DNA of 64,000 nucleotides from Deltaproteobacteria bacterium (GCA_025363655.1 JANYDK010000014.1:1-64000); one strand, 5' to 3'; shown: positions 1 through 64,000, counted from the stretch's first letter. The notes: generated by a model not told the origin, from the sequence alone. Translations and numbers: made by a program.

Positions 1-342
1 CGCTCGATTGAAGAGAAGATTGATATCGCGGAGAACCGGAAAGAAGACTTCCGCCGCGAGATCATGAACTTCATCGGCGCGCTCGCGATCGAGGGCCGCA
101 AGTTCGACTGGCACACCAACGATCGTCTGCGCCGCGCGCTCGAGCTCAAGCTGTTCGAAGATCAGAAAGACTCGATCAAGCTGAAGACGCTCGTCTCCGC
201 CGTCGTCGACAAAGAGACGCAGGAGAAGATCGACGTCATCAAGGCCCGCCTCATCAAGTACTTCGGGTACAACGAGGTGTCGGCGACCGACGTGCTCAAC
301 TACGTCGCCTCGATCTTCGCCCGCGGTGACGCCAAGGAGTGA
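1..342 (+). CDS. prkA: PrkA-type serine protein kinase, C-terminal fragment (5' end outside window)
   Basis: The reading frame is open from base 1 and ends at a TGA at 340-342, giving the last 113 residues of a larger protein. The sequence ([20 protein letters not shown], then [23 protein letters not shown]-like [23 protein letters not shown]) is the conserved C-terminal domain of PrkA, a cytosolic Ser/Thr kinase with an AAA-like N-terminal region, often linked to stress and stationary phase. The internal ATG at 64 is not the start, because conserved PrkA residues continue upstream of it. A long perfect hairpin follows at 351-397. The family call is from pattern recognition; the catalytic region is not in the window. 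Confidence 0.88.
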
Positions 343-350
343 CCGCGCGC

Positions 351-397
351 TTTCGTGGGGCGCACCCGGATGCGCGGCGGTTTGGCGCCCCACGAAA
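351..397 (+). terminator. 13-bp perfect inverted repeat after prkA
   Basis: Bases 351-363 pair perfectly with 385-397 around a 21-base loop, 9 bases after the prkA stop. No T-run follows on the plus strand, so this may be a factor-assisted terminator or an mRNA 3'-end stabiliser rather than a classical intrinsic terminator. Confidence 0.5.
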
Positions 398-505
398 CAG
401 CCTTCACGCCTGCGATGCGTGGTGCGGGACCAGATTCTACTTCTCGTCTCATGCGAGGATTTGTAGGCTCCAGTCCCCTTTCAGCGTACGAGGACGATCA
501 AGAAC

Positions 506-793
506 ATGGCGACCGTCGAGCAGAAAAAAGCGCACACCATCGGCAAGGAAGCGGCCCGCAAGGAAGCCGAGAAGCTGGCAGACAGCTTCAAGGAAAAGCT
601 CGGCATCACCTGGGAGTGGGACGGCGACACGCTCGAGTTCGTGGCCAAGAGCGGCACCGCCAAAGGCACCAAGGGCACGGTCATCGTCACCGACAACGAC
701 ATCGCGGTGAAGATCGAGCTGCCGTTCCTCCTCAGCGCCTTCAAGGGAATGGTCGCCGGCAAGGTCAAAGAGAAGCTCGACCCGATCAGCTGA
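506..793 (+). CDS. Polyhydroxyalkanoic acid system family protein
   Basis: A 95-residue protein. The N-terminal half is charged and helical (KKAHTIGKEAARKEAEKLAD), followed by WEWDGDTLEFVAKSG, a small beta region, and an end of the form KIELPFLLSAFKGMVAGKVKEKL. This order matches the PHA granule region family (TIGR02610-like), small proteins found with or without PHA genes. Its exact role is not established; granule association is known for the family only by genetic context. There are no PHA genes nearby here. It is a single-gene unit ended by the hairpin at 821-861. Confidence 0.7.
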   Translation: MATVEQKKAHTIGKEAARKEAEKLADSFKEKLGITWEWDGDTLEFVAKSGTAKGTKGTVIVTDNDIAVKIELPFLLSAFKGMVAGKVKEKLDPIS

Positions 794-820
794 TCACTTC
801 GGCGTCGACGCCGAGCGCAC

Positions 821-861
821 AAGCAACCAGGCGAAGAAGTGTCTTCTTCACGTGGTTGCTT
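821..861. terminator. Bidirectional terminator-like hairpin between convergent genes
   Basis: Bases 821-829 pair with 853-861, and an inner stem pairs 833-838 with 844-849. It lies between a plus-strand gene ending at 793 and a minus-strand gene ending at 901, the expected place for a shared terminator. Confidence 0.65.
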
Positions 862-900
862 CTGCGTTCGGCGGTGCTGTTTTTGAGAGCCTTCTTATGC

Positions 901-1314
901 TTACGAGCCGCTCGGGGGCTTCACGGCTTTCATTGCCGACTCGCTGTGACGTTTGACCTTCATGTTCTCGAGCTCCTTCATCAACGCGATGGCGGAGAAG
1001 GGCTTGGCGAAGAAAGTGGTGGCGCCCGCGAGCTTCGCCTTCTCGCGCGAGGCCGGGTCGTCCATCGCCGAGATGATGATGATCGGGATGTGCGCCGTCG
1101 TTGCCGAACTGCGAAGGCGACGGCAGACCTCGAAGCCATCGAACGCGCCCGGCACCATCAAGTCGAGGATGGCGACGTCGGGGATTTGCTTGCTCGCTTC
1201 GTCGAGCGCCTTCACACCGGAGGCGACGCCGACGACTTCGAAGCCTCGTGCTTGCACCAGCGCGGAGATCATTCGACGGATCGAGTCTTCGTCCTCCAGC
1301 ACCAGGATGCGCAT
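901..1314 (-). CDS. Single-domain response regulator (receiver domain)
   Basis: A 137-residue CheY-like receiver with no output domain. Acidic residues E7-D8 start the fold, D51 in DVAILDLMVPG is the phospho-acceptor, S82 is the switch Ser/Thr, and K104 in FFAKPFS is the conserved lysine. About 20 low-complexity residues follow the fold. The gene lies 125 bases downstream of the sensor-like gene 1440-2873 on the same strand, so the two may form a pair. However, that protein is a degenerate kinase and may not phosphorylate the receiver. A promoter-like sequence at 1325-1352 suggests separate expression. Confidence 0.85.
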   Translation of the reverse strand: MRILVLEDEDSIRRMISALVQARGFEVVGVASGVKALDEASKQIPDVAILDLMVPGAFDGFEVCRRLRSSATTAHIPIIIISAMDDPASREKAKLAGATTFFAKPFSAIALMKELENMKVKRHSESAMKAVKPPSGS

Positions 1315-1324
1315 CTGCTCTGTA

Positions 1325-1352
1325 TATATAGGGTGCGGTTATGGGGGAGCAA
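1325..1352 (-). promoter_or_regulatory. Sigma70-like promoter candidate for the receiver gene
   Basis: Read on the minus strand there is TTGCTC (1352-1347), a 16-base spacer, then TATATA (1330-1325), ending 10 bases before the ATG at 1314. This AT-rich patch stands out in GC-rich surroundings. The very short leader would leave little room for a ribosome binding site. Confidence 0.4.
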
Positions 1353-1439
1353 TCTCTTGATCGAGGCGTCTGTCGGGAGACCGCTGCCGCCGCGGCATCT
1401 CGCCGCACGATCACCCGTGAACCCTGCGAGATCGCCGAA

Positions 1440-2873
1440 TTAAGCCGGTTCGGCGGGGAGCTCAGCCACCAGGCGTCCGTCGTCGATACGCAGCTCGAGC
1501 CGGTGACTACGCGCCATCTCGGTGAGGAAGACGAGCGCAGCGCGACCTCCCTCACGAAGTGAGCGCACCGCGGCGTCGCTCCCCTCCCCCACACCTTCGA
1601 CGACGAGCGCGCGACCGACGATGGTGATGCGCACCTCGCCGCCGGGCTCGCTCCCACGAAGCGCGCGATCGAGCATCTCGGCGACGAGCGCACGAAGCGC
1701 CGACGGCATGCCGTCCGCAATGACGAGGGTCGAGGGGACGTCGGTCGGCGGAAGGACGATGTCGATGGTGAGGACGACCCCGCGCGAGGCGAAGGCCACC
1801 GCCGCCATCGACGCCTCTTCGCGTGCGAGCCGCGCCAAGTCGACCGGCGTGCTGGCGATGTCTCCGCCGATGCGCGCCATTTGCCGCGTGAGCGAGAGGA
1901 GCTCGGCGCCACGCGAGAGCGAGTCGTGCACCTCTTTGAGGAGCGCGGTCGACGACTCTTCGGAGACGCCAGCGTTCTGCGTCTTGATCTTGGCCGCACC
2001 GAGCGGCGCGAGAATGGCGCGGAGGTCGTCGGCGACAGCGTCGGCGATGCGCGCCATCGGCGCGAGGAAGGCGTGTGGACCGGCGCCATCGGCCGTCGAG
2101 TCGAGCGGCGGCGGACGCGACGAGTGCCCTGGCTCGGCGAAGACGGCGGCGAGCTCGCGCGCGTACGCTTCACCTTGTTTCTTCGCCGCCTCGAGCTCCT
2201 TGCGCAGCTCGACCAGCTCCTGCTTGTCGGCCGCATCATCGGCCGGAAAAATGAGGATTTCGCGTGAACCGTCGAGCTCGTAGCGACCGCCGTGACGAAT
2301 CGCCATGCGCGCGAGCCAGCCACGCTCGGCCGACGAGATCGGCGCCGTGTCGGGACCGAGAGCGACCGAGAGCTTGACCTCGGCACCTTCGCGCTTGAGG
2401 TCGACCACCTGCGCGTTGCTGAAATTTCCCGCGCCGAGGAGCATGTGGAGCATGCGCCGGAGCTCGGACTCGTCGCCGTGCACCGCCGTGCCTGCTCCCG
2501 GCGCGAGGTTGACCTTGGCATCGGGCGAGACCTCCCAGAGGAGCGCCGCCAAGTCGACCCGACCACGACGTTGACGCTGCGTGCTCGGTCCGTTGATGAG
2601 CGCGAGCTTGCTCATCGCGCCTTCGAGGAGATCGAGCGTCGATTCGAGGCCGTCGCCTTCTTCACTGGTGCTGCTCAGCGTGATCGGACGCTCGGAGCCG
2701 GGGGGCCGATCGCTCTTCGGTCCGCCCGCCGGTTGGCTCAGCGGCCCGGGAATCGGCGTCGGATTCTTGGTGAGGATTTGCACGCCCTTGCGCAGACGCT
2801 CGGCCGCGCCGCGTGCCTCCTGGGTGAGCAACCACGACAGCTCACTGCGGGTGAGTCTCTCCCGATCGCTCAT
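1440..2873 (-). CDS. Degenerate histidine-kinase-like sensor protein, unknown function
   Basis: A 477-residue soluble protein starting at the ATG at 2873, which overlaps the stop of the acyl-CoA synthetase gene as ATGA, indicating translational coupling. A central coiled coil (ELVELRKELEAAKKQGEAYARELA) is followed by a helical stretch and a C-terminal alpha/beta region (SALRALVAEMLDRALRGSEPGGEVRI, then RALVVEGVGEG) that resembles a HATPase fold without clear N, G1 and G2 boxes. No phospho-accepting His motif is evident. The receiver gene follows downstream, which suggests a signalling role, but catalysis is doubtful. This is an inference from shape, not from a confident domain match. Confidence 0.6.
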   Translation of the reverse strand: MSDRERLTRSELSWLLTQEARGAAERLRKGVQILTKNPTPIPGPLSQPAGGPKSDRPPGSERPITLSSTSEEGDGLESTLDLLEGAMSKLALINGPSTQRQRRGRVDLAALLWEVSPDAKVNLAPGAGTAVHGDESELRRMLHMLLGAGNFSNAQVVDLKREGAEVKLSVALGPDTAPISSAERGWLARMAIRHGGRYELDGSREILIFPADDAADKQELVELRKELEAAKKQGEAYARELAAVFAEPGHSSRPPPLDSTADGAGPHAFLAPMARIADAVADDLRAILAPLGAAKIKTQNAGVSEESSTALLKEVHDSLSRGAELLSLTRQMARIGGDIASTPVDLARLAREEASMAAVAFASRGVVLTIDIVLPPTDVPSTLVIADGMPSALRALVAEMLDRALRGSEPGGEVRITIVGRALVVEGVGEGSDAAVRSLREGGRAALVFLTEMARSHRLELRIDDGRLVAELPAEPA

Positions 2874-4585
2874 GCGCTCGCCTTTTCTCCGTGCGCGTTC
2901 TCGGCCTTGGCGCGATGAATCGCCGTGGCGCGGAGCTCGCGTTTCAAGACCTTGCCGGTGGGATTGCGGGGGAGCACTTCGCCTTCGGGGAGGAAGACGA
3001 ACTCGCGCGGCACCTTCGGCCCGGCGACGCGCTCCTTGCAGTACGCCTTCAGCTCGACGGCTGGATCGGCCAAAATTCCTGGGCGAAGGACGATCACCGC
3101 TTGCACGCGCTCGCCCCATTCTGGGTCGGGGACGCCGATGACCGCGACCTCGTCGACCGCTGCGTGCGACTCGAGCAGGGCCTCGACCTCGGCGGGATAG
3201 ACGTTGACGCCGCCGCTGATGATCATGTCTCGGGACCGACCTTCGATGTGGTAGCAGCCGCGCTCGTCGAGCCGCGCGAGATCGCCCACCGAGAAGTAGC
3301 CGTGGCGCATCGAGCCTTCGGTGGCCTTGTCGTCGTTGTGATACCCAGCGACCAACATCGCGTTCTTCGTGTAGAGCTCGCCCACGGCGCCCGGCTTCAC
3401 CGGCTGTCCGGCGTCGTCGAGGAGACGGATGTCGTTGCCCGGCACCGAACGCCCGATGGTGCCCGGCGAGGCGCGCAGATCTTCGGGGCGCGCCAAGGTG
3501 ACGATGCCCGTCTCGGTCGACCCGTAGAGGTTCCAGACGATGTCGCCGAAGAGATCCATCGCCTTGTCGCTGTCGGGACCGGGCAGCGGCGCGCTGGTGC
3601 AGAACAGCGCCCGCAACGTCCGCGTGTCGTACTTCTTGATTTCGTCCTCACCGAGCGCCAGCAGCCGGTGGAGCATCGTCGGCACGAGCACGGTGGTGGT
3701 GATGCGATGTCGCTCGATCGCCTCGAGGAACTTGCGCGGCTCGAACTCGTCGAGGAGCACGACGGTGCCACCGAGCATGTAGGTCATGCCGATGAAGCCG
3801 AACGCCGTCGTGTGGTAAAGCGGGCACGAGGCGAGGTGCACGTCGTCGTGACGAAACGGCGCGTGCCGGAGGAAGGCGATGAGCGAAGGAATCAGCTCTT
3901 TGTTGAACTTGCGCACCGCCCCCTTGGGCTTACCGGTGGTGCCGCTCGTGTAGACGACGACGGCTCCTTCTTCCTCGGATTTTCCAGGGTCGCGCGCCTC
4001 GTCGAGCAGCTCTGCGAAAGGCGTGAAGGCGCCCGGCGCGGCGTCGCCGACGACGAAGAAATTCTCTTTCGTGACGTTCGGCAGCTCGGCCATCGCCTTC
4101 TCGACGGTGCCGGCGATCGACTCGTCGAAGACCAGCGCCGCCGCCCCGCAGTGGTTCGCGAGATAGACGAGCTCGCTCGGCGTCGAGCGCCAGCTGATGG
4201 TCACGATGGCGCTGCCGACGCGTGAAGCCCCAGTGCCGAGGGTCAGACACTCAGGCCTGTTCTTCATCATCACGAGCACGCTCTTGCCCGCGAGCCCGCG
4301 ACGGCGGAGACCGTTGGCGATGCGGTCGCACTCGCGATCGAGCTCGCCGAAGGAGAGCGTCTTCGCGCGGTGAATCAGCGCCGGTTTGTTCGGCGTGTTC
4401 GCCCCGTGGATGCGATAGAGCAGCGACGGGCCCGCCTTGCCGGCGGCGAGGTTCTTCGCGGCGGTGATCACGCCTGCGGGGTGCAAGTCGTAGATGAGGC
4501 CGGAGTTGACGGCGAGGGCGGCTGCGTTCTCCAGGCGTCGCGCGACGTCGAGGGCTCCATCGCGCAGTCTCTGGCCGAGGCTCAT
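2870..4585 (-). CDS. AMP-forming acyl-CoA synthetase (FadD-like)
   Basis: A 571-residue member of the ANL superfamily. It would activate a carboxylic acid, probably a fatty acid, to acyl-AMP and then acyl-CoA. Visible motifs: the phosphate loop VVVYTSGTTGKPKG, the adenine motif YGSTETG, the hinge region GDLARLDERGCYHIEGR followed by RDMIISGGVNVYPAEVE, and the C-terminal PRNPTGKVLKREL with the catalytic lysine. The N-terminal 60 residues match long-chain FadD relatives rather than acetyl-CoA synthetases. The ATG at 4585 was chosen because similarity begins there; the frame is open further upstream without protein-like composition. Its stop overlaps the next gene's start, so these genes are likely co-transcribed. 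Confidence 0.88.
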   Translation of the reverse strand: MSLGQRLRDGALDVARRLENAAALAVNSGLIYDLHPAGVITAAKNLAAGKAGPSLLYRIHGANTPNKPALIHRAKTLSFGELDRECDRIANGLRRRGLAGKSVLVMMKNRPECLTLGTGASRVGSAIVTISWRSTPSELVYLANHCGAAALVFDESIAGTVEKAMAELPNVTKENFFVVGDAAPGAFTPFAELLDEARDPGKSEEEGAVVVYTSGTTGKPKGAVRKFNKELIPSLIAFLRHAPFRHDDVHLASCPLYHTTAFGFIGMTYMLGGTVVLLDEFEPRKFLEAIERHRITTTVLVPTMLHRLLALGEDEIKKYDTRTLRALFCTSAPLPGPDSDKAMDLFGDIVWNLYGSTETGIVTLARPEDLRASPGTIGRSVPGNDIRLLDDAGQPVKPGAVGELYTKNAMLVAGYHNDDKATEGSMRHGYFSVGDLARLDERGCYHIEGRSRDMIISGGVNVYPAEVEALLESHAAVDEVAVIGVPDPEWGERVQAVIVLRPGILADPAVELKAYCKERVAGPKVPREFVFLPEGEVLPRNPTGKVLKRELRATAIHRAKAENAHGEKASA

Positions 4586-4686
4586 GGCGTCGAGTCTATC
4601 ACTCAAATCTCGACCCTCGGGGCCCTGCTTCGGCCAAAGTTGCGAAAGCAATCTTTGGCGAAACGGAGGATGCTCAGCTGTCCCCG

Positions 4687-5838
4687 ATGAGACTTCCTGC
4701 ATTTGCCACGGCCCACTCCCACGCCTTCCAACGGGCCCTCCGCGGACGGGCCCAACGTCCTTCCCCGCGAGCTTCCGAGCGCGGCGTCCGTGAAGATTTC
4801 TGGTCCTGGCGCGGGGCCATGTACGAGCTGGCGACCTCGCTGACCCCGGAGTCGATCGCCCGCATCTCGGCGGTCGCCTTTCGCGAGCTGGCGGCAGCCG
4901 GCGTCCGGACCGTCGGCGAGTTCCACTACGTCCACCATCAGAAAGACGGAACCCCCTACGAGCAGCGCACGCTCCTCTCCGAGCTGGTGGTCGAGGCGGC
5001 GCGCGCGGCGGGGCTCCGTGTTTGTATTCTTCGCGTCGCCTATGCGCGCGCCAGTGCTGGAAAAGAAGCTCTTCCCGAGCAGCGACGTTTTTGCGATCCC
5101 GACGTCGACGCCGTTCTGCGCGACGTCGAGACGCTGCGCGCACGCTATCGCGACGCCCCCGACGTGCGCGTCGGCATCGCCCCCCATTCGGTGCGCGCGG
5201 TCCCCAAAGAATGGATCGGCGAGCTCGCGGCCCATGCACGCGCCCACGATCTCCCGTTCCACATGCACGTCGCCGAGCAGCCGGCCGAGATCGACGCGTG
5301 CCTCGCCGAGACGGGAAAACGCCCGGTCGAGCTCCTCGCCGACCTCGGCGCGCTCGGTCCTCGATTCGTCGCCGTGCACGCGACCCACCTCGCGCCGCAT
5401 GAAGCGGAGCTTCTCGGTCACGCCAAGGCCTTCGCCTGCCTCTGTCCGACCACCGAGCGCGATCTCGGCGATGGGCTCCCCGACGTCGCCGCCCTCCGAA
5501 GGCACGGAGTGACGATTTGCGTCGGGGTCGACTCCCACGTGATCTGCGATCCACTCGAGGAAATACGGGCGATCGAGACAGGGGAACGCCTCCGGGTCCT
5601 CCGCCGCAACACCTACGAACCGACGAACGGGAAGAGCCCGGCCGAAGCGCTGTGGAACGACGGCTCCGTGCATGGCGCCGCCGCGTGTGGCTTCACCGAG
5701 GCGTTCGGCGAGGTCGAGATCGTCCGTGACGACCCCGCGCTCGAGCTGGTGGCGGACGAGCTCCTCCTCGACGCCGTGGTCTTCGGCGCGCCGGGTCGAG
5801 TCATCCGACCGTTCCCACCGATTGCGCCCACTCGTTGA
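4687..5838 (+). CDS. Amidohydrolase, formimidoylglutamate deiminase-like (HutF family)
   Basis: A 383-residue metal-dependent hydrolase. HutF converts N-formimino-L-glutamate to N-formyl-L-glutamate and ammonia in histidine breakdown. Features seen: the H10-S-H12 metal pair in ATAHSHAFQRALRG, EFHYVHH, GIAPHSVRAVP, PFHMHVAEQ, VAVHATHL, CLCPTTERDLGDG and a VGVDSH metal Asp. Known HutF proteins are near 450 residues; this one lacks the N-terminal beta-sandwich strands, and only about 100 bases separate it from the divergent gene, so the shortening is real. No other hut genes are nearby, so substrate is uncertain. Confidence 0.75.
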   Translation: MRLPAFATAHSHAFQRALRGRAQRPSPRASERGVREDFWSWRGAMYELATSLTPESIARISAVAFRELAAAGVRTVGEFHYVHHQKDGTPYEQRTLLSELVVEAARAAGLRVCILRVAYARASAGKEALPEQRRFCDPDVDAVLRDVETLRARYRDAPDVRVGIAPHSVRAVPKEWIGELAAHARAHDLPFHMHVAEQPAEIDACLAETGKRPVELLADLGALGPRFVAVHATHLAPHEAELLGHAKAFACLCPTTERDLGDGLPDVAALRRHGVTICVGVDSHVICDPLEEIRAIETGERLRVLRRNTYEPTNGKSPAEALWNDGSVHGAAACGFTEAFGEVEIVRDDPALELVADELLLDAVVFGAPGRVIRPFPPIAPTR

Positions 5839-5869
5839 CCGCGGGACCTGCACGTACCAAGTACAACCG

Positions 5870-6901
5870 GTGGCCGATTCGCCCGACTCGCCCCTGATCC
5901 AAATCCGCAAACGTACCGAGCGCTCCGAAACTGAGCGATATGCGCCCAAACCAGCGTGGCTCAAGGTCCGTGCGCCCGGCGGCGAGACGTACACGACGCT
6001 GAAGGCGACGCTTCGCAAGCTCGACCTCCACACCGTCTGCGAAGAGGCGCGCTGCCCCAACGTCGGCGAGTGCTGGGGCGAGGGCACGATGACGATCATG
6101 CTCCTCGGCGACACCTGCACGCGCGGGTGCCGCTTCTGCGCGGTCACCACGGGTGATCCCCGAGGCGCGGTCGACGTTCGCGAGCCCGAGCACGTCGCCC
6201 GCGCCATCGCGCGGCTGGCCATCAACTACGTCGTCTTGACGATGGTCGACCGCGACGACTTGCTCGATGGCGGCGCCGAGCACGTGGGCAAGACCGTGCG
6301 CGGCATCCACGCCCTTCGCCCCGACATCCTCGTCGAGACGTTGGTCGGAGATTTCGGCGGGCATCTCCGCAGTGTCGACGCGTTGCTCGAGGTCGGCATG
6401 CCCGACGTCTTCGCCCACAACGTCGAGGTCCCGCGCCGCCTCCAGCGCACCGTGCGCGACGTCCGCTGCTCGTGGGATCAATCGGTCGACGTCTTGAAGC
6501 GCGCGAAATCACGCGGCGCCAAGGTGACGAAGACGAGCCTCATGCTCGGCATGGGCGAGACGAAAGACGAACTCGTCGAGTCGATGAAGGAGCTGCGCGC
6601 CGCCGACGTCGACATCCTCACGCTCGGTCAATACCTGCGCCCGACGCCCAAGCACCACGAGGTCGCGCGCTTCGTCGAGCCCGCCGAGTTCGACGAGCTC
6701 CGTGACATCGGCCTCTTGCTCGGCTTCAAATACGTGGCCTCGGGCCCGCTCGTGCGCTCGAGCTACCACGCGGCCGAGGATTTCGTCCGCTCGATGCTGA
6801 AGCCCGAAGACGCCGCCGCTGCCGACGAGCTCCTCGCCCAGCGGCGCGCCAGCTCGATCGCCGCCGCCGCCGCCGAAGACGAACGTCAGTCTCGCGGGTA
6901 A
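5870..6901 (+). CDS. lipA: Lipoyl synthase
   Basis: A 343-residue radical SAM enzyme that inserts two sulfurs into protein-bound octanoyl chains to make lipoyl groups. The auxiliary cluster ligands are C57, C62 and C68 (VCEEARCPNVGECW), and the SAM cluster ligands are C83, C87 and C90 (CTRGCRFC). The C-terminal RSSY that ligates the auxiliary cluster is present. The GTG at 5870 was chosen; the frame is open upstream but that part reads over the end of the previous gene. It sits 31 bases after the HutF-like gene. lipB is not in the window. Length is close to the usual 300-340. Confidence 0.93.
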   Translation: MADSPDSPLIQIRKRTERSETERYAPKPAWLKVRAPGGETYTTLKATLRKLDLHTVCEEARCPNVGECWGEGTMTIMLLGDTCTRGCRFCAVTTGDPRGAVDVREPEHVARAIARLAINYVVLTMVDRDDLLDGGAEHVGKTVRGIHALRPDILVETLVGDFGGHLRSVDALLEVGMPDVFAHNVEVPRRLQRTVRDVRCSWDQSVDVLKRAKSRGAKVTKTSLMLGMGETKDELVESMKELRAADVDILTLGQYLRPTPKHHEVARFVEPAEFDELRDIGLLLGFKYVASGPLVRSSYHAAEDFVRSMLKPEDAAAADELLAQRRASSIAAAAAEDERQSRG

Positions 6902-6925
6902 GCGTCGGCCGTTCGCGACCTCGAC

Positions 6926-7141
6926 CTACTCGAGCACCATGATCACGGCGCCCTCTTCGACGGGCTGTCCTTCGGCAACTTTGATCTCTTTCACGGTCCC
7001 CTTGGCGGGCGACTCGACCGGCATCTCCATCTTCATCGACTCGAGGATGGACACCACCTGCCCCTCGTCGACGGCGTCGCCGACCTTGACCTCGATTTTC
7101 CAGACGGTGCCGGTGATGTGAGCTTGCACGTTGGTCGCCAT
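6926..7141 (-). CDS. Biotin/lipoyl attachment domain protein (BCCP-like)
   Basis: A 71-residue protein that is essentially one biotinyl domain. The modified lysine is K37 in ILESMKMEMPV, and the C-terminal half has the usual G-T-V-K-E-I repeat ending in VIMVLE. It would carry carboxybiotin between the carboxylase and transferase parts of a biotin-dependent carboxylase, or act as a free carrier. No carboxylase genes adjoin. The EsMKMEmp sequence favours biotin over lipoate. It is convergent with lipA, 24 bases away. Confidence 0.85.
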   Translation of the reverse strand: MATNVQAHITGTVWKIEVKVGDAVDEGQVVSILESMKMEMPVESPAKGTVKEIKVAEGQPVEEGAVIMVLE

Positions 7142-7469
7142 GTTGCGTTGATACTCCCCGAGAAAAGGTGGACCGCGGCCTTGCGGTCAGGCTCGTCGCG
7201 CACGGACGAAATAGCCGAGCCGCCGTCCCGACGACAAGCTAAGAGTGCGTTTTCCGACTCTTGGGAAGCGCGCTCGACGACATGCCTACATCGTCTCGTG
7301 CGACCTGCACACGCAATCGTCGCCAGGGCGAAAAGCCGTTTGACCGTGCCTTCCCGCGCGCGCTACGTTTTGTCATTCTCTCGCGCGCTCGCTGGGCCCT
7401 GCCTCCGGCCAAGAGTTCGCACGGTGCGGTGTTGTAGATCCCAATGACGAACGTGCGAGGCGTGTCCAG
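7142..7469. other. Intergenic region with no gene recognised
   Basis: This 328-base stretch separates two divergent genes, so it should hold two promoters. It is less GC-rich than the flanks. A weak TTGACC with CTACGT 17 bases later occurs around 7339-7367 on the plus strand. No convincing open frame, RNA gene or repeat was seen. Confidence 0.4.
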
Positions 7470-8372
7470 ATGAGTGGCCCCCAAAAAAACGGAGTGAACG
7501 GCGCAATGGCAGAGCAGAAGGAATCCTCGGTCCTCTTCTCCCTCAAGGAGCTGATGAACATCGAGGAGAACCGCATCCGCGAGGAAGAAGACGCCAAGAA
7601 GCGACGCGCCGAGGACGAGGTCCGCGCGAAGGAGACCGCCGAGCGCTCGGCCCGCGAAGCCGAGGAAGCCCGCCTCCGTGACGAGGAGGAGCGTCGCCGC
7701 CAGGACGAGCTCCGTCGCCGCATGGAAGAGGCCCAAATCGAAGCGGCCAAGTCCGCCGAGATCGAGAAGCGCCGCCTCGAAGAGCAGCACCGCCTGCAGA
7801 TGGAAGCGCTCTCCAAGCAGCAGGCGCACGAAAAAGAAATCCACGTCATCCAGTCGCAGAAGCGCAAGGGCATCCACCCGGCGATCTTCGCGGTCATCGG
7901 TATCGTCCTCGTCGCGGCGCTCGGCTTCGTCATCTACACCGTCGCCATCGTCCCCAAGACGCAGGCCAAGGAAGCCATCGCCAAGGCGCAGAAATTCGCC
8001 GCCGAGAGCGACGAGACGTCCTGGGACGAGGCCGACAAGCAACTCGCCATCGCCAAGGACAAAGACCCCACCAACCCTGAAATCAAGACGATTTCCGACA
8101 AGGTGTCCGACAAGCGCGCGAAGGCCGACGCCGAGAAGAAGGCGAAGGAAGACGAGCGCGATGCAGCGCTGAAGAAGCTGCAGCAAGATCTGAAAGACGC
8201 CAACGACGCGCTCAGCAACGCGAAGGACGAAGCGTCCATCGCCGCAGCGAAGGCGAAGATCGCCGAGACCAACAAGAAGATCACCGCGGTGGCTGCACCC
8301 GTAGGTGCTACGCCGAAGGGACCGGCCAAGCCGTGCGTTTGCCCGCCGGGTGTTCCGCTCTGCAACTGCTGA
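7470..8372 (+). CDS. Coiled-coil single-pass membrane protein, unknown function
   Basis: A 300-residue protein. Residues 30-130 are a highly charged Glu/Arg/Lys coiled coil. Residues 137-161 (IHPAIFAVIGIVLVAALGFV and onward) form one transmembrane helix. A second charged, TPR-like helical region follows, then a tail ending CVCPPGVPLCNC with four cysteines. The Arg/Lys-rich side before the helix suggests that the N-terminal coiled coil is cytoplasmic and the C-terminal half periplasmic. The start at 7470 is followed by another ATG at 7506, also plausible. A clear intrinsic terminator follows. No homologous family was recognised. Confidence 0.7.
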   Translation: MSGPQKNGVNGAMAEQKESSVLFSLKELMNIEENRIREEEDAKKRRAEDEVRAKETAERSAREAEEARLRDEEERRRQDELRRRMEEAQIEAAKSAEIEKRRLEEQHRLQMEALSKQQAHEKEIHVIQSQKRKGIHPAIFAVIGIVLVAALGFVIYTVAIVPKTQAKEAIAKAQKFAAESDETSWDEADKQLAIAKDKDPTNPEIKTISDKVSDKRAKADAEKKAKEDERDAALKKLQQDLKDANDALSNAKDEASIAAAKAKIAETNKKITAVAAPVGATPKGPAKPCVCPPGVPLCNC

Positions 8373-8394
8373 AGCGCTGAGTCCAACGGAGCAT

Positions 8395-8430
8395 CGAGCC
8401 CTCTCGCAATGGAGGGCTCGATCATTTTTG
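8395..8430 (+). terminator. Intrinsic terminator
   Basis: A 9-bp perfect stem (8395-8403 with 8412-8420) with an 8-base loop is followed by ATCATTTTT, a classical Rho-independent terminator for the coiled-coil membrane protein gene. Confidence 0.85.
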
Positions 8431-8467
8431 TCGGTGCGCGCGGCCGCGCGACATAGGCTCGCCAGCC

Positions 8468-9169
8468 ATGCCGCACCGTCGAATCGTCCTGCCGCTCGAC
8501 GTCGCCACCGAGGCCGAAGCGCGTCGCCTGGCCGACGGGCTCGCCGCGCATGTCGGCGTCCTGAAAATCGGCCTCGAGCTCTTCACCGCGGCCGGTCCGT
8601 CGGTCCTCGCGCTCGGTGCTGCGCATCAGCGAGACGTCTTCCTCGACCTCAAGCTCCACGACATCCCCGAGACGGTCGATCGCGCCGTCGCCGCGGCCGC
8701 ATCGCATGGCGTCCGCTATCTCACGGTCCACGCCAGCGGCGGCGCGACGATGCTTCGCCGAGCGGCCGCGCGCGCCGAATCGAGCGGTGGAAAACTGACC
8801 CTCCTGGCGGTCACGGTGCTCACCTCGATCGACGCCGCAGAGCTCGCGGAAATCGGCGTCACGCGCCCCCTCGCCGAACACGCTGTCGCCCTCGCCCGCC
8901 TCGCTTGGGCGCAAGGCATCCGCGGCTTCGTCTGCTCGCCGCTCGAGGTCGCGGCGATGCGCAAAGAATTCCCCGAGGCGACGCTGGTCGTCCCCGGCGT
9001 GCGACCTCGTGGCACCGACGCAGGCGATCAGCGTCGCGTCGCCACCCCGGCCGAAGCGATCCGCGCCGGCGCCGACTTGCTCGTGATCGGACGGCCGATT
9101 CGTGACGCAGCCGATCCAGCCGCCGCCGCGCGCGCCATCTCCGAAGAGATCGCCGGGGCCTGCGCATGA
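8468..9169 (+). CDS. pyrF: Orotidine 5'-phosphate decarboxylase
   Basis: A 233-residue TIM-barrel enzyme that decarboxylates OMP to UMP in pyrimidine synthesis. The catalytic tetrad is visible: K33 in VLKIGLELF, and D60, K62 and D65 in FLDLKLHDIPETV. The phosphate-binding end VPGVRP, then DQRRVATPAEAIRAGADLLVIGRPI, is also typical. Length fits the bacterial short form. Its stop overlaps the start of the following rRNA methyltransferase gene by four bases (ATGA), so the two are translationally coupled. Confidence 0.93.
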   Translation: MPHRRIVLPLDVATEAEARRLADGLAAHVGVLKIGLELFTAAGPSVLALGAAHQRDVFLDLKLHDIPETVDRAVAAAASHGVRYLTVHASGGATMLRRAAARAESSGGKLTLLAVTVLTSIDAAELAEIGVTRPLAEHAVALARLAWAQGIRGFVCSPLEVAAMRKEFPEATLVVPGVRPRGTDAGDQRRVATPAEAIRAGADLLVIGRPIRDAADPAAAARAISEEIAGACA

Positions 9170-10008
9170 GCAGCGATCCTCGCGACGACGGAGACGAGGG
9201 GGATCGCGACGATCGCGACGGACGTGCGCAGACCCACGCGGAACCGGAACGGAGCGACGTGCGCTACGTCTGGGGAATCCAACCGGTGCGTGAAGCCATT
9301 GCCGCGCATGGAGGCAAGCTCCGTCGGGTCCTCGTCGAGCACCGCGCACGTGACGCCGAACAGCTCGAGGCCGTCGCCCGCTTCGCCCGCGATCGAGGCG
9401 CCACCGTCGAGCGCATCGACCGCAGCCAGCTCGACCGCATGGCCCGCGGCGAACGACATCAAGGCGTCCTCGCGGAGGCTCCGCCGCTCCAGCTCGTCGA
9501 CGAAGAAGAGCTGCGCGAGACCCGCGCAGGCGACGATGCGCCGCTCCTCATCGCCCTCGACGAGCTCACCGATCCCCAGAATTTCGGGGCGATCGTCCGC
9601 AGCGCGGTCGCCCTCGGCGCCAGCGGCGTCGTCTTCCCGCAAGATCGCAGCGCGCCGCTCAGCCAAGCGATGGGACGGGCCAGCGCCGGCGCCGTCGAGC
9701 ACGCGCGCCTCTGCCGCGTGCGCAACCTCGCGCGATACCTCGAAGCGTCCAAAGAGACGCTCCAGGTCGTCGGTCTCGACGCCGCGACGCCGCTCCACCT
9801 CCACGACGTCGATCTCACCGGGCCGACCATTCTCGTCGTCGGCGCCGAAGGAAAAGGCCTTCGTCGCTTGGTGAAGGGAGCATGCACGACGCTCGCTCGC
9901 CTGCCGATGCGCGGGCCGATCGCCTCGCTCAATGCCAGCGTCGCCGCCGCGCTCGCCCTCTACGAGGCGGTCCGTCAGCGGAGGAGCGCCGCCTCACGCA
10001 CGCCGTGA
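9166..10008 (+). CDS. rlmB: 23S rRNA (guanosine-2'-O)-methyltransferase, RlmB/TrmH family
   Basis: A 280-residue SpoU-class methyltransferase. After an acidic N-terminal extension of about 32 residues, there is the substrate-binding domain (RYVWGIQPVREAIAAHGGKLRRV), then the SPOUT domain with motif 1 DELTDPQNFGAIVRSA, motif 2 VVGAEGKGLRRLV and motif 3 IPM-like LPMRGPIASLNASVAAALALYE. RlmB methylates G2251 in the peptidyl-transferase P loop. TrmH-family relatives with other rRNA targets look similar, so the exact site is an inference. Confidence 0.85.
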   Translation: MSSDPRDDGDEGDRDDRDGRAQTHAEPERSDVRYVWGIQPVREAIAAHGGKLRRVLVEHRARDAEQLEAVARFARDRGATVERIDRSQLDRMARGERHQGVLAEAPPLQLVDEEELRETRAGDDAPLLIALDELTDPQNFGAIVRSAVALGASGVVFPQDRSAPLSQAMGRASAGAVEHARLCRVRNLARYLEASKETLQVVGLDAATPLHLHDVDLTGPTILVVGAEGKGLRRLVKGACTTLARLPMRGPIASLNASVAAALALYEAVRQRRSAASRTP

Positions 10009-10023
10009 CGTGCATGCCGTGAC

Positions 10024-11280
10024 GTGCGCACCGTGACGAATCGACCGTCGACAGGAGCCGCCACGGGAGGCGTCGCGCTCGTCGTCGGCTCGGCGTTCGT
10101 CCTCCATCTCGTGCTCGCGCCGCTTCGCCGGCTCTCCGGCGACGAGGCGTACTACTTGTGTGCCAGCCGCAGCCAGTGGCCGATCTCCGATCATCCCCCG
10201 CTCCTCGGTGCGCTCCTCGCGCTCGTCGATCACCTGCTCGCTGCCCTCCCCGTCGTCCTGCGCGTCCGCGCGCTCGCCGCAGCGCTCCAACTGTGCACCA
10301 CCCTCGGGATCGTCGCGCTCGTCGACGCACTCGTAGAACGAAAAGGCGAGGCCGCGCGCGCACGTTGGAGCGCTGCCGTGCTCGCCAGCTACGGGCTCTT
10401 TCCGATGGCAGGGGGGCTCCTGACGACGCCCGACGCCCCCCTCCTCGCCGCGCTCGCGTGGCTCTTCGCGATCCTCGCGCGCTCTCGAGAATCTTCGGCG
10501 AAGCGATATGCGTCGCTTTCGACGCCGCTGCTGCTCTTCGGGTTCGCGCTCCTCGCCGGCCTCGCCAAGGTCACCGGGCTCGTCGTCGTGCTGCTCGCCG
10601 CGTTCGAGACTTTGCGCCGACGTCGCCTCCGCGACGGCCTCGCGCTCCTCCTCGGCGCGCTCGCGGTCGCGCCGATCGTGGCGACGTCGCTCCGCCTACA
10701 GATCTCTCACGCGCTCGGTCACGGGCCGCTGATCTCCGCACCACGACTCGGGGCTCTCGCGGCCGTCAGTGCGTTCGTCTTCGGACAGCTCGCCCTCTTC
10801 TCGCCAGCAGTCGTCTTCGTCGCCCTCGGTCGGGCTGGTCGCGACACCTTTCGGCGCGCGCCGGCAGCGAGCCTGAGCGCGCTCGTCCTGCTCGGGCTCT
10901 GCCTCGTCTCTGCGATCATCTCGGGACGCCCTCCCGAGCCCTCGTGGACCGCGCCTCTCGGCATCGCGCTCTTCGCGGTCGCCGCCGCAGTGACGGCCCC
11001 GCTGCGCCCGCTCCGACGAGCAGTCCTCGCCATCGCCACCGTGCCCACGTGTCTCGCCGTGGCACTCTGGGCACTGCCTGGACCCTTCGCGTCCCTCGCC
11101 CACGACATAGACCCTCTTCGGAAGGTGCCGCACGTCGGCGAAGACCCTGGGATCGAACCCCCGTATGCAGCCGCAGCACGCCGCTGCGTCGAATTACTCG
11201 AATGCGATGAAATTCATTATATTTTCGATAGATACACGACGAGATTAACTGCAAATTCTCAATGGCGGCCCGGCCACTGA
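10024..11280 (+). CDS. Membrane glycosyltransferase of the PMT/ArnT (GT39/GT83) type, odd C-terminus
   Basis: A 418-residue polytopic membrane protein with about 9-10 hydrophobic helices. The first external loop carries LSGDEAYYLCASRSQWPISDHPPLLG, the DE and DHPP signature of lipid-sugar-dependent glycosyltransferases that transfer from polyprenyl phosphate sugars to envelope acceptors. It begins with GTG at 10024. The last 35 codons change abruptly to AT-rich codons (TTA, ATT, TAT, AGA, AAT) that are nearly absent from neighbours, and the protein lacks the usual extra C-terminal domain of the family. This suggests truncation or recombination at the 3' end. The acceptor is unknown. Confidence 0.75.
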   Translation: MRTVTNRPSTGAATGGVALVVGSAFVLHLVLAPLRRLSGDEAYYLCASRSQWPISDHPPLLGALLALVDHLLAALPVVLRVRALAAALQLCTTLGIVALVDALVERKGEAARARWSAAVLASYGLFPMAGGLLTTPDAPLLAALAWLFAILARSRESSAKRYASLSTPLLLFGFALLAGLAKVTGLVVVLLAAFETLRRRRLRDGLALLLGALAVAPIVATSLRLQISHALGHGPLISAPRLGALAAVSAFVFGQLALFSPAVVFVALGRAGRDTFRRAPAASLSALVLLGLCLVSAIISGRPPEPSWTAPLGIALFAVAAAVTAPLRPLRRAVLAIATVPTCLAVALWALPGPFASLAHDIDPLRKVPHVGEDPGIEPPYAAAARRCVELLECDEIHYIFDRYTTRLTANSQWRPGH

Positions 11281-11608
11281 ACGCGCGTCGAGCGCATTCG
11301 TCGTCGATTTCCATTCAATGGATCGACCGTCGGCCTTTCGGACGACACCGAATAACCGTGATGTTTTCTAGACTTGGCGCACGCAAGTCGATGCGACAGA
11401 CGAGAGTTCGACCCCTCACTTCAGGAAGTCGTTGAGGGTCTGCTCGTCGTTCGATTCGCGGCGGGAAACCAGCACGCGAGGCTCGGGGACGTGGCTGCGG
11501 TGTCCGCGCGAGCGTCTCGGCGTGGAGGAAGCTTCGCGCCGAACGGCTGACGCGGGCAACTGAAGCGCTCAGGCTGCGCCGAACTTGCCGCACGAGCTCT
11601 GCGATCGA
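11281..11608. other. Intergenic region of lowered GC with a hairpin, no gene recognised
   Basis: The stretch between two converging genes is less GC-rich than the window average. An imperfect two-part hairpin lies at 11410-11440 (GACCC...GGGTC outer stem and ACTTC/GAAGT inner stem), possibly a terminator without a T-run. Open frames here have no protein-like composition. Together with the atypical end of the preceding gene, it may mark an old insertion or deletion scar. Confidence 0.4.
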
Positions 11609-12775
11609 TCAGGTTCGTTCACGCTCGATCACGCGTCGCACGATGGCGATGGCGTGATCCACCTCGTCGGAGGTCGTCGACGGCGGCAACGAGAAACGGA
11701 CGGGGCCCTCGAAGCGCCAGTGCTCGTCCGGATGCGCGCCCCACATCGCCGTCATCGTCGACGAGGGCTCGGGCACGCCGGCGTGGCAGGCCGGGCCTCC
11801 AGAGACCGCGAGCCCTTCGAGGTCGAGCGCGGCGACGAGCTCAGGCGAAGGCCAACCGCGGAAGGACGCATGCACCACGTGCGGCGCGCGGGCGCCCTCT
11901 GCAACGTCGCCGTTGATGCCGACGCCGTTCGTGGCGACGAGCGCTGCCTGCAGTCGATCGCGGAGACGAGCGACGGCTTGGTAGTGGGCGAGCGAGATCC
12001 CCGCGGCGCGCACCGCGATGGCGAAGCCCGATGCGAGCGCCGCGTCCTGCGTCCCCGGTCGCAGGCCCCGCTCTTGTGCGCCACCGCGGAGCACCGGCAC
12101 GACTGGATGGCCCGGCCTCGTGCAGAGCGCGCCGATGCCCTTGGGGCCGCGGATTTTGTGCGCGGCGAGGACGACCGAATCGGCGTGCGCGAGGAATCCT
12201 CCGGGAGGCGGGGCGACGCGGCCGACGGCTTGGATGGCGTCGACGTGCACGACCGCGCCGTGCGCATGCGCCGCTTCTGCGACCTCGACGATCGGTTGGA
12301 TGACGCCGGTCTCTCCGTTCACGGCTTGGACCGCGACGAGTCGAACTCCACCGCGCGCGAGTTGGGCCCGCACGTCGTCGACGTCGATGGTCCCGCCACG
12401 CGTGACCTTGGCTTGCCGAAGCTCGACCCCGTTCTTCTCCAGGTGCTCGGCGACGGCGAGGATCGAGGCGTGCTCGATCGGCGCGAGGAGAATCGCTCCG
12501 CGCGGCCCCACGTCGTGCGCGAAGGGCGCGCGCAGGGCGATGTTGGACGCTTCGGTCCCTCCGCTCGTGAAGACGACGTCGCCCGCCTTGCCGCCGACCA
12601 ACTGGGCGACGACGCCGCGGGCTTCGTCGAGGAGCGCACGCGCCTTGCGCCCTTCGAGGTGCACGCTCGAGGGGTTTCCCCAAGCGTCTTCGTAGGCCGC
12701 AGCCATCGCCTCCACGACCTCGCGCAGCGGCGGGGTCGTGCTGTTCCAATCGAAGTAGATGCGCGGAGGAGGCAC
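11609..12775 (-). CDS. Cysteine desulfurase (NifS/IscS-like, class V PLP enzyme)
   Basis: A 388-residue enzyme that takes sulfur from L-cysteine to form a persulfide for Fe-S clusters or thio-cofactors. Seen: FDWNSTTPP start, WGNPSSVHLEGRKAR, the PLP-stacking H102 in PIEHASI, D179 and Q182 in HVDAIQAVG, PLP lysine K207 in AAHKIRGPKGIG, and catalytic C330 in VSGGPACHAG. The Cys loop is short, as in group II-like or NifS-like variants, with GGPACH replacing the usual SSGSACTS. No IscU scaffold gene is adjacent. Residues needed for catalysis are all present. Confidence 0.87.
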   Translation of the reverse strand: MPPPRIYFDWNSTTPPLREVVEAMAAAYEDAWGNPSSVHLEGRKARALLDEARGVVAQLVGGKAGDVVFTSGGTEASNIALRAPFAHDVGPRGAILLAPIEHASILAVAEHLEKNGVELRQAKVTRGGTIDVDDVRAQLARGGVRLVAVQAVNGETGVIQPIVEVAEAAHAHGAVVHVDAIQAVGRVAPPPGGFLAHADSVVLAAHKIRGPKGIGALCTRPGHPVVPVLRGGAQERGLRPGTQDAALASGFAIAVRAAGISLAHYQAVARLRDRLQAALVATNGVGINGDVAEGARAPHVVHASFRGWPSPELVAALDLEGLAVSGGPACHAGVPEPSSTMTAMWGAHPDEHWRFEGPVRFSLPPSTTSDEVDHAIAIVRRVIERERT

Positions 12776-12854
12776 GGCTTCCAGTTGTCTCGCCCCCGGG
12801 GAGGGAGCGCAACGAACGCGAGCGCTAGATATTAAATCCGTCTAGGCTGACGCG

Positions 12855-13202
12855 GTGATGATTCGGCCGGGTCCGCGCGCGCTCCTCCGGAGCCTCGAGG
12901 CGATCGCGCGCGAAGCTCAGACCAAAGTCCGCTACGAGACCATCGCCAGGCCGCGAGGCGTGCGCGCCGAGGATTCGATCGCACGGGGTGGCCTCTGCAC
13001 CGTCCGTGGCGAGACGATGATCGTCTGCGACGCGACGCTGCCGACCATCGACAAGGTGGTGGTGATCGCCGAGGCGCTCGACGCACTCGGGGTGCAGCTC
13101 CTGGCGTTGCCGCCGATTCTCCGTGCGCGACTCCGCACGAAGCTCGAACGTGCGTCGCTCAGCGGACGATCGGCAGGCGCGTCGGCATCCCTTCGCGGCT
13201 GA
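12855..13202 (+). CDS. Conserved-looking small protein, unknown function
   Basis: A 115-residue protein of mixed alpha/beta character (RSLEAIAREAQTKVRYETIA, then GLCTVRGETMIVCDATLPTIDKVVVIAEAL). The central GG-x-C-x-V-x-G-E pattern resembles short proteins found throughout deltaproteobacteria with no assigned function. Its last 44 bases overlap the 3' end of the convergent mrp gene on the other strand. Start is the ATG at 12855; an adjacent ATG one codon later is equally possible. Confidence 0.6.
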   Translation: MMIRPGPRALLRSLEAIAREAQTKVRYETIARPRGVRAEDSIARGGLCTVRGETMIVCDATLPTIDKVVVIAEALDALGVQLLALPPILRARLRTKLERASLSGRSAGASASLRG

Positions 13203-14271
13203 TCGTCAGCGTGCCGAGACGCTCCGCGTTCTTCTTCGCGACCTCTCGCTGCACCGCCTCGGCCAGCTCGGTGAAGGCTTTCCCGATCGGGCTCTGCGGC
13301 GCCGCCTGCACCACCGGGGTGCCTTGATCGCCCCAGATGCGAACCTGCGGATCGATCGGGAGCTGCGCGAGCAGGCTGGTCTCGGCGAAGTCGGCGACCT
13401 TCTGCCCACCGCCGCTGCCGAAGAGCGTGTGCTTCTTGCTGCAGCCGTCGCAGATGAAGTGGCTCTCGTTCTCGACCACGCCGAGGATGGGGATGTGCAG
13501 CTTCTGGCACATCGACACCGATTTGTAGACGTCGATGAGCGCCACCTCTTGCGGCGTGGTGACGACGACGGCCCCGGTCGCGCGCGTCTTCTGCGAAAGC
13601 GTCAGCGCGACGTCGCCAGTGCCGGGCGGAAGATCGAGGATGAGGTAGTCGAGCTTTCCCCAGTTCACGTCCTTGAGGAACTGCTGGAGCGCACCGTGGA
13701 GCATCGGTCCACGCCAAACGACGGCTGCCTTCGGGTCTTCGAGGAGGAAGCCGATGCTCATCAGCTTCACGCCGAAGCGCTCGAGCGGCTCGATGAGCTT
13801 GCCGTCGAGCGACGAGGGACGACCGGTGACGCCGAACATCGTCGGCACGCTCGGGCCATAAATGTCGGCGTCGAGGAGACCGACGCGCAATCCCTGCCGG
13901 GCGAGCGCCATCGTCAAGTTGGCCGCGACCGTCGACTTACCGACGCCACCTTTGCCGCTCATCACGAGCACGAGGTTCTTCACGCCGGGAAGCGGATCTT
14001 CGCTGGTGATTTCGCGTGACCCCGTCGCCGAGCGAAAGACGACCTCGACAGTCGCGGTGGGGAAAGTAGCCGCGAGCAACGCTCGCGCTTCGGCCTCGAT
14101 CTTCGTGCGTGTCTCTTCGCTGGCGCCGCTCTCGATCGATACGCGCACAGTCTCGGCCTCGAGAGCCGCGCGGAGCAGACCGCCTTCGACGAGCCCCTTC
14201 GCCGAGGCCGACGACGGATCACGGAGCGGACCGAGCGCCGAGAGGACGGAGTCGACGTCGAGCTTGTTCAT
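13159..14271 (-). CDS. Mrp/NBP35-type P-loop ATPase, iron-sulfur carrier (ApbC)
   Basis: A 370-residue protein. An N-terminal MIP18/DUF59-like domain (residues 1-90, VDSVLSALGPLRDPSS) precedes the SIMIBI ATPase with the deviant Walker A VMSGKGGVGKSTVAANL (104-120). Switch motifs DADIYGPSVP and LDLPPGTGD follow. The CxxC pair in ICDGCSKKHTLFGSGGG binds the bridging cluster in the dimer. Family members carry and transfer Fe-S clusters. The ATG at 14271 gives the normal family start; upstream residues in frame are not protein-like. The cysteine desulfurase gene lies close by on the same strand, a sensible functional neighbour. Confidence 0.9.
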   Translation of the reverse strand: MNKLDVDSVLSALGPLRDPSSASAKGLVEGGLLRAALEAETVRVSIESGASEETRTKIEAEARALLAATFPTATVEVVFRSATGSREITSEDPLPGVKNLVLVMSGKGGVGKSTVAANLTMALARQGLRVGLLDADIYGPSVPTMFGVTGRPSSLDGKLIEPLERFGVKLMSIGFLLEDPKAAVVWRGPMLHGALQQFLKDVNWGKLDYLILDLPPGTGDVALTLSQKTRATGAVVVTTPQEVALIDVYKSVSMCQKLHIPILGVVENESHFICDGCSKKHTLFGSGGGQKVADFAETSLLAQLPIDPQVRIWGDQGTPVVQAAPQSPIGKAFTELAEAVQREVAKKNAERLGTLTISREGMPTRLPIVR

Positions 14272-14453
14272 GGCGCACCTCGTAGCCTCGATGCCGTCCG
14301 TCGGCCAGACGCCACCGACACGCCCTTGCCTGCATCCATCTGTCGTCTCCCTCCCGCGGCTCCCGCGAGAGTAGGGCTGCGTCACCGACTTCGCGGAGCG
14401 CTGCCCGCGCCGAGCCTTGGTCGAAGGGCCATTTCTTGCTAATTGGAAGCGCC

Positions 14454-15449
14454 GTGGAAGCGACGAACGAACAGGCCCTGCCGCCGACCCTTTGGCAGCG
14501 CTACAAAGCCTCGCTCAAGCCGCTCGCGGTCGAAGAGCCGATCGACGTCGCCTGGCACCGTCTCCTTGCCTACGGCTTCGCGCGCGCCGCGTATCCGACG
14601 CCGATTTCCGCCGATGCCATCACCGTCGCGGCCATTTTCGTCGGCGCTGCCAGCGGCGTCTGTCTCGCCTGGCCCTTCCAGCATCACCTCCTCGTCGGCG
14701 CCGCGCTCTGCACCTTCTCCGCGGTGCTCGACTGCGCCGACGGTCAGCTCGCGCGCTTGCGTAAGAAGAGCTCGAGCTTCGGTCGCATGCTCGACGGCGT
14801 CTCCGACACGCTGGTGATGGCGGCGATCGTCATCGGCGCCGTCATCCATCTCTTGCAGAAGGGCGAGCCGTGGTGGTTCTGGCCCTTCGCCGCCGCCACC
14901 GCGCCGACGTGCACTTTCCACTTCGGCCACTACGACCACTACAAGAATCTCTATCTGCGCCTGACCGAGCCGACCTACCGCGAAGGCGAAGATCTCGAGA
15001 CCGCCCTCGAACGCAAGAAACAATCGCTCGCCGAGAAGCCGCCGGGCCTCGTCATGGGCTTCGTCTGGTGGCTCTACATCTACTACGTCACCAGCCAGAC
15101 CAACTACATCCGCGTGACCGATCCGTACACCTCTGGGCGCCTCGCGCTCATGCCCGCGTACGATGCGAAACAGGCCGAGATTTACCGCAGACACTGCCTC
15201 GGGCCGATGCGCATGTGGCGCACCTTCTTCGGGCTCGGCACGCACGTCTTCGTCTTCTCGATCCTCGCCGCGCTCGACCTCTTCGAGTGGTACGTCGTCT
15301 TCCGCTTCGGCGTGCTCAACGTCCTCAACTATGCGTTCGCTCTGCCGTGGCAGAGGCGCGCGTCGAAGGCCGCCTTCGAAGAGCTCGGCCTTCGCCTCCC
15401 CGACCAGCGCGGTTGGGATCGCAGCGAGAATTCCGCCGCGACGACGTGA
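14454..15449 (+). CDS. CDP-alcohol phosphatidyltransferase family protein
   Basis: A 331-residue membrane enzyme with the full CDP-alcohol transferase signature: D93, D96, G97, A100, R101, G110, D114 and D118 (motif D-x2-DG-x2-AR-x8-G-x3-D-x3-D). About six hydrophobic helices surround it. Such enzymes swap CMP of a CDP-activated alcohol for another alcohol, making phospholipids or phosphodiesters. It is followed 63 bases later by a nucleotidyltransferase and then an IPCT-like fusion, both likely suppliers of the CDP-linked substrate. The GTG at 14454 is preferred; a TTG at 14436 is an alternative. The substrates cannot be read from sequence. Confidence 0.85.
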   Translation: MEATNEQALPPTLWQRYKASLKPLAVEEPIDVAWHRLLAYGFARAAYPTPISADAITVAAIFVGAASGVCLAWPFQHHLLVGAALCTFSAVLDCADGQLARLRKKSSSFGRMLDGVSDTLVMAAIVIGAVIHLLQKGEPWWFWPFAAATAPTCTFHFGHYDHYKNLYLRLTEPTYREGEDLETALERKKQSLAEKPPGLVMGFVWWLYIYYVTSQTNYIRVTDPYTSGRLALMPAYDAKQAEIYRRHCLGPMRMWRTFFGLGTHVFVFSILAALDLFEWYVVFRFGVLNVLNYAFALPWQRRASKAAFEELGLRLPDQRGWDRSENSAATT

Positions 15450-15512
15450 CGCTCTCGCGCGAGAGGCCGGTCGCTTGTCGGCAAGGCCGCGCCCACCTAT
15501 CAGAGCGTCGTC

Positions 15513-16292
15513 ATGCGCGCATGCATCCTCGCCGCCGGCATCGGCCAACGACTCCGTCCGCTCACCGACGACAAGCCGAAGGCGCTCGTCGAGGTCGCGG
15601 GAATGAGCTTCCTCGATCGCTTGGTCACCCAGCTCGTGGCGGTCGGCGTCACCGAGCTCGTCGTCGCGACGGGCTTTCGTGAAGACGCGGTCGTGGCCGC
15701 TCTCGCCCGTTGCCCAATTCCATGGCTCGTCCGCCGCAACGACGCGTACGACAAGACGCAGAACAGCGTCTCCCTCCACGCATGCGCGGACGCACTCCTC
15801 GCAGGCGGCGCGCAAGACACCTTCAAGCTCGACGGCGACGTCGTCCTCGACATCGAGGCGCTGCGACGCCTCATCGAAAAGCTGCGTGAATCCCAGTGCG
15901 ATCTCGTGGCAGCCGTCGACGCACGGGACGATCTCGGCGCCGAAGAGATGAAGGTCACGCTCGAGGGTGGGCTCGCGAGTGGCAGCGATCGCATCAGCGC
16001 GTTCGGCAAGCACCTCGATCCGCGCACGAGCGTCGGCGAGTCGATCGGCGTCGAGTTGATCGCGGCGAAGGCACTGTCGCCATTTGTCGACGCACTGGGC
16101 GCGCTCGTCACGTCGGGGACGACGAATCTCTACTACGAGGATGTCTATGATCGATTGCTCCCAGGTCGTGGCGCCGCACGGACACTCGATACGCGCGCGG
16201 TGATGGTCGGCGATCTCCCATGGACGGAGGTCGACACCGCCGCCGACCTCGCTCGCGCGGCAACGATCGCCCTGAAAACCCGTCTTTCTTGA
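15513..16292 (+). CDS. Nucleotidyltransferase, phosphocholine/phospho-alcohol cytidylyltransferase-like
   Basis: A 259-residue Rossmann-like NTP transferase. The signature LAAGIGQRLRPLTDDKPKALV occupies residues 6-26. Next come FLDRLVTQL and QNSVSLHACADAL, then the Mg-binding FKLDGDVVLD. The QNSVSL feature resembles LicC-type phosphocholine cytidylyltransferases and related enzymes. It would join a CMP to a phospho-alcohol. Together with the CDP-alcohol transferase upstream and the fused enzyme downstream it suggests one pathway with two nucleotidyltransfer steps. The actual alcohol is unknown. Confidence 0.8.
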   Translation: MRACILAAGIGQRLRPLTDDKPKALVEVAGMSFLDRLVTQLVAVGVTELVVATGFREDAVVAALARCPIPWLVRRNDAYDKTQNSVSLHACADALLAGGAQDTFKLDGDVVLDIEALRRLIEKLRESQCDLVAAVDARDDLGAEEMKVTLEGGLASGSDRISAFGKHLDPRTSVGESIGVELIAAKALSPFVDALGALVTSGTTNLYYEDVYDRLLPGRGAARTLDTRAVMVGDLPWTEVDTAADLARAATIALKTRLS

Positions 16293-16677
16293 GTTGTTTT
16301 CGAGAGCCAGCCGCAGCCGTCAGTGACATGTCGATGAAGTCGTTCCGCGCGAACACACCTTCGCGGAAACAACCGATTCGGACTTGGCCTTGCGGTTGCA
16401 GTGTTGGGAAGGCAGCTCCGTCGAACCGCCTGGAAACAGTCCGTTTCGTCGTGGGTTGTGTAGTGAAGACCGTGACCGAGTCGCTCGACGCCGCATCTCT
16501 GCCGCATACCCAAGTGCGGGAATGACGGCGTGTGCGGCCTAGGCACAGATGTGGCGAGACGACGTCAGGTTGATGACCCCGTGAAAAATTCGTGGCTTTT
16601 CGTTGCCGTTTCGTCGCGGACCGTGATACCCGGTGCCCGCGATCCCGGCTTCGTAGAGGCTTGCGAGGAGCTTGATC
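16293..16677. other. Long intergenic region, possible leader of the fusion gene
   Basis: This 385-base stretch between two same-strand pathway genes holds no convincing open frame. GC content is lower than in the genes. A purine-rich GAGGAGC at about 16664-16670 lies just before the ATG at 16678 and fits a ribosome binding site. No known riboswitch class was recognised by eye, but the length is unusual inside this gene-dense stretch. Confidence 0.4.
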
Positions 16678-18654
16678 ATGTCTGAGGGAACTTCCCGTAC
16701 TTCGAGCAACGGCGTGACGCTGACCGCCGTGCCGCCGACGCGAGGCCGCAAGGCCCGCGAGGTCAAGCGCGCGATCATCCTCGCGGCTGGACGTGGCACC
16801 CGCCTCGTCTCGCAGGAAGAGTTTCCCAAGCCGCTCAAGCCGGTCTCGGGTGTTCCGCTGCTCGTCCGCATCCTCCGCACCCTCCAGTCCGAAGGCATCA
16901 CCGAGGCGGTCGTCATCGTCGGCTTCCGCGGCGAGCAAATTCGCAAGGCGCTCCTCGCCGAGCCGAGCCTCGCGCTCAAGCTCACGTTCGTCGAGAACGA
17001 GAATTACGACAAGGCCAACGGCGTCTCGCTCCTCGCCGCCAAAGACTACGTCGACCAAGACTGCATCCTCTCGATGGCCGACCACCTCTATGCGCCCGAG
17101 CTCGTGCGCCGCCTCCGCGAGGCCGACCTCAAGGGCGCTTGCGCTCTCGCCGTCGACTACGACATCGAGCGCTGCTTCGACATCGACGACGCCACCAAGG
17201 TCAAGCTCGTCGGCAACAAGATCGTCAACATCGGCAAGGAAATCGAGAGCTACGACGCCATCGACACCGGCGTCTTCCGCATCGGCCCGGCCCTCATCGG
17301 CGAGCTCGAGAAGCTCTACGTCGCGCGCGGCGATGCCTCGCTCTCCGACGGCGTGCGTGCACTTTGTGCGAGCGGCCAGTTCGTGACCGTCGACGGCGGC
17401 GACGCTCGTTGGATCGACGTCGACACGCCCGAGGCCTACGCCCGCGCCGAGGCGATGATTCGCGTCTTCGGCGACCAGCTCGGCGACGACCCGACCGCCG
17501 CGGCGAGCATCGATCCCGAGTCGATGGAGCAGTTCGCGCCCACCTGGGTGCGTGCCGCCCAGCCCTATAAAGAAGACCACTTCGAGCTCGCCGCAGGTCG
17601 CACCGGCCTCGCGCGCTTGATGTCGAACGAGTCGCCGTTCGCCCCGAGCGAGCGCGTCCTCGCGGCCATCGTCGAAGCGGCCCGCGCCGGCAACACCTAC
17701 CCCTCGAGCGCCAAGCAATTGCGCGAGAAGCTCGGAGCCCGTGAAGGCGTCGCTGCCGATGGCGTCGTCCTCGGCGCCGGCAGCACCGAAATCATCGACC
17801 TCATCGTGCGCACCTTCGTCTCGCCCGGCGAAGAGGTGCTCATCAGCGTGCCGACGTTCTCGATGTACGAGGCTCGCACGCGCGTCGTCGGCGGCATCCC
17901 GGTGCTCGTCCCGATGACGGACACCTACGACTTCGACATCGCCGGCATCCTTCGCGGCGTCACCGAGCGGACGAAGGTCGTCTTCCTCTGCACGCCGAAC
18001 AACCCCACCGGCAATCGCATCGACGAGGTGTCGCTCCGTCGCATCCTCCGCCTCGGCCTCCCGACGGTGATCGACGAGGCGTACCACGAGCTCGGCGACG
18101 GCGCGCCTTCGCTCGCGCGCATCATCGAAGAGTTCCCCAACGCCATCGTCATCCGCACCTTCAGCAAGGCGTTCGGGCTCGCGGGGATGCGCCTCGGGTA
18201 CTCGCTCTCGCACCCGTCGGTCGCCAAGCTCCTCAGCCGCGTGAAAATCCCCTGGAACGTCTCGACGTTGACGCTCGCTGCCGCCATGGCCGCGCTCGAC
18301 GACGTCGCCGATCAAGAGGCGCGCGTGCGCGAGCTCCGTGCGGGCCGTGCGTACCTCGAGCGCGAGCTCGCCCGCATCACCGGCGTCGCCGTCCTCCCGT
18401 CCGAGGGCAACTTCGTCCTCTGCGACATCCACGAGACGGGCATGTCGAGCGACGCCATCGTCCAGGCGATGCTCGTCGAAGGCGTCTTCATCCGCTCGCT
18501 CAGCGTGCACCACATGGATCGCGGCTACGTCCGCGTGACGGTGGGTACCGCCGAGCAGAACGTGAAGTGCGTCCAGCAGCTCCGTCGCGTGCTCGCAGGC
18601 GCGGCTCGTCGTCCGTCAGCCGCCCTCCGCGCCGTCGCCTCCGACGCCGAGTGA
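16678..18654 (+). CDS. Fusion of inositol-phosphate-type cytidylyltransferase and HisC-like aminotransferase
   Basis: A 658-residue two-domain protein. Residues 33-265 are a nucleotidyltransferase: ILAAGRGTRL, EEFPKPLKP, NANG-like YDKANGVSLL, the metal motif SMADHLY (D135), DIDDATKVKLVG, IVNIGKEI and YDAIDTGVF. This set matches CTP:inositol-1-phosphate cytidylyltransferases. Residues 305-640 are a fold-type I aminotransferase close to HisC: LGAGSTEIIDL, TPNNPTGN (440-446), VIDEAYHE (464-471), PLP lysine K497 in TFSKAFGLAGMRLGY, and a C-terminal RVTVGTAEQN. The fusion suggests making an amino-alcohol phosphate and activating it with CTP in one protein. ATG 16678 follows a good ribosome site; the TTG at 16672 is less likely. 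Confidence 0.85.
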   Translation: MSEGTSRTSSNGVTLTAVPPTRGRKAREVKRAIILAAGRGTRLVSQEEFPKPLKPVSGVPLLVRILRTLQSEGITEAVVIVGFRGEQIRKALLAEPSLALKLTFVENENYDKANGVSLLAAKDYVDQDCILSMADHLYAPELVRRLREADLKGACALAVDYDIERCFDIDDATKVKLVGNKIVNIGKEIESYDAIDTGVFRIGPALIGELEKLYVARGDASLSDGVRALCASGQFVTVDGGDARWIDVDTPEAYARAEAMIRVFGDQLGDDPTAAASIDPESMEQFAPTWVRAAQPYKEDHFELAAGRTGLARLMSNESPFAPSERVLAAIVEAARAGNTYPSSAKQLREKLGAREGVAADGVVLGAGSTEIIDLIVRTFVSPGEEVLISVPTFSMYEARTRVVGGIPVLVPMTDTYDFDIAGILRGVTERTKVVFLCTPNNPTGNRIDEVSLRRILRLGLPTVIDEAYHELGDGAPSLARIIEEFPNAIVIRTFSKAFGLAGMRLGYSLSHPSVAKLLSRVKIPWNVSTLTLAAAMAALDDVADQEARVRELRAGRAYLERELARITGVAVLPSEGNFVLCDIHETGMSSDAIVQAMLVEGVFIRSLSVHHMDRGYVRVTVGTAEQNVKCVQQLRRVLAGAARRPSAALRAVASDAE

Positions 18655-18659
18655 CGACG

Positions 18660-18801
18660 CTCGTTTCGCCGAAGATTGCTGCGCAACTTCGGCCGTCCGG
18701 TCGATCTCGCTTCGCTCGGTCGCCGGACTGTCTCGTTTCGCCGAAGATTGCTGCGCAACTTCGGCCGTCCGGTCGATCTCGCTTCGCTCGGTCGCCGGAC
18801 T
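18660..18801. repeat. Two tandem copies of a 72-bp palindromic unit
   Basis: Unit 1 (18660-18731) and unit 2 (18732-18801) are identical apart from the last two or three bases. Each unit contains two palindromes: an arm CCGAAG...CTTCGG, and a longer arm GTCCGG...CCGGAC with an internal CGA/TCG extension. The pair sits exactly between the ends of two convergent genes, a position typical of REP-like elements or duplicated terminators. Confidence 0.85.
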
Positions 18802-19816
18802 ACAGCGGCAGCGCGTCCGGATCGACCTCGATCGGTCGACCGGCGTGTGCTGCGATCAATTTGCGAAAATCGGCGGGAATCGGGTCGCTGAAGCGCAGCC
18901 GTTCACCCGAGATGGGATGACTGAAGCCGAGCACGATGGCGTGCAGCATCAGGCGCGGCGCATCGAGCAGCGGAAGGTTCGCGCGTAGACGATCGCGCGT
19001 GTAGACGCGATCGCCGACGATGGGCATCCGCGCCTCCGACATGTGGATGCGAATCTGGTGCGTGCGACCGGTCTCGAGGCGGCAGACGATCAACGTCGAC
19101 GGGTTCTCGCCGGTCGCGAGCGGCATGACCGGCGCCACGTGGGTGATCGAGAGCTGACCGGCGGCCTTGCCGACCGACTCGTCCTTCGCCGAACCACGTA
19201 AATTGTCGCCGCGATCTTGCATCAAGTACGAGCGATAGGTGCGCTTGCTGGTGAGCTCGCCGTGGCAGACGGCGACGTAACGCCGTTCGATGTCGTGCGT
19301 GCGGAAGGCCGCGGTGAGCAGCTTCTTCGCCGCGAGCGTCCGCGCGAAGACGACGAGGCCGCTCGTCTCCTTGTCGATGCGATGGACGACGCCGAGCGAG
19401 GCGTGCGGCTGTTGGCGAGCGTTGGCGACGAGCCAGCGCTGCAGGCGATCTTCGAGGTGGACCGTCTCGCTGTCGTCGTACGGGACCGTGGAAATTCCAG
19501 CTGGCTTGCGCACGACGACGAGGTGCGAATCACAGTGGGCGATGGCCGAGTCGTCGAGGGTGCCGCGCGGGTGCGACTCCACGCGACGCGCTGTCGGACG
19601 AACTTCGAGACGCGCATCGACCCGGACGCGCGTGCGACCGTCCTGTACGCGCACGCCGTCGAGCGACACCTTGCCGCGCTCGATGAGCGCGCGTGCATCA
19701 CCCCAGCTGACGCCCAACAGGGCGCGAAGCACGCCGTCGATCGGACGCCCGGCCTCTTCGGCGGTGACGACGTGGTTGACGTCGGCCGTCGGCTTCGGCG
19801 CATTCTCTTTGGTCAC
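18800..19816 (-). CDS. RluA/RluD-family pseudouridine synthase
   Basis: A 338-residue enzyme that isomerises uridines in RNA, usually in 23S rRNA. An N-terminal S4 domain (GRPIDGVLRALLGVSWGDARALIERGKVSLDG, about residues 22-55) precedes the catalytic domain with the signature HRIDKETSGLVVFA, whose Asp is the nucleophile. LETGRTHQIRIHM and the closing GERLRFSDPIPADF are typical. The target uridine cannot be stated. The stop lies at the edge of the 72-bp tandem repeats. Confidence 0.88.
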   Translation of the reverse strand: MTKENAPKPTADVNHVVTAEEAGRPIDGVLRALLGVSWGDARALIERGKVSLDGVRVQDGRTRVRVDARLEVRPTARRVESHPRGTLDDSAIAHCDSHLVVVRKPAGISTVPYDDSETVHLEDRLQRWLVANARQQPHASLGVVHRIDKETSGLVVFARTLAAKKLLTAAFRTHDIERRYVAVCHGELTSKRTYRSYLMQDRGDNLRGSAKDESVGKAAGQLSITHVAPVMPLATGENPSTLIVCRLETGRTHQIRIHMSEARMPIVGDRVYTRDRLRANLPLLDAPRLMLHAIVLGFSHPISGERLRFSDPIPADFRKLIAAHAGRPIEVDPDALPL

Positions 19817-19848
19817 GTGGGTCGTGTATCACGCTTCGCGACGAGCAC

Positions 19849-21807
19849 TCAGAAGGGCAGAGGCAACGGGATTTCGATGATGTCGGGCGGCTTGCTGGTG
19901 CTGGCGCTCGGCGGCGGCTTGGCGGACGTGGAGCTGGAGGCGGACGTCGAGGGCTTGGCCGACGTGCTCGGCTTCGGCACTGGCGGCTTCGGCACTGGCG
20001 GCGGCTTCGGCGTCTCGATCGCGGTCGGCGTCTGCGTCTGCGTCGCGCTCGGCTTCGGCTTCTTGTGGTGCGGCTGATCGTCGGTCGGCTCGTTTTCCGG
20101 AGGCGCGGCGGCCGGCTGGGGCGCGGGTGGCGGGGTCGACGAGCTCGGCAAGAGCACCCAGATGATTGCGCCGATGCCGACGACGACGACGAGCGCGAGG
20201 AGGTACATCATCCACGAGCCGCCACCACGCGACCGCGGACCGCTCGAGTAGGTGCCGTCGCTGAACGGTGGCGTCGTCATCGCCCCGACGTTGGCACCAC
20301 CGTTGGTGCCGACGTTGGCCGGCTGCCATTCACCTTCGCGCGCATAGGGGGAGATCATCCCTGCGTCGGTTCCGCCAGGCCCCGCGCCGTTGCCTGGAAC
20401 GCGCGCCGTGTGGGTGCCGAAATCGAGCCCCGCCGCCGTTTTTCCGCCGCCGTAGCCACCGTCGTTCTGCGCCACCATCACGGTCGGCATCTGCGGCACG
20501 TTCACCACCTGCGGCGCATTCGGCACATTCGGCGCGACCGGCGGTGCATACGGCGACGGCGCGCCGAAGGCCGTTTCACCTCCACCGCCGGGCACTTGCA
20601 CGACCGTCCCGGCCTCGACGCGCGGCGCAACTGGCGCGGCCTGGGCGACCGGGCTCGCGTGCGAAGGACGAGTGTCGGGAAGATCGGCGGGCGTCGCGGG
20701 CGTCTGCGGCGCGTCGGCAGCAAGACCCTTCGGAAGCTCTCCGCGGGCTCGAGCATCGAAGGCCGCCACGGCCGCTGGATCGCCCGGACCGAACATCGCG
20801 TGAGGCGCGACGCCGAGGCCGACGTTGCCGAGGCCGACGTTACCGGGCAGCGCCGAGCCAACCCCGCTCTTGCCGACCAGGAGCGACTTCTTCGGCAGGC
20901 GCTCGGGGGGCGGCGCTTCGAGCGGAATCGAGGCTTCTTTTGCCGCGTGCACGAGCGCGCGCATCATCGCCGCGGCGCTGGAGAAACGATCGCCCGGCTT
21001 CGGCGCCAGCGCGATCGAGACGACGTCGGCGACCTCCTTCGGGACGCGCGGCGCGATGACGTCGAGGCGCGGCGCATTCCCGCTGAGCACGGCGGCGGCG
21101 ATCGAGCGCGCATCGTCCCCCTGAATGGGACGACGGCCGGCGAGCATCTCGAAGATCATCGCCCCGAGCGCGTAGAGATCGGCCCGCGCATCGACCGCCT
21201 CGGCAGAGAAGACCTGCTCGGGCGCCATGTATTCGGGCGTGCCCATCACCATGCCCGGCTTCGTCAGCTGCGCCTTCACCTCGCCGAGCGCGCGCAGCTT
21301 GGCGATGCCGAAGTCGAGAATTTTCACGAGGAGGCCGTCACTCGTCGCGCCCGGTTGGCCCGGCGCGTCGGTGAGGAAGACGTTCTCCGGCTTCATGTCG
21401 CGATGGACGACGCCGAGACCGTGCGCCGTCTCGAGCGCCACCAGCACCTGCACCGCGACGGTGAGCGTGAGCGGCAGCGAGAGCACCGGCTCGCGCGCCA
21501 ATCGACCGGACAGCGGCTCGCCGTGGAGCAGCTCCATCACCAAGAAGGCGAGGCCCTCGGGCGACTGATCGACGTCGACGACGCTGACGACGTGCGGGCT
21601 CTTGATGTTCGCGCTGACCCTCGCCTCTTGGACGAAGCGAGCGACGACGTTGGGGCGGCTGGACAGCGCCGGGTGGAGGAACTTCAGCGCCACTTCGGTC
21701 CCGAGAAACTCGTGCCGCGCTTCGTAAATCGCGCCCATGCCCCCTTCGCCGAGCTGCCGGCCGAGGCGGTACTTGCCGTTGACGAGGGTGCCGGGGCCGA
21801 TGGTCAC
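19849..21807 (-). CDS. Eukaryotic-type Ser/Thr protein kinase with Pro-rich region and transmembrane segment
   Basis: A 652-residue membrane kinase. Residues 12-275 form the kinase: glycine loop LGEGGMG, K42 in VALKFL, catalytic D137 in HRDMKPEN, and DFG at 165-167, followed by PEYMAPEQ. Residues 380-540 are low-complexity Pro/Ala/Gly/Asn. A single hydrophobic helix (WMMYLLALVVVVGIGAIIWVLLP) precedes a Pro/Thr/Ser/Lys-rich tail, so the tail faces the periplasm. Start is the GTG at 21807 next to the kinase domain; upstream in-frame sequence is AT-richer and not protein-like. The substrate is unknown. Such kinases are numerous in myxobacteria. Confidence 0.88.
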   Translation of the reverse strand: MTIGPGTLVNGKYRLGRQLGEGGMGAIYEARHEFLGTEVALKFLHPALSSRPNVVARFVQEARVSANIKSPHVVSVVDVDQSPEGLAFLVMELLHGEPLSGRLAREPVLSLPLTLTVAVQVLVALETAHGLGVVHRDMKPENVFLTDAPGQPGATSDGLLVKILDFGIAKLRALGEVKAQLTKPGMVMGTPEYMAPEQVFSAEAVDARADLYALGAMIFEMLAGRRPIQGDDARSIAAAVLSGNAPRLDVIAPRVPKEVADVVSIALAPKPGDRFSSAAAMMRALVHAAKEASIPLEAPPPERLPKKSLLVGKSGVGSALPGNVGLGNVGLGVAPHAMFGPGDPAAVAAFDARARGELPKGLAADAPQTPATPADLPDTRPSHASPVAQAAPVAPRVEAGTVVQVPGGGGETAFGAPSPYAPPVAPNVPNAPQVVNVPQMPTVMVAQNDGGYGGGKTAAGLDFGTHTARVPGNGAGPGGTDAGMISPYAREGEWQPANVGTNGGANVGAMTTPPFSDGTYSSGPRSRGGGSWMMYLLALVVVVGIGAIIWVLLPSSSTPPPAPQPAAAPPENEPTDDQPHHKKPKPSATQTQTPTAIETPKPPPVPKPPVPKPSTSAKPSTSASSSTSAKPPPSASTSKPPDIIEIPLPLPF

Positions 21808-22097
21808 AAGTACACGAATTCCGTGTTGATTTTTCGTTTCGAGGACGCCACGCTGCAATACGCTCGAGCACGATATCCGGGTTGTGGACGAGAATACATC
21901 TCGCTGGGCGTCAGGGTTCGCGTGAAGCTGCGGACACACTCGTCCGTCCAAGACCTCGAGCAGACGCCGTCTCGCCCTGTTTCGAGCTCCTGCACCCTCT
22001 GGTGCTTTGCGTGCATGCTCTGCTCGTCGAACCGCAATTCACTGCAAGACCCTGAGCAAGACTCCGACCTGACCACGAGAGGCCAAGGAACCGCGCC

Positions 22098-23234
22098 ATG
22101 ACGATGAAACGAATCGCTCACGCTCACGACAAGACCCCGGCGTGGCGACGCACCTTGGGCGGGCTCAGAGTCCTGCGAACGTTGACGAAGGTGGGAACCC
22201 TCGCGCTGCTCGCTGGCCTCCCCCTCGCGGTCACCTCTTGCCAAAAGGCTGGCTTCCAGGGCCTTTCGGTCATGGGCGGCACCATCAACGATCCGGCGAA
22301 CAAATCGCTGCGACGTGGGCTCCTCCAGTTCGGCCTCGACGAGGCCTGCAAAGAGATGTTGAAGCAGCCGACGGCGTTGCGCGAGGGCGGTGAGACGGCG
22401 GGCTCGGCCACGAACCCGACCAACGGGCGATTCTTCCCCCGCACGTGCTCGCAAGCGCAGGCCGCCAACGGCGACCTCGTCATCAGCTTCAGCGGCACCG
22501 GCTACACGTACGCGGCAGGTGTTCACAAGGTCACCTTCGATGCCGCGGCAACGGTCGAATACGACCAAGACTTCCTCATGTCGGGCGACACGCTGTACGG
22601 GTATTTCCGCACCAAGCAGGTGAGCAAGCCCGACATCAAGCTGCGCGTCATCGAGTCCACGCTCCCCTCCGTGGTCAACCAGCTCACCGGCTTCGGCGAG
22701 AACTACGCAAAGCAACTGCTGAGCGATCGCCTGCGCGACGGCTTCACCGTCCGTCGAAATTCCAACAGCGAGACCGACTTCCGCACCGGCATCGTCCAGC
22801 TCGGCACCTGGCCCAAGGTCGGCTACGCCATCGAAGGCGGCCTCACGCTCGCCAACGATCGCACCGAGGTCCACGAGCAGCAGCGCGACTTCATCGGCCC
22901 GATCGAGATCGAGGACGACAAGGTCATCAAGATCAACGGCAAGATGGACGGCGCTGCCGGGGTCAACATCCTCGTGATGGACGGCTCCACCGGCGACGCT
23001 TGGATCCAGAAATACCTGACGATCGGCGACGCCACGCCGCCGCCCGCGCCTCCCTTGCAGATGATCGTCGCCAAGCAGGGCAACGATTTCCAACTGCAAA
23101 TCAAGGGCAATGGTCGCTACTGGCTGGTCTTCGACAACACCAGCACCATCCAAGGCGGCGCCGCTCCGCCGGGGAATTTGTTCGACGATCGCGCGGCGGT
23201 GGTGAGCTTCGCCGTCGTTTCCAGCGACAAGTAG
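22098..23234 (+). CDS. Predicted lipoprotein, unknown function
   Basis: A 378-residue exported protein. A basic N-terminus and hydrophobic stretch (LTKVGTLALLAGLPLAVTSC) lead to a lipobox with C48 as the lipidated residue. The mature part is beta-rich with no recognised domain; it includes ATVEYDQDFLMSGDTLYGYFRTK and an end of the type NGRYWLVFDNTSTIQGG. It is divergent from the kinase gene, with 290 bases between, so they may share a control region. A purine-rich AAGGA precedes the ATG. Confidence 0.7.
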   Translation: MTMKRIAHAHDKTPAWRRTLGGLRVLRTLTKVGTLALLAGLPLAVTSCQKAGFQGLSVMGGTINDPANKSLRRGLLQFGLDEACKEMLKQPTALREGGETAGSATNPTNGRFFPRTCSQAQAANGDLVISFSGTGYTYAAGVHKVTFDAAATVEYDQDFLMSGDTLYGYFRTKQVSKPDIKLRVIESTLPSVVNQLTGFGENYAKQLLSDRLRDGFTVRRNSNSETDFRTGIVQLGTWPKVGYAIEGGLTLANDRTEVHEQQRDFIGPIEIEDDKVIKINGKMDGAAGVNILVMDGSTGDAWIQKYLTIGDATPPPAPPLQMIVAKQGNDFQLQIKGNGRYWLVFDNTSTIQGGAAPPGNLFDDRAAVVSFAVVSSDK

Positions 23235-23315
23235 AGTCGAGCTCGATGATCACCTCCCGGCCGTCGCCCGGGGGCCCCTGCGGGAACTTCCTGCCCTTTC
23301 GGCAGTCGCTCCTCC

Positions 23316-24206
23316 ATGGACCAAATGATCAAGACCCGCTTCACCCCCGCGCTCATGGCGCGGAGGGACGACGTGTGCACTGGGCGAGCGCTCCCGGCGC
23401 TTCCTGCAGGGACCGTGGAAAATCGCATCGAGCTGACCGGAGAGCTGGTCGCTCGTGAGAAGATGCCGCCGATGGGAACGGGGAACGGCAAGGCGGGCAA
23501 AGCGAAGCCGGCTCCGAAGCCGCGCGGCTCGGGCCTGCGCGCGTGTCCCTTCTGTCGCGAGCTCTTCACCGACGACGAGACCGACACCTGCCCCGAGTGT
23601 GGGCTGACGGTCCGTGACCTCGCCGAGCTTCCGCCTTCGCCGGACGCCGAGCAGCTGATTCACGAAGAAGGTCATGCGCGTGCGGCAGGACCGGCGATTC
23701 CGCAGACCGAGATGATGCCGTGGAAGGACATGAGCCGAGGGCGCGGACCTTTGCTGCTCTTGTCGGTGGCCGGCATCGCGACGTTCTTCTTCCTCCCCTG
23801 GGCGCGGCAGACGGTACCCGAGACGAACATCTTCTCCGCCATCGATCTCACGCATCGCACGCCGTTTTTCTGGTCGGCGCTGGCGGCGTGGCTGGTGCTG
23901 TTTCCTTCGGTGCTGACGCGACGAACCATCCTCAAGATGGTCGGCGCACGTGTCGCGGTGGTCGCCCTCTCGGCGGTTCCGGCGATGCTGGCGATCACGA
24001 TGTTGCGTGCGCCGACGCAGTTCGTCGTCAAGGGCCTCCACTTCGCCATCGAATGGAGCGCGGGGCTCTACGTGACGCTGGCGCTGTCGGTCCTGTCGAC
24101 GATCTTCGCGTTGCGTTTCGGCGGAAAGCTCGACGACGTCACCGTGGCCAAGGGTTCGCGTTCCGAGAAAGCCGAGAAGGCCGAGAAGAGCGAGACCGTG
24201 CACTGA
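23316..24206 (+). CDS. Zinc-ribbon membrane protein, unknown function
   Basis: A 296-residue protein. A zinc ribbon is formed by C77, C80, C92 and C95 (ACPFC, then TCPECG). Four hydrophobic helices follow (LLLLSVAGIATFFFLPW, FFWSALAAWLVLFPSVL, VAVVALSAVPAMLAITML, YVTLALSVLSTIFAL), with a Lys/Glu-rich tail. The first 49 residues are poorly protein-like, and an ATG at 23463 preceded by GAGAAG may be the true start. It lies just upstream of the radical SAM gene on the same strand. Confidence 0.65.
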   Translation: MDQMIKTRFTPALMARRDDVCTGRALPALPAGTVENRIELTGELVAREKMPPMGTGNGKAGKAKPAPKPRGSGLRACPFCRELFTDDETDTCPECGLTVRDLAELPPSPDAEQLIHEEGHARAAGPAIPQTEMMPWKDMSRGRGPLLLLSVAGIATFFFLPWARQTVPETNIFSAIDLTHRTPFFWSALAAWLVLFPSVLTRRTILKMVGARVAVVALSAVPAMLAITMLRAPTQFVVKGLHFAIEWSAGLYVTLALSVLSTIFALRFGGKLDDVTVAKGSRSEKAEKAEKSETVH

Positions 24207-24266
24207 TTCGGCTGGAAATCGATGGAGGAGATCGACGGCGACTTCCGCGCGTAAGATCGACTCAAC

Positions 24267-25511
24267 ATGGACATCAGCCTCGTCCTCACGCACGACTGCA
24301 ACCTCGGCTGCGGCTACTGCTACACCGGCGCGAAATTTCGCAAACGGATGCCGCGCGAGACGGCGCACAAGGCCCTCGATCTCGCCTTCGGCGGGCGCTC
24401 GGACGAGATTCAGCTCTCGTACTTCGGTGGTGAGCCGACGCTGGAGATCGACCTCCTGCTCGAGCTCGCGAAGGAAGCGCGCATGCGTGCCGGCAAGCTC
24501 GGCAAGAAGCTGGTGCAGACGGTCACGACCAACGGCACGCTGCTCGACGCCGAGAAGATCGCCGCGCTCTACGCAGAGGACATTTACCTCGCGCTCTCGA
24601 TCGACGGAGTACAGGCAGCGCACGACGTCAACCGACCGCAGATGGGTGGAGGTTCGAGCTTCGCTGCGGTCGAACGATGCCTTCATCTCCTCATCGCCGC
24701 CGGCAAGCCCTTCGAAACCATCTCGGTGGTGACACCGGCGAGCGCGCCCTACTTGGGCGAGAGCGTGCGGTTCCTCTTCGACGCCGGCGTGCCGCGGGTC
24801 TCGCTCAACCCTTGCTACGAAGCCGCGTGGGACGACGACGCGCTCGCGGCGTGGGGAAAGGGCCTGAAAGAAGCCTCGGAAGCGATGGCGTCGTGGATGC
24901 GGCGCGGTCGAACGGTGAGCATCTCGACGTTCGACAACAAGATCCTCGCCGCGCTCAAGGGCGGGCTCGGCTGCGAGGACAAGTGCAAGCTCGGCGACGG
25001 CTTCGCCGCGGTCTCGCCCGACGGCTGGCTCTACGGATGCGAGCGCCTCGTCGCCGAGGACGACAAGCCAGGCGATCGCATCGGCCACGTCGACACCGGC
25101 GTGCAGATGCCGAAGGTGAAAGAGCTGCGGCCGAACATCGGGGAAGATCGCCACGCGATCAACGAGGAGTGCGTAGAGTGCACCGAGCGCTTCCGTTGCA
25201 GCGCTTCGTGCGGTTGCGCCAACCGCGCCGAGACAGGTGATTTGCAAGTCGCCGGCGGCGTCCAATGTTGGCACGAGAAGACGAGCGCGCGCATCGCCGA
25301 CGAGATGGCCGAGGGGCTCTTTCGTGAGCTCGATCCGGTCTTCCTCCGTTGGTTCTACGGGCGCATGGGCATCGATCCCGAGTTGCTCGCCGAGAAGATC
25401 CGTGACGGCAGCATTCCCCTCCCCCAGCTGACGCGCGATCAGGCCACCATCGGCACCGTCGCACGCAAGAGAATTCCAGAAGGAAAGCGGGCACTTCCCG
25501 TTCTTCGGTGA
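24267..25511 (+). CDS. Radical SAM/SPASM domain protein
   Basis: A 414-residue enzyme. The SAM cluster motif is C11-x3-C15-x2-C18 (DCNLGCGYCY), followed by SYFGGEPTLE, TTNGTLL and LSIDG. The C-terminal half has a SPASM-type cysteine set (GLGCEDKCKLGDG, YGCERL, CVECTERFRCSASCGCAN and CW), which normally holds two extra clusters. Related enzymes include anaerobic sulfatase-maturing enzymes and peptide maturases. No sulfatase is nearby. A small Cys-containing lipoprotein gene begins 50 bases downstream and may be a partner. The actual substrate is unknown. Confidence 0.85.
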   Translation: MDISLVLTHDCNLGCGYCYTGAKFRKRMPRETAHKALDLAFGGRSDEIQLSYFGGEPTLEIDLLLELAKEARMRAGKLGKKLVQTVTTNGTLLDAEKIAALYAEDIYLALSIDGVQAAHDVNRPQMGGGSSFAAVERCLHLLIAAGKPFETISVVTPASAPYLGESVRFLFDAGVPRVSLNPCYEAAWDDDALAAWGKGLKEASEAMASWMRRGRTVSISTFDNKILAALKGGLGCEDKCKLGDGFAAVSPDGWLYGCERLVAEDDKPGDRIGHVDTGVQMPKVKELRPNIGEDRHAINEECVECTERFRCSASCGCANRAETGDLQVAGGVQCWHEKTSARIADEMAEGLFRELDPVFLRWFYGRMGIDPELLAEKIRDGSIPLPQLTRDQATIGTVARKRIPEGKRALPVLR

Positions 25512-25561
25512 GCACGAGGGGCTGAGTGTAAGGCTCGAGACGGGACCGCCGTTGTCGATGC

Positions 25562-25948
25562 ATGAGCCATTGGGAAGCCAGCAGCCCCCGCCGCAAGTCG
25601 TCGAAGACGCCGATCGGCAAATCGGACTCCGCGACGCATGCGACGAACGCGACCTCGCGCAAGACCGAGGCGACCCAGGTCACGGCTCGGTCGACCTACG
25701 CCGACGTCCTCGCCTTCGCGCGCCGCGCGGGCATCGTCGCCCTCTGCACGATCGCGCCGCTCGGAGCGCTCGCGGGAACGGTCTCGGCCTGTGGGGGCGC
25801 GGCGCCAGTGCGGCCGATGCCGATCGAGACGACGCCGACCGATCCCGATGCGGTCGTCACTCCGGCGACCGGAGCCGGCACGACTCCCGCGCCGCTGACC
25901 AGCATCGCGCCTCCGGGCCCCGCGACTCCGACGACCACGCCGCAGTGA
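25562..25948 (+). CDS. Small Pro/Thr-rich lipoprotein downstream of the radical SAM gene
   Basis: A 128-residue protein. A Ser/Thr/Lys-rich start is followed by RRAGIVALCTIAPLGALAGTVSAC, a signal segment with lipobox ending at C77. The mature part is only about 50 residues, mostly Thr and Pro (PTTTPQ end). The long 50-residue leader before the hydrophobic core is unusual; an internal start is possible but no strong candidate is seen. It sits between the radical SAM gene and the MoxR gene. It could be a peptide substrate of the radical SAM enzyme, but no motif proves this. Confidence 0.45.
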   Translation: MSHWEASSPRRKSSKTPIGKSDSATHATNATSRKTEATQVTARSTYADVLAFARRAGIVALCTIAPLGALAGTVSACGGAAPVRPMPIETTPTDPDAVVTPATGAGTTPAPLTSIAPPGPATPTTTPQ

Positions 25949-25974
25949 TCCTCGGCCGTGCTAGCTTCCCCGGC

Positions 25975-26937
25975 GTGAAGCAACAGGGCGAACAAGCCGC
26001 CGATCCCGGCCCTCTCGAGACGCGCCTCGCGAATGTCGGTTACTTCGCCTCACGCGAGCTCGCCACGTCCTTGCGGCTCGCGCTCGCGCTCGATCGTCCG
26101 CTCCTCCTCGAAGGGCCGGCGGGCGTCGGCAAGACCGAGCTCGCGCGTGCATCGGCGCAAGCGCTCGGTCGGCCGCTGCTTCGCCTGCAGTGCTACGAAG
26201 GGCTCGACGAGGCGCGCGCGCTCTACGAGTGGGACTACGCGAAGCAAATGCTCTACACGCAGCTCCTCCGCGACACGGTGCGCGAGGTGATGCACGACGG
26301 CGCCGCGCCCTCGCCGGCCGCGACCCTCGCCAGCGCCATCGATCGCGTGGCGACGCTGGAGACCGCCTTTTTTTCCGAGCGATTTCTCATCGCGCGCCCG
26401 CTCTTGGCAGCCATTCGCGCCGAGAGTCCGGTGGTGCTCTTGATCGACGAGGTCGATCGCGCGGATCCCGAGTTCGAAGCGTTGCTGCTCGAGATCCTCG
26501 CCGACTACGCGATCACCATCCCCGAGCTCGGCACCTTCCGCGCGAAGGCGGCGCCGCTCGTCGTGCTCACCACCAATGCCACGCGCGAGCTGACCGAGGC
26601 GCTACGTCGTCGCTGCCTGCACGCGTCGGTCGACTACCCCGAGCCGTCGCGCGAGCTCGCGATCATCAAGGGGCGCGTACCTGGCATCGAAGGTGCGTTG
26701 GCGGCGCGGCTGGTCGAGTTCGTCGGACGCCTTCGGGAGCTCGATCTACGCAAGGCGCCGAGCATCTCGGAATCGATCGAGTGGGCGCGCTCGTTCGTGG
26801 TCCTCGCGGCCTCTGCGCTCGACGAGGCGACCGCGCGTGCGACGCTCGGCGTCCTCATCAAGCACGCCGAGGACAAAGAGAAGATCGAGCCGAAGCTGAC
26901 CGCGCTCCTCACCGCGAGGCCTTCGAAAACGTCATGA
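25975..26937 (+). CDS. MoxR-family AAA+ ATPase
   Basis: A 320-residue ATPase. Walker A is GPAGVGKTE (residues 47-55), Walker B is VVLLIDEVDRAD, and sensor 1 is LTTNATREL. The lid contains LRRRCLHASVDYPEPSRE. MoxR proteins act as chaperones, usually with a von Willebrand A domain partner. Here no VWA gene follows; instead the stop overlaps the start of a thioesterase gene by four bases. The GTG at 25975 is taken as the start because similarity begins soon after it. Confidence 0.85.
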   Translation: MKQQGEQAADPGPLETRLANVGYFASRELATSLRLALALDRPLLLEGPAGVGKTELARASAQALGRPLLRLQCYEGLDEARALYEWDYAKQMLYTQLLRDTVREVMHDGAAPSPAATLASAIDRVATLETAFFSERFLIARPLLAAIRAESPVVLLIDEVDRADPEFEALLLEILADYAITIPELGTFRAKAAPLVVLTTNATRELTEALRRRCLHASVDYPEPSRELAIIKGRVPGIEGALAARLVEFVGRLRELDLRKAPSISESIEWARSFVVLAASALDEATARATLGVLIKHAEDKEKIEPKLTALLTARPSKTS

Positions 26938-27386
26938 GCATCTCCACCAATCCCGGGCGCGAGGCACTCGCGAAGAGCAAAGACGAAGCGCGCGCCGTCA
27001 TCGAGAAGCTGTGCGCTGAACAGCCCTACGCGAAGGTGCTCGGCTATCGCCTCGTCGACGCGGCCGATCTCGCAGTGACGCTCGCGTTGCCGCTGCGACC
27101 CGAGCTGCTGCAGCCACGACTCGTCCACGGCGGCGCCATCTCGTCGCTCGCCGAGGCAGCGTGCACCTTCGCGGTGCTGACGCGACTCTTTCCCGCGTTC
27201 TGGGCTTCGACCGTCGAGCAGAGCGTGCAGTTCCTCCGCCCCGTCGAGGCGACCACCGGCGAGCTCGTCGCCTTCGCGCACGTGCGTCGCTTCGGCCGCG
27301 CCATCTCCTTCGTCGAAGCGACGGTGACCCACGAAGGGCGCGAGATCGCCACCGCGCGCAGCACGCAGATTCGACGCTCGCTTTAG
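26934..27386 (+). CDS. PaaI-type hotdog thioesterase
   Basis: A 150-residue single hotdog domain. The helix and active-site region read PRLVHGGAISSLAEAACTFAVLT, typical of PaaI/YiiD-like acyl-CoA thioesterases, and the end VEATVTHEGREIATARSTQIRR matches the last strands. It would hydrolyse an acyl-CoA, perhaps an aryl- or medium-chain one. It overlaps the MoxR gene by ATGA. The coupling with MoxR is unexplained. Confidence 0.82.
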   Translation: MSISTNPGREALAKSKDEARAVIEKLCAEQPYAKVLGYRLVDAADLAVTLALPLRPELLQPRLVHGGAISSLAEAACTFAVLTRLFPAFWASTVEQSVQFLRPVEATTGELVAFAHVRRFGRAISFVEATVTHEGREIATARSTQIRRSL

Positions 27387-27498
27387 CTGCCTGAGACCGC
27401 GCGCGCCGGGCCTGAAATCGTGCCCTGCGGCAGTTTTTGCATAACATCTATATTCATACTCTTGACCTTCCCGACGGCATCCGCTCGGATGGCGGACC

Positions 27499-28719
27499 AT
27501 GCCGATCAACTGTCCGCGCTGCGGAGCCCAGAACGCCGACCACTCCAAGTTTTGCCTGAGCTGCGGGAACGACCTGCGGCCGATGGGCGGACCGCCGCCG
27601 GCAGCCCCCGGTGGTGGTGGCTTCGGACCGCCTCCCGCAGCGCCGGGCGGCTTCGGACCGCCGCCGGCGGCAGGTGGTGGCTTCGGTCCTCCCCCTCCGG
27701 CACCGGGCGGTGGTGGCGGCTTCGGTCCTCCTCCCCAGGCACCGGGCGGTGGCGGCTTCGGACCTCCCCCGGCAGCTCCGGGCAGCTTCGGCACTCCCCA
27801 GCCTCCGGGCGCAGGAGGCTTCGGTCCTCCGCCGGCAGCGCCTCCTCCCGGCCCGGGCGGCTTCGGTGGCGGCGGTGGTGGCGGGGGCTTTGGTCCTCCT
27901 CCGGCAGCACCGGGTGGTGGCGGTTTCGGTCCTCCTCCGGCAGCACCGGGTGGGGGTGGCTTCGGTCCTCCTCAGGCAGCACCGGGTGGCGGCGGCTTCG
28001 GTCCTCCCCCGGCAGCACCGGGTGGTGGCGGCTTCGGTCCTCCCGCGGGTCCCCCGAACCCCGGCGGCTTCGGTGGCGGCGGCTCGGGTGGCTTCGCGCC
28101 GGCGCCTGGACCGACGCCCTCGTCTTCGGGCATGGCCGCGCAAGGTGGCGGAGACATCTCGAGCTTGGTCGAAGGTCTGCGCGTCATCGCGGTCGAGCTG
28201 CGCGGCATCGCAGCCTCGAAGACGGTGCTCTCGACGCAAATCCTCACCAGCCCCCTCCCCGGCGTCGCCGCGGTGGCCATCCGCTACGGCCGCTCGATGC
28301 ACGTGCTCTGCGCCGGTGGTCCCTTCGCGCAGCCACTTTGGCCGTCGCGTGACTTCGCCGATCGCGATCGCCTCCTCGCCGCCACCATCGGCAGCAAGGT
28401 CGGCGCCGAGCAGATGATTCCCTGGGTGCTGACCTACGTGCTCCCCGGCGTCTTCCCCGATCTCGGCCGCGATCCGCAGTCGCAGCAGGCCTTCGTCGAA
28501 GCGGCGGACGCGTTCGGCGTCGGCGTCGATCAAGCGGGCATCGAAGCGGCGCGTCGTCAGGGCTTCCCCGAGGTCTCGAAGAACCACGCGCGCTTCCTCG
28601 TCGTCAGCGAGCCGAAGCAGTCGATCGCCGGCATCGAGCTTCGTTGGGGCGATCGCCCGTTCGAGATGCTCTACGTGCCGACGCCGGGCGTGGTCTCGCG
28701 TGCCGCGCCGTGGACCTGA
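27499..28719 (+). CDS. Zinc-ribbon protein with long Gly/Pro repeat and unknown C-terminal domain
   Basis: A 406-residue protein. Residues 1-25 form a zinc ribbon (C5, C8, C19, C22 in INCPRCGAQNADHSKFCLSC). Residues 31-200 are about fourteen units of the type PPPAAPGGGGFG. The C-terminal 190 residues are folded: SSLVEGLRVIAVELRGIAAS, RYGRSMHVLCAGGPFAQPLW and FLVVSEPKQSIAGIELRWG. This domain is not recognised. It lies 1 base from the convergent LarA-like gene. Proteins with this architecture occur in myxobacteria, but no function is known to me. Confidence 0.75.
   Translation: MPINCPRCGAQNADHSKFCLSCGNDLRPMGGPPPAAPGGGGFGPPPAAPGGFGPPPAAGGGFGPPPPAPGGGGGFGPPPQAPGGGGFGPPPAAPGSFGTPQPPGAGGFGPPPAAPPPGPGGFGGGGGGGGFGPPPAAPGGGGFGPPPAAPGGGGFGPPQAAPGGGGFGPPPAAPGGGGFGPPAGPPNPGGFGGGGSGGFAPAPGPTPSSSGMAAQGGGDISSLVEGLRVIAVELRGIAASKTVLSTQILTSPLPGVAAVAIRYGRSMHVLCAGGPFAQPLWPSRDFADRDRLLAATIGSKVGAEQMIPWVLTYVLPGVFPDLGRDPQSQQAFVEAADAFGVGVDQAGIEAARRQGFPEVSKNHARFLVVSEPKQSIAGIELRWGDRPFEMLYVPTPGVVSRAAPWT
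27589..28098 (+). repeat. In-gene tandem repeat encoding PPPAAPGGGGFG-type units
   Basis: The coding strand carries about fourteen imperfect 36-39-base units built on CCGGGTGGTGGCGGCTTCGG-like sequence. The last units (about 27900-28040) are nearly identical, which points to recent slippage or unequal crossing-over. Confidence 0.8.
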
Positions 28720-28720
28720 G

Positions 28721-29998
28721 CTAAGCGATCGGCAACACGGCGCCGGCGCTGGGAATTACCGCCCAGCGTCGCACCGTGCCCGCGCGCGCGACGGCATCGT
28801 CGAGCGACGTGCACTTCTCCCACCCGAGACGCTCGCAGGTGGCCACGTCGAGATCGGTGACTGCGAGCGTGCGCGTCTGGGCGGCCTTGTCGCGCGCAGC
28901 GAGCGACGTCTGTCCGACGATCTCGTAGCGTCGGCGTAGCTCTTGGTAATGCACTTCGCGCGTCGCGTGCTCGAGCCAGGCGGCGAAACGCGGGTGCCCT
29001 AGCCCCTCGTCGCAGCGCGCGAGGAGCACGAGCGGCGGCCGATGCTGCAGCGTCTCGGCGGTGAACGCGCGGAAGGCGTTGTCGTAGGCCTTGTGCGCTT
29101 GGTAGAGCGCCGCGTCGTAGGGCCAGCCGCCCGCGGAGGCGATGACGCCATCGAAAGGCATCGTCGGATCGAGCTTCACGGCGTTGCGAACGACGAGCTC
29201 TTCACAGCCCGCGCGGAACGTTCGCTCGACGTCGGCGCCGGCGAACATCTCGACGATGCCGGCGCTGCCGACGATGGCGTTGGCGAGAAATGAGCTGCCG
29301 CGATTGTCGTCGAGCAGCCGGGCGGCGGCGAACATCTCTTCGCTCACCGGGTTGCCCTCGAGTCGCGCCGGACCGCATCCCGCAGCGCGGCCGGCCGGCC
29401 CGTTTTCGTCGAGCACGCGCAGGTGATTGCGGACGATCGAGGCCTCGTCGGCGACGCCCGGAAGCACGGCTTTTCGGCCACCGGAGAAGCCCGCGTAGTA
29501 GTGAAAACCGATCGCGCCGACGAGGACGCGGAGCTCGGCGTCGACGACCTCGCGCGCGAGCGACACCGGAGCACCCGCGGCGACCTCACCAATCGTCGCG
29601 AGGCCGGCAGGCGTGCGCGCGTCGTGGTGGACGAGGTGCGCGCACGAGAGGATGGCGTCGCCGTAGATGGCTTTGCTCGTCTCGTCGCTCTGACGCGCGT
29701 GGAGACCATAAGCGACGACGAGCTCGACCCGTCGCGAGGCCCGCGGAGGAAGTCGTGCAAGGAGCGAGGCGATGGCGTCGAGGGTCACGCGCATGCCGCC
29801 CTTGCGCGTCTGATCGTTGACCACCAGCGTGATGCGCTCTCTCTTCGCCAAGGCGTCGAGGAGCCCGGCCGACTCGAGCCGCCCTTCGACTGCGGCCGCG
29901 TCGAGCACCGCGCCACTGGATTTGGCGCTGATTTCCTCGGCGTCGAGCGGCTGCGAGAGCTCGAGTCGATCGCGTCCGTAGGCGAGGGAGAGCGTCAC
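28721..29998 (-). CDS. LarA-like nickel-dependent racemase/epimerase
   Basis: A 425-residue protein of the LarA superfamily, which uses a nickel-pincer nucleotide to racemise or epimerise 2-hydroxyacids. Seen: VNDQTRKG (DHTR-type site), VAYGLHARQSDE, the LVHHDA region, and FHYYAGFSGGRKAVLPGVADEASI with the lysine that tethers the cofactor. The first D-x-T-R site has Gln for His. No larB, larC or larE cofactor genes are in the window. The GTG at 29998 is preferred; the frame extends to 30022. It lies 48 bases after cysK. Substrate unknown. Confidence 0.8.
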   Translation of the reverse strand: MTLSLAYGRDRLELSQPLDAEEISAKSSGAVLDAAAVEGRLESAGLLDALAKRERITLVVNDQTRKGGMRVTLDAIASLLARLPPRASRRVELVVAYGLHARQSDETSKAIYGDAILSCAHLVHHDARTPAGLATIGEVAAGAPVSLAREVVDAELRVLVGAIGFHYYAGFSGGRKAVLPGVADEASIVRNHLRVLDENGPAGRAAGCGPARLEGNPVSEEMFAAARLLDDNRGSSFLANAIVGSAGIVEMFAGADVERTFRAGCEELVVRNAVKLDPTMPFDGVIASAGGWPYDAALYQAHKAYDNAFRAFTAETLQHRPPLVLLARCDEGLGHPRFAAWLEHATREVHYQELRRRYEIVGQTSLAARDKAAQTRTLAVTDLDVATCERLGWEKCTSLDDAVARAGTVRRWAVIPSAGAVLPIA

Positions 29999-30046
29999 GA
30001 GGGCGATATAGCGCACGCACACGCGGGCGTGCCACCCCGAGCGCGA

Positions 30047-30976
<930 letters not shown>

Positions 30977-30988
30977 AGATCAGCTCGG

Positions 30989-31948
30989 TTATCGAAGCGC
31001 GATGACCTTCTGCTGCAGCAGGTCCCAGATGATGCGCATCGCGTCGAGCGGGTTCATTCCCGAGACGTCGAGGATCTCTTCGAGGGTAGAGACGCCGTCG
31101 ACGTGCGAGAGGAGAAATCCGCTGCGGTGATCGAGGGTCAGCCAACGTAGCTGCTCGCCCGGGATGGTCACCGTCGGCACCTGCGAGAGCGCACCGAGGC
31201 GCGCGGCGTACATCTGACGGAGGACGTCGCGACAGCTCTCGGCGTAACGCTGGGCGTCGCCGTTGTCGGGATCGTCTTCGAGCATGCCCTCGGCGATGGT
31301 GAGCGCGCCGGAGAAATCGCCGAGCGCGTAGCGTTCGCGGAGCTCGGACATCGGATCGCGTTGGCGCGGTGGTACGGGCGGCACGAGGCTGCCGGAGATG
31401 CTCGGATCGAGCGCCATGTCGACGCGGCTGACGAGATCGAGCGCGTCGTTCGAGTCGGGATCGGAGTGTGGGCCGGCGAGCGAGAGGAGATCGTCGCGCG
31501 TGCTCTTGCCGACCTCGATGCGACGCGTCGGGGCCTCGGGCTCGAGCTCGAAGGACGGATCGAGCTGCGTGTCACCGCCGAAGGACGGACCAGGCACGCC
31601 GAGACCGAGGGACGTGTCGCGCATCTCTTCGGTCGGTTTGTGAGCCTCGATTTCGTCGAGCTGCTCCCAGCCCGACGGCACCGCAGGCGCGCGTGGAACG
31701 CGGTTTTTCTCGGCCTTCGGATCGGGCCTGGGGGTCTTGAGACCGAGGTCGAGGGTGTCGTGCTGCTTCAAAGCCGGGTTGGTCCGCGGGAGGGGCGGCG
31801 GATCTTGCGTCGGCATCGTCTGCCGCGGCTGCGACGGCTGTGAAGGCGACTGCGGAGGCGGAGGCGCGCTCGTCGCCGGCGGAAGCGTCTCGCCGCGCTT
31901 GCGCGACTCCCCTCTCTTCCCCGGCGGTGGACGATTGGTGCGCGCCAT
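30989..31948 (-). CDS. Unknown protein between dnaK-like gene and cysK
   Basis: A 319-residue protein. The first 190 residues are disordered, rich in Pro, Ser and charged residues. Residues 200-245 form a TPR-like helical pair (MSELRERYALGDFSGALTIAEGMLEDDPDN). The C-terminal 65 residues (LRWLTLDHRSGFLLSHVDGVSTLEEILDVSGMN) form a small helical domain also reminiscent of the N-terminal part of the J-domain protein 33911-35437, which has IDGQRSIAAIADLVGLG. The gene starts 11 bases after the dnaK-like gene. A shared role in a chaperone-linked signalling unit is an inference. Confidence 0.65.
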   Translation of the reverse strand: MARTNRPPPGKRGESRKRGETLPPATSAPPPPQSPSQPSQPRQTMPTQDPPPLPRTNPALKQHDTLDLGLKTPRPDPKAEKNRVPRAPAVPSGWEQLDEIEAHKPTEEMRDTSLGLGVPGPSFGGDTQLDPSFELEPEAPTRRIEVGKSTRDDLLSLAGPHSDPDSNDALDLVSRVDMALDPSISGSLVPPVPPRQRDPMSELRERYALGDFSGALTIAEGMLEDDPDNGDAQRYAESCRDVLRQMYAARLGALSQVPTVTIPGEQLRWLTLDHRSGFLLSHVDGVSTLEEILDVSGMNPLDAMRIIWDLLQQKVIALR

Positions 31949-31959
31949 TCGACGTTCGT

Positions 31960-33786
<1,827 letters not shown>

Positions 33787-33910
33787 GCGCTGCTCCCTCT
33801 TCTCCTGGCCGATGACTTCGTTCGGACGTGCTCGCCGCGCGATGGGTCTCGGCTCCGATTCGGTTCGTTCATTCGTTCTCTAGAGCTCATGAAAGTCGCT
33901 CGAGCGGCAG

Positions 33911-35437
33911 CTACGCCAGGGCCTTTCGGACGTGAACGAGCAGCTCCTTGATCTTCGCGTCCTCGGGTGAGAGTCGCAGCGCGACCTCGAGCTCGGTCTT
34001 CGCACGCAAAAACAGTCCTGCGTCCAGGTACACGGCTCCCAGCGTAACCCGGAAGCCGCTGCTATTCGGATTCTTCTGCACGGCGAGCTCTCCGAACCGG
34101 GCGGCGCGGTGCAAATCGCGCCCTTCCTTGCGGAGGGCCTGTGCCACGGAGGCGGCGATGTCGGCGTCGTCGGGGTGCGCCTCGTGGGCCTTGGCGTAGC
34201 TCGCCGCAGCCTCTTTCCACTTGGCTTGCGACTCCTCGTAGCGCGCCTGCTTCATGTAGGCATCGAAGAGGACTTCACGCGCTTTTTGGCTGATTTGCTT
34301 GAATTTCGAGTGGACCGCGGGGTCGTCCGTGTACTGCACGGCGAGTCGGTAGTGGTTCGCGGCGCCGACCACGTCCTCTTTGGCCAGGGCGGCTTCGCCC
34401 GCCTCGAGCATCCGCTGCGCTTGGGCTTTGCGCGCGTTGTCGCGACGATCTTCGTAGAGACGCTTGATGGCGTCGGCGGCGGCCTTGCCCTCTTCGACCG
34501 AAGTCTTTCGCGGCGGGGTCAAGGAAGGGGCGCCCGGAATGGTGGTGCCGCTGACCGAGCGCTGTCGACCGGCCCCGAGGCGACGCGCGAGGGCCTCCTT
34601 GCGGGTTCGTTCGTCGAGCACCGACGCGGGCAAGGGACGCTCGACGGGACGCTCGAAGTCGGCGGTGATCCGCGCCGGGTTCACCGGAGCGACCTTCATC
34701 GGCCCCGAGTCTGGCTGCACGGCTTGGGCGACGGGAAGACGACCCGCAGATGGGAGCGGCGTCGCGACGCGTGGAGGCGGCGTCGGAAAGAGCTCGCGCC
34801 CCTCGTCGACGGCGGAGAGGAGCTCCTCGTACGCTCGCGTTCGATCGCGCTCCGAGAGGTATCGATCGTACTCGGCGCGTTGTTCTTTCCGCGAGAGCAC
34901 GTCGTGCGCGACGGTGGCTCGGCCGAAGATCACTTCCATCTTCGACTTCAGCGGGCCGAGGTTCTTCCCGAAGTGACGATCGGTGTGAAATTTGGCTGCG
35001 AAACCGTAGTACGCGCTCTTGATCGCTTTTCGGTCGGCGTCGCGCGGCACGCCGAGAAGCGCGTAGTGATCGAGCGTGTCGATGGCGTCGAAGAGCTCGA
35101 GGATGCGCGCCTGCAACGGAGCGGCGATGTCGAGCGAAGGATCGAAGGCGTCCGAGCCGCCGACGGTCACCGGCGCGGTAGGCGCGGTAGGTGAGGTGAA
35201 CGGGCGCGGCGCGGGGCCAGGTCGGGGATCAATCGTGATCGCTCCGCCCGCCGTGAGCGCGCCGATCATCTGCGCCACGTCTTCCGCGCCGAGCCCGACG
35301 AGGTCGGCGATGGCGGCGATCGATCGCTGACCGTCGATGGCATCGAGCACCATCCGTTCGAACGCGCCCGTCGGAAGGCCCGGGACGTCGCGTCCAGCGA
35401 CCCACCGCGGCACCTGATCGCTCGAAGGAATCGTCAC
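33911..35437 (-). CDS. J-domain protein with TPR repeats and non-canonical HTD motif
   Basis: A 508-residue cytosolic protein. Residues 1-70 form a small helical domain (ERMVLDAIDGQRSIAAIADLVGLGAEDV). The J domain spans 122-195 (LDHYALLGVPRDADRKAIKSAYYGFAAKFHTDRH, ending AEYDRYL). The catalytic tripeptide is H151-T152-D153, with Thr where almost all J proteins have Pro. Residues 330-508 are TPR-like repeats (AQRMLEAGEAALAKEDVVGAANHYRLA and following). It starts with GTG and leads the dnaK-like gene by 124 bases, suggesting a dedicated co-chaperone. Confidence 0.82.
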   Translation of the reverse strand: MTIPSSDQVPRWVAGRDVPGLPTGAFERMVLDAIDGQRSIAAIADLVGLGAEDVAQMIGALTAGGAITIDPRPGPAPRPFTSPTAPTAPVTVGGSDAFDPSLDIAAPLQARILELFDAIDTLDHYALLGVPRDADRKAIKSAYYGFAAKFHTDRHFGKNLGPLKSKMEVIFGRATVAHDVLSRKEQRAEYDRYLSERDRTRAYEELLSAVDEGRELFPTPPPRVATPLPSAGRLPVAQAVQPDSGPMKVAPVNPARITADFERPVERPLPASVLDERTRKEALARRLGAGRQRSVSGTTIPGAPSLTPPRKTSVEEGKAAADAIKRLYEDRRDNARKAQAQRMLEAGEAALAKEDVVGAANHYRLAVQYTDDPAVHSKFKQISQKAREVLFDAYMKQARYEESQAKWKEAAASYAKAHEAHPDDADIAASVAQALRKEGRDLHRAARFGELAVQKNPNSSGFRVTLGAVYLDAGLFLRAKTELEVALRLSPEDAKIKELLVHVRKALA

Positions 35438-35504
35438 CCGAGAGCGAGTCTACCGGTTTGCGCGGAGCTGGCGATAAAACGAGAAGCCGGTCGCACCAAA
35501 GTCG

Positions 35505-36725
35505 TCAGCCGGAAGCGTCGCCGTCGGTCGCCGTATCGCCTGCGTCGGAACCGGCGTCGCTCGCGTCACCGTTCGCGTCGGTGCCCGAATCGCCGCCATC
35601 GACGCCTGCATCACCCAGGGGCTTCACCGCGCAGTTCGGATCGGCGGCCTTGACCGACTTGGGGACGGTGTTGTCGTTGCAGGGGCACGACAGGGCGCCT
35701 TCGTCGATCCACTGGCGAATCTGCTGCACTTGCTCCCAGGTCAGCGGCTTCCTGACCTTGTCGGCATCCAGCTGCGACTGCGAGCACACTTTCCCGGACT
35801 CAGGCTCGTCCTTGAGGAAGTGCTCTGGCATCCCTCCGCCGACCATGCGCGATCGAAGCTCACGGAAGAAGAGCGCGCCGAGGTCTTCCTTCGTGTCGCC
35901 GACGAGCGGATCGAGCGAGCTGTCCTTGAGAGTCTTCACCGACGAGTCGGGCGCGGCGAGGAGCACCTTGTACATGAGGTAGCTCGCTGCCGAAGAGCCG
36001 GGCGAGATGATCGGCATTCCATACGGAAAATTGCGCGGCTGCAGCGTCCCTGGCCCGTTCGGCGCGCTCTGATCTTGCACCTGCACCGACTCGTGACCGA
36101 TGGCCGTGGAGCGCACCATCGAGTCCGCCAAGAGGTTGAGGCCCATCGCAGCGGGCGAGCTCCCCGCGCCGTGGCAGCAGCTCCCTGTGCAAGCCGCAAA
36201 AAAAATATTGTCGATCACCAAACAAGGGTCCACGGCCGTGTCGAGCTTCGCCGGCGGGTCGACCGTCGCCTTGGTGTGAAAGGTGATGCTGACGGTGCCC
36301 TCGAAGGGAGCGCCGTCGAACGCCGCCAGCGTCGAGCGCGGATCGGCCGAGGGGTGGATTTTCAGCACGTACGTCTCGTCGACGTGGAGCGGCGCCGCGA
36401 GCACGAAGACGATCGCGCGCTCGACCGGATCGACGCGCTCTAGGGCGAAATCGACGCTCGGAATGCTGTGGCTGGCGATGCTGATGTTGGTGCGCGCGCT
36501 GCTCGACGGCGCCATCGGCCGGCTGAAGCGGAGGACGAAGCGTCCCTGCACCGGGACGTCGCTGTACGAACCGTCGGCGTTCTTGGTGAACGCGTCGAAG
36601 GACGAGCCGATGAGCTTCGGTGCCGGCCCCGTCGACGGGAGATCGCCCTTTTTTGCGGCGTCGCAGCCGATGGAAGAAGCCGCAGTGGAGGCGAATGCCA
36701 GCGCGAGAAAGAGCGGACGGCTCAG
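35505..36725 (-). CDS. Lipoprotein with Ig-like region and possible CX4CH haem site
   Basis: A 406-residue protein. No ATG, GTG or TTG is available near the signal peptide; the best start is a CTG at 36725 that overlaps the previous gene's TGA as CTGA. The signal SRPLFLALAFASTAASSIGC gives a lipobox with C21. An Ig-like beta domain follows (VQGRFVLRFSRPM, TYVLKIHPSADPRS). Next is FFAACTGSCCHG, a CX4CH arrangement that can bind haem c in some cytochromes. A conserved helical part (LTWEQVQQIRQWIDEGALSCPC) resembles cytochrome-associated myxobacterial lipoproteins. The C-terminus is Asp/Gly-rich. It follows the multihaem gene set. Confidence 0.7.
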   Translation of the reverse strand: MSRPLFLALAFASTAASSIGCDAAKKGDLPSTGPAPKLIGSSFDAFTKNADGSYSDVPVQGRFVLRFSRPMAPSSSARTNISIASHSIPSVDFALERVDPVERAIVFVLAAPLHVDETYVLKIHPSADPRSTLAAFDGAPFEGTVSITFHTKATVDPPAKLDTAVDPCLVIDNIFFAACTGSCCHGAGSSPAAMGLNLLADSMVRSTAIGHESVQVQDQSAPNGPGTLQPRNFPYGMPIISPGSSAASYLMYKVLLAAPDSSVKTLKDSSLDPLVGDTKEDLGALFFRELRSRMVGGGMPEHFLKDEPESGKVCSQSQLDADKVRKPLTWEQVQQIRQWIDEGALSCPCNDNTVPKSVKAADPNCAVKPLGDAGVDGGDSGTDANGDASDAGSDAGDTATDGDASG

Positions 36726-36976
36726 CTCTCGGAGTACATCTGCAACTGCTCGCGGACCACGTCGTTGTTGATGCCGTGGGCCATGTGGTCGCGCAGAGTG
36801 TCGGCGAGGGTCACCAACATGTCGTCCACGCCCGCATCTGCCGTCAGCTTCTCGAGAAGGCTCTTCGCCTCGCGGCTGCCATCGTTGCGCAGCATTCCCC
36901 GAACCTGCTCGAGCGTGATCTCGCCCTGGAAGTCGAGGATCATGTTCTCGAGAAGGTAGCGGATGAGCTCGTTCAC
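36722..36976 (-). CDS. Small helical protein in the cytochrome locus, unknown function
   Basis: An 84-residue acidic, helical protein (VNELIRYLLENMILDFQGEI, then LEQVRGMLRNDGSREAKSLLEKL). The GTG at 36976 is chosen because an AAGGAGG sequence lies about 7 bases upstream, one of the clearest ribosome sites in the window; the open frame before it is not protein-like. There is no signal peptide, so it is cytoplasmic. Its stop overlaps the lipoprotein start. Function unknown. Confidence 0.7.
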   Translation of the reverse strand: MNELIRYLLENMILDFQGEITLEQVRGMLRNDGSREAKSLLEKLTADAGVDDMLVTLADTLRDHMAHGINNDVVREQLQMYSES

Positions 36977-37153
36977 GGACGGCCTCCTTGAGGCAAGTTG
37001 GGTCCTGGCAGCAAGCGCCAGGAACATAGGATGTCGCCGAGCAGAACGCGGCGGGTGAAGGGCTATACCCCCCGGTTGGCTGGCCACGCAAGACGCTTTT
37101 TCCCCAAGGCCCATTTTTCCCGGCCAGCACGCAGACCGATGCGCGAGGAGGGC

Positions 37154-38602
37154 TCATTTGCATTGGGCCAGCTCCTTGTCGTACGGGTCGTGGCACACGA
37201 AGCAGGGGCGCGGGTTCTTCACATAGGCCGTCGCGCACTTGTCACGGAAGTTGAGCGCGTGCGGGTCGGCACCCTTCCCTCCGACCCCAGTGGTGCCGTG
37301 GCAGGAGACGCAGTCGCGCTCGACGTGGCAACTGACGCAGGCGTTGATGTTCTTCTGTGCTTCGAAGGAGTGATGTCCCGGCTTGCGGATGGGGCCGGCC
37401 CAGATGTCGGTCGGCGGATGGAAGCGCGCCAACGTGGAGACGGCTGAGCCGCTCGAGCCGGCAACGCCGACCCGCGTGTGGCACTGCACGCAGAAGTTCG
37501 TCATCGAGTGACAGCTGCTGCACTTCGGTTGATCGAAGCGCGCGGCCACCGGATGGGTCGTGAGGAAGTCGCCGGAGTGGATGCTCTGCGGCTTGGTCTT
37601 GCCGTCGTGGCAATCGACGCACTCCTGCTCTTTGTGGCAGTTGGCGCAGAAGCTCGACTCGGCGCCGGCGACCTTCTTGTGGCGCTCGATCCAATCGACG
37701 CCGTGCTTCGCGTTCTTCAGCCACTTCGGCGGCATGAGCACGCCGCTCGGCCACATGGTGGCCATCTGCACCTGCGACTTGTCGGCGAGGTGGCAGGTGG
37801 TGCACTCGCTCTTGGCGTTGCCGTTGGGTTTGGCGATCGAGCCGGCGTCGCCGCTCTGATGACAGCCGAAGCAGCCCTTCATGCGCGGCAGTTGATCGCG
37901 CGTCGCCAGCTCGAGGTTCTCGACCTTTCCGTGGCACGCTTCGCACTCGACGTTCTGGTCGGCGTGCGCTTTGTGGCTCATTTTCAAGAGCGGCGGCGGG
38001 ATGATGAGCTTCGGCACCGTCGCGACGTTGGCCCCGTCGACGGTGGCGCCGACGTGGCAGAAATCACAACGGGTCGGCGTGGTCTTCGGATCGCCGCCGG
38101 GCGGAGTGACGGCGCCGAACGGCTTCGTCTCGTCGATGGCGTGGCACTGCGTGCACTTGGCGTGGTTCTTCGGGACGAGGACGTCGTTGCTGTACTGACT
38201 CGTCTTCGCCGTCGTGTGGCAGTAGACGCACTTCAGGTTTTGTCCCTGCACGTGCAGCTTGTGGTTCATCCGCAGCGTCAGGAGCTGACTCGGAAAGATC
38301 ACCGCCGAGGGGCCCGGATCGGGATCGTCTGCGCCGGGCGGCAACCATGCTTTGGGAACGACGTTGCCCGACGGCATCGGCGAGATGCCCGAGGTGTTGC
38401 TCGGCGGCGGCGCGGTCGGACCGGTGGCTGGCGCTGGCGAGGGCGAAGCTGCACCGCTCGTCGAGCTCGAGGTCGAAGTCGCGGGCGCGGGGCCCTTGGT
38501 TTGCGCGAAGGCGATGGCGCCGCCGGTGAGGACGGCGACCAGCCACACGAGCTGCGTCATCCACACTCGAGTGAGCTGAGTGAGCGGATGGGCGCGGCTC
38601 AT
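37154..38602 (-). CDS. Thirteen-haem c-type cytochrome, exported
   Basis: A 482-residue secreted protein. A signal peptide ends near residue 33 (VWLVAVLTGGAIAFAQ), followed by a Ser/Thr/Pro/Ala linker to about residue 80. Thirteen CXXCH haem c motifs follow: CVYCH, CTQCH, CDFCH, CEACH, CFGCH, CTTCH, CANCH, CVDCH, CSSCH, CVQCH, two CVSCH, and CFVCH. Many extra His residues can serve as distal ligands. It has no lipobox. Its start overlaps the stop of the beta-barrel gene by four bases, so the two are made together. Electron transfer in the periplasm or through the barrel is the expected role. Confidence 0.93.
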   Translation of the reverse strand: MSRAHPLTQLTRVWMTQLVWLVAVLTGGAIAFAQTKGPAPATSTSSSTSGAASPSPAPATGPTAPPPSNTSGISPMPSGNVVPKAWLPPGADDPDPGPSAVIFPSQLLTLRMNHKLHVQGQNLKCVYCHTTAKTSQYSNDVLVPKNHAKCTQCHAIDETKPFGAVTPPGGDPKTTPTRCDFCHVGATVDGANVATVPKLIIPPPLLKMSHKAHADQNVECEACHGKVENLELATRDQLPRMKGCFGCHQSGDAGSIAKPNGNAKSECTTCHLADKSQVQMATMWPSGVLMPPKWLKNAKHGVDWIERHKKVAGAESSFCANCHKEQECVDCHDGKTKPQSIHSGDFLTTHPVAARFDQPKCSSCHSMTNFCVQCHTRVGVAGSSGSAVSTLARFHPPTDIWAGPIRKPGHHSFEAQKNINACVSCHVERDCVSCHGTTGVGGKGADPHALNFRDKCATAYVKNPRPCFVCHDPYDKELAQCK

Positions 38603-40161
38603 AGCCAGGTCCTCACGTTGACGACTGCCATCAAGCGGAAGCGCTGTCCGACGAGCCTGTTGGTGTCGTGCTCGAACTGGAGCATCGCGTTCGCCTCGGG
38701 CGAGAGCTGGTAGCCGGCGCCGAGGACGTATCCGAGGCTGGTGGCCGATCGATTGCTGGCGAGATTGTTGAGCTGCACCGCCTGCGTGCGAAGCTTGTCC
38801 TCGAAGTGCCAGAGCGAGAGGCGAAGGTCGAGCAGCCAGCGCTTGGCGAGGGTGCGTTCGTAGAGCACGTCGCCGCCGATGCGATCGCCCTGATCACCCA
38901 TGATTCCCTGCCCGCGGACGGAGAGGCGGGCGTTCGCCCACTTGTAGCGGGCGCGGAGGCCGCCGCCGGGCGCGAGGCTGGTGGCGAGCTTGTTGAAGTT
39001 CTTCGGGTCGCTCGCGTCGTCGCTGCGGTAGCGGCGCACCATCGCGTCGGCTTCGAAGCTGAGGCGATCGGTCGGGCTCACCTCGATGCGCGCGGAGACG
39101 TCGTCCATCGGTTCGAAGCCGAAGACGCTGAAGATGGAGTCGGCGTCGAAGAGCGGCCGGAAGAAAGTGTAGTCGCTGCCGACGACGACGTGCTCGCCGA
39201 GGAAGAAGTCGGCGCCGGCTTGGAGGTCGGTCCAGTTCTTCCCCACGAGGTCGTAGTTGACGACGCCGCGGAGGGCAGCGACCTCGCCGAGCGTGGCGTT
39301 GACCCCGTAGCCGATGCGCTCACTCGAGACGCGCGTGCGATCGTAGATGCCGAGCTGATCGGGGCCGAGCAAAGCGCCGTTGCCCCCGACGAACGATTGG
39401 CCGGTATTCCAAGCCTTTCGATAGGTGAGACGGCCGTGGATCCAGGTCGGGCCGGCGGACTCGAGGGCGATCGCCCAGGTCGGTGCGAGGCCGGCCTTTT
39501 GGAACGATGGATACGCAGTCGATGGATAGTCGCTGCGGTTGCCGCGCTGGATGCCGCCGAGCTCCCAGCGGCCGTTCGAGAGCGGGAGGCCAGCCCGCAC
39601 CTCGAAGCCGCCGTACGCTTCGAGCGTGAAATAGAGCGGCGTGGTGATGCGAACGAGGCCGCCGTCGAAGGCGTAGTAGCCGAGCGAGTCGATGACGTAC
39701 TGACGGCCGAGCTTGAAGGCGAGCACGCCGCCGAGCAGGCGCTTACCTTCGAGGTAGCCGTACATCACGTCGACCGGCGCCGGTGCGAGGCCGGGGACGA
39801 AGCGCGCGGTGGTCGAGTTGTTGGCGAGGGCGTACTCCTCGCTCGACATGCCGAAGTCACCGTCGAGGCGCATGCGCACGCGAAACTGGAGGACGGGCGC
39901 ATTCGCCGTCGTGTCTTTGCCGTGGTTGAGGAGGTCGTAGACCCCGAGGCCGAGCGTTTGCGTGATGCGACGTCGCGAGAGAATCGGATCGCCGGTGGGA
40001 CCACGCAGTTGGTAGGCCTGCGCGCTCGTCTGCGACTCGACTTCGGCGTCGACCGCGAGGGCCTCGCGAGGCGAGAGAATGCCTGCAATGGCAGTCGTCA
40101 GCGCGAGCGCCGACGCGGCGACTCTTCGACGGCTCGACTGCGACGAAGCGATGCGTCTCAC
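38599..40161 (-). CDS. Outer-membrane beta-barrel protein paired with the multihaem cytochrome
   Basis: A 520-residue protein starting at a GTG. A signal peptide (VAASALALTTAIAGILSPREALA) is followed by alternating beta strands with aromatic girdle residues (LGVYDLLNHG, VLQFRVRMRLDGDFG, RWLLDLRLSLWHFEDKL) to the end FRLMAVVNVRTWL. About 20 or more strands are plausible. The fused ATGA overlap with the cytochrome gene recalls porin-cytochrome gene sets. It has no N-terminal CXXC as in MtrB. Sequence identity to known conduit porins cannot be judged without a search. Confidence 0.75.
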   Translation of the reverse strand: MRRIASSQSSRRRVAASALALTTAIAGILSPREALAVDAEVESQTSAQAYQLRGPTGDPILSRRRITQTLGLGVYDLLNHGKDTTANAPVLQFRVRMRLDGDFGMSSEEYALANNSTTARFVPGLAPAPVDVMYGYLEGKRLLGGVLAFKLGRQYVIDSLGYYAFDGGLVRITTPLYFTLEAYGGFEVRAGLPLSNGRWELGGIQRGNRSDYPSTAYPSFQKAGLAPTWAIALESAGPTWIHGRLTYRKAWNTGQSFVGGNGALLGPDQLGIYDRTRVSSERIGYGVNATLGEVAALRGVVNYDLVGKNWTDLQAGADFFLGEHVVVGSDYTFFRPLFDADSIFSVFGFEPMDDVSARIEVSPTDRLSFEADAMVRRYRSDDASDPKNFNKLATSLAPGGGLRARYKWANARLSVRGQGIMGDQGDRIGGDVLYERTLAKRWLLDLRLSLWHFEDKLRTQAVQLNNLASNRSATSLGYVLGAGYQLSPEANAMLQFEHDTNRLVGQRFRLMAVVNVRTWL

Positions 40162-40212
40162 GGTCGCGTGGGAGAATACCGAGACGGACGTGTCGTGGGG
40201 AAGAATAGATCT

Positions 40213-40728
40213 TCAGCGCGGAGAGTCGATTTCTCGGAGCACGGCGGTGACGAACGAAACCCCGCGGGGACCTTCGCCGCGGACGTGGGCGATGCGCGGC
40301 GAAATGTCGATGTCGACGACGATGCCATCGCCGCCGAGGAGCGTGAACGCATCGCGACCCCACTCGACGAGCGTCGCGAAACCATCCCCGCGACGGGCAC
40401 GGAGCCCGAGCTCGAGGATCGAGTCTTCGACCGAGAGCGGATCGCCGCCGAGCAGACGAAAGACGTCGGCGTGCACAAGTGGAACGCGCGTACCGAGCTC
40501 GGTCGGGTACTCGTTCATCAGCGTGAAGGTGGGGCTCGGCACCGCGACGCCGGTGGGAATTCCGAGGGCGCGGAGGAGCGCACGCACGAGGAACGTCTTG
40601 CCGGCGCCGAGACCACCGTGGAGGACGACGAGGTCACCTGGCGTGAGGTGGGCAGCGATCGCCGCCGCGAGACGCGTGGTGTTGCGGCGCGTGGGGAGCG
40701 CGACGTCGCGAGTGATGGGATCGATCAT
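40213..40728 (-). CDS. tsaE: tRNA threonylcarbamoyladenosine biosynthesis ATPase
   Basis: A 171-residue P-loop ATPase required for t6A37 formation in ANN-decoding tRNAs, acting with TsaD and TsaB. The P-loop is LHGGLGAGKT (residues 36-45), followed by SPTFTLMNEY, the HADVFRL Walker B-like region and VEWG. Length is slightly above the usual 150-160. TsaB, C and D genes are absent here. It begins 13 bases after the unknown envelope protein gene. Confidence 0.92.
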   Translation of the reverse strand: MIDPITRDVALPTRRNTTRLAAAIAAHLTPGDLVVLHGGLGAGKTFLVRALLRALGIPTGVAVPSPTFTLMNEYPTELGTRVPLVHADVFRLLGGDPLSVEDSILELGLRARRGDGFATLVEWGRDAFTLLGGDGIVVDIDISPRIAHVRGEGPRGVSFVTAVLREIDSPR

Positions 40729-40741
40729 GTTCTTGAGAGCG

Positions 40742-41776
40742 TCAGAAGCGGGCGATCGCGGCGAGGCTGCCGCCGAGGAAGACGAGCGTTCCTTCCTTCG
40801 CCGGTGCGGCCTCGATCGAGAGCGCGTCGAGCTCGATTTGTAGGTGGGGAATGGCGGTGAAGGCGAGCGCGCCGCCCACGCCGAAGAGCGGACGCGCGCC
40901 GTCGTGTTGGAAGAGACCGAGGTGTCCGCCGGCGCCGGCGGCGAGAAACCACGTCAGCGGGAGCATCACGCGGGCACCGACGGCGAAGCGCGTGGCATCT
41001 CCCGGAGGTCCGAAGAGGCGTCCGGCGCGCGCGAGCAGCTCGACGCTCGGTCCCCTGCCCTCGTCGACGCGGACGATGCGCATCAGCGCCACGAGCGACC
41101 AGCTGCCCGCGTTCTTCGAGCCTTGCGCCTCGTCGGGACGCACGAGGATGCGCTCGACCCCGAACGACGCCCCGAGCCCGAAAGTGCCGTTTTCGCCGTA
41201 GATTCGCGGACGACTGGGCTTCGCCTGCGCGGCCTCGCCGGGAGGCTTGGCGCTCCCCGACGTGGCGCCTGGTTGCTCCCAGGGCAGCGGATCGTCACCG
41301 ATGCCTTGCGGGCGGAGGAGCAGCGACAGCATCGGCCGCAGCTGCGCCGCCAAGTCGCCGTGGAGATCGACGTCGCGCGCGAGCGTCTCGACGCGGCCAG
41401 TGGAGACTTGGCAAGCCTCGACCTCGATGCGCGGCGAGGCGTTCGGACCTGCCGGCTTGAGGATGTGCGCCTGCACCACCCAATCGCTGTTCGTGGTCTT
41501 GCCGACGGCGACGAGGCCCGCGCTGGTCCCGAGGAGATCGCCGGCTGCGCCCTCGCCTTGCAGGACTTCGCCCGCGGACGCGGTGGTGTGACCGAGCGCG
41601 TGCTCGGCGTCTTCGGTGCCGCGGTCGAGGGCGATGCGGTCGGTCTCGGTTCCAGCTTCGGCCCGCGCACGCAGCGTGGCGATGCGATCGGCGGCCGCCG
41701 AGGAAGCGACGCCCAGCGCCGCCAATCCCCAGGCGACTCCCCCTGCGACTCGCCATGTGCCTCGACCGAGCATCAC
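40742..41776 (-). CDS. Secreted or outer-membrane protein, unknown function
   Basis: A 344-residue exported protein. The N-terminus (VAGGVAWGLAALGVASSAAA) is a signal peptide. Residues 60-150 hold a mixed domain with a predicted role in forming RIEVEACQVSTGRVETLA. The C-terminal half alternates small and aromatic residues (FGLGASFGVERILV, LLARAGRLFG, FAVGARVMLPLTWFLAAGAGGHLGLF) and ends in F, which suggests a small outer-membrane barrel. No family recognised. Confidence 0.65.
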   Translation of the reverse strand: MMLGRGTWRVAGGVAWGLAALGVASSAAADRIATLRARAEAGTETDRIALDRGTEDAEHALGHTTASAGEVLQGEGAAGDLLGTSAGLVAVGKTTNSDWVVQAHILKPAGPNASPRIEVEACQVSTGRVETLARDVDLHGDLAAQLRPMLSLLLRPQGIGDDPLPWEQPGATSGSAKPPGEAAQAKPSRPRIYGENGTFGLGASFGVERILVRPDEAQGSKNAGSWSLVALMRIVRVDEGRGPSVELLARAGRLFGPPGDATRFAVGARVMLPLTWFLAAGAGGHLGLFQHDGARPLFGVGGALAFTAIPHLQIELDALSIEAAPAKEGTLVFLGGSLAAIARF

Positions 41777-41815
41777 CGGCGCTGGTCTGCCCCGATTTCG
41801 GGCGGCTTGCTACCG

Positions 41816-43231
41816 TCAGCGACGAGCGCGACGGCCACGCGCGACGCCGAAGCCGGCCAACGCGAGACCGGCGAGCCCGAGCCAAACGTAGGTCGTGCCC
41901 TTGGTGCCATTCTTGGACGTTGCGGTCACGTCGGCAGTGGTGCATCCGCCGCCTCCGCCGCCCGAGCCGTTGCTGCTGGTGCCGAAGGGGTTGGTGCCGA
42001 CCCCACCGGGAGTGCCGTCGCACGTCGGCGTGATGCCGGGGCAGTACTCGTAACTCACCGTCGGGCACGAGTAGTTGATGCCCTTCGGAGCCACGCGCGC
42101 ATGCGCGAGCTTGCCGCCGCTCGACGCCTGCAGATCGAGATCGGTGCCGAGCGCAGCGTGCGGGAGCTGACCGAAGAGACGCGTGACGGTGAGCGACGTG
42201 CGGCTCGGAAACGCCTTGTAGATTTCCGATGAATCGGTGTCGGCAGAGAAGACGGTGCCGGCTTCGCTCGTCGTCGTCCCCGCCGGCAAGCCGCCGAAGA
42301 TGGCGCTGACCGCGTAGTCGTCGCTGGTCTCGGCGATGAAGACTTTCCCGGCGTGCGCCGAGATGATGTCGTTCTCCAGCGGACCGACGTTCGAGCCCAT
42401 CGCCGCCCAGTTCCACACCAAATCGGCGGTCGCGATCTCGGCTGCATCGAACGGAGCCTTCGTCTCCCAGCGGCCTTCGCCGAGGACGAAGAGCTTGATG
42501 CCGACGTTGTCACCGGTGCCCGCGGCGACCATGCGGAGGGGCAGCGTCGGACTCGCGCCGTCGAAAGCGATGCGGATGGGGACCATCTTCGAGGTGCCTG
42601 CCGTGGGCACCAGCTTGATCGCGAGGAAGCCGAAGCCTTCGCCGATGTACGTGTCGATGACCGGCGAAATCGCGTCCGGGATGACGTAGCCGTGATCTTT
42701 CAGCCAGGTGCGGAGCGCGGTGCCGTCGGTCGCCGAGAGCTGCGTCGCCTCGTAAGGTCCGACGATTCCGCTGTCCCAGACGGTGACCCCTGTGTCGCTG
42801 GCCGAGCTGGCGTCCGCCGCGCCAAAGCCACCGGGGCTGGGGCTGTCGTCCGCGCCGCCGCCGTAGCAAGTCGTCATGCAACGTTTCTCGGGCGGCGGGC
42901 ACTCGGGCGGCGGCGGCTGCAAGACCTGGAGCTGCGTCTGACCTTCGAGACGATTGAAGAGCTCGTCGGAGGAGACGCCGACGTCGACGCCGCTGCGAAT
43001 GGGGAGCACCCAGCCGAAGGACGACGGGTCGCCGACGTACTGGATTTGATCCCAGAGGATGGTCCGCTTCGCCGAAACCGCGAAGGCCATGCGGTGGGCC
43101 GAGACCTGCGTCGGCGGACCAGGCGGTCCGAAGCAGCCGCCACACGCATGCGCCGAGGACTCGAAGGCGGAGGTCGCCGCCAACGAAGCCAGGCCGGCAG
43201 CCAACAGAGTCGCGATGGTGGTCTTGCGCAT
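41816..43231 (-). CDS. DUF2330 surface protein with MYXO-CTERM-like tail
   Basis: A 471-residue exported protein. A signal peptide (TTIATLLAAGLASLAATSAFESSAHA) is followed by CGGCFGPPG and a DUF2330-type domain (HRMAFAVSAKRTILWDQIQY, FGWVLPI, GFGFLAIKLVP). The end is a Gly-rich linker, one cysteine, a transmembrane helix (VWLGLAGLALAGFGVA) and RGRRARR, the layout of MYXO-CTERM sorting tails used for surface anchoring in myxobacteria. The ATG at 43231 gives the signal peptide its proper start. Function of DUF2330 is unknown. Confidence 0.82.
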   Translation of the reverse strand: MRKTTIATLLAAGLASLAATSAFESSAHACGGCFGPPGPPTQVSAHRMAFAVSAKRTILWDQIQYVGDPSSFGWVLPIRSGVDVGVSSDELFNRLEGQTQLQVLQPPPPECPPPEKRCMTTCYGGGADDSPSPGGFGAADASSASDTGVTVWDSGIVGPYEATQLSATDGTALRTWLKDHGYVIPDAISPVIDTYIGEGFGFLAIKLVPTAGTSKMVPIRIAFDGASPTLPLRMVAAGTGDNVGIKLFVLGEGRWETKAPFDAAEIATADLVWNWAAMGSNVGPLENDIISAHAGKVFIAETSDDYAVSAIFGGLPAGTTTSEAGTVFSADTDSSEIYKAFPSRTSLTVTRLFGQLPHAALGTDLDLQASSGGKLAHARVAPKGINYSCPTVSYEYCPGITPTCDGTPGGVGTNPFGTSSNGSGGGGGGCTTADVTATSKNGTKGTTYVWLGLAGLALAGFGVARGRRARR

Positions 43232-43417
43232 GGGGAAATGCCTCGGTGAGGGAAGGTTCAGGCTCGGCTGAGCAATCGGCATGCCGGGCGCGAATCGTCG
43301 AGAATTCATCGAATCGCACCGACCCTGACACAACCAGACTGTGCCAACGTGCGGCGAGGCGGGAGGCACTGAAGACGACGGCGCGGAGGCCGACGCGTGC
43401 TATCGAGCACAGCGAAC

Positions 43418-44293
<876 letters not shown>

Positions 44294-44425
44294 CCTGGCC
44301 AATCCGGCCAGAGAAAACCGTCGGAACGGACGGGCGCGCCGCATGATCATGCGGGATCGGTGCTGACGGTGCACGAGCACGTTGCCGTCACGTAACGGGA
44401 AGGGCTACTGTGGAACCCTCTCCGA

Positions 44426-47203
44426 ATGGCCGCTTGTCCCCAGTGCCAAGCGCCGTATGACCCGCAGAGCCACCGCTTCTGCCCGTCGTGCGGCTTCCCC
44501 GTAGGGGAGGTGTCCCAGCGCTCGGACGATCCGCTGATCGGCAAGAGCTTGCCGGGCGGCTACGTGCTGCTCGAGCTCATAGGTGTCGGTGGCATGGGTC
44601 GCGTCTACCGGGCCGAGCAGAAGGCGCTCGGGCGCACGGTCGCGGTCAAGGTCATCCACCCGCACCTGCACGGAGAAGAAGGCGCTGCGGCGCGCTTCAT
44701 CACCGAGGCCCGCGCGGCGAGTCGGCTCAACCATCCCAACGTCGTCGGCGTCATCGACTTCGGCCGCACCGGCGCCAACGAAGGAAATCTCCTCTACCTG
44801 GTGATGGAGTTCCTCCGCGGGCGCGACCTCTCGCGCGTCGCGTACGAGGAAGGCCCCCTCTCCTTCCCGCGCATCATCGACGTCTTGCGGCAGACGCTCT
44901 TCGCGCTCGACGAAGCGCACCACCTCGGAATCATCCACCGCGACGTCAAGCCCGAGAACATCGTCCTCGAGCCGATGCGCGGCGGCGGCGACTTCGTGAA
45001 GGTGGTCGATTTCGGCCTCGCCAAGCTGCGGCCCGACATGCTCACGGGCATCACCACCAACGGCAGCGGCATCACCAGCCCCGGCATCGTCTGCGGCACG
45101 CCCGACTACATGAGCCCCGAGCAAGGGCGCGGCGATCCGCTCGATGCGCGCTCCGATCTCTACGCGCTCGGCGTCATCATGTTCCAGCTGCTCACTGGGC
45201 AGCTCCCCTTCGAGGCAGCGTCGCCGACGCAGGTCGTGCTCATGCACCTCCAGCAGCCGCCGCCCGATCCGCGTCGGCTCTGCCCCGATCGTCGCATCCC
45301 CGACGTCATCGCCGATGTCTGCTTGAAGGCGCTCGAGAAAGATCGCAACCGGCGCTACACGAACGCGCCCGATTTCGTCAAAGCGCTCGACGCCGCGCTC
45401 CTCTCCATCGCCGCGCCGCAGGTGGTTGCGAAGACGCGCGGAATCCTCTGCGTGCACTGTCAGGCCGAGGTGCCGGCAGGCCAGAAATTCTGCGGTGAAT
45501 GCGGTTCACGCGTCTCCACCAGCGCCGTGCCCGAGAAGAGCGCCGCGCCGGTGACGATGGAACCGCCGGCCGCGGTCGAGAGCTTGCGCGTCCCGGCGAT
45601 GGCGCGCGCCGTCTCGCAGGCGACGCTCGTCGGACCGGGCGGCAAGCTGACGTTGCCGCTGCCGCTGATGGGCCGCGAAGACGATTTGCACTGGCTCACC
45701 GATCGGCAACGCGAAGCGGTGAGTGGTCCTCGCGGCGCACGCATCGTCGGTGAGGTCGGCGTCGGCAAGACCCGCCTGCTCCGTGAGTTCCTCGCCCGCG
45801 CCCGCACCGAAGGCGACCGCGTCATCGAAATCGCCTTCGATCCGGCGTGGGCCGACGTCGGGTACTTCGGGCTCGCCGACGCCATCGAGAAGCTGACCGG
45901 CGTCACCACGTCGACCGACTTGCGGCGATTGCCCATCGACGAGTCGTCGCGCGACGACGTGATGAAGGGGCTCCTCGAGATCGTCGTCCGGCCGCTCGGC
46001 ACCAAGCTGCCCGCCGAGGTGCGTCGGTACGCCGCCGCGGCCGCGCTCCGTTGGTCGCTCACCTATGCCTCGCGCGAGAGCGGAGGTCGTCGGCTCGTGC
46101 TCTCGCTCGACGATCTGCAGCGCTTCGACGGGGCTACTCGGCACGCCATCAGCGACGTCCTCGGCGAGCCGCCGGCGTGCCCGCTGCTGATCATCGCCAC
46201 GCATCCGGCAGGGTTCGAAGCGGGTTGGCCGGCGGGTCGCTCGCACGCGCGCATTCTCAACGGGCTCCCTTCGGCGCTCGCGCTCTCGGCCTTGCGAGGG
46301 CTCTCGCCCCAGAGCGCGGCGAGCGCGGTCGAGCGGCTGTCGGAAGAGTCACCGCGGGGCATCGCGCCGCTCTACCTCGATCAAGTCGTTCGCTACGCGC
46401 AGGAAGGCGGGGGTCCGGCCCCCTCTCGCGTCGCCGACCTCGTCGCCGCTCGCATCGAACGCCTCGGCGCCGACGCTCGTCGCGTGCTCCAGGCCGCGGC
46501 CATCATCAGCGACGAAGTGAAGCCCGAGCAGCTCGGCCCGCTGCTGCCCGAAGGCGTTCGCGTCGGTCCCGCGCTCGATCGTTCGATCGGCTCGGGCATC
46601 CTCGAAGAGATCGTCGGTGGCCTCCGCTTCGCGCATCCGCTCTTCCGCGACGTCTGCTTGGCGACGCTGCCCGTCGGTGCGCGGCGCGAATTGCACTCGA
46701 AAGCAGGGCAAATCGCCGCCGACACGGGCGCGCCGATCGAGGTCCGGGCGATGCACGCGTTCTTCGCCCAAGACGCGCTCGAGGCGCTTTTGCTGCTCGA
46801 GCAAGTCGGCGATCGCTGCACCCAGCGCGACGACGACGAGGGCGCGATCATCGCCTTGCGACGATGCCTCGAGTTGGCGCGCCGCGCGCTCTTCCGCGGC
46901 GATCTCGACGAGCCCGAACGCGCAGTCGTCATCTTCAGCCGCAAGCTCGGCGAAGCGTTGGCGCGCGCGGGTTATCTGACGGACTCCGAGGGCATCCTCC
47001 GCGAAGCTCTCGACCTGGCCGGACCGGCCGACACCGATCGCGCTCGCATCCTCGAAGCGTTGGCGAAGGTCGCTAGGTCACGCGAACGTTTCCCCGAGGC
47101 CACTGCGCTCCTCAAGGAAGCGATCGCGACTGCAGCCCGCTCCGGAGCCCGCGAGCTACAAGCGAACTTGCAGCAGCTCGAATCTCAGTGGCGCGCAGCC
47201 TGA
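44426..47203 (+). CDS. Large regulator: Ser/Thr kinase with two zinc ribbons and a STAND-like ATPase
   Basis: A 925-residue soluble protein. Domain order: zinc ribbon (C4, C7, C19, C22), kinase 45-325 with glycine loop GVGGMG, K75, catalytic D173 in HRDVKPEN and DFG at 195-197; second zinc ribbon (C342, C345, C356, C359); P-loop ATPase from about 410 (GEVGVGKTR at 442-450, then LVLSLDDLQRFD as Walker B); and C-terminal helical repeats to 925. This layout resembles large myxobacterial signalling kinases with AAA/ORC-like sensor ATPases. Paired zinc ribbons flanking the kinase are unusual. Input signal and targets are unknown. Confidence 0.87.
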   Translation: MAACPQCQAPYDPQSHRFCPSCGFPVGEVSQRSDDPLIGKSLPGGYVLLELIGVGGMGRVYRAEQKALGRTVAVKVIHPHLHGEEGAAARFITEARAASRLNHPNVVGVIDFGRTGANEGNLLYLVMEFLRGRDLSRVAYEEGPLSFPRIIDVLRQTLFALDEAHHLGIIHRDVKPENIVLEPMRGGGDFVKVVDFGLAKLRPDMLTGITTNGSGITSPGIVCGTPDYMSPEQGRGDPLDARSDLYALGVIMFQLLTGQLPFEAASPTQVVLMHLQQPPPDPRRLCPDRRIPDVIADVCLKALEKDRNRRYTNAPDFVKALDAALLSIAAPQVVAKTRGILCVHCQAEVPAGQKFCGECGSRVSTSAVPEKSAAPVTMEPPAAVESLRVPAMARAVSQATLVGPGGKLTLPLPLMGREDDLHWLTDRQREAVSGPRGARIVGEVGVGKTRLLREFLARARTEGDRVIEIAFDPAWADVGYFGLADAIEKLTGVTTSTDLRRLPIDESSRDDVMKGLLEIVVRPLGTKLPAEVRRYAAAAALRWSLTYASRESGGRRLVLSLDDLQRFDGATRHAISDVLGEPPACPLLIIATHPAGFEAGWPAGRSHARILNGLPSALALSALRGLSPQSAASAVERLSEESPRGIAPLYLDQVVRYAQEGGGPAPSRVADLVAARIERLGADARRVLQAAAIISDEVKPEQLGPLLPEGVRVGPALDRSIGSGILEEIVGGLRFAHPLFRDVCLATLPVGARRELHSKAGQIAADTGAPIEVRAMHAFFAQDALEALLLLEQVGDRCTQRDDDEGAIIALRRCLELARRALFRGDLDEPERAVVIFSRKLGEALARAGYLTDSEGILREALDLAGPADTDRARILEALAKVARSRERFPEATALLKEAIATAARSGARELQANLQQLESQWRAA

Positions 47204-47206
47204 CGC

Positions 47207-47803
47207 TCAGTAGGGCGTCGGCTTCATCGCGGCGAGGGCGACGCTGACTTCGCACGACGGCAAGCCCACGACGGCGCCGTAGCTGCCTTCGATGCGCGAG
47301 ATGAAGGCGGCTGCGCGGCCCTGGATGCCGTAGCCGCCGGCCTTGTCACGCCCTTCGCCGCTCGTGACGTAGTCGGCGATTTCCTCTTCGCCGAGCTCGC
47401 GGAAGATGACGCGCGTGGCCACGCTCTCGACGTGTCGACCGCCGCTGAAGCCAGCGATGCCGAAGCGGGTGACGACGACGTGTGCGCGGCCCGAGAGGAG
47501 ACGGAGCATGCGCGCGCCGTCGGCGTCGTCTGTGGGCTTCTGCAAGATTTCTTGGTCGACCACGACCATCGTGTCGGCGACGACGATGGCGTCGAACGGC
47601 CTCATGACGGTGAGCTGCCGGGCGGCAGCGAGCTTGGCGGCGACGATGCGCTCGATGTACGCGGCCGGCGTTTCTCCCGGTCGCTCGCTCTCGTCGACGT
47701 CGACGCTGCGCACCTGCACACGATGTCCGAGCGCCTCGAGCAGCTCTTTGCGCCGAGGTGAAGCGGAGGCGAGGAGCAAGGTCTTCGGCTCGATGCCGGG
47801 CAT
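47207..47803 (-). CDS. maf: Maf family nucleoside triphosphate pyrophosphatase
   Basis: A 198-residue protein. Seen: LLASASPRRKELLEALG, DVDESERPGETP, IVVADTMVVVDQEILQKPTD and KAGGYGIQGRAAAFISRIEGSYGAVVGLP. Maf proteins hydrolyse dTTP, UTP or modified nucleotides to monophosphates and have been linked to septum control. The ADTMVV in place of ADTvV-like variants does not settle dTTP versus other substrates. It is divergent from the CPBP protease gene. Confidence 0.92.
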   Translation of the reverse strand: MPGIEPKTLLLASASPRRKELLEALGHRVQVRSVDVDESERPGETPAAYIERIVAAKLAAARQLTVMRPFDAIVVADTMVVVDQEILQKPTDDADGARMLRLLSGRAHVVVTRFGIAGFSGGRHVESVATRVIFRELGEEEIADYVTSGEGRDKAGGYGIQGRAAAFISRIEGSYGAVVGLPSCEVSVALAAMKPTPY

Positions 47804-47856
47804 GGTCTACGCGTAGCGCGTTGCCGCTCGGCTGGCCACGATCCACGTTGTCCGCG

Positions 47857-48537
47857 ATGACTCTGTCGGCCGGTTCTCGTGCGTCTCGCCTCAAGGGGCA
47901 CGGCGCGCACCCGGCGCTCTTGGCCGCAGTCACCTACGGCGCGCTGACGGCGGTCGCGCTCGGCATCGGGTGGGTTCGCGGCGCACCCAACGTCTTCCTC
48001 TGTCGCCCATCGCACGCGTTCGAGACGGCAATCGCAGCGCATTTCGTCAGCCTCGGACTCGGGCTGGTGCTCGCCGTGCTCGTCGCCACCGCCACACGGG
48101 TGCTCGTGCGCACGCGCAGCTGGGCGAGTGCGCTGCACGAAGATCTTCGCCCTTTCGCCCGCGCGCTCGGCGGCGAGGCGGTGATCGTGGTTGCGCTGGC
48201 TTCGGCGATCGGTGAAGAAACGCTCTTCCGCGGCGCGCTCCAGCCTTGGATTGGGCTCGTCGCCTCGAGCGTCCTCTTCGGCGTGCTCCACCAGATGCGC
48301 GGACGATCGCGCGTCGCCTGGTGGCTCTTCGCGACGCTCGTCGGGCTGGCGTTCGGCGCCATTTTCCGCTTCACCGGCTCGCTCCTCGGCGCCATCGTGG
48401 CGCACGCGACGATCAACGCCGTCAACCTCCGCTTCCTCATCGCCCACGATCCCCAGCGAATGCCCAGCCTCGGCGGGCTCCTCGGTCCACCGCCGTCCGC
48501 GCGCGCCGGAAAAGCACGCAGCGAAGGCCAGAGGTAG
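47857..48537 (+). CDS. CPBP family intramembrane metalloprotease
   Basis: A 226-residue membrane protein with about six helices. The metal site motifs are E120-E121-x3-R125 (AIGEETLFRGAL), FGVLHQ and HATINAVN, all as in CAAX-prenyl-protease-like and bacteriocin-processing CPBP proteins. The ATG at 47857 gives the first helix immediately. No partner gene is obvious. The last bases overlap a short direct repeat at 48527-48561. Confidence 0.85.
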   Translation: MTLSAGSRASRLKGHGAHPALLAAVTYGALTAVALGIGWVRGAPNVFLCRPSHAFETAIAAHFVSLGLGLVLAVLVATATRVLVRTRSWASALHEDLRPFARALGGEAVIVVALASAIGEETLFRGALQPWIGLVASSVLFGVLHQMRGRSRVAWWLFATLVGLAFGAIFRFTGSLLGAIVAHATINAVNLRFLIAHDPQRMPSLGGLLGPPPSARAGKARSEGQR

Positions 48538-48561
48538 GCCGGAAGGCGCCAGAGGTAGGCC
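48527..48561. repeat. Short direct repeat at the end of the CPBP gene
   Basis: The 14-mer GCCAGAGGTAGGCC occurs at 48527-48540 and again at 48548-48561, with GGAAGGC between; a partial third copy (GGCCAGAGG) overlaps the end of the second. The stop codon TAG lies inside the first copy. Confidence 0.6.
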
Positions 48562-48679
48562 AGAGGCGGCCCGGTCCGTTGCGCCGGCATCTGCGACGAG
48601 GCGACAATGGTGGACTGCCGGCGAGATCGCCTGCTAGAGAAGCGCCGCCCGGTTTCACGGTCGCCTGACTCCAGAGAAG

Positions 48680-49612
48680 ATGAGCGCGTCGTCCCACTCC
48701 ATCCCTTCGGCCGAGCGCGCGGTGCGTGCGTTCGAGCGCGCGGCGCGGATGGCGAAGCGTGAGACCGATTCGACCGTGGTCGTCACCACCGACGCCGATC
48801 TGCGCGTGCTCCCCGTCGGCGTCGTCCGCGCGGGGCTCGATCAAGTGCTGATGGGCGACGATCCCGAGGCGGGGCTCGACGGCTTGCTCGAGGGCGGCAT
48901 CCTCGAGGTGCTGCTTCCCGAAGTGAGCGCGATGGTCGGCTTCGGCGATGGCGAGTGGCGCCACAAGGACATCTGGAAGCACACCAAACAGGTGGTGAGC
49001 CAGGCGACGCCACGCATCGAGGTCCGTTGGGGCGCGCTCCTCCACGACATCGGAAAAATGCGCACGCGCAGCATCTCGCCGGATGGTGAGGTCCACTTCT
49101 TCGGTCACGCCGAGGTGGGCGCGCGGATGTTCGACAAAATGCAGCGCCGCATGCCGCTCTTCGGCGGCGAAGAGACGCTGCGCGAAGAGGTTCGCTTCCT
49201 CATCCTCCATCACCTTCGCGCCGCGCAATACGATGCGTCGTGGACCGACTCGGCGGTGCGACGGTTCGCCAAAGAGGTGGGGCCCTACCTCGAAGATTTG
49301 CTCTGCCTCTCGCGCGCCGACATCACCACCAAGCGCCCCGAGAAGAAGCGGCGCGGGCTCCGTCAGATCGAAGAGCTGGCCGCGCGCGTGGAGAAGATTC
49401 GCGAAGAGGACGCGCGCGTGCCGCCGCTGCCGAAGGGTCTAGGCACGGCGATCTCTGCAAAATTCGGAGTGCCGCCGAGCCCGGCGCTGGGCATCCTCCT
49501 CCGCGCGCTGACGGGCGCGATCGAGTCCGGCGAGCTCCCAGGGCACCAGCCGGCCGACGTGTACTTGGATTTCCTCGCGCAGAACGTCGCGCGCTTCGGC
49601 TTGCCCAGTTAG
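48680..49612 (+). CDS. HD-domain protein related to the C-terminal part of tRNA nucleotidyltransferase
   Basis: A 310-residue protein. The HD motif is ALLHDIGKMRT, preceded by EWRHKDIWKHTKQVV and followed by HFFGHAEVGARMF and FLILHHLRAAQYD. These match the HD phosphohydrolase region of bacterial CCA-adding enzymes, but the N-terminal nucleotidyltransferase head (GGxVRD and DxD) is absent. It is therefore a stand-alone phosphohydrolase, possibly acting on nucleotides or 2',3'-cyclic phosphates. The substrate is inferred only. Confidence 0.78.
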   Translation: MSASSHSIPSAERAVRAFERAARMAKRETDSTVVVTTDADLRVLPVGVVRAGLDQVLMGDDPEAGLDGLLEGGILEVLLPEVSAMVGFGDGEWRHKDIWKHTKQVVSQATPRIEVRWGALLHDIGKMRTRSISPDGEVHFFGHAEVGARMFDKMQRRMPLFGGEETLREEVRFLILHHLRAAQYDASWTDSAVRRFAKEVGPYLEDLLCLSRADITTKRPEKKRRGLRQIEELAARVEKIREEDARVPPLPKGLGTAISAKFGVPPSPALGILLRALTGAIESGELPGHQPADVYLDFLAQNVARFGLPS

Positions 49613-49666
49613 CTCGGCAACCGAGCGCGACGGCTCCCGCGCACGGAACATGCTAAGTGGCGCTCC

Positions 49667-50797
49667 ATGGCGAGTCGCATCCCCGTTTGCGCCCCTGTTT
49701 TCACTGGGAAAGAGCGCACCTACGTCCTCGAAGCGGTCGACAGCGGATGGATCTCCTCTGCCGGCGAGTTCATCGCCAAATTCGAAGCCAGCTTCGGCAA
49801 GCTGTGCGGCGTTCGCCACGTCGAGGCGTGCGCCAACGGCACAGTGGCGCTTCATCTCTTGCTCCACGGCATCGGCATCGGCGCCGGCGACGAGGTCATC
49901 GTTCCGAGTGAGACGTTCGCGGCGTCCGGCAACGCCGTCGTCTACACCGGCGCGACGCCCGTCTTCTGCGAGATCGACCCGCGCACCTGGTGCCTCGACG
50001 TCGCCGACGCGCTTCGTCGCGTGACGCCGAACACCAAGGCGATCATGGGCGTCGATCTCTTCGGGATGGTCGCCGACTACGCCGAGCTCCGCGCTGGGCT
50101 CGCGGCGATGGGACGCAGTGACGTCAAGCTCATCGAAGACGCCGCCGAAGCCGCGGGCTCGCGCGTCGAAGGGAAGTTCGCTGGATCGCTCGCCGACGCC
50201 GCCATTTTTAGCTTCTTCGGCAACAAGACGCTCACCACCGGCGAGGGCGGCGCGATCACCACCGACGACGTCGCGCTCGGCGCCCGTCTCAAATTTCTCA
50301 AGAACCACGGGATGGATCAGAAGCGTCGCTACTACCACCCCGAGCTCGGCTTCAACTACCGGATGACCAACCTCCAGGCCGCCGTCGGCTGCGCGCAGGT
50401 CGAGGCCGCCACCGATCTCTTCGCGCGCAAGAAGCGGGTCAACGCGCGCTATCGCGAGAAGCTCGCCGGCATCCCCGGCATTCGCTTCGCCGAGGTGCCG
50501 AAGAACCAAGACGTCGTCCCCTGGCTGCACGCGATCGTCGACGATCACCTCGCGGGCGAAGATGCACGCGATGCGCTCCTCGTGCGCATGCTCGAGCACG
50601 GGGTCGAGACGCGACCGTTCTTCGTGCCGATGCACCTGTTCCCCTACCTCGCGAAGACGCCCGTCGCCGGGCTCGGCGCGCTGCCGGTGACGGAGACGAT
50701 CGCCGCCAAGGGCATCTGCCTCCCGAGCGGCGGCGGGCTCACCGACGAAGAGATCGATCGCAGCATCGCGGCGCTCCTGCAGTGCCGGGAAAAATAA
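49667..50797 (+). CDS. DegT/DnrJ/EryC1/StrS sugar aminotransferase
   Basis: A 376-residue PLP enzyme. Seen: VDSGWISSAGEFIAKFE, ACANGTVALHLLLHG, EVIVPSETFAASGNAV, IEDAAEAAGS, and the PLP lysine in FFGNKTLTTGEGGAI, then NYRMTNLQAAVG. It matches GDP-perosamine synthase and PglE-like enzymes that aminate keto-sugar nucleotides for surface polysaccharides. No sugar-nucleotide dehydratase is adjacent. hisIE follows after 6 bases. Confidence 0.87.
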   Translation: MASRIPVCAPVFTGKERTYVLEAVDSGWISSAGEFIAKFEASFGKLCGVRHVEACANGTVALHLLLHGIGIGAGDEVIVPSETFAASGNAVVYTGATPVFCEIDPRTWCLDVADALRRVTPNTKAIMGVDLFGMVADYAELRAGLAAMGRSDVKLIEDAAEAAGSRVEGKFAGSLADAAIFSFFGNKTLTTGEGGAITTDDVALGARLKFLKNHGMDQKRRYYHPELGFNYRMTNLQAAVGCAQVEAATDLFARKKRVNARYREKLAGIPGIRFAEVPKNQDVVPWLHAIVDDHLAGEDARDALLVRMLEHGVETRPFFVPMHLFPYLAKTPVAGLGALPVTETIAAKGICLPSGGGLTDEEIDRSIAALLQCREK

Positions 50798-50803
50798 GGC
50801 GAA

Positions 50804-51556
50804 ATGAGCGTTCGTGACGACGCGGGGGCGCTGCCGACGGGGGTGAAGTGGGATGAGCGTGGGCTCGTCGTCGCCGTCGCGCAAGATCGGTGGAGCGGCC
50901 GCGTGCAGATGGTCGCGTGGATGAACGAAGAGGCGTTGCGGGTGACGCTGACGACGAAGAAGGCGACGTTCTTCTCACGCTCGCGCGGCCGACTCTGGAC
51001 CAAGGGCGAGACGAGCGGGCACACGCTGAAGGTGCACACGGTGCATCTCGACTGCGACGGTGATTCGCTCGTGCTGCTCGTCGAGCCGAACGGTCCGAGC
51101 TGCCACACCGGCGAGGAGACGTGCTTCTTCGCACGCCTCGAGAGTCTCGATACGCCCCTTGCGCCCATCGCGCCCATTGCGCCCATCGCGCCCATCGCGC
51201 CCATCGCGATCTCGCGCGCGGACGTGGCCACGCCGGCGCTCGACGAGCTGACGTGCGACATCGAGTCGCGCAAGCAGAGCGACGGTGAGAAGAGCTACAC
51301 CAAGAGCCTCCTCGAGAAGGGGCCGGTGCGCATCGGCGAGAAGCTCCGCGAAGAGGCCGACGAATTGGCGCGCGCGCTCGAAGGCGAGAGCGACGAACGG
51401 GTCGCCTCCGAAGCTGCCGATTTACTCTATCACCTGATGGTCGGGCTCGCGGCCCGTGGGCTCGACCTCGACGACGTCGCGCGCATGCTGTCCAAGCGAC
51501 GGGGGACGAGCGGGCACGCCGAGAAGGCCTCCCGGCCCATCCCCAAGCTCGGGTAG
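50804..51556 (+). CDS. hisIE: Bifunctional phosphoribosyl-AMP cyclohydrolase / phosphoribosyl-ATP pyrophosphatase
   Basis: A 250-residue HisIE. The HisI half (residues 1-115) has VQMVAWMNEEALRVTL, TFFSRSRGRLWTKGETSGH and the zinc cysteines CDGDS, NGPSCHTG and ETCFF. The HisE half (from about 145) has LEKGPVRIGEKLREEADELA and EAADLLYHLMVGLA. The linker between them is a perfect five-unit tandem repeat coding for API-API-API. These enzymes do steps 2 and 3 of histidine synthesis. The other his genes are not in the window. Confidence 0.93.
   Translation: MSVRDDAGALPTGVKWDERGLVVAVAQDRWSGRVQMVAWMNEEALRVTLTTKKATFFSRSRGRLWTKGETSGHTLKVHTVHLDCDGDSLVLLVEPNGPSCHTGEETCFFARLESLDTPLAPIAPIAPIAPIAPIAISRADVATPALDELTCDIESRKQSDGEKSYTKSLLEKGPVRIGEKLREEADELARALEGESDERVASEAADLLYHLMVGLAARGLDLDDVARMLSKRRGTSGHAEKASRPIPKLG
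51161..51205 (+). repeat. Five tandem 9-bp repeats in the hisIE linker
   Basis: The unit GCGCCCATC repeats five times (one copy with a C to T change at its last base), adding three residues per unit to the inter-domain linker. Copy number changes would keep the frame. Confidence 0.9.
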
Positions 51557-51589
51557 CAAAGCGGGTGAGACGAGCGATACATTGGGGCG

Positions 51590-52276
51590 ATGGCCGAATA
51601 CCCGCCGCCGCCAGCGTCATTGCCGTTCAACGTCGCGCCGGGCACGGTGGTGCCGCGCAAGCTGCTCGACCCGGCGCTGGTGAGCTGGGCGACGGGCAAG
51701 GGATACGTCCTCAACTCGTATGCGTCGGCCGCTTGGTACCAAGGTTGGGGACCGTTCACCTTCCTCGGCGAGATCCAAGGCGTCGGGCTCGAGCTGCTCT
51801 GCGATTTCGGTGACACCGATCTCTACCTCGTCGAGGTCTACGCTTCGGGCGACATTTCCTACGACAAACAAGGCCATTTTCACCACGGAGGCGATCGCAA
51901 ATTGGTCGCCTTCGTCACCTCGCCGCAGCTCCTCCACCGCGCCTCGGTGTGGTCGCGCGTCGATGCCAACGTCAGCCACGAGCTCGGCAAGACGCTCGGC
52001 TCGCTCTTCGGCGGCAGCGGCAACAAGCCCAAGCTCGGCGACGATCGCTTCGAGTCTTTCTACGAGGTGGCGATGCCGACCAAGGAAGAGGGTATCGGCG
52101 CGATGACGCCGGCGCTGAAGGCCATGATGATCGAGCGCCAGTTCCGCGGCATCCTCGAGCTGCGGGCCGGCGGCTTCATCTGCGCGCCGCTCGGCAGCCC
52201 TCCCCTCGACCCGACCACGCTCGAGCGGACCATCACCGGCATCGGTGATCTCTACCGCGCCGCCATCACCCGCTGA
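51590..52276 (+). CDS. Hypothetical protein
   Basis: A 228-residue protein with no signal peptide or membrane helix. It is rich in aromatic and beta-type segments (SYASAAWYQGWGPFTFLGEIQ, LYLVEVYASGDISYDKQGHF), and ends RGILELRAGGFICAPLGSPP. I do not recognise a family. It is convergent with the TPR protein gene, 22 bases apart. Confidence 0.6.
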   Translation: MAEYPPPPASLPFNVAPGTVVPRKLLDPALVSWATGKGYVLNSYASAAWYQGWGPFTFLGEIQGVGLELLCDFGDTDLYLVEVYASGDISYDKQGHFHHGGDRKLVAFVTSPQLLHRASVWSRVDANVSHELGKTLGSLFGGSGNKPKLGDDRFESFYEVAMPTKEEGIGAMTPALKAMMIERQFRGILELRAGGFICAPLGSPPLDPTTLERTITGIGDLYRAAITR

Positions 52277-52298
52277 GCGCCCGGCGACAAGCCTAGGG

Positions 52299-53312
52299 CT
52301 ATTTTTTCGGTGGTTTCGCGTTCGACGAAGGCCCGCCGGGCTTCGGCGCCGCGAGCCCGAGTTGCTGTTCGAGACGAAGCACGTGGGCCGCCGCGAGCTT
52401 GCGATAGCGATCGCTCGGCCACGCTTGCTGCAAGTATTTGTCGAACGCCTGGATGGCCGCGAGGAGGTGCAGCTCGCGATCGATCTCGTCTGTGGACTTC
52501 TCGGCCCACGCCTGTTCACCGAGCGCGCGATACCAATGCACCTCCCACGACGGCTCGAAGAAGACGTCGGGGGACTCGAGCTGTGAAAACGATGGGTCGG
52601 TCGCGATCGCCTGCTTGGCGTCCTCGAGCGCGCCCCAGCCGTCGCCCGCGCGATCGCGAATCACCGCCATCGTCCAGCGCACGAGCGTGCTGTCGGGATC
52701 GATCTGGAGCGCTTCTTCACCGGCCTCGAGCGCGAGGTCGAGCTGCCCGAGCCCCATGCGCGCTTCGGCGAGGTTGCCGAGGACGACGTGGCGACCGTAG
52801 GGCGAGTCTTCGAGGGGGAGCGCGCGCAGGTACGCAGCGACCTCGCGATCGCGTTGACCGAGGTGGGCGTGGCTGATTGCGAGCGAGAACCACGCGTCCT
52901 CGGCACCTGGATGCGCATCACCGGCGAGCGCGAGCGCTCCCTCGAGGACCGGCACCGCGCGAGAGTAATCGGCGAGCTCGACGAGCACGCGACCGAGATC
53001 GAGACGCAGCCGCGCATCGTTGCTCGTCTCTGCGCCGTAGCGCACGAGGAGCGCGCGGGCGTTGACGAGGAGCGCGTTGGCCTCGCCTGCATGCGGACCA
53101 TGCAAGCCACCTTCGCTGAGCGCGCTCTGCACCAGCTCCATCGCCCACGCATGCGCGAACGCCAGCTCGGACGGCGGCGGCAGCGATTTTGCCGCTGGAT
53201 CGTCCCACATCGAGACCGGCTTCGCTTCGGCAGGCGCCGTCGAGAGAACGCTCGCGAGACCGCTGGCCACCACGAGCGCGACGAGCGGGGCGAGCCGCAG
53301 CGTGAACCTCAC
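52299..53312 (-). CDS. Exported TPR protein
   Basis: A 337-residue protein from a GTG that overlaps the previous stop (GTGA at 53309-53312). Signal peptide: RFTLRLAPLVALVVASGLASVLSTAPAEA. Helical repeats follow, with recognisable TPR units (AEDAWFSLAISHAHLGQRDREVAAYLRAL, VVLGNLAEARMGLGQLDLALEAGEEAL). The end is Pro/Lys-rich. Paired with the next upstream gene, which is also an exported TPR protein, it probably forms a periplasmic or envelope complex. Confidence 0.75.
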   Translation of the reverse strand: MRFTLRLAPLVALVVASGLASVLSTAPAEAKPVSMWDDPAAKSLPPPSELAFAHAWAMELVQSALSEGGLHGPHAGEANALLVNARALLVRYGAETSNDARLRLDLGRVLVELADYSRAVPVLEGALALAGDAHPGAEDAWFSLAISHAHLGQRDREVAAYLRALPLEDSPYGRHVVLGNLAEARMGLGQLDLALEAGEEALQIDPDSTLVRWTMAVIRDRAGDGWGALEDAKQAIATDPSFSQLESPDVFFEPSWEVHWYRALGEQAWAEKSTDEIDRELHLLAAIQAFDKYLQQAWPSDRYRKLAAAHVLRLEQQLGLAAPKPGGPSSNAKPPKK

Positions 53313-54340
53313 GGGACCTTCGGCTTCGGCTTCGCGACGTCGGCCTTGCCGAGCTTGGCGATGTGCTCCTTCGCGTGGTTCGCCCACACGCGCTTGTCAC
53401 CGCCCTGCGCGAGGTACGCTTTCCAACCTTCGAGCGCGGCCACGGGATCGGTCGACTCGAGGCCGATGGCGCGGAAGGCGAGCGCCTCTTCCGGCGAAGG
53501 CAGGCGCGCGCGCACCTCGCTGTTGATTTCGGTCGGCACGCCCTTGGTGGTGGCGATGTTGGCGGCGAGCTCCTTGGCTTGATCGACATCACCGCGACGA
53601 TCGAGCGCGAGGGCGAGCGCGAGGCCCGCGATGCGTTGGATGTCGCGCGACGGCTCGCTCTTCGCGCGCGACTCGCGGAGGATGGCGACCGCCTCGTCGA
53701 GCGCCTTGGGACCGCCCTCGAAGGCCAGTGCGCCGGCCGCGAGGTAGGCGAGGCCGGCAGCGTCGCACTCATTTTTCACGCCGCAGAGCCCTTGCGGGCC
53801 ACTGACGCGCGGGAGGAGCGCGCGATAGATTTTGCGCGCGTCGTCGAGGCGCCCGAGCCGCACCAGCGCCGCGCCGTAGTCGTCGAGGGTCTCGGCGTCG
53901 TCGAGCGCGCGCGGCTCGAGCTCACGCGCCTTCTCCAGCGATGCTGCTGCGTCCGACGACTTTCCCCAACGCGCGTTGGCCTCGCCGCGCACCACCCAGG
54001 GCCCGGCGAAACCCGGCGTCAGCTTCTCGGCTTTGTCGGCGAGCCCGATGGCGACCGCGTATTTCTGATCGCGGAAGGCCTCGACGCCCTGCTGCAGGAC
54101 GCGGCAATGCTCGGCGAGCACCGGCACCTTCGCCGACTCCCAGATGTTGCTCGAGGAGACGTCGCCTCCCCCTGCGCTCTTGTAGAGCGGCGCGCATTCG
54201 GGCGCCTTGCGGGCGAGCCAACTCGACGACGCACCGACGACGCCGACCTTGGGTGTCTGTGCAATGGCCGAGGGCGCCAGCACGAGGCCAGCGAGCCCGA
54301 AGAGCCCCAGGACCGGCGCGAGACGACGCGAGAGAGTCAC
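53309..54340 (-). CDS. Exported TPR protein, partner of the gene downstream
   Basis: A 343-residue protein starting with GTG at 54340. A signal peptide (LSRRLAPVLGLFGLAGLVLAPSAIA) precedes an N-terminal part with three cysteines (APEC, EHC) and TPR-like helices (DQKYAVAIGLADKAEKLTPGFAGPWVVRGEANAR, LDDYGAALVRLGRLDDARKIYRALL). C-terminus is Lys/Pro-rich. It is divergent from prfB with 60 bases between. Confidence 0.75.
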   Translation of the reverse strand: MTLSRRLAPVLGLFGLAGLVLAPSAIAQTPKVGVVGASSSWLARKAPECAPLYKSAGGGDVSSSNIWESAKVPVLAEHCRVLQQGVEAFRDQKYAVAIGLADKAEKLTPGFAGPWVVRGEANARWGKSSDAAASLEKARELEPRALDDAETLDDYGAALVRLGRLDDARKIYRALLPRVSGPQGLCGVKNECDAAGLAYLAAGALAFEGGPKALDEAVAILRESRAKSEPSRDIQRIAGLALALALDRRGDVDQAKELAANIATTKGVPTEINSEVRARLPSPEEALAFRAIGLESTDPVAALEGWKAYLAQGGDKRVWANHAKEHIAKLGKADVAKPKPKVP

Positions 54341-54400
54341 GCCCAAGAGTCTAGCGCACGCTGCTCGCGCAAGGTGCGCGAGGTGTGCTAGAGAACGGCC

Positions 54401-55550
54401 ATGCTCGCCGAGACGCGCGCCACCCTCACGGACCTGCAACAGCGCCTCACGACGCTAAGGGGGCATCTTTGACTTCCCTACGCTCAAGCGGAAGCTCGAA
54501 GAGCTGAACGAACGCGCCGGCGCCCCAGGCTTCTGGGACGACGCCAACAAGGCGCAGGTCATCCTTCGCGAGCGCTCGGACGTCGAAGAGAAGGTCAACT
54601 CGATCGAGAAGCTCGAGCGCGAGGTGACCGACGGCGTCGAGCTCTTGGAGATGGCGGCGGCCGACGGCGGCAAGGAAACCGAGGCCTTCGAGGCCGAGAT
54701 CGTCAAGCAGCTCCCCGGCTTCGGCCAACGGATGCGCCAGCTCGAGCTCTCGCGCATGCTCAGCGGCAAGGCCGACAAGGCGAACGCGATCGTCGAAATC
54801 CACCCCGGCACCGGCGGCACCGACGCCAAAGACTGGGCGCAGATGCTCCTGCGCATGATGCTTCGCTACTGCGAGCGACGTGGCTGGAAGACCGAGGTCG
54901 TCGACTACCAAGAAGGTGACGAAGCGGGCATCGACGGTGCCGCGTTCACCGTCGCCGGTTCGTACGCGTACGGCTTCCTCCGTGCCGAGCACGGCGTGCA
55001 CCGACTCGTACGCATCAGCCCCTTCGACGCCAACGCGCGTCGGCAAACGGCCTTCGCCGCGGTCGAGGTCACGCCGGACAGCGACGAAGAGATCGACATC
55101 GTCGTCAAGGACGAAGACCTCCACACGACGACCATGCGCGCCGGCGGCAAGGGCGGACAGAACGTCAACAAGGTCGAGACGGCGGTGCGCATGACGCACA
55201 TTCCGTCGGGCATCGTCGTCGTCTGTCGCGCCGAGCGCTCGCAGCTGCAGAACCGACTGACGGCCAAGAAGATGCTGAAGGCCAAGCTCTACGAGCGCGA
55301 GCTCGCGCGGCGAGAAGCCGAGGCGGCCGCCTACAACGCGACCAAGAGCCAAATCGCTTGGGGCAGCCAAATCCGCAGCTACGTCCTCGCGCCCTACCGG
55401 ATGGTGAAAGATCACCGCACCGGCCACGAGAACGGCAACACCGACGCGGTCCTCGACGGCGATCTCGATCCGTTCGTCGAAGATTATCTTTTGGCGGCGG
55501 CAGGCGGCACGCTTGGACGGGGCGGCGGCGGCAGCGGCGACGACATGTAA
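54401..55550 (+). CDS. prfB: Peptide chain release factor 2, with programmed +1 frameshift
   Basis: RF2 releases proteins at UGA and UAA. Translation starts at ATG 54401 (MLAETRATL), reads 23 codons to CTT (54467-54469) and meets an in-frame TGA at 54470-54472. The site is AGGGGG-CAT-CTT-TGA-C, almost identical to the E. coli site, so ribosomes shift +1 and continue from GAC at 54471 ([18 protein letters not shown]). The full product is 382 residues. The anticodon-like SPF tripeptide is in [12 protein letters not shown] and the catalytic GGQ in [15 protein letters not shown]. Both confirm RF2 rather than RF1. The feature must be read as a join of 54401-54469 and 54471-55550. Confidence 0.96.
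54456..54473 (+). promoter_or_regulatory. prfB programmed +1 frameshift site
   Basis: Purine-rich AGGGGG (54458-54463) acts as an internal anti-SD-pairing site, followed by CAT CTT and then TGA-C. Low RF2 lets the ribosome pause at TGA and slip one base, giving autoregulation. The stop with C after it is a weak termination context, as expected. Confidence 0.95.
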
Positions 55551-55601
55551 TCGGCTTCGCGGAAGCTCGCGAGAAGCACGCTTCTGCGGTACTTTCTTTC
55601 G

Positions 55602-57074
55602 ATGCGTCGCCCGTCCGAGAGCTCGAGCTCGCTGCAGACGCTGTCCCTCCTCAAACTGGGAGGGCTCGGAGCGCTCGGAGTGCTGGCGTTCACTGCGCTC
55701 ACGGCGCTCGCTCCGCTCTCCGAGGCCGACTTGCTCGATCCGACGGTGGCGCAAACCATCGCCATCGGAGACGGTGGCGCCGCTTGGACGACCACCCGCG
55801 GTGGACCGACGCGCGCCGGCGTCGCGCAGATGTTGCCGCTCTTGCCGATGCGCAAGTCGACGATGCTCGCCCCGGCGCCGATCGTCAGCAGCTTCGGCGG
55901 TCCGCTCGTCACCGCCAACGGCGGCGTCATCGTCGTCATCAACAAGGGTGGCTCGTCGGCCGGCACCGAGCTCTACCTCGACGAGCTCCCTCTCGAAGGC
56001 GGCAAACCGCGCGCTGAAACGCGCATCGGCGACACCATCGCGGCCTCGCCGATCCTCCTCGCCAGCGGCGTGCGCGTCGTCGTCACCCAACGCGGACACG
56101 CGCTCGGCATCGAGGGAAGTGGCACCGTTCGCTTCGACACTGATCTCGCGCCGACCAACAAGAGTGTCGCGAAGGTCGGCCTCGCGCCCCTCCCTGGCGG
56201 CGGCTTCTCGGTCGCGCTCACCGACGAAATCGTCGAGCTCGACGGCGCCGGCACCATCGTCGATCGCGTGCGCATCTCGCTCTCGCCGACTGCGCTTTCG
56301 GTGCGCGAAAACGGCGAAGTACTCGGCGTCACCGTGAGCGGCGATCTCTACGCCTGGCGCGCCGGACGTGCGCTCCATCTCATCGGTACCTTCGGCGAGA
56401 AGAACGCCGCCAGCACCGGCGTCTTCACGGGCGTCGCCGTCTGCCCCGACGGACCGATCCTCGACGGCGTCACCAACCCCCTCCCCGGCCAGCGCAAAGA
56501 GCGTGCGATCTGCGCGCTCCAATTGGCGCAAATCGTCGAGCAAATCGATCTCGCGACCGGCGCCAGGCGCGCGCTCCTGGCCAAGCCGCTGCTTCCCTTC
56601 CACACCCTCCCGGCCGTCGGACTCGGCGGCGATCTCGCCATCGGCAGCGCCGGCGCGACGGTCGTCGGCCTCGCCATCACCGGCATGGACATCGGCCCCT
56701 TCGACGTCCCCGGCAGCGTCAGCGCGCTCGGGCTCTTCAAGGACGCCGGAGTGATCACGATTCCCACCGGCGGCAACGACATCTCCCCGCTCGTCGATCC
56801 GAGCGGCGCAGTGCTCTTCGGCGGCAGCGAAGGCCTCGCCATCGCGCAACCTTCCGGCAGCGCAGTCACGCTCGGAAGATGCAGCGGCGAGGTCGTCGGC
56901 GTCGCCTCGGTCGCCCCCGGCAAGGTCGTGGTCGCGTGTCGCGACGGACGCATCGACGTCTACGTCGACACCGTCGTCGCCCCGCCGAAGCCGAGCGCCA
57001 CCCCGAGCACGCCGACGAGCACACCCACGAGCGCGCCGACCCTGCCGATCACGGGCGGAGACGCCGGCCCGTAG
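55602..57074 (+). CDS. Exported beta-propeller-like protein
   Basis: A 490-residue protein with an N-terminal membrane anchor or signal (LKLGGLGALGVLAFTALTALAPL). The body has repeating beta units of PQQ/WD type (GGVIVVINKGGSS, ASPILLASGVRVVVTQRGHALGIEG, GEVLGVTVSGDLYAWRAGRALHLIG) with roughly seven blades. A Pro/Thr/Ser-rich tail ends PITGGDAGP. It is convergent with nothing and stands alone before the tRNA pair. Ligand unknown. Confidence 0.72.
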   Translation: MRRPSESSSSLQTLSLLKLGGLGALGVLAFTALTALAPLSEADLLDPTVAQTIAIGDGGAAWTTTRGGPTRAGVAQMLPLLPMRKSTMLAPAPIVSSFGGPLVTANGGVIVVINKGGSSAGTELYLDELPLEGGKPRAETRIGDTIAASPILLASGVRVVVTQRGHALGIEGSGTVRFDTDLAPTNKSVAKVGLAPLPGGGFSVALTDEIVELDGAGTIVDRVRISLSPTALSVRENGEVLGVTVSGDLYAWRAGRALHLIGTFGEKNAASTGVFTGVAVCPDGPILDGVTNPLPGQRKERAICALQLAQIVEQIDLATGARRALLAKPLLPFHTLPAVGLGGDLAIGSAGATVVGLAITGMDIGPFDVPGSVSALGLFKDAGVITIPTGGNDISPLVDPSGAVLFGGSEGLAIAQPSGSAVTLGRCSGEVVGVASVAPGKVVVACRDGRIDVYVDTVVAPPKPSATPSTPTSTPTSAPTLPITGGDAGP

Positions 57075-57144
57075 AAAGCGAACGCGCACGATGCCCACGC
57101 GACGAAAAATCGTCCGCTTGGCTCGATTCGCAGCAGATGCAGGC

Positions 57145-57172
57145 TTGACACGACCCGCAATTTCCGTAGAGT
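57145..57172 (+). promoter_or_regulatory. Sigma70-like promoter of the tRNA pair
   Basis: A perfect TTGACA (57145-57150), a 16-base spacer, and TAGAGT (57167-57172) lie about 54 bases before tRNA-Gln. A GC-rich imperfect hairpin lies between the promoter and the tRNA. Confidence 0.6.
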
Positions 57173-57225
57173 GTCGCGCCTCACGCGGGGTTCCGCGAGG
57201 CTTTCTCGTTTTCGCGGGGGACCAT

Positions 57226-57299
57226 TGGGGGATCGTCTAATGGCAGGACGACGGATTCTGATTCCGTCTATCTAGGTTCGAATCCTAGTCCCCCAGCCA
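57226..57299 (+). tRNA. tRNA-Gln (CTG anticodon)
   Basis: Acceptor stem TGGGGGA (57226-57232) pairs with TCCCCCA (57289-57295). The D arm, anticodon stem (ACGGA/TCCGT) with loop TTCTGAT, and T arm (CTAGG, TTCGAAT, CCTAG) are complete. Discriminator G and an encoded CCA follow. Anticodon CTG reads the CAG codon. Confidence 0.95.
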
Positions 57300-57353
57300 C
57301 CAAAGGGTTCGTGAGAGGACCTCTAGGTGTAGACGCAGTGAGTGAGCTTGCTA

Positions 57354-57425
57354 GGCCCCATCGTCTAGCGGTTAGGACATCGGCCTCTCACGCCGGTAAC
57401 ACGGGTTCAATTCCCGTTGGGGTCA
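57354..57425 (+). tRNA. tRNA-Glu (CTC anticodon), integration target
   Basis: Acceptor stem GGCCCCA (57354-57360) pairs with TGGGGTC (57418-57424); discriminator A at 57425 and no encoded CCA. The anticodon stem has a T-G pair and loop CTCTCAC, giving CTC for GAG codons. The T arm is ACGGG, TTCAATT, CCCGT. The 3' half is overlapped by the integrase gene end on the other strand. Confidence 0.95.
57388..57425. other. Putative left attachment site of an integrated element
   Basis: The integrase gene ends inside the tRNA-Glu 3' half, reading the tRNA as ...VTPTGIEPVLPA. Integrases often use a tRNA 3' end as attB, and the element then carries a copy of that end that restores the tRNA. The exact crossover core cannot be set without the second copy, which I did not find in the window. 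Confidence 0.6.
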
Positions 57426-58719
57426 CGAACGAAAGCCCTGGATTCCAAGTGGATCCAGGGCTTTCGACTTTTTGAAAAGCCGAAACTCGTGGCAGAACCC
57501 GGACCAGCACCTCGGGAGGCAGTCGCGGGAACGGAGGCGTGCGGAAGGCGCCGACGCCGAGGTTACGACCGGCCGAGATATAGGCCTGCGTCATCTTGAA
57601 GTCGGTGTGCCCGCCCCGGAACTGGATGCGGATCGGGTCGTCGCCGCGGACCGCCATCCACGTGAGGCACGTGTCGCGGAGCCCGTGGAAGCGGAGCGGC
57701 AGGCGCATCGCGTCGTCCTCCACGTGGAGCGCCTCGCGCATGACCTTCGCCGTCATCAGGTCCTTCCGTAGCAACTCGGCGCGGTCCTCGCCGGGAGGCA
57801 GCTTGAGGAGGCGCGCGGACGCGACCTCGGTGCCCTCGTCGTCGGTGACCTTGCCCAGCGCCCTCGCCTTCGCCTCCGCGATGAGGACGCGGAGGAGCGG
57901 GAGCAATGCCTTCTCGACGTCGAAGGAGCGCGCGCGCTTCGTCTTCGTCGCGCGGTCGCCGCCGGTCTCGCGATCCACCTGGCGGGCGATCGTCAGTCGC
58001 TCGTGCGCGAGGTCGACGTCGGCGACAGTGAGCGCAGCAAGCTCGCCCGCACGGGCACCCGTGTAGAGGGCAACCGCGTAGGCCCGACGCCGGTAGAGTG
58101 GCACCGCCTCGCACGACAGCAACGCAAGCGCCTCGTCGGCGTAGAGGATGGGCTTGTCCTTGTCGACGCCGCCATCGGGGCCTGCGACGTCGCGGGTGGG
58201 GTCGTCCAGCCGGACGCGGAGGGAGAGGTCCTTCGACTTGTGCGCGGCGCCGAACGCGCTCGTGACCTCGCCCCAGACGTTGTCGGCGGTCTTCCAACTG
58301 ATCTCCCCGCGCTCGACGGAGGCGTCGAGGTGCCGGACGACGCGCTCCAGGTCGTCGCGCTTCACCATGCGGATCTCCGTCGGCCCGAGGATGGGAAGAA
58401 CCCACTTGCTCACCCTGCCCCGCGCGTCCTTCACCGAGGTCTGCCCCTTGGCGGCGCGGGCGTTGAAGTAGCGGACCCACCAGTCCGCGCAGCTCTCGGA
58501 CTTCGGCACCTCGACGGCGTCGATCCCCTCGACCCCGCGGAGCTTGATCGCGCGCGCCATCTCCGCGGCTTTCGCGCGAGCCTGCTCCTCGGTGTACCAG
58601 GCGGGGAGCGGGACGACCTTCCGCACGCCGTCGGGGAGCGTGAGGCGGACCTTCCACTGCCCGCCCTGGAAGAAGACCGAGCCCGTCGACGGGCGCCCGC
58701 CTTTGTTCTTCGTCGTCAT
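57388..58719 (-). CDS. Tyrosine site-specific recombinase (phage-type integrase)
   Basis: A 443-residue integrase. An N-terminal arm-binding region (RPSTGSVFFQGGQWKVRLTL) and core-binding helices precede the catalytic domain with R223 (LYTGARAGEL), H345-x2-R348 (FHGLRDTC), H371 (GGHTD) and the nucleophile Y380 (TQAYI). It starts at ATG 58719, overlapping the upstream stop by four bases. Its last 60 or so residues read through the tRNA terminator and into tRNA-Glu. It integrates or excises the element to its right, with the tRNA gene as target. Confidence 0.93.
   Translation of the reverse strand: MTTKNKGGRPSTGSVFFQGGQWKVRLTLPDGVRKVVPLPAWYTEEQARAKAAEMARAIKLRGVEGIDAVEVPKSESCADWWVRYFNARAAKGQTSVKDARGRVSKWVLPILGPTEIRMVKRDDLERVVRHLDASVERGEISWKTADNVWGEVTSAFGAAHKSKDLSLRVRLDDPTRDVAGPDGGVDKDKPILYADEALALLSCEAVPLYRRRAYAVALYTGARAGELAALTVADVDLAHERLTIARQVDRETGGDRATKTKRARSFDVEKALLPLLRVLIAEAKARALGKVTDDEGTEVASARLLKLPPGEDRAELLRKDLMTAKVMREALHVEDDAMRLPLRFHGLRDTCLTWMAVRGDDPIRIQFRGGHTDFKMTQAYISAGRNLGVGAFRTPPFPRLPPEVLVRVLPRVSAFQKVESPGSTWNPGLSFVTPTGIEPVLPA
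57430..57473 (+). terminator. Intrinsic terminator after tRNA-Glu
   Basis: A perfect 14-bp stem (57430-57443 with 57453-57466), a 9-base loop, then ACTTTTT. It ends tRNA transcription and, read on the minus strand, lies inside the integrase coding sequence. Confidence 0.9.
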
Positions 58720-59204
58720 CGCGTGCCTTCCTTCCCTGAGTCTTCGATTAGCCTCTCGACCTCGGGGCCGGTCAGGGAGAGCAGACTTTCCAATGACCTC
58801 GACACGGCGTTGATTGCCTTCCATCTCGACCTCACCTCGGCACGCGTCCGCTCGCGCATCTCGTCCGCGTCGGCAAGTCTTTTGAACCGCGTGAGAATGG
58901 CCGCCGCTTGCTCGTTGTCGCTGTTGTCGGACCTCATCGGCGGAAGGGGTACGCCGGCGAGTTGCGCGAGGTGCTCCTCGGCAACGCGCCCAGCGTAGAG
59001 ATTTACGACGCGCTCGGCTGACTCGTCCCAGCCAGCGTCGTCAGCAAGCTTCGTCGTGAACATCGTCGCGCCGTGGCCCTGTTCGGCTTGTCGGTTGATG
59101 GGCGAACGCACGCACGTGAACTCGACTTCGAGGCCGCTGCCGATGCCAACGACCGCGTGAGCCGCCTCGTGAAAGCACGTGAAGGTTCGTAGGGAGACCG
59201 TCAT
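58716..59204 (-). CDS. Small HEAAH zinc-peptidase-like protein
   Basis: A 162-residue protein with the zinc motif H12-E13-A-A-H16 (FTCFHEAAHAVVGIG) as in FtsH/M41-type proteases, without an AAA domain. A downstream acidic stretch (WDESAERVVNLYAGRVAEEHLA) resembles the M41 third-ligand helix. Such single-domain proteins occur on phages and mobile elements. Start ATG 59204 overlaps the previous stop; the longer upstream frame is not protein-like. Target unknown. Confidence 0.72.
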   Translation of the reverse strand: MTVSLRTFTCFHEAAHAVVGIGSGLEVEFTCVRSPINRQAEQGHGATMFTTKLADDAGWDESAERVVNLYAGRVAEEHLAQLAGVPLPPMRSDNSDNEQAAAILTRFKRLADADEMRERTRAEVRSRWKAINAVSRSLESLLSLTGPEVERLIEDSGKEGTR

Positions 59205-59416
59205 CGCTTGGCCGCCTTCTTCTTCGTCGTCTTGGTCTTCGTTGCCGTGGTGGCCGGTGGGCCGACCTTGATCCCTTCGGAGCGCACGTAGGTGCGGATC
59301 ATCACCCGGAGCGCCTCGGTGCGGGAGCGCGTCCCGACGTGCTCGGCTATCGCGTCGAGGAAGGCGAGATCCTGCTCCGTGAACCGGAAGGCCGTTTGCT
59401 TGATCGTCGACGGCAT
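59201..59416 (-). CDS. Ribbon-helix-helix protein with Lys/Thr-rich tail
   Basis: A 71-residue protein. The first 45 residues (TAFRFTEQDLAFLDAIAEHVGTRSRTEALRVMIRTYV) form a ribbon-helix-helix DNA-binding fold. The tail TATKTKTTKKKAAKR resembles histone-H1-like basic tails. It is the first gene of the integrase run and overlaps the peptidase-like gene by ATGA, so it is probably the operon's autoregulator. ATG 59416 is chosen; GTG 59419 is adjacent. Confidence 0.75.
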   Translation of the reverse strand: MPSTIKQTAFRFTEQDLAFLDAIAEHVGTRSRTEALRVMIRTYVRSEGIKVGPPATTATKTKTTKKKAAKR

Positions 59417-59422
59417 CACTAA

Positions 59423-59451
59423 TGTATAACACCTAGACGGCGTCCGAACAA
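59423..59451 (-). promoter_or_regulatory. Strong sigma70-like promoter, possibly giving leaderless transcript
   Basis: On the minus strand TTGTTC (59451-59446), an exact 17-base spacer, and TATACA (59428-59423) lie with the -10 box 6 bases before the ATG at 59416. Transcription would start at about the ATG, so the mRNA may lack a 5' leader. Confidence 0.55.
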
Positions 59452-59530
59452 GTCGCCTGGTCGCTGTCGCATCGAGGCAGGAGCTGGCTCGCTAACCGAC
59501 AGCCACACTCGGCCAATGGTCAGGTGACGG

Positions 59531-60019
59531 TCAGGTAAGATTCTTCAAGACGATCGACGTCGGCTCCTCTTGCGGAGGCGCCATCTGGGTCGCCGGGAAT
59601 ACTTGCACGATCCACATCGCTCGCTGACGCTGCCAATTCTGTTCACCGAGAAGACGGCTATCAACTCGCAATGCATAGTGCCCAGCCGCGGTCGGGAACC
59701 TGACGCCATGCACGCAGAGACGCACACGCTCGAAGCCGACCGTACTGATGACCAGAATGGGTGACCGAACCAAGTCCGTCGCTTCGTCTTCTTCAGGCGT
59801 AACCACAAGTTGCGCCTCGAATTCGGTCTCGTGCTCTTCGGGATGCACCTTCCAAATGGCGGCGACGTCATACGGCAGGCCGATTTGCGCATCGAGAGCT
59901 TCACCGTCGCGGAGCGAGGGTTGCACTGTCTCGACCAGCGAAAACAAGGTCGTGGTGTTGGTCTCTCGATCGGCGGACGTGCCCAGCGACAGTGCAAGGA
60001 AGTAGCAATTGGTCTTCAC
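59531..60019 (-). CDS. Hypothetical protein of the integrated element (DUF6941-like)
   Basis: A 162-residue protein starting at a GTG that overlaps the upstream stop (GTGA). It begins TNCYFLALSLGTSADRETNTTTLFSLVETV, contains VRSPILVISTVGFERVRLCVHGVRFPTAAGHYALRV, and resembles the small beta-sandwich DUF6941 pattern. No catalytic residues are seen. Two direct 8-mers GGTCAGGT lie just past its end (59518-59536). Confidence 0.55.
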   Translation of the reverse strand: MKTNCYFLALSLGTSADRETNTTTLFSLVETVQPSLRDGEALDAQIGLPYDVAAIWKVHPEEHETEFEAQLVVTPEEDEATDLVRSPILVISTVGFERVRLCVHGVRFPTAAGHYALRVDSRLLGEQNWQRQRAMWIVQVFPATQMAPPQEEPTSIVLKNLT

Positions 60020-60411
60020 GACGGGACCTGTGCGGCAACTCGGCTGCGTTGCGAAATCGGCGCACGTTGCGAGAACGAGTAAGTCGTCGTTTCTCGTGCG
60101 GCGGCCGAGACGTGCGCACTGCCCACGACGACCACGCCGGTGCCGGACGGCCTTATGCCCACCCGACCGCTGCGCAACGGTAGCCGGCTGACGACCACTC
60201 CGGTGGGCCGGTCGAGCGCAACAAGAAGCTCGATCGTGGCGTCATCCAGCCATTCGGTCGCGCATGCAGCGTTGTTACAAGTCGGAATGGGCAGGGTCGC
60301 GGGGATGGGCATGCGGCCCCCTGCCTTCCGCCTGCGCGTGCGCCCTGCGCGCGCCGTCGGTACGACGTGGCCTTCACCACATTCGGGACAAAGTTCAGGC
60401 GCTTCGATCAT
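60016..60411 (-). CDS. Zinc-ribbon protein with YgiT/MqsA-like N-terminus, unknown function
   Basis: A 131-residue protein. A zinc ribbon is formed by LCPECGEG and PTCNNAACATEW (two CxxC-like pairs), as in YgiT/MqsA-type antitoxin heads. The remainder (LDDATIELLVALDRP...) has no helix-turn-helix that I can place, and the C-terminus is Ser/Arg-rich. It overlaps both neighbours by a few bases, so all three are expressed together. A toxin-antitoxin role is possible but not shown. Confidence 0.5.
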   Translation of the reverse strand: MIEAPELCPECGEGHVVPTARAGRTRRRKAGGRMPIPATLPIPTCNNAACATEWLDDATIELLVALDRPTGVVVSRLPLRSGRVGIRPSGTGVVVVGSAHVSAAARETTTYSFSQRAPISQRSRVAAQVPS

Positions 60412-60814
60412 TGTGGATCAGCTCCGAGTTCGTTTGGAGCGGGTGCTCGACTGGGTGGCAGCTGTGCACGATAGTCACTGGTGCGGGTACGGACGGTGGC
60501 TGCCGAAGGTAGACTTGGATGTAACAACCGATGGACTCGAAGCGAGGTCCTGGCAGCACGGCAACGCTCTCGCACTTCCCATAGACGTCCTTGATCGGCG
60601 GATCGTCGCGGTAGACGTCGGCGTAGTGGTCGATCTTTAGCGCTCGTTTCGTGAATTTCTCGATGAAACTAGCGGCTTCTCTCTCGTCGAAGCCTAGCCG
60701 ATCCTGGAAGACGTCGCTTGTCTTGCGGCTGAGCCGGACAGATACGCGCGACGCATTGACGGCCAGAAGCGGATAAATCGGCGACTTCCAAGCGCTCTGG
60801 TGACGTCCGGGCAT
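60395..60814 (-). CDS. Hypothetical protein of the integrated element, first gene of an overlapping trio
   Basis: A 139-residue protein. The core reads RKTSDVFQDRLGFDEREAASFIEKFTKRALKIDHYADVYRDDPP, then DVYGKCESVAVLPGPRFESIGCYIQVYLRQ. The alpha/beta order and basic surface faintly resemble small RNase-like toxins such as MqsR, but catalytic residues cannot be named. Its end overlaps the zinc-ribbon gene by 17 bases. Codon use has more A/T than the host genes. Confidence 0.5.
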   Translation of the reverse strand: MPGRHQSAWKSPIYPLLAVNASRVSVRLSRKTSDVFQDRLGFDEREAASFIEKFTKRALKIDHYADVYRDDPPIKDVYGKCESVAVLPGPRFESIGCYIQVYLRQPPSVPAPVTIVHSCHPVEHPLQTNSELIHNDRSA

Positions 60815-60938
60815 TCGGCCTACTAGAGTGTCGCGCTACCCGCGCTTGGGCGCCAGCCTGCACACCCGTTGAGTTTGTCGCGGGACCTTGAGGCGTCCAC
60901 GGACACGTCCCATCCTTGGCCGCGCTGGGCCGCGCTGG

Positions 60939-61907
60939 CTACGTGAAGCGCATGTCCGCGACGACATAGTGCAGCTTGATCACGTGGAAGACGCAGCCGG
61001 CGATCGAGTTGGTCCCGTTCTCGCCGATGATCTGCACCGAGAAGCAGTCGACGCTGACGTCGACCGTCGGGCGCGGGGTGCACATGACCTTCTTGACCTT
61101 CCCGTCGTTGTAGTCGCCGAGTGAGACCGGCGAGTACGAGACGGGCGAACCCAGCGTCGAGCGAGAAGGGAGTGCGGCGCCGGTCACCGGAGAGCGTCGG
61201 CGAGCGGCGACCGTGATCGCGTTCGTCGGCAGGCCCGCGTGCCCCGCGGCCGGCGTGAAGTAGACGTCGATCGACGCGAGGACGGCGCCGTCGTGCGGCG
61301 GATCGAGGATGACCTCCACCGGTGCGGAGGTCGCGGGCGCGGTGAGCCCGTCGATCGTGTCGAGCCAGCCCACGCCGTAGATCGCACCGTTGTACCTGGC
61401 GAGGTCGTAGGTGACGGTGCGGGTGCGGCCGGGATGACCGATCGCGAGGAGCGGGAACTGGTCGGTGAGGCGCAGGACGCCGCCGCTGTCGACGATGAGT
61501 TCCCCCCCGGTCTCAACGTCCATCTGCCCGCCCATCTGGAGGAGCGCGCCCGCGTTGAGCGCGATCTCCGTGCCGGTCCGCATGTTGAGCGAGCCCGCCG
61601 TGAAGTCGATGCCGGCGGCGGAGTCGATGTTGATGGACGAGGCGTCGGCGAGCAGGATCGCGGAGGTGCCGCCGAGGGACATCGTCGCGGTTCCGTCGAG
61701 GAGGATCGTGCCTCCGGCGTCGACCTCGATCGCCGCGCCCGCGTTGACGTGCACGCGCCCCTCGTCGGGTCCGGCACCGACGGCGATGTTCCCGCCGAAC
61801 CGGTTGAGCGCCTTCTTCGTCTTCGCGTCGAGGTCCGTTATCTCGGCCGAGCTGACGGTGGAGTTCGCGGGCCAGCCGCCTGGGTGCGTGAGTGCGAAGT
61901 CGGTCAT
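60939..61907 (-). CDS. Beta-helix-like repeat protein, possible phage structural protein
   Basis: A 322-residue protein. The first 180 residues are short repeats built on G-x-x-I-x-V-x-A-G (GAAIEVDAGGTILLDGTATMSLGGTSAILLADASSINIDSAAG), typical of parallel beta-helix tail-fibre or surface proteins. The C-terminal 140 residues are a beta-rich domain (VEVILDPPHDGAVLASIDVYF). There is no signal peptide. It is likely a structural protein of the integrated element, though no head or tail genes are seen with it. Confidence 0.6.
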   Translation of the reverse strand: MTDFALTHPGGWPANSTVSSAEITDLDAKTKKALNRFGGNIAVGAGPDEGRVHVNAGAAIEVDAGGTILLDGTATMSLGGTSAILLADASSINIDSAAGIDFTAGSLNMRTGTEIALNAGALLQMGGQMDVETGGELIVDSGGVLRLTDQFPLLAIGHPGRTRTVTYDLARYNGAIYGVGWLDTIDGLTAPATSAPVEVILDPPHDGAVLASIDVYFTPAAGHAGLPTNAITVAARRRSPVTGAALPSRSTLGSPVSYSPVSLGDYNDGKVKKVMCTPRPTVDVSVDCFSVQIIGENGTNSIAGCVFHVIKLHYVVADMRFT

Positions 61908-61958
61908 CGCGTGCGTTCCTATCGTTGTGGGGATGGCGCCGAGGTGCCCCAGCGTCGG

Positions 61959-62141
61959 TCAGGCGGCCTCGTCGAGGTCTGCGAGTTGGTCGAGGAGTGC
62001 GCGCGCCTCATCGGAGGTGAGCACCCCTCGCGCGTGGGCGTGGCGGACGCGGATGCGCGCCTCCTCGGTGAGCACAACCCGGGATGGGCCGTGCTCGCGG
62101 AGGAGGTCGTCGAGTTCGTCGACGAGCAGGTCGGTCGCCAT
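61959..62141 (-). CDS. Small acidic helical protein
   Basis: A 60-residue protein (MATDLLVDELDDLLREHGPS, then LTSDEARALLDQLADLDEAA) with two amphipathic helices. Its ATG overlaps the upstream stop (ATGA). A short phage-type accessory protein; function unknown. Confidence 0.6.
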   Translation of the reverse strand: MATDLLVDELDDLLREHGPSRVVLTEEARIRVRHAHARGVLTSDEARALLDQLADLDEAA

Positions 62142-62746
62142 CACCCGAAGTCCTGCGGGTTGAGGAGGCGATGTCGCCCCAAGCCGTAGGGGCTCTTCGA
62201 GCCGTCGGCCTCGATCGTCGTCGCAACGATCGACTCCCACGTGTCGGGCGCCTCCGACGCGAGGTTGTCGACCATGCGCTGTAGCAGCGGGAGGTCGACT
62301 ACGGCGCCGCCGAACTTCTTGCCGAGCAGGTTCGCGTGGAAGGCGACGATCCGCCAATACGAGGCGGTGCCGACCACTCCGCCGCTCGTGCGCCTCACGT
62401 TCGTCGCGTCTGGAGCTGGTGAGTCGACGAGGCGAAAAAGCCCGGGGACATCGAAGTGCTGCCACTCTTGGCCGAGGACATACGACGCGAGCAGCGCCGC
62501 CAGCGAGGGGTCGTTCTGGAGGTCGGCGAGGTCGTACTTGTCGGCGTTGAGCCCGCCTTGGACGAAGCTCTTCGAGGCGGTCGCGTAGTCGGTCGTCCAC
62601 AGGGACGTCGGCGGCGCGCGGTCCACTGTGTCCACACCCACGAGGCCCTCGCAGAACGATCCTGAGATCGTCGCGACCCTCTGCGTCTTCGTCGGGGGCT
62701 GCGTGAGCAGCCACGAGTTTCTCGTCTCGATGTTGGTCGGCATCAT
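62141..62746 (-). CDS. Hypothetical protein of the integrated element
   Basis: A 201-residue protein from ATG 62746, preceded by AAAGGAG at a good distance. It reads MMPTNIETRNSWLLTQPPT and contains YVLGQEWQHFDVPGLFRLVDS and YWRIVAFHANLLGKKFGGAVVDLPLLQRMV. No signal, membrane helix or known motif. Upstream in-frame sequence is Arg-rich and not protein-like. Overlapping starts and stops on both sides show operon membership. Confidence 0.6.
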   Translation of the reverse strand: MMPTNIETRNSWLLTQPPTKTQRVATISGSFCEGLVGVDTVDRAPPTSLWTTDYATASKSFVQGGLNADKYDLADLQNDPSLAALLASYVLGQEWQHFDVPGLFRLVDSPAPDATNVRRTSGGVVGTASYWRIVAFHANLLGKKFGGAVVDLPLLQRMVDNLASEAPDTWESIVATTIEADGSKSPYGLGRHRLLNPQDFG

Positions 62747-62991
62747 GCGGCTCCTTTCGGGTCGAGCGCGTCGACCGTGCGCGCGAGCGACTTCGCATTC
62801 GCTGCCGCGAAGGTCGCGGCCTGCTGCCTTGCCCGGAAGTCGCCGGGGTTCGATCGCACCGCTTCGCGGAGCTGCGCGTACGCGTCGCGAACCCCGAGGT
62901 CCCGCATCTGCTGCTGTGCCTGCGGGTTGCCCTGGTCGGCGCGCTCCTGGAGGTTCGGCAACGATGACGCCGAGGACGTCTCCGCGTGCAC
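62743..62991 (-). CDS. Small helical protein, first gene of the element's right-hand run
   Basis: An 82-residue protein from a GTG at 62991 (HAETSSASSLPNLQERADQG, then QQMRDLGVRDAYAQLREAVRSNPGDFRARQQAATFAAANAKSL). Fully helical and charged. It faces the plus-strand bL12-like gene, with 13 bases between the two starts. Function unknown. Confidence 0.55.
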   Translation of the reverse strand: MHAETSSASSLPNLQERADQGNPQAQQQMRDLGVRDAYAQLREAVRSNPGDFRARQQAATFAAANAKSLARTVDALDPKGAA

Positions 62992-63004
62992 GTATGCTCG
63001 CCGG

Positions 63005-63241
63005 ATGATCGAATCCGAAGTCCTTCAGCTCCGCGTTCGGGTCGCCAAGCTCGAGCGCGTCGTGGCCTCGCTCCTTCAACACACGGGGCTCGCCTACACC
63101 GAAGATCTCCGCACCAACGTGCCTGCCGACGTCGTCGCCTTGGCGCGCGAGGGGAACTCGATCGGCGCCATCAAGCTCTATCGCGAGCTCACCGGGGTCG
63201 ATTTGAAGACGGCGAAAGAGGTCGTCGATTCGTTGCGGTGA
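63005..63241 (+). CDS. Small protein with a bL12 C-terminal-like domain
   Basis: A 78-residue protein. A short helix (EVLQLRVRVAKLERVVASLLQHTG) leads to VALAREGNSIGAIKLYRELTGVDLKTAKEVVDSL, which matches the C-terminal domain of ribosomal protein L7/L12 (IxxIKxxR...GLxLKEAKxLV). It lacks the dimerising N-terminal domain of true L7/L12, so it is not the ribosomal stalk protein. Stand-alone versions are known in several bacteria, without a defined role. Confidence 0.75.
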   Translation: MIESEVLQLRVRVAKLERVVASLLQHTGLAYTEDLRTNVPADVVALAREGNSIGAIKLYRELTGVDLKTAKEVVDSLR

Positions 63242-63337
63242 GCGGCGCTTGACGATGATGAACGATCACGGGTCCACTGCCTCCGTTCGACCTCGTTGCA
63301 CCACTTTCATCCCATCGGGATCAGGAGCCGTCCTCCC

Positions 63338-64000
63338 ATGAGCGTCGTCCGTACTCTCGCGACTGCTTACAAGTCCATCTCCATCTCCATCTCCATCTCC
63401 ATGCTCACCGCGCTCGCAGGAATGAGCGTCTGCGTGATCGCGCTCGATGCATGCGAGGTCGTCGAGGTGAAGGGCGGCGGGCCGGCGACTCCGGCTGCTG
63501 CGGGACAGCCGACGAGCGGTGCAGCGCCGGCGACGACTTCGGCAGAAGGTTCTGCGACAGGAGCGTCGACGGTGGCGGCAGCCGGCACCGGAGCGACGAC
63601 GATGGCGACGGGGACGACGGCATCGACGGCAACAGCGACGGCAGCGACAGCGGCACCGACGACTGCGGCTCCCACCGGCGGCACACCCGCGACGGGCGGC
63701 GCGGCGCAGCCATGCACGGGCTCGTTCGGATCGCTCGGGTCCGTCAAGAACGCGCGCTGCGTGTGCACCGGCAAAGAGAGCGGACCGGTCTACGGCACCG
63801 GCCCCTACACCACCGATTCGTTCGTCTGCACGGCCGCGCGGCACGCCGGCCTCATCACCGCCGCGGGCGGCACGGTCGAGGTCACGGCGAGCACCGGATG
63901 CAGCGGCTACGGTGGCGGGGCGGCCAACGGCGTCGGCGCCCTGCCCTGGGACGACTATCCCTACAGCTTCTTTTTCCCTGCCGCCGGCAACGGGACGTGC
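63338..64000 (+). CDS. Exported protein with LCCL-like domain (3' end outside window)
   Basis: The frame is open from ATG 63338 to the window edge (221 residues seen). The N-terminus holds a hexanucleotide repeat coding (SI)4 followed by LTALAGMSVCVIALDAC, a signal peptide with a poor lipobox (Asp before Ala-Cys). Residues about 45-125 are Thr/Ala/Gly/Pro-rich. From GPVYGTGPYTTDSFVCTAARHAGLI onward the sequence matches an LCCL domain (VxGTGxYxxDSxVCxAAxHAGxI). These domains occur in secreted adhesins and lipid- or polysaccharide-binding proteins. Confidence 0.78.
   Translation, partial: MSVVRTLATAYKSISISISISMLTALAGMSVCVIALDACEVVEVKGGGPATPAAAGQPTSGAAPATTSAEGSATGASTVAAAGTGATTMATGTTASTATATAATAAPTTAAPTGGTPATGGAAQPCTGSFGSLGSVKNARCVCTGKESGPVYGTGPYTTDSFVCTAARHAGLITAAGGTVEVTASTGCSGYGGGAANGVGALPWDDYPYSFFFPAAGNGTC
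63374..63402 (+). repeat. Hexanucleotide microsatellite in a signal peptide
   Basis: The unit TCCATC repeats four times and then TCCAT continues into ATG, encoding Ser-Ile repeats immediately before the hydrophobic core. Because six bases keep frame, unit changes would lengthen or shorten the signal rather than switch the gene off. Confidence 0.85.

Follow-up and report, generated by a model that had tools for sequence, protein, structure and literature searches.

A cytidylyltransferase-aminotransferase fusion in a candidate two-headgroup CDP-alcohol cassette of Polyangiales

Results

Gene content of the cassette

The window, i.e., the whole stretch of 64,000 nucleotides that we analysed (GCA_025363655.1 JANYDK010000014.1:1-64000), is one contig (C55) of a 9.0-Mb genome assembled in 150 contigs, whose source we placed among the myxobacteria, in the order Polyangiales. 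It carries three neighbouring plus-strand genes (Table 1), encoding a CDP-alcohol phosphotransferase (CDP-OH; Pfam CDP-OH_P_transf, 1e-14), a nucleotidyltransferase (NTase; NTP_transf_3, 2e-16), and a fusion of a second nucleotidyltransferase domain (NTP_transf_3, 3e-14) with an aminotransferase domain (Aminotran_1_2, 2e-51). The NCBIfam models specify the two halves of the fusion: the N half matches the IPCT/DIPPS model (5e-40), IPCT being CTP:inositol-1-phosphate cytidylyltransferase, and the C half scores 297.6 bits with the model of the histidinol-phosphate aminotransferase HisC, above its cut-off of 276.55. These matches and the invariant PLP lysine (K499, codon 18166-18168) confirm an earlier sequence-only reading of the locus, which had described three plus-strand genes, a fusion of 658 residues, and the lysine as K497, its number when counted from the ATG. 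The start codons chosen in that reading are plausible for all three genes; for CDP-OH it took 14454, and a TTG further upstream lengthens the frame to 14436. The gap of 385 bases between the NTase and the fusion calls for caution in any reading of the trio as a single transcript.

Table 1. Coordinates of the cassette genes and of the two halves of the fusion, counted from the first letter of the window
Feature	Position	Strand	Length or residues
CDP-alcohol phosphotransferase, cassette subfamily, predicted helical membrane enzyme	14436..15449	+	337 aa; 331 aa from GTG at 14454
LicC/PntC-like nucleotidyltransferase (NTase), candidate CTP:phospho-amino-alcohol cytidylyltransferase	15513..16292	+	259 aa
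IPCT-HisC fusion	16672..18654	+	660 aa from TTG at 16672; 658 aa from ATG at 16678
Fusion N half, CTP:inositol-1-phosphate cytidylyltransferase-like domain	16762..17487	+	residues 31-272
Fusion C half, HisC-like PLP domain	17518..18600	+	about residues 283-643

Distribution and conservation

The fusion occurs in one open frame in 36 of the 145 genomes of the order, a sample with many fragmented MAGs, and as pieces at contig ends in two more. It is spread over three families of Polyangiales. More than 30 other genomes have the fusion in an open frame that is 56-76% identical from end to end, so the joining of the two domains is not a product of chance. Beyond the order, we found no match at 1e-100 among 379 genomes sampled across the phylum, and a peptide-pattern scan of 84,980 species, which detects close relatives only, returned fusions only in records of Polyangiaceae, Myxococcales or delta proteobacteria.

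The sequence-only reading had made its proposal depend on the trio being kept together in relatives, and this is the case: CDP-OH, NTase and fusion lie within a few kb of each other in 24 of the 28 fusion loci whose flanks sufficed for inspection. The order of the genes varies, with CDP-OH first in some loci and last in others, and the flanks change as well, which suggests selection on the gene set rather than inherited synteny. The remaining four loci lack the NTase and CDP-OH genes beside the fusion; in three of these four genomes, the two genes are neighbours of each other elsewhere. The NTase is present in 35 of the 38 fusion genomes vs 2 of the 107 others (Fisher p ~1e-27, a descriptive value, because the test ignores kinship and shared ancestry inflates co-occurrence). 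Three fusion genomes lack it, two of them being fragmented or incomplete. HEAT-repeat and GATase1-like proteins are other recurring neighbours of the cassette; they give no clue to function.

The N half of the fusion and inositol phosphate

The best solved relatives of the N half are IPCT enzymes (Archaeoglobus IPCT 2xme, 6e-26; 4mnd, 3e-25; 4jd0, 6e-16), and the next follows at 3e-9. Other families of the order, including some with 13-Mb genomes, encode stand-alone relatives that are 41-64% identical to it. In most cases examined, the stand-alone gene is divergent beside a gene of about 437 aa for myo-inositol-phosphate synthase (MIPS; one cassette-linked copy was verified by Pfam). When 36 fused and 14 stand-alone domains are compared, 52 residues are invariant in both and just two are fixed differences, which is good evidence that the fusion would have left the substrate of the N half unaltered. 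MIPS is likewise a neighbour of the fusion, no more than a few kb away, in most Polyangiaceae and in several genomes of group f6. In the window's own family it is unlinked to the fusion, and the single MIPS of the source genome is on another contig (C28). We found no canonical PI-phosphate synthase in the source genome, where the best matches are CDP-OH enzymes of the cassette's own family at 37-41 bits. Given one MIPS and no match resembling a PI-phosphate synthase, CDP-inositol looks like the main inositol route of this genome. Genomes with two MIPS genes have a PI-phosphate synthase gene adjoining the second.

The N half thus very probably acts on inositol phosphate, and its most likely product is CDP-inositol. 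The sequence-only reading had instead assigned it the charging of the product of the aminotransferase. This is probably not its role: the domain matches the stand-alone enzymes found beside MIPS, and the separate NTase appears to be the better candidate for charging an amino-alcohol phosphate.

The separate NTase and an amine-bearing phosphate

A profile of 32 NTase homologues has LicC as its top match (92.7 bits), in keeping with the description of the gene as LicC-like, followed by PntC (90.8) and IPCT (77). Residues D107 and E209 are invariant in the 32 sequences and align with D105/D192 of LicC and E104/E196 of PntC. The structure of PntC places Glu104 and Glu196 where they can reach the amine of 2-aminoethylphosphonate, and their equivalents in LicC are Asp105 and Asp192 (PMC6697681). 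At the first of these positions, there is a Met in both the fused domain and the Archaeoglobus IPCT, and a Cys in the Thermotoga IPCT. Judging from these residues, the substrate of the NTase is likely to be an amine-bearing phosphate. This signature and the co-occurrence with the fusion offer a possible reason for the presence of two nucleotidyltransferases, and suggest that one serves inositol phosphate and the other the amino-alcohol phosphate from the HisC-like half. The weakness of the assignment, which counts against our main model, is that the likeness to LicC and PntC amounts to just 91-93 bits and needed a profile.

The C half of the fusion, a HisC-like enzyme

The catalytic positions of HisC, which we take to be Y20, Y55, N157, D184, Y187, K214, R222, R322 and R335 of the PLP and substrate sites of the E. 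coli enzyme, are all invariant in the C half (up to 37 sequences aligned). W292, E301, H303, R402, W528 and H613 are fixed in the fusion clade alone and may line the substrate pocket. In the tree, the C-half sequences group as a clade of their own (support 1.0) on a stem of 0.73, and the immediate placement of this clade has low support (0.28). The other HisC-like gene of the source genome (contig C52) clusters with other HisC, apart from the fusion clade, and one or more additional HisC were present in every fusion genome tested. We therefore rejected the idea that the fusion is the organism's sole HisC. The proposal of a novel pathway had also been staked on the two domains not being a common histidine- or phosphonate-pathway pair, and the additional HisC of each genome tested and the separate clade bear this out.

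The AlphaFold2 model of the fusion (pLDDT 89.3, pTM 0.65, with an unreliable orientation of the domains) matches HisC best (Z 44.8), and also CobD (Z 40). An identity as CobD, a threonine-phosphate decarboxylase, finds no support in the score, as the C half reaches 197.7 bits with the NCBIfam model, below the cut-off of 290.55. We lean towards a transaminase rather than a decarboxylase. Dihydroxyacetone phosphate (DHAP) is favoured as the substrate solely because of the acetol-phosphate core that it has in common with the natural substrate of HisC. That the product is specifically serinol phosphate is a tentative and rather doubtful guess, for which Cj1437 of Campylobacter, making serinol phosphate from DHAP, is a precedent (PMC11800397).

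The CDP-alcohol phosphotransferase

The signature D99-x2-D102-G-x2-A-R-x8-G116-x3-D120-x3-D124 is complete in the CDP-OH protein and invariant in 23 sequences, so that the earlier description of a transferase with all signature Asp residues holds. In its AlphaFold2 model (pLDDT 92.8), the nearest solved folds are AF2299 (Z 19.1) and IPCT-DIPPS (Z 16.8); PIPS and choline phosphotransferase match as well, and the fold leaves the donor undecided. The cassette enzymes form a clade (support 0.95) separate from that of the genomes with a stand-alone IPCT (0.995), and a second CDP-OH of the source genome (contig C95) falls in the latter. The separation of the clades suggests that the cassette enzyme is perhaps not an inositol transferase. 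In many Polyangiaceae, we found only one CDP-OH of the extended family, which implies either that it uses two donors or that one donor feeds another enzyme. The enzyme of the cassette might work in the amino branch, in both, or with some other acceptor, and its assignment is the weakest link of our model.

Discussion

Our preferred reading, to which we give a probability of about 0.5, is that the cassette encodes a headgroup pathway of the Kennedy (CDP-alcohol) type in which two headgroups are activated. If so, its phospholipid headgroup chemistry would be one that has yet to be described. The pathway would work as follows: 1) MIPS, encoded elsewhere in the source genome, would provide inositol-1-phosphate; 2) the N half of the fusion would convert it to CDP-inositol; 3) the C half would transaminate a small keto-alcohol phosphate, at best guess DHAP to serinol phosphate; 4) the LicC/PntC-like NTase would place CMP on the amino-alcohol phosphate; and 5) the membrane CDP-OH enzyme would transfer one or both phospho-alcohols to a lipid (diacylglycerol or ceramide). 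The domains of the trio, their conservation and co-occurrence, and the intact catalytic sites can be read directly from the genomes; we infer from them the substrates, the directions of the steps, the lipid acceptor, and the coordination of the two branches by the fusion. Two further points weigh against the model: the IPCT domain is joined to the putative transaminase and not to a partner of its own route, and MIPS is unlinked to the fusion in the window's own family.

The main rival to a transaminase feeding a second headgroup is phosphoserine decarboxylation. Here, the C half would be a phosphoserine/phosphothreonine decarboxylase producing ethanolamine phosphate, the NTase would make CDP-ethanolamine for CDP-OH, and the IPCT half would make CDP-inositol in parallel. 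Decarboxylases of the HisC fold do exist, CobD among them with its match to the C-half model at Z 40, and Cj1436, beside the DHAP transaminase Cj1437, decarboxylates phosphoserine (PMC11800397). The acidic amine site of the NTase would suit ethanolamine phosphate equally well. However, the C half reaches 298 bits with the HisC model against 198 with that of CobD (cut-off 290). Furthermore, 54 of 58 genomes, the source genome included, encode a phosphatidylserine decarboxylase, so that phosphatidylethanolamine needs no such route; for this reason we also set aside a role of the cassette as a substitute route to that lipid. Our search of the literature for a bacterial system of phosphoserine decarboxylase and CDP-ethanolamine found nothing useful. 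On balance, we consider decarboxylation improbable.

Alternatively, a single linear path would yield an amino-cyclitol headgroup: an oxidised inositol phosphate would receive its amino group from the C half, and the product, an amino-inositol phosphate, would then be charged by the fused IPCT half. This would fit the observations that fused domains often catalyse consecutive steps and that MIPS is beside the fusion in many genomes. Yet no dehydrogenase recurs among the cassette neighbours scanned, the IPCT half shows no shift in specificity relative to the stand-alone enzymes, and no role would remain for the separate NTase. To our knowledge, the inosose transaminases belong to a different PLP family, which also counts against this path, and we judge it quite unlikely. 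The same holds, more strongly, for the original proposal of one headgroup, in which the C half transaminates, the N half charges, CDP-OH transfers, and some unrelated nucleotide-activated compound is the product of the second NTase. It has an analogy in PntC, fused to its own transaminase, but the relatives, conserved residues and MIPS neighbourhood of the N half are those of an IPCT, its amine-contact position holds a Met, and the amine signature is on the NTase instead. Finally, an ordinary histidinol-phosphate aminotransferase fused to IPCT by chance is very improbable even though the C half is the only source-genome protein above the NCBIfam hisC cut-off and keeps all catalytic residues of E. 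coli HisC, given the other HisC-type gene in all fusion genomes tested and the long-stemmed clade with its own fixed substitutions.

The joining of IPCT-type and HisC-type domains next to a CDP-alcohol transferase, singled out in the sequence-only reading as an unfamiliar combination, is confirmed and can be set beside known systems. IPCT-DIPPS of Archaeoglobus fulgidus (4MND) has an IPCT domain in a bifunctional protein, and the cassette CDP-OH resembles its DIPPS half; however, IPCT is joined there to the CDP-OH domain and here to a PLP enzyme, with CDP-OH separate. PntC-AEPT of Treponema denticola (Tde1415, 6PD1) is a cytidylyltransferase-transaminase fusion too, and the PntC-like protein of the cassette is its separate NTase. 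That fusion combines a PntC domain with a class V transaminase, whereas this one combines an IPCT domain with a HisC-type enzyme, and we saw no link to phosphonates. Both amine-contact acids of LicC, the CTP:phosphocholine cytidylyltransferase (1JYK), have acidic counterparts in the NTase. Cj1436 and Cj1437 of Campylobacter jejuni capsule synthesis, likened here by description, are PLP enzymes yielding ethanolamine phosphate or serinol phosphate, but their product is joined to glucuronate by amidation, with no activation by CTP. CpgD, the CTP:phosphoglycerate cytidylyltransferase of Caulobacter, is related to IPCT (24% identical to that of Thermotoga) and feeds a sphingolipid headgroup, although its product is CDP-glycerate and it is not fused to a transaminase (PMC12275187).

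A parallel in gene content is the alternative inositol-lipid cluster of Bacteroides vulgatus and Prevotella, where the genes for MIPS, a CDP-alcohol transferase and a protein resembling cytidylyltransferases (an NTP transferase) lie together, and for which a Kennedy-type logic with CDP-inositol was proposed (PMC9246714). That cluster includes a HAD hydrolase, of which we found none among the flanking genes scanned (part of the neighbours) of the Polyangiales cassette, and neither a HisC-like domain nor a second nucleotidyltransferase was described in it (PMC9246714). This route in Bacteroidetes is proposed but unproven (PMC9246714). Bacterial inositol lipids are rare, and the cassette provides a compact and testable version of CDP-inositol chemistry in Polyangiales. 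If the NTase and the HisC-like half indeed make and charge an amino alcohol, this would bring to light a phospholipid headgroup and a function of the HisC fold that are both new. The most far-reaching form of this idea, which we regard as possible but rather unlikely, is a CDP-alcohol route to lipids with a new amino-alcohol headgroup (e.g., phosphoserinol). The bifunctional IPCT-transaminase would co-regulate this headgroup with phosphoinositol or combine the two, and one lipid might even carry both groups. The order itself contains natural controls, since some relatives possess only the inositol part and others have the added amino part.

Inositol-phosphate synthase copies and neighbours of the cassette

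Genomes of the order Polyangiales that carry two genes for myo-inositol-phosphate synthase (MIPS) have one copy close to the IPCT gene, while the other adjoins a CDP-alcohol phosphotransferase (CDP-OH) resembling PI-phosphate synthases, and this split of the copies between the two partners suggests that these genomes have two separate inositol routes. One such genome, G131 (a single contig, 97% complete), had no HisC-family match at 1e-45, whereas each of the other genomes tested had one to three. The source genome of the window, G000, encodes a second CDP-OH homologue, which belongs to a subfamily occurring in genomes with a stand-alone (unfused) IPCT; it adjoins a glycosyltransferase and a PMT-like membrane protein.

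The cassette has a repeated neighbour, a protein of about 820-860 aa with HEAT repeats, of which a single sequence cluster covers 18 loci; this protein is absent from the cassette flank in the window itself.

Other features of the window

The direct repeat downstream of the fusion shows as a repeated peptide in an ORF that is probably spurious. The window also encodes a lactate racemase-like protein, and a phage-integrase family protein that possibly marks a mobile element near the window end.

Locations of the features discussed (G, genome; C, contig; L, excised locus)
Feature	Location	Strand	Remark
Two-MIPS genome G098	G098:C1:2383338 and 2385063		
Two-MIPS genome G131	G131:C1:11370538 and 11372260		
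Two-MIPS genome G064	G064:C64		
Second CDP-OH, G000	L187:6580-7539		contig C95
HEAT-repeat protein	L128:12118-14583		beside cassette
HEAT-repeat protein	L118:4133-6721		near stand-alone IPCT
Direct repeat, about 72 bases	window 18567-18920		between fusion and pseudouridine synthase gene
LarA-like protein	window 28721-30022	-	Lar_N 4e-40
Phage-integrase family protein	window 57388-58824	-
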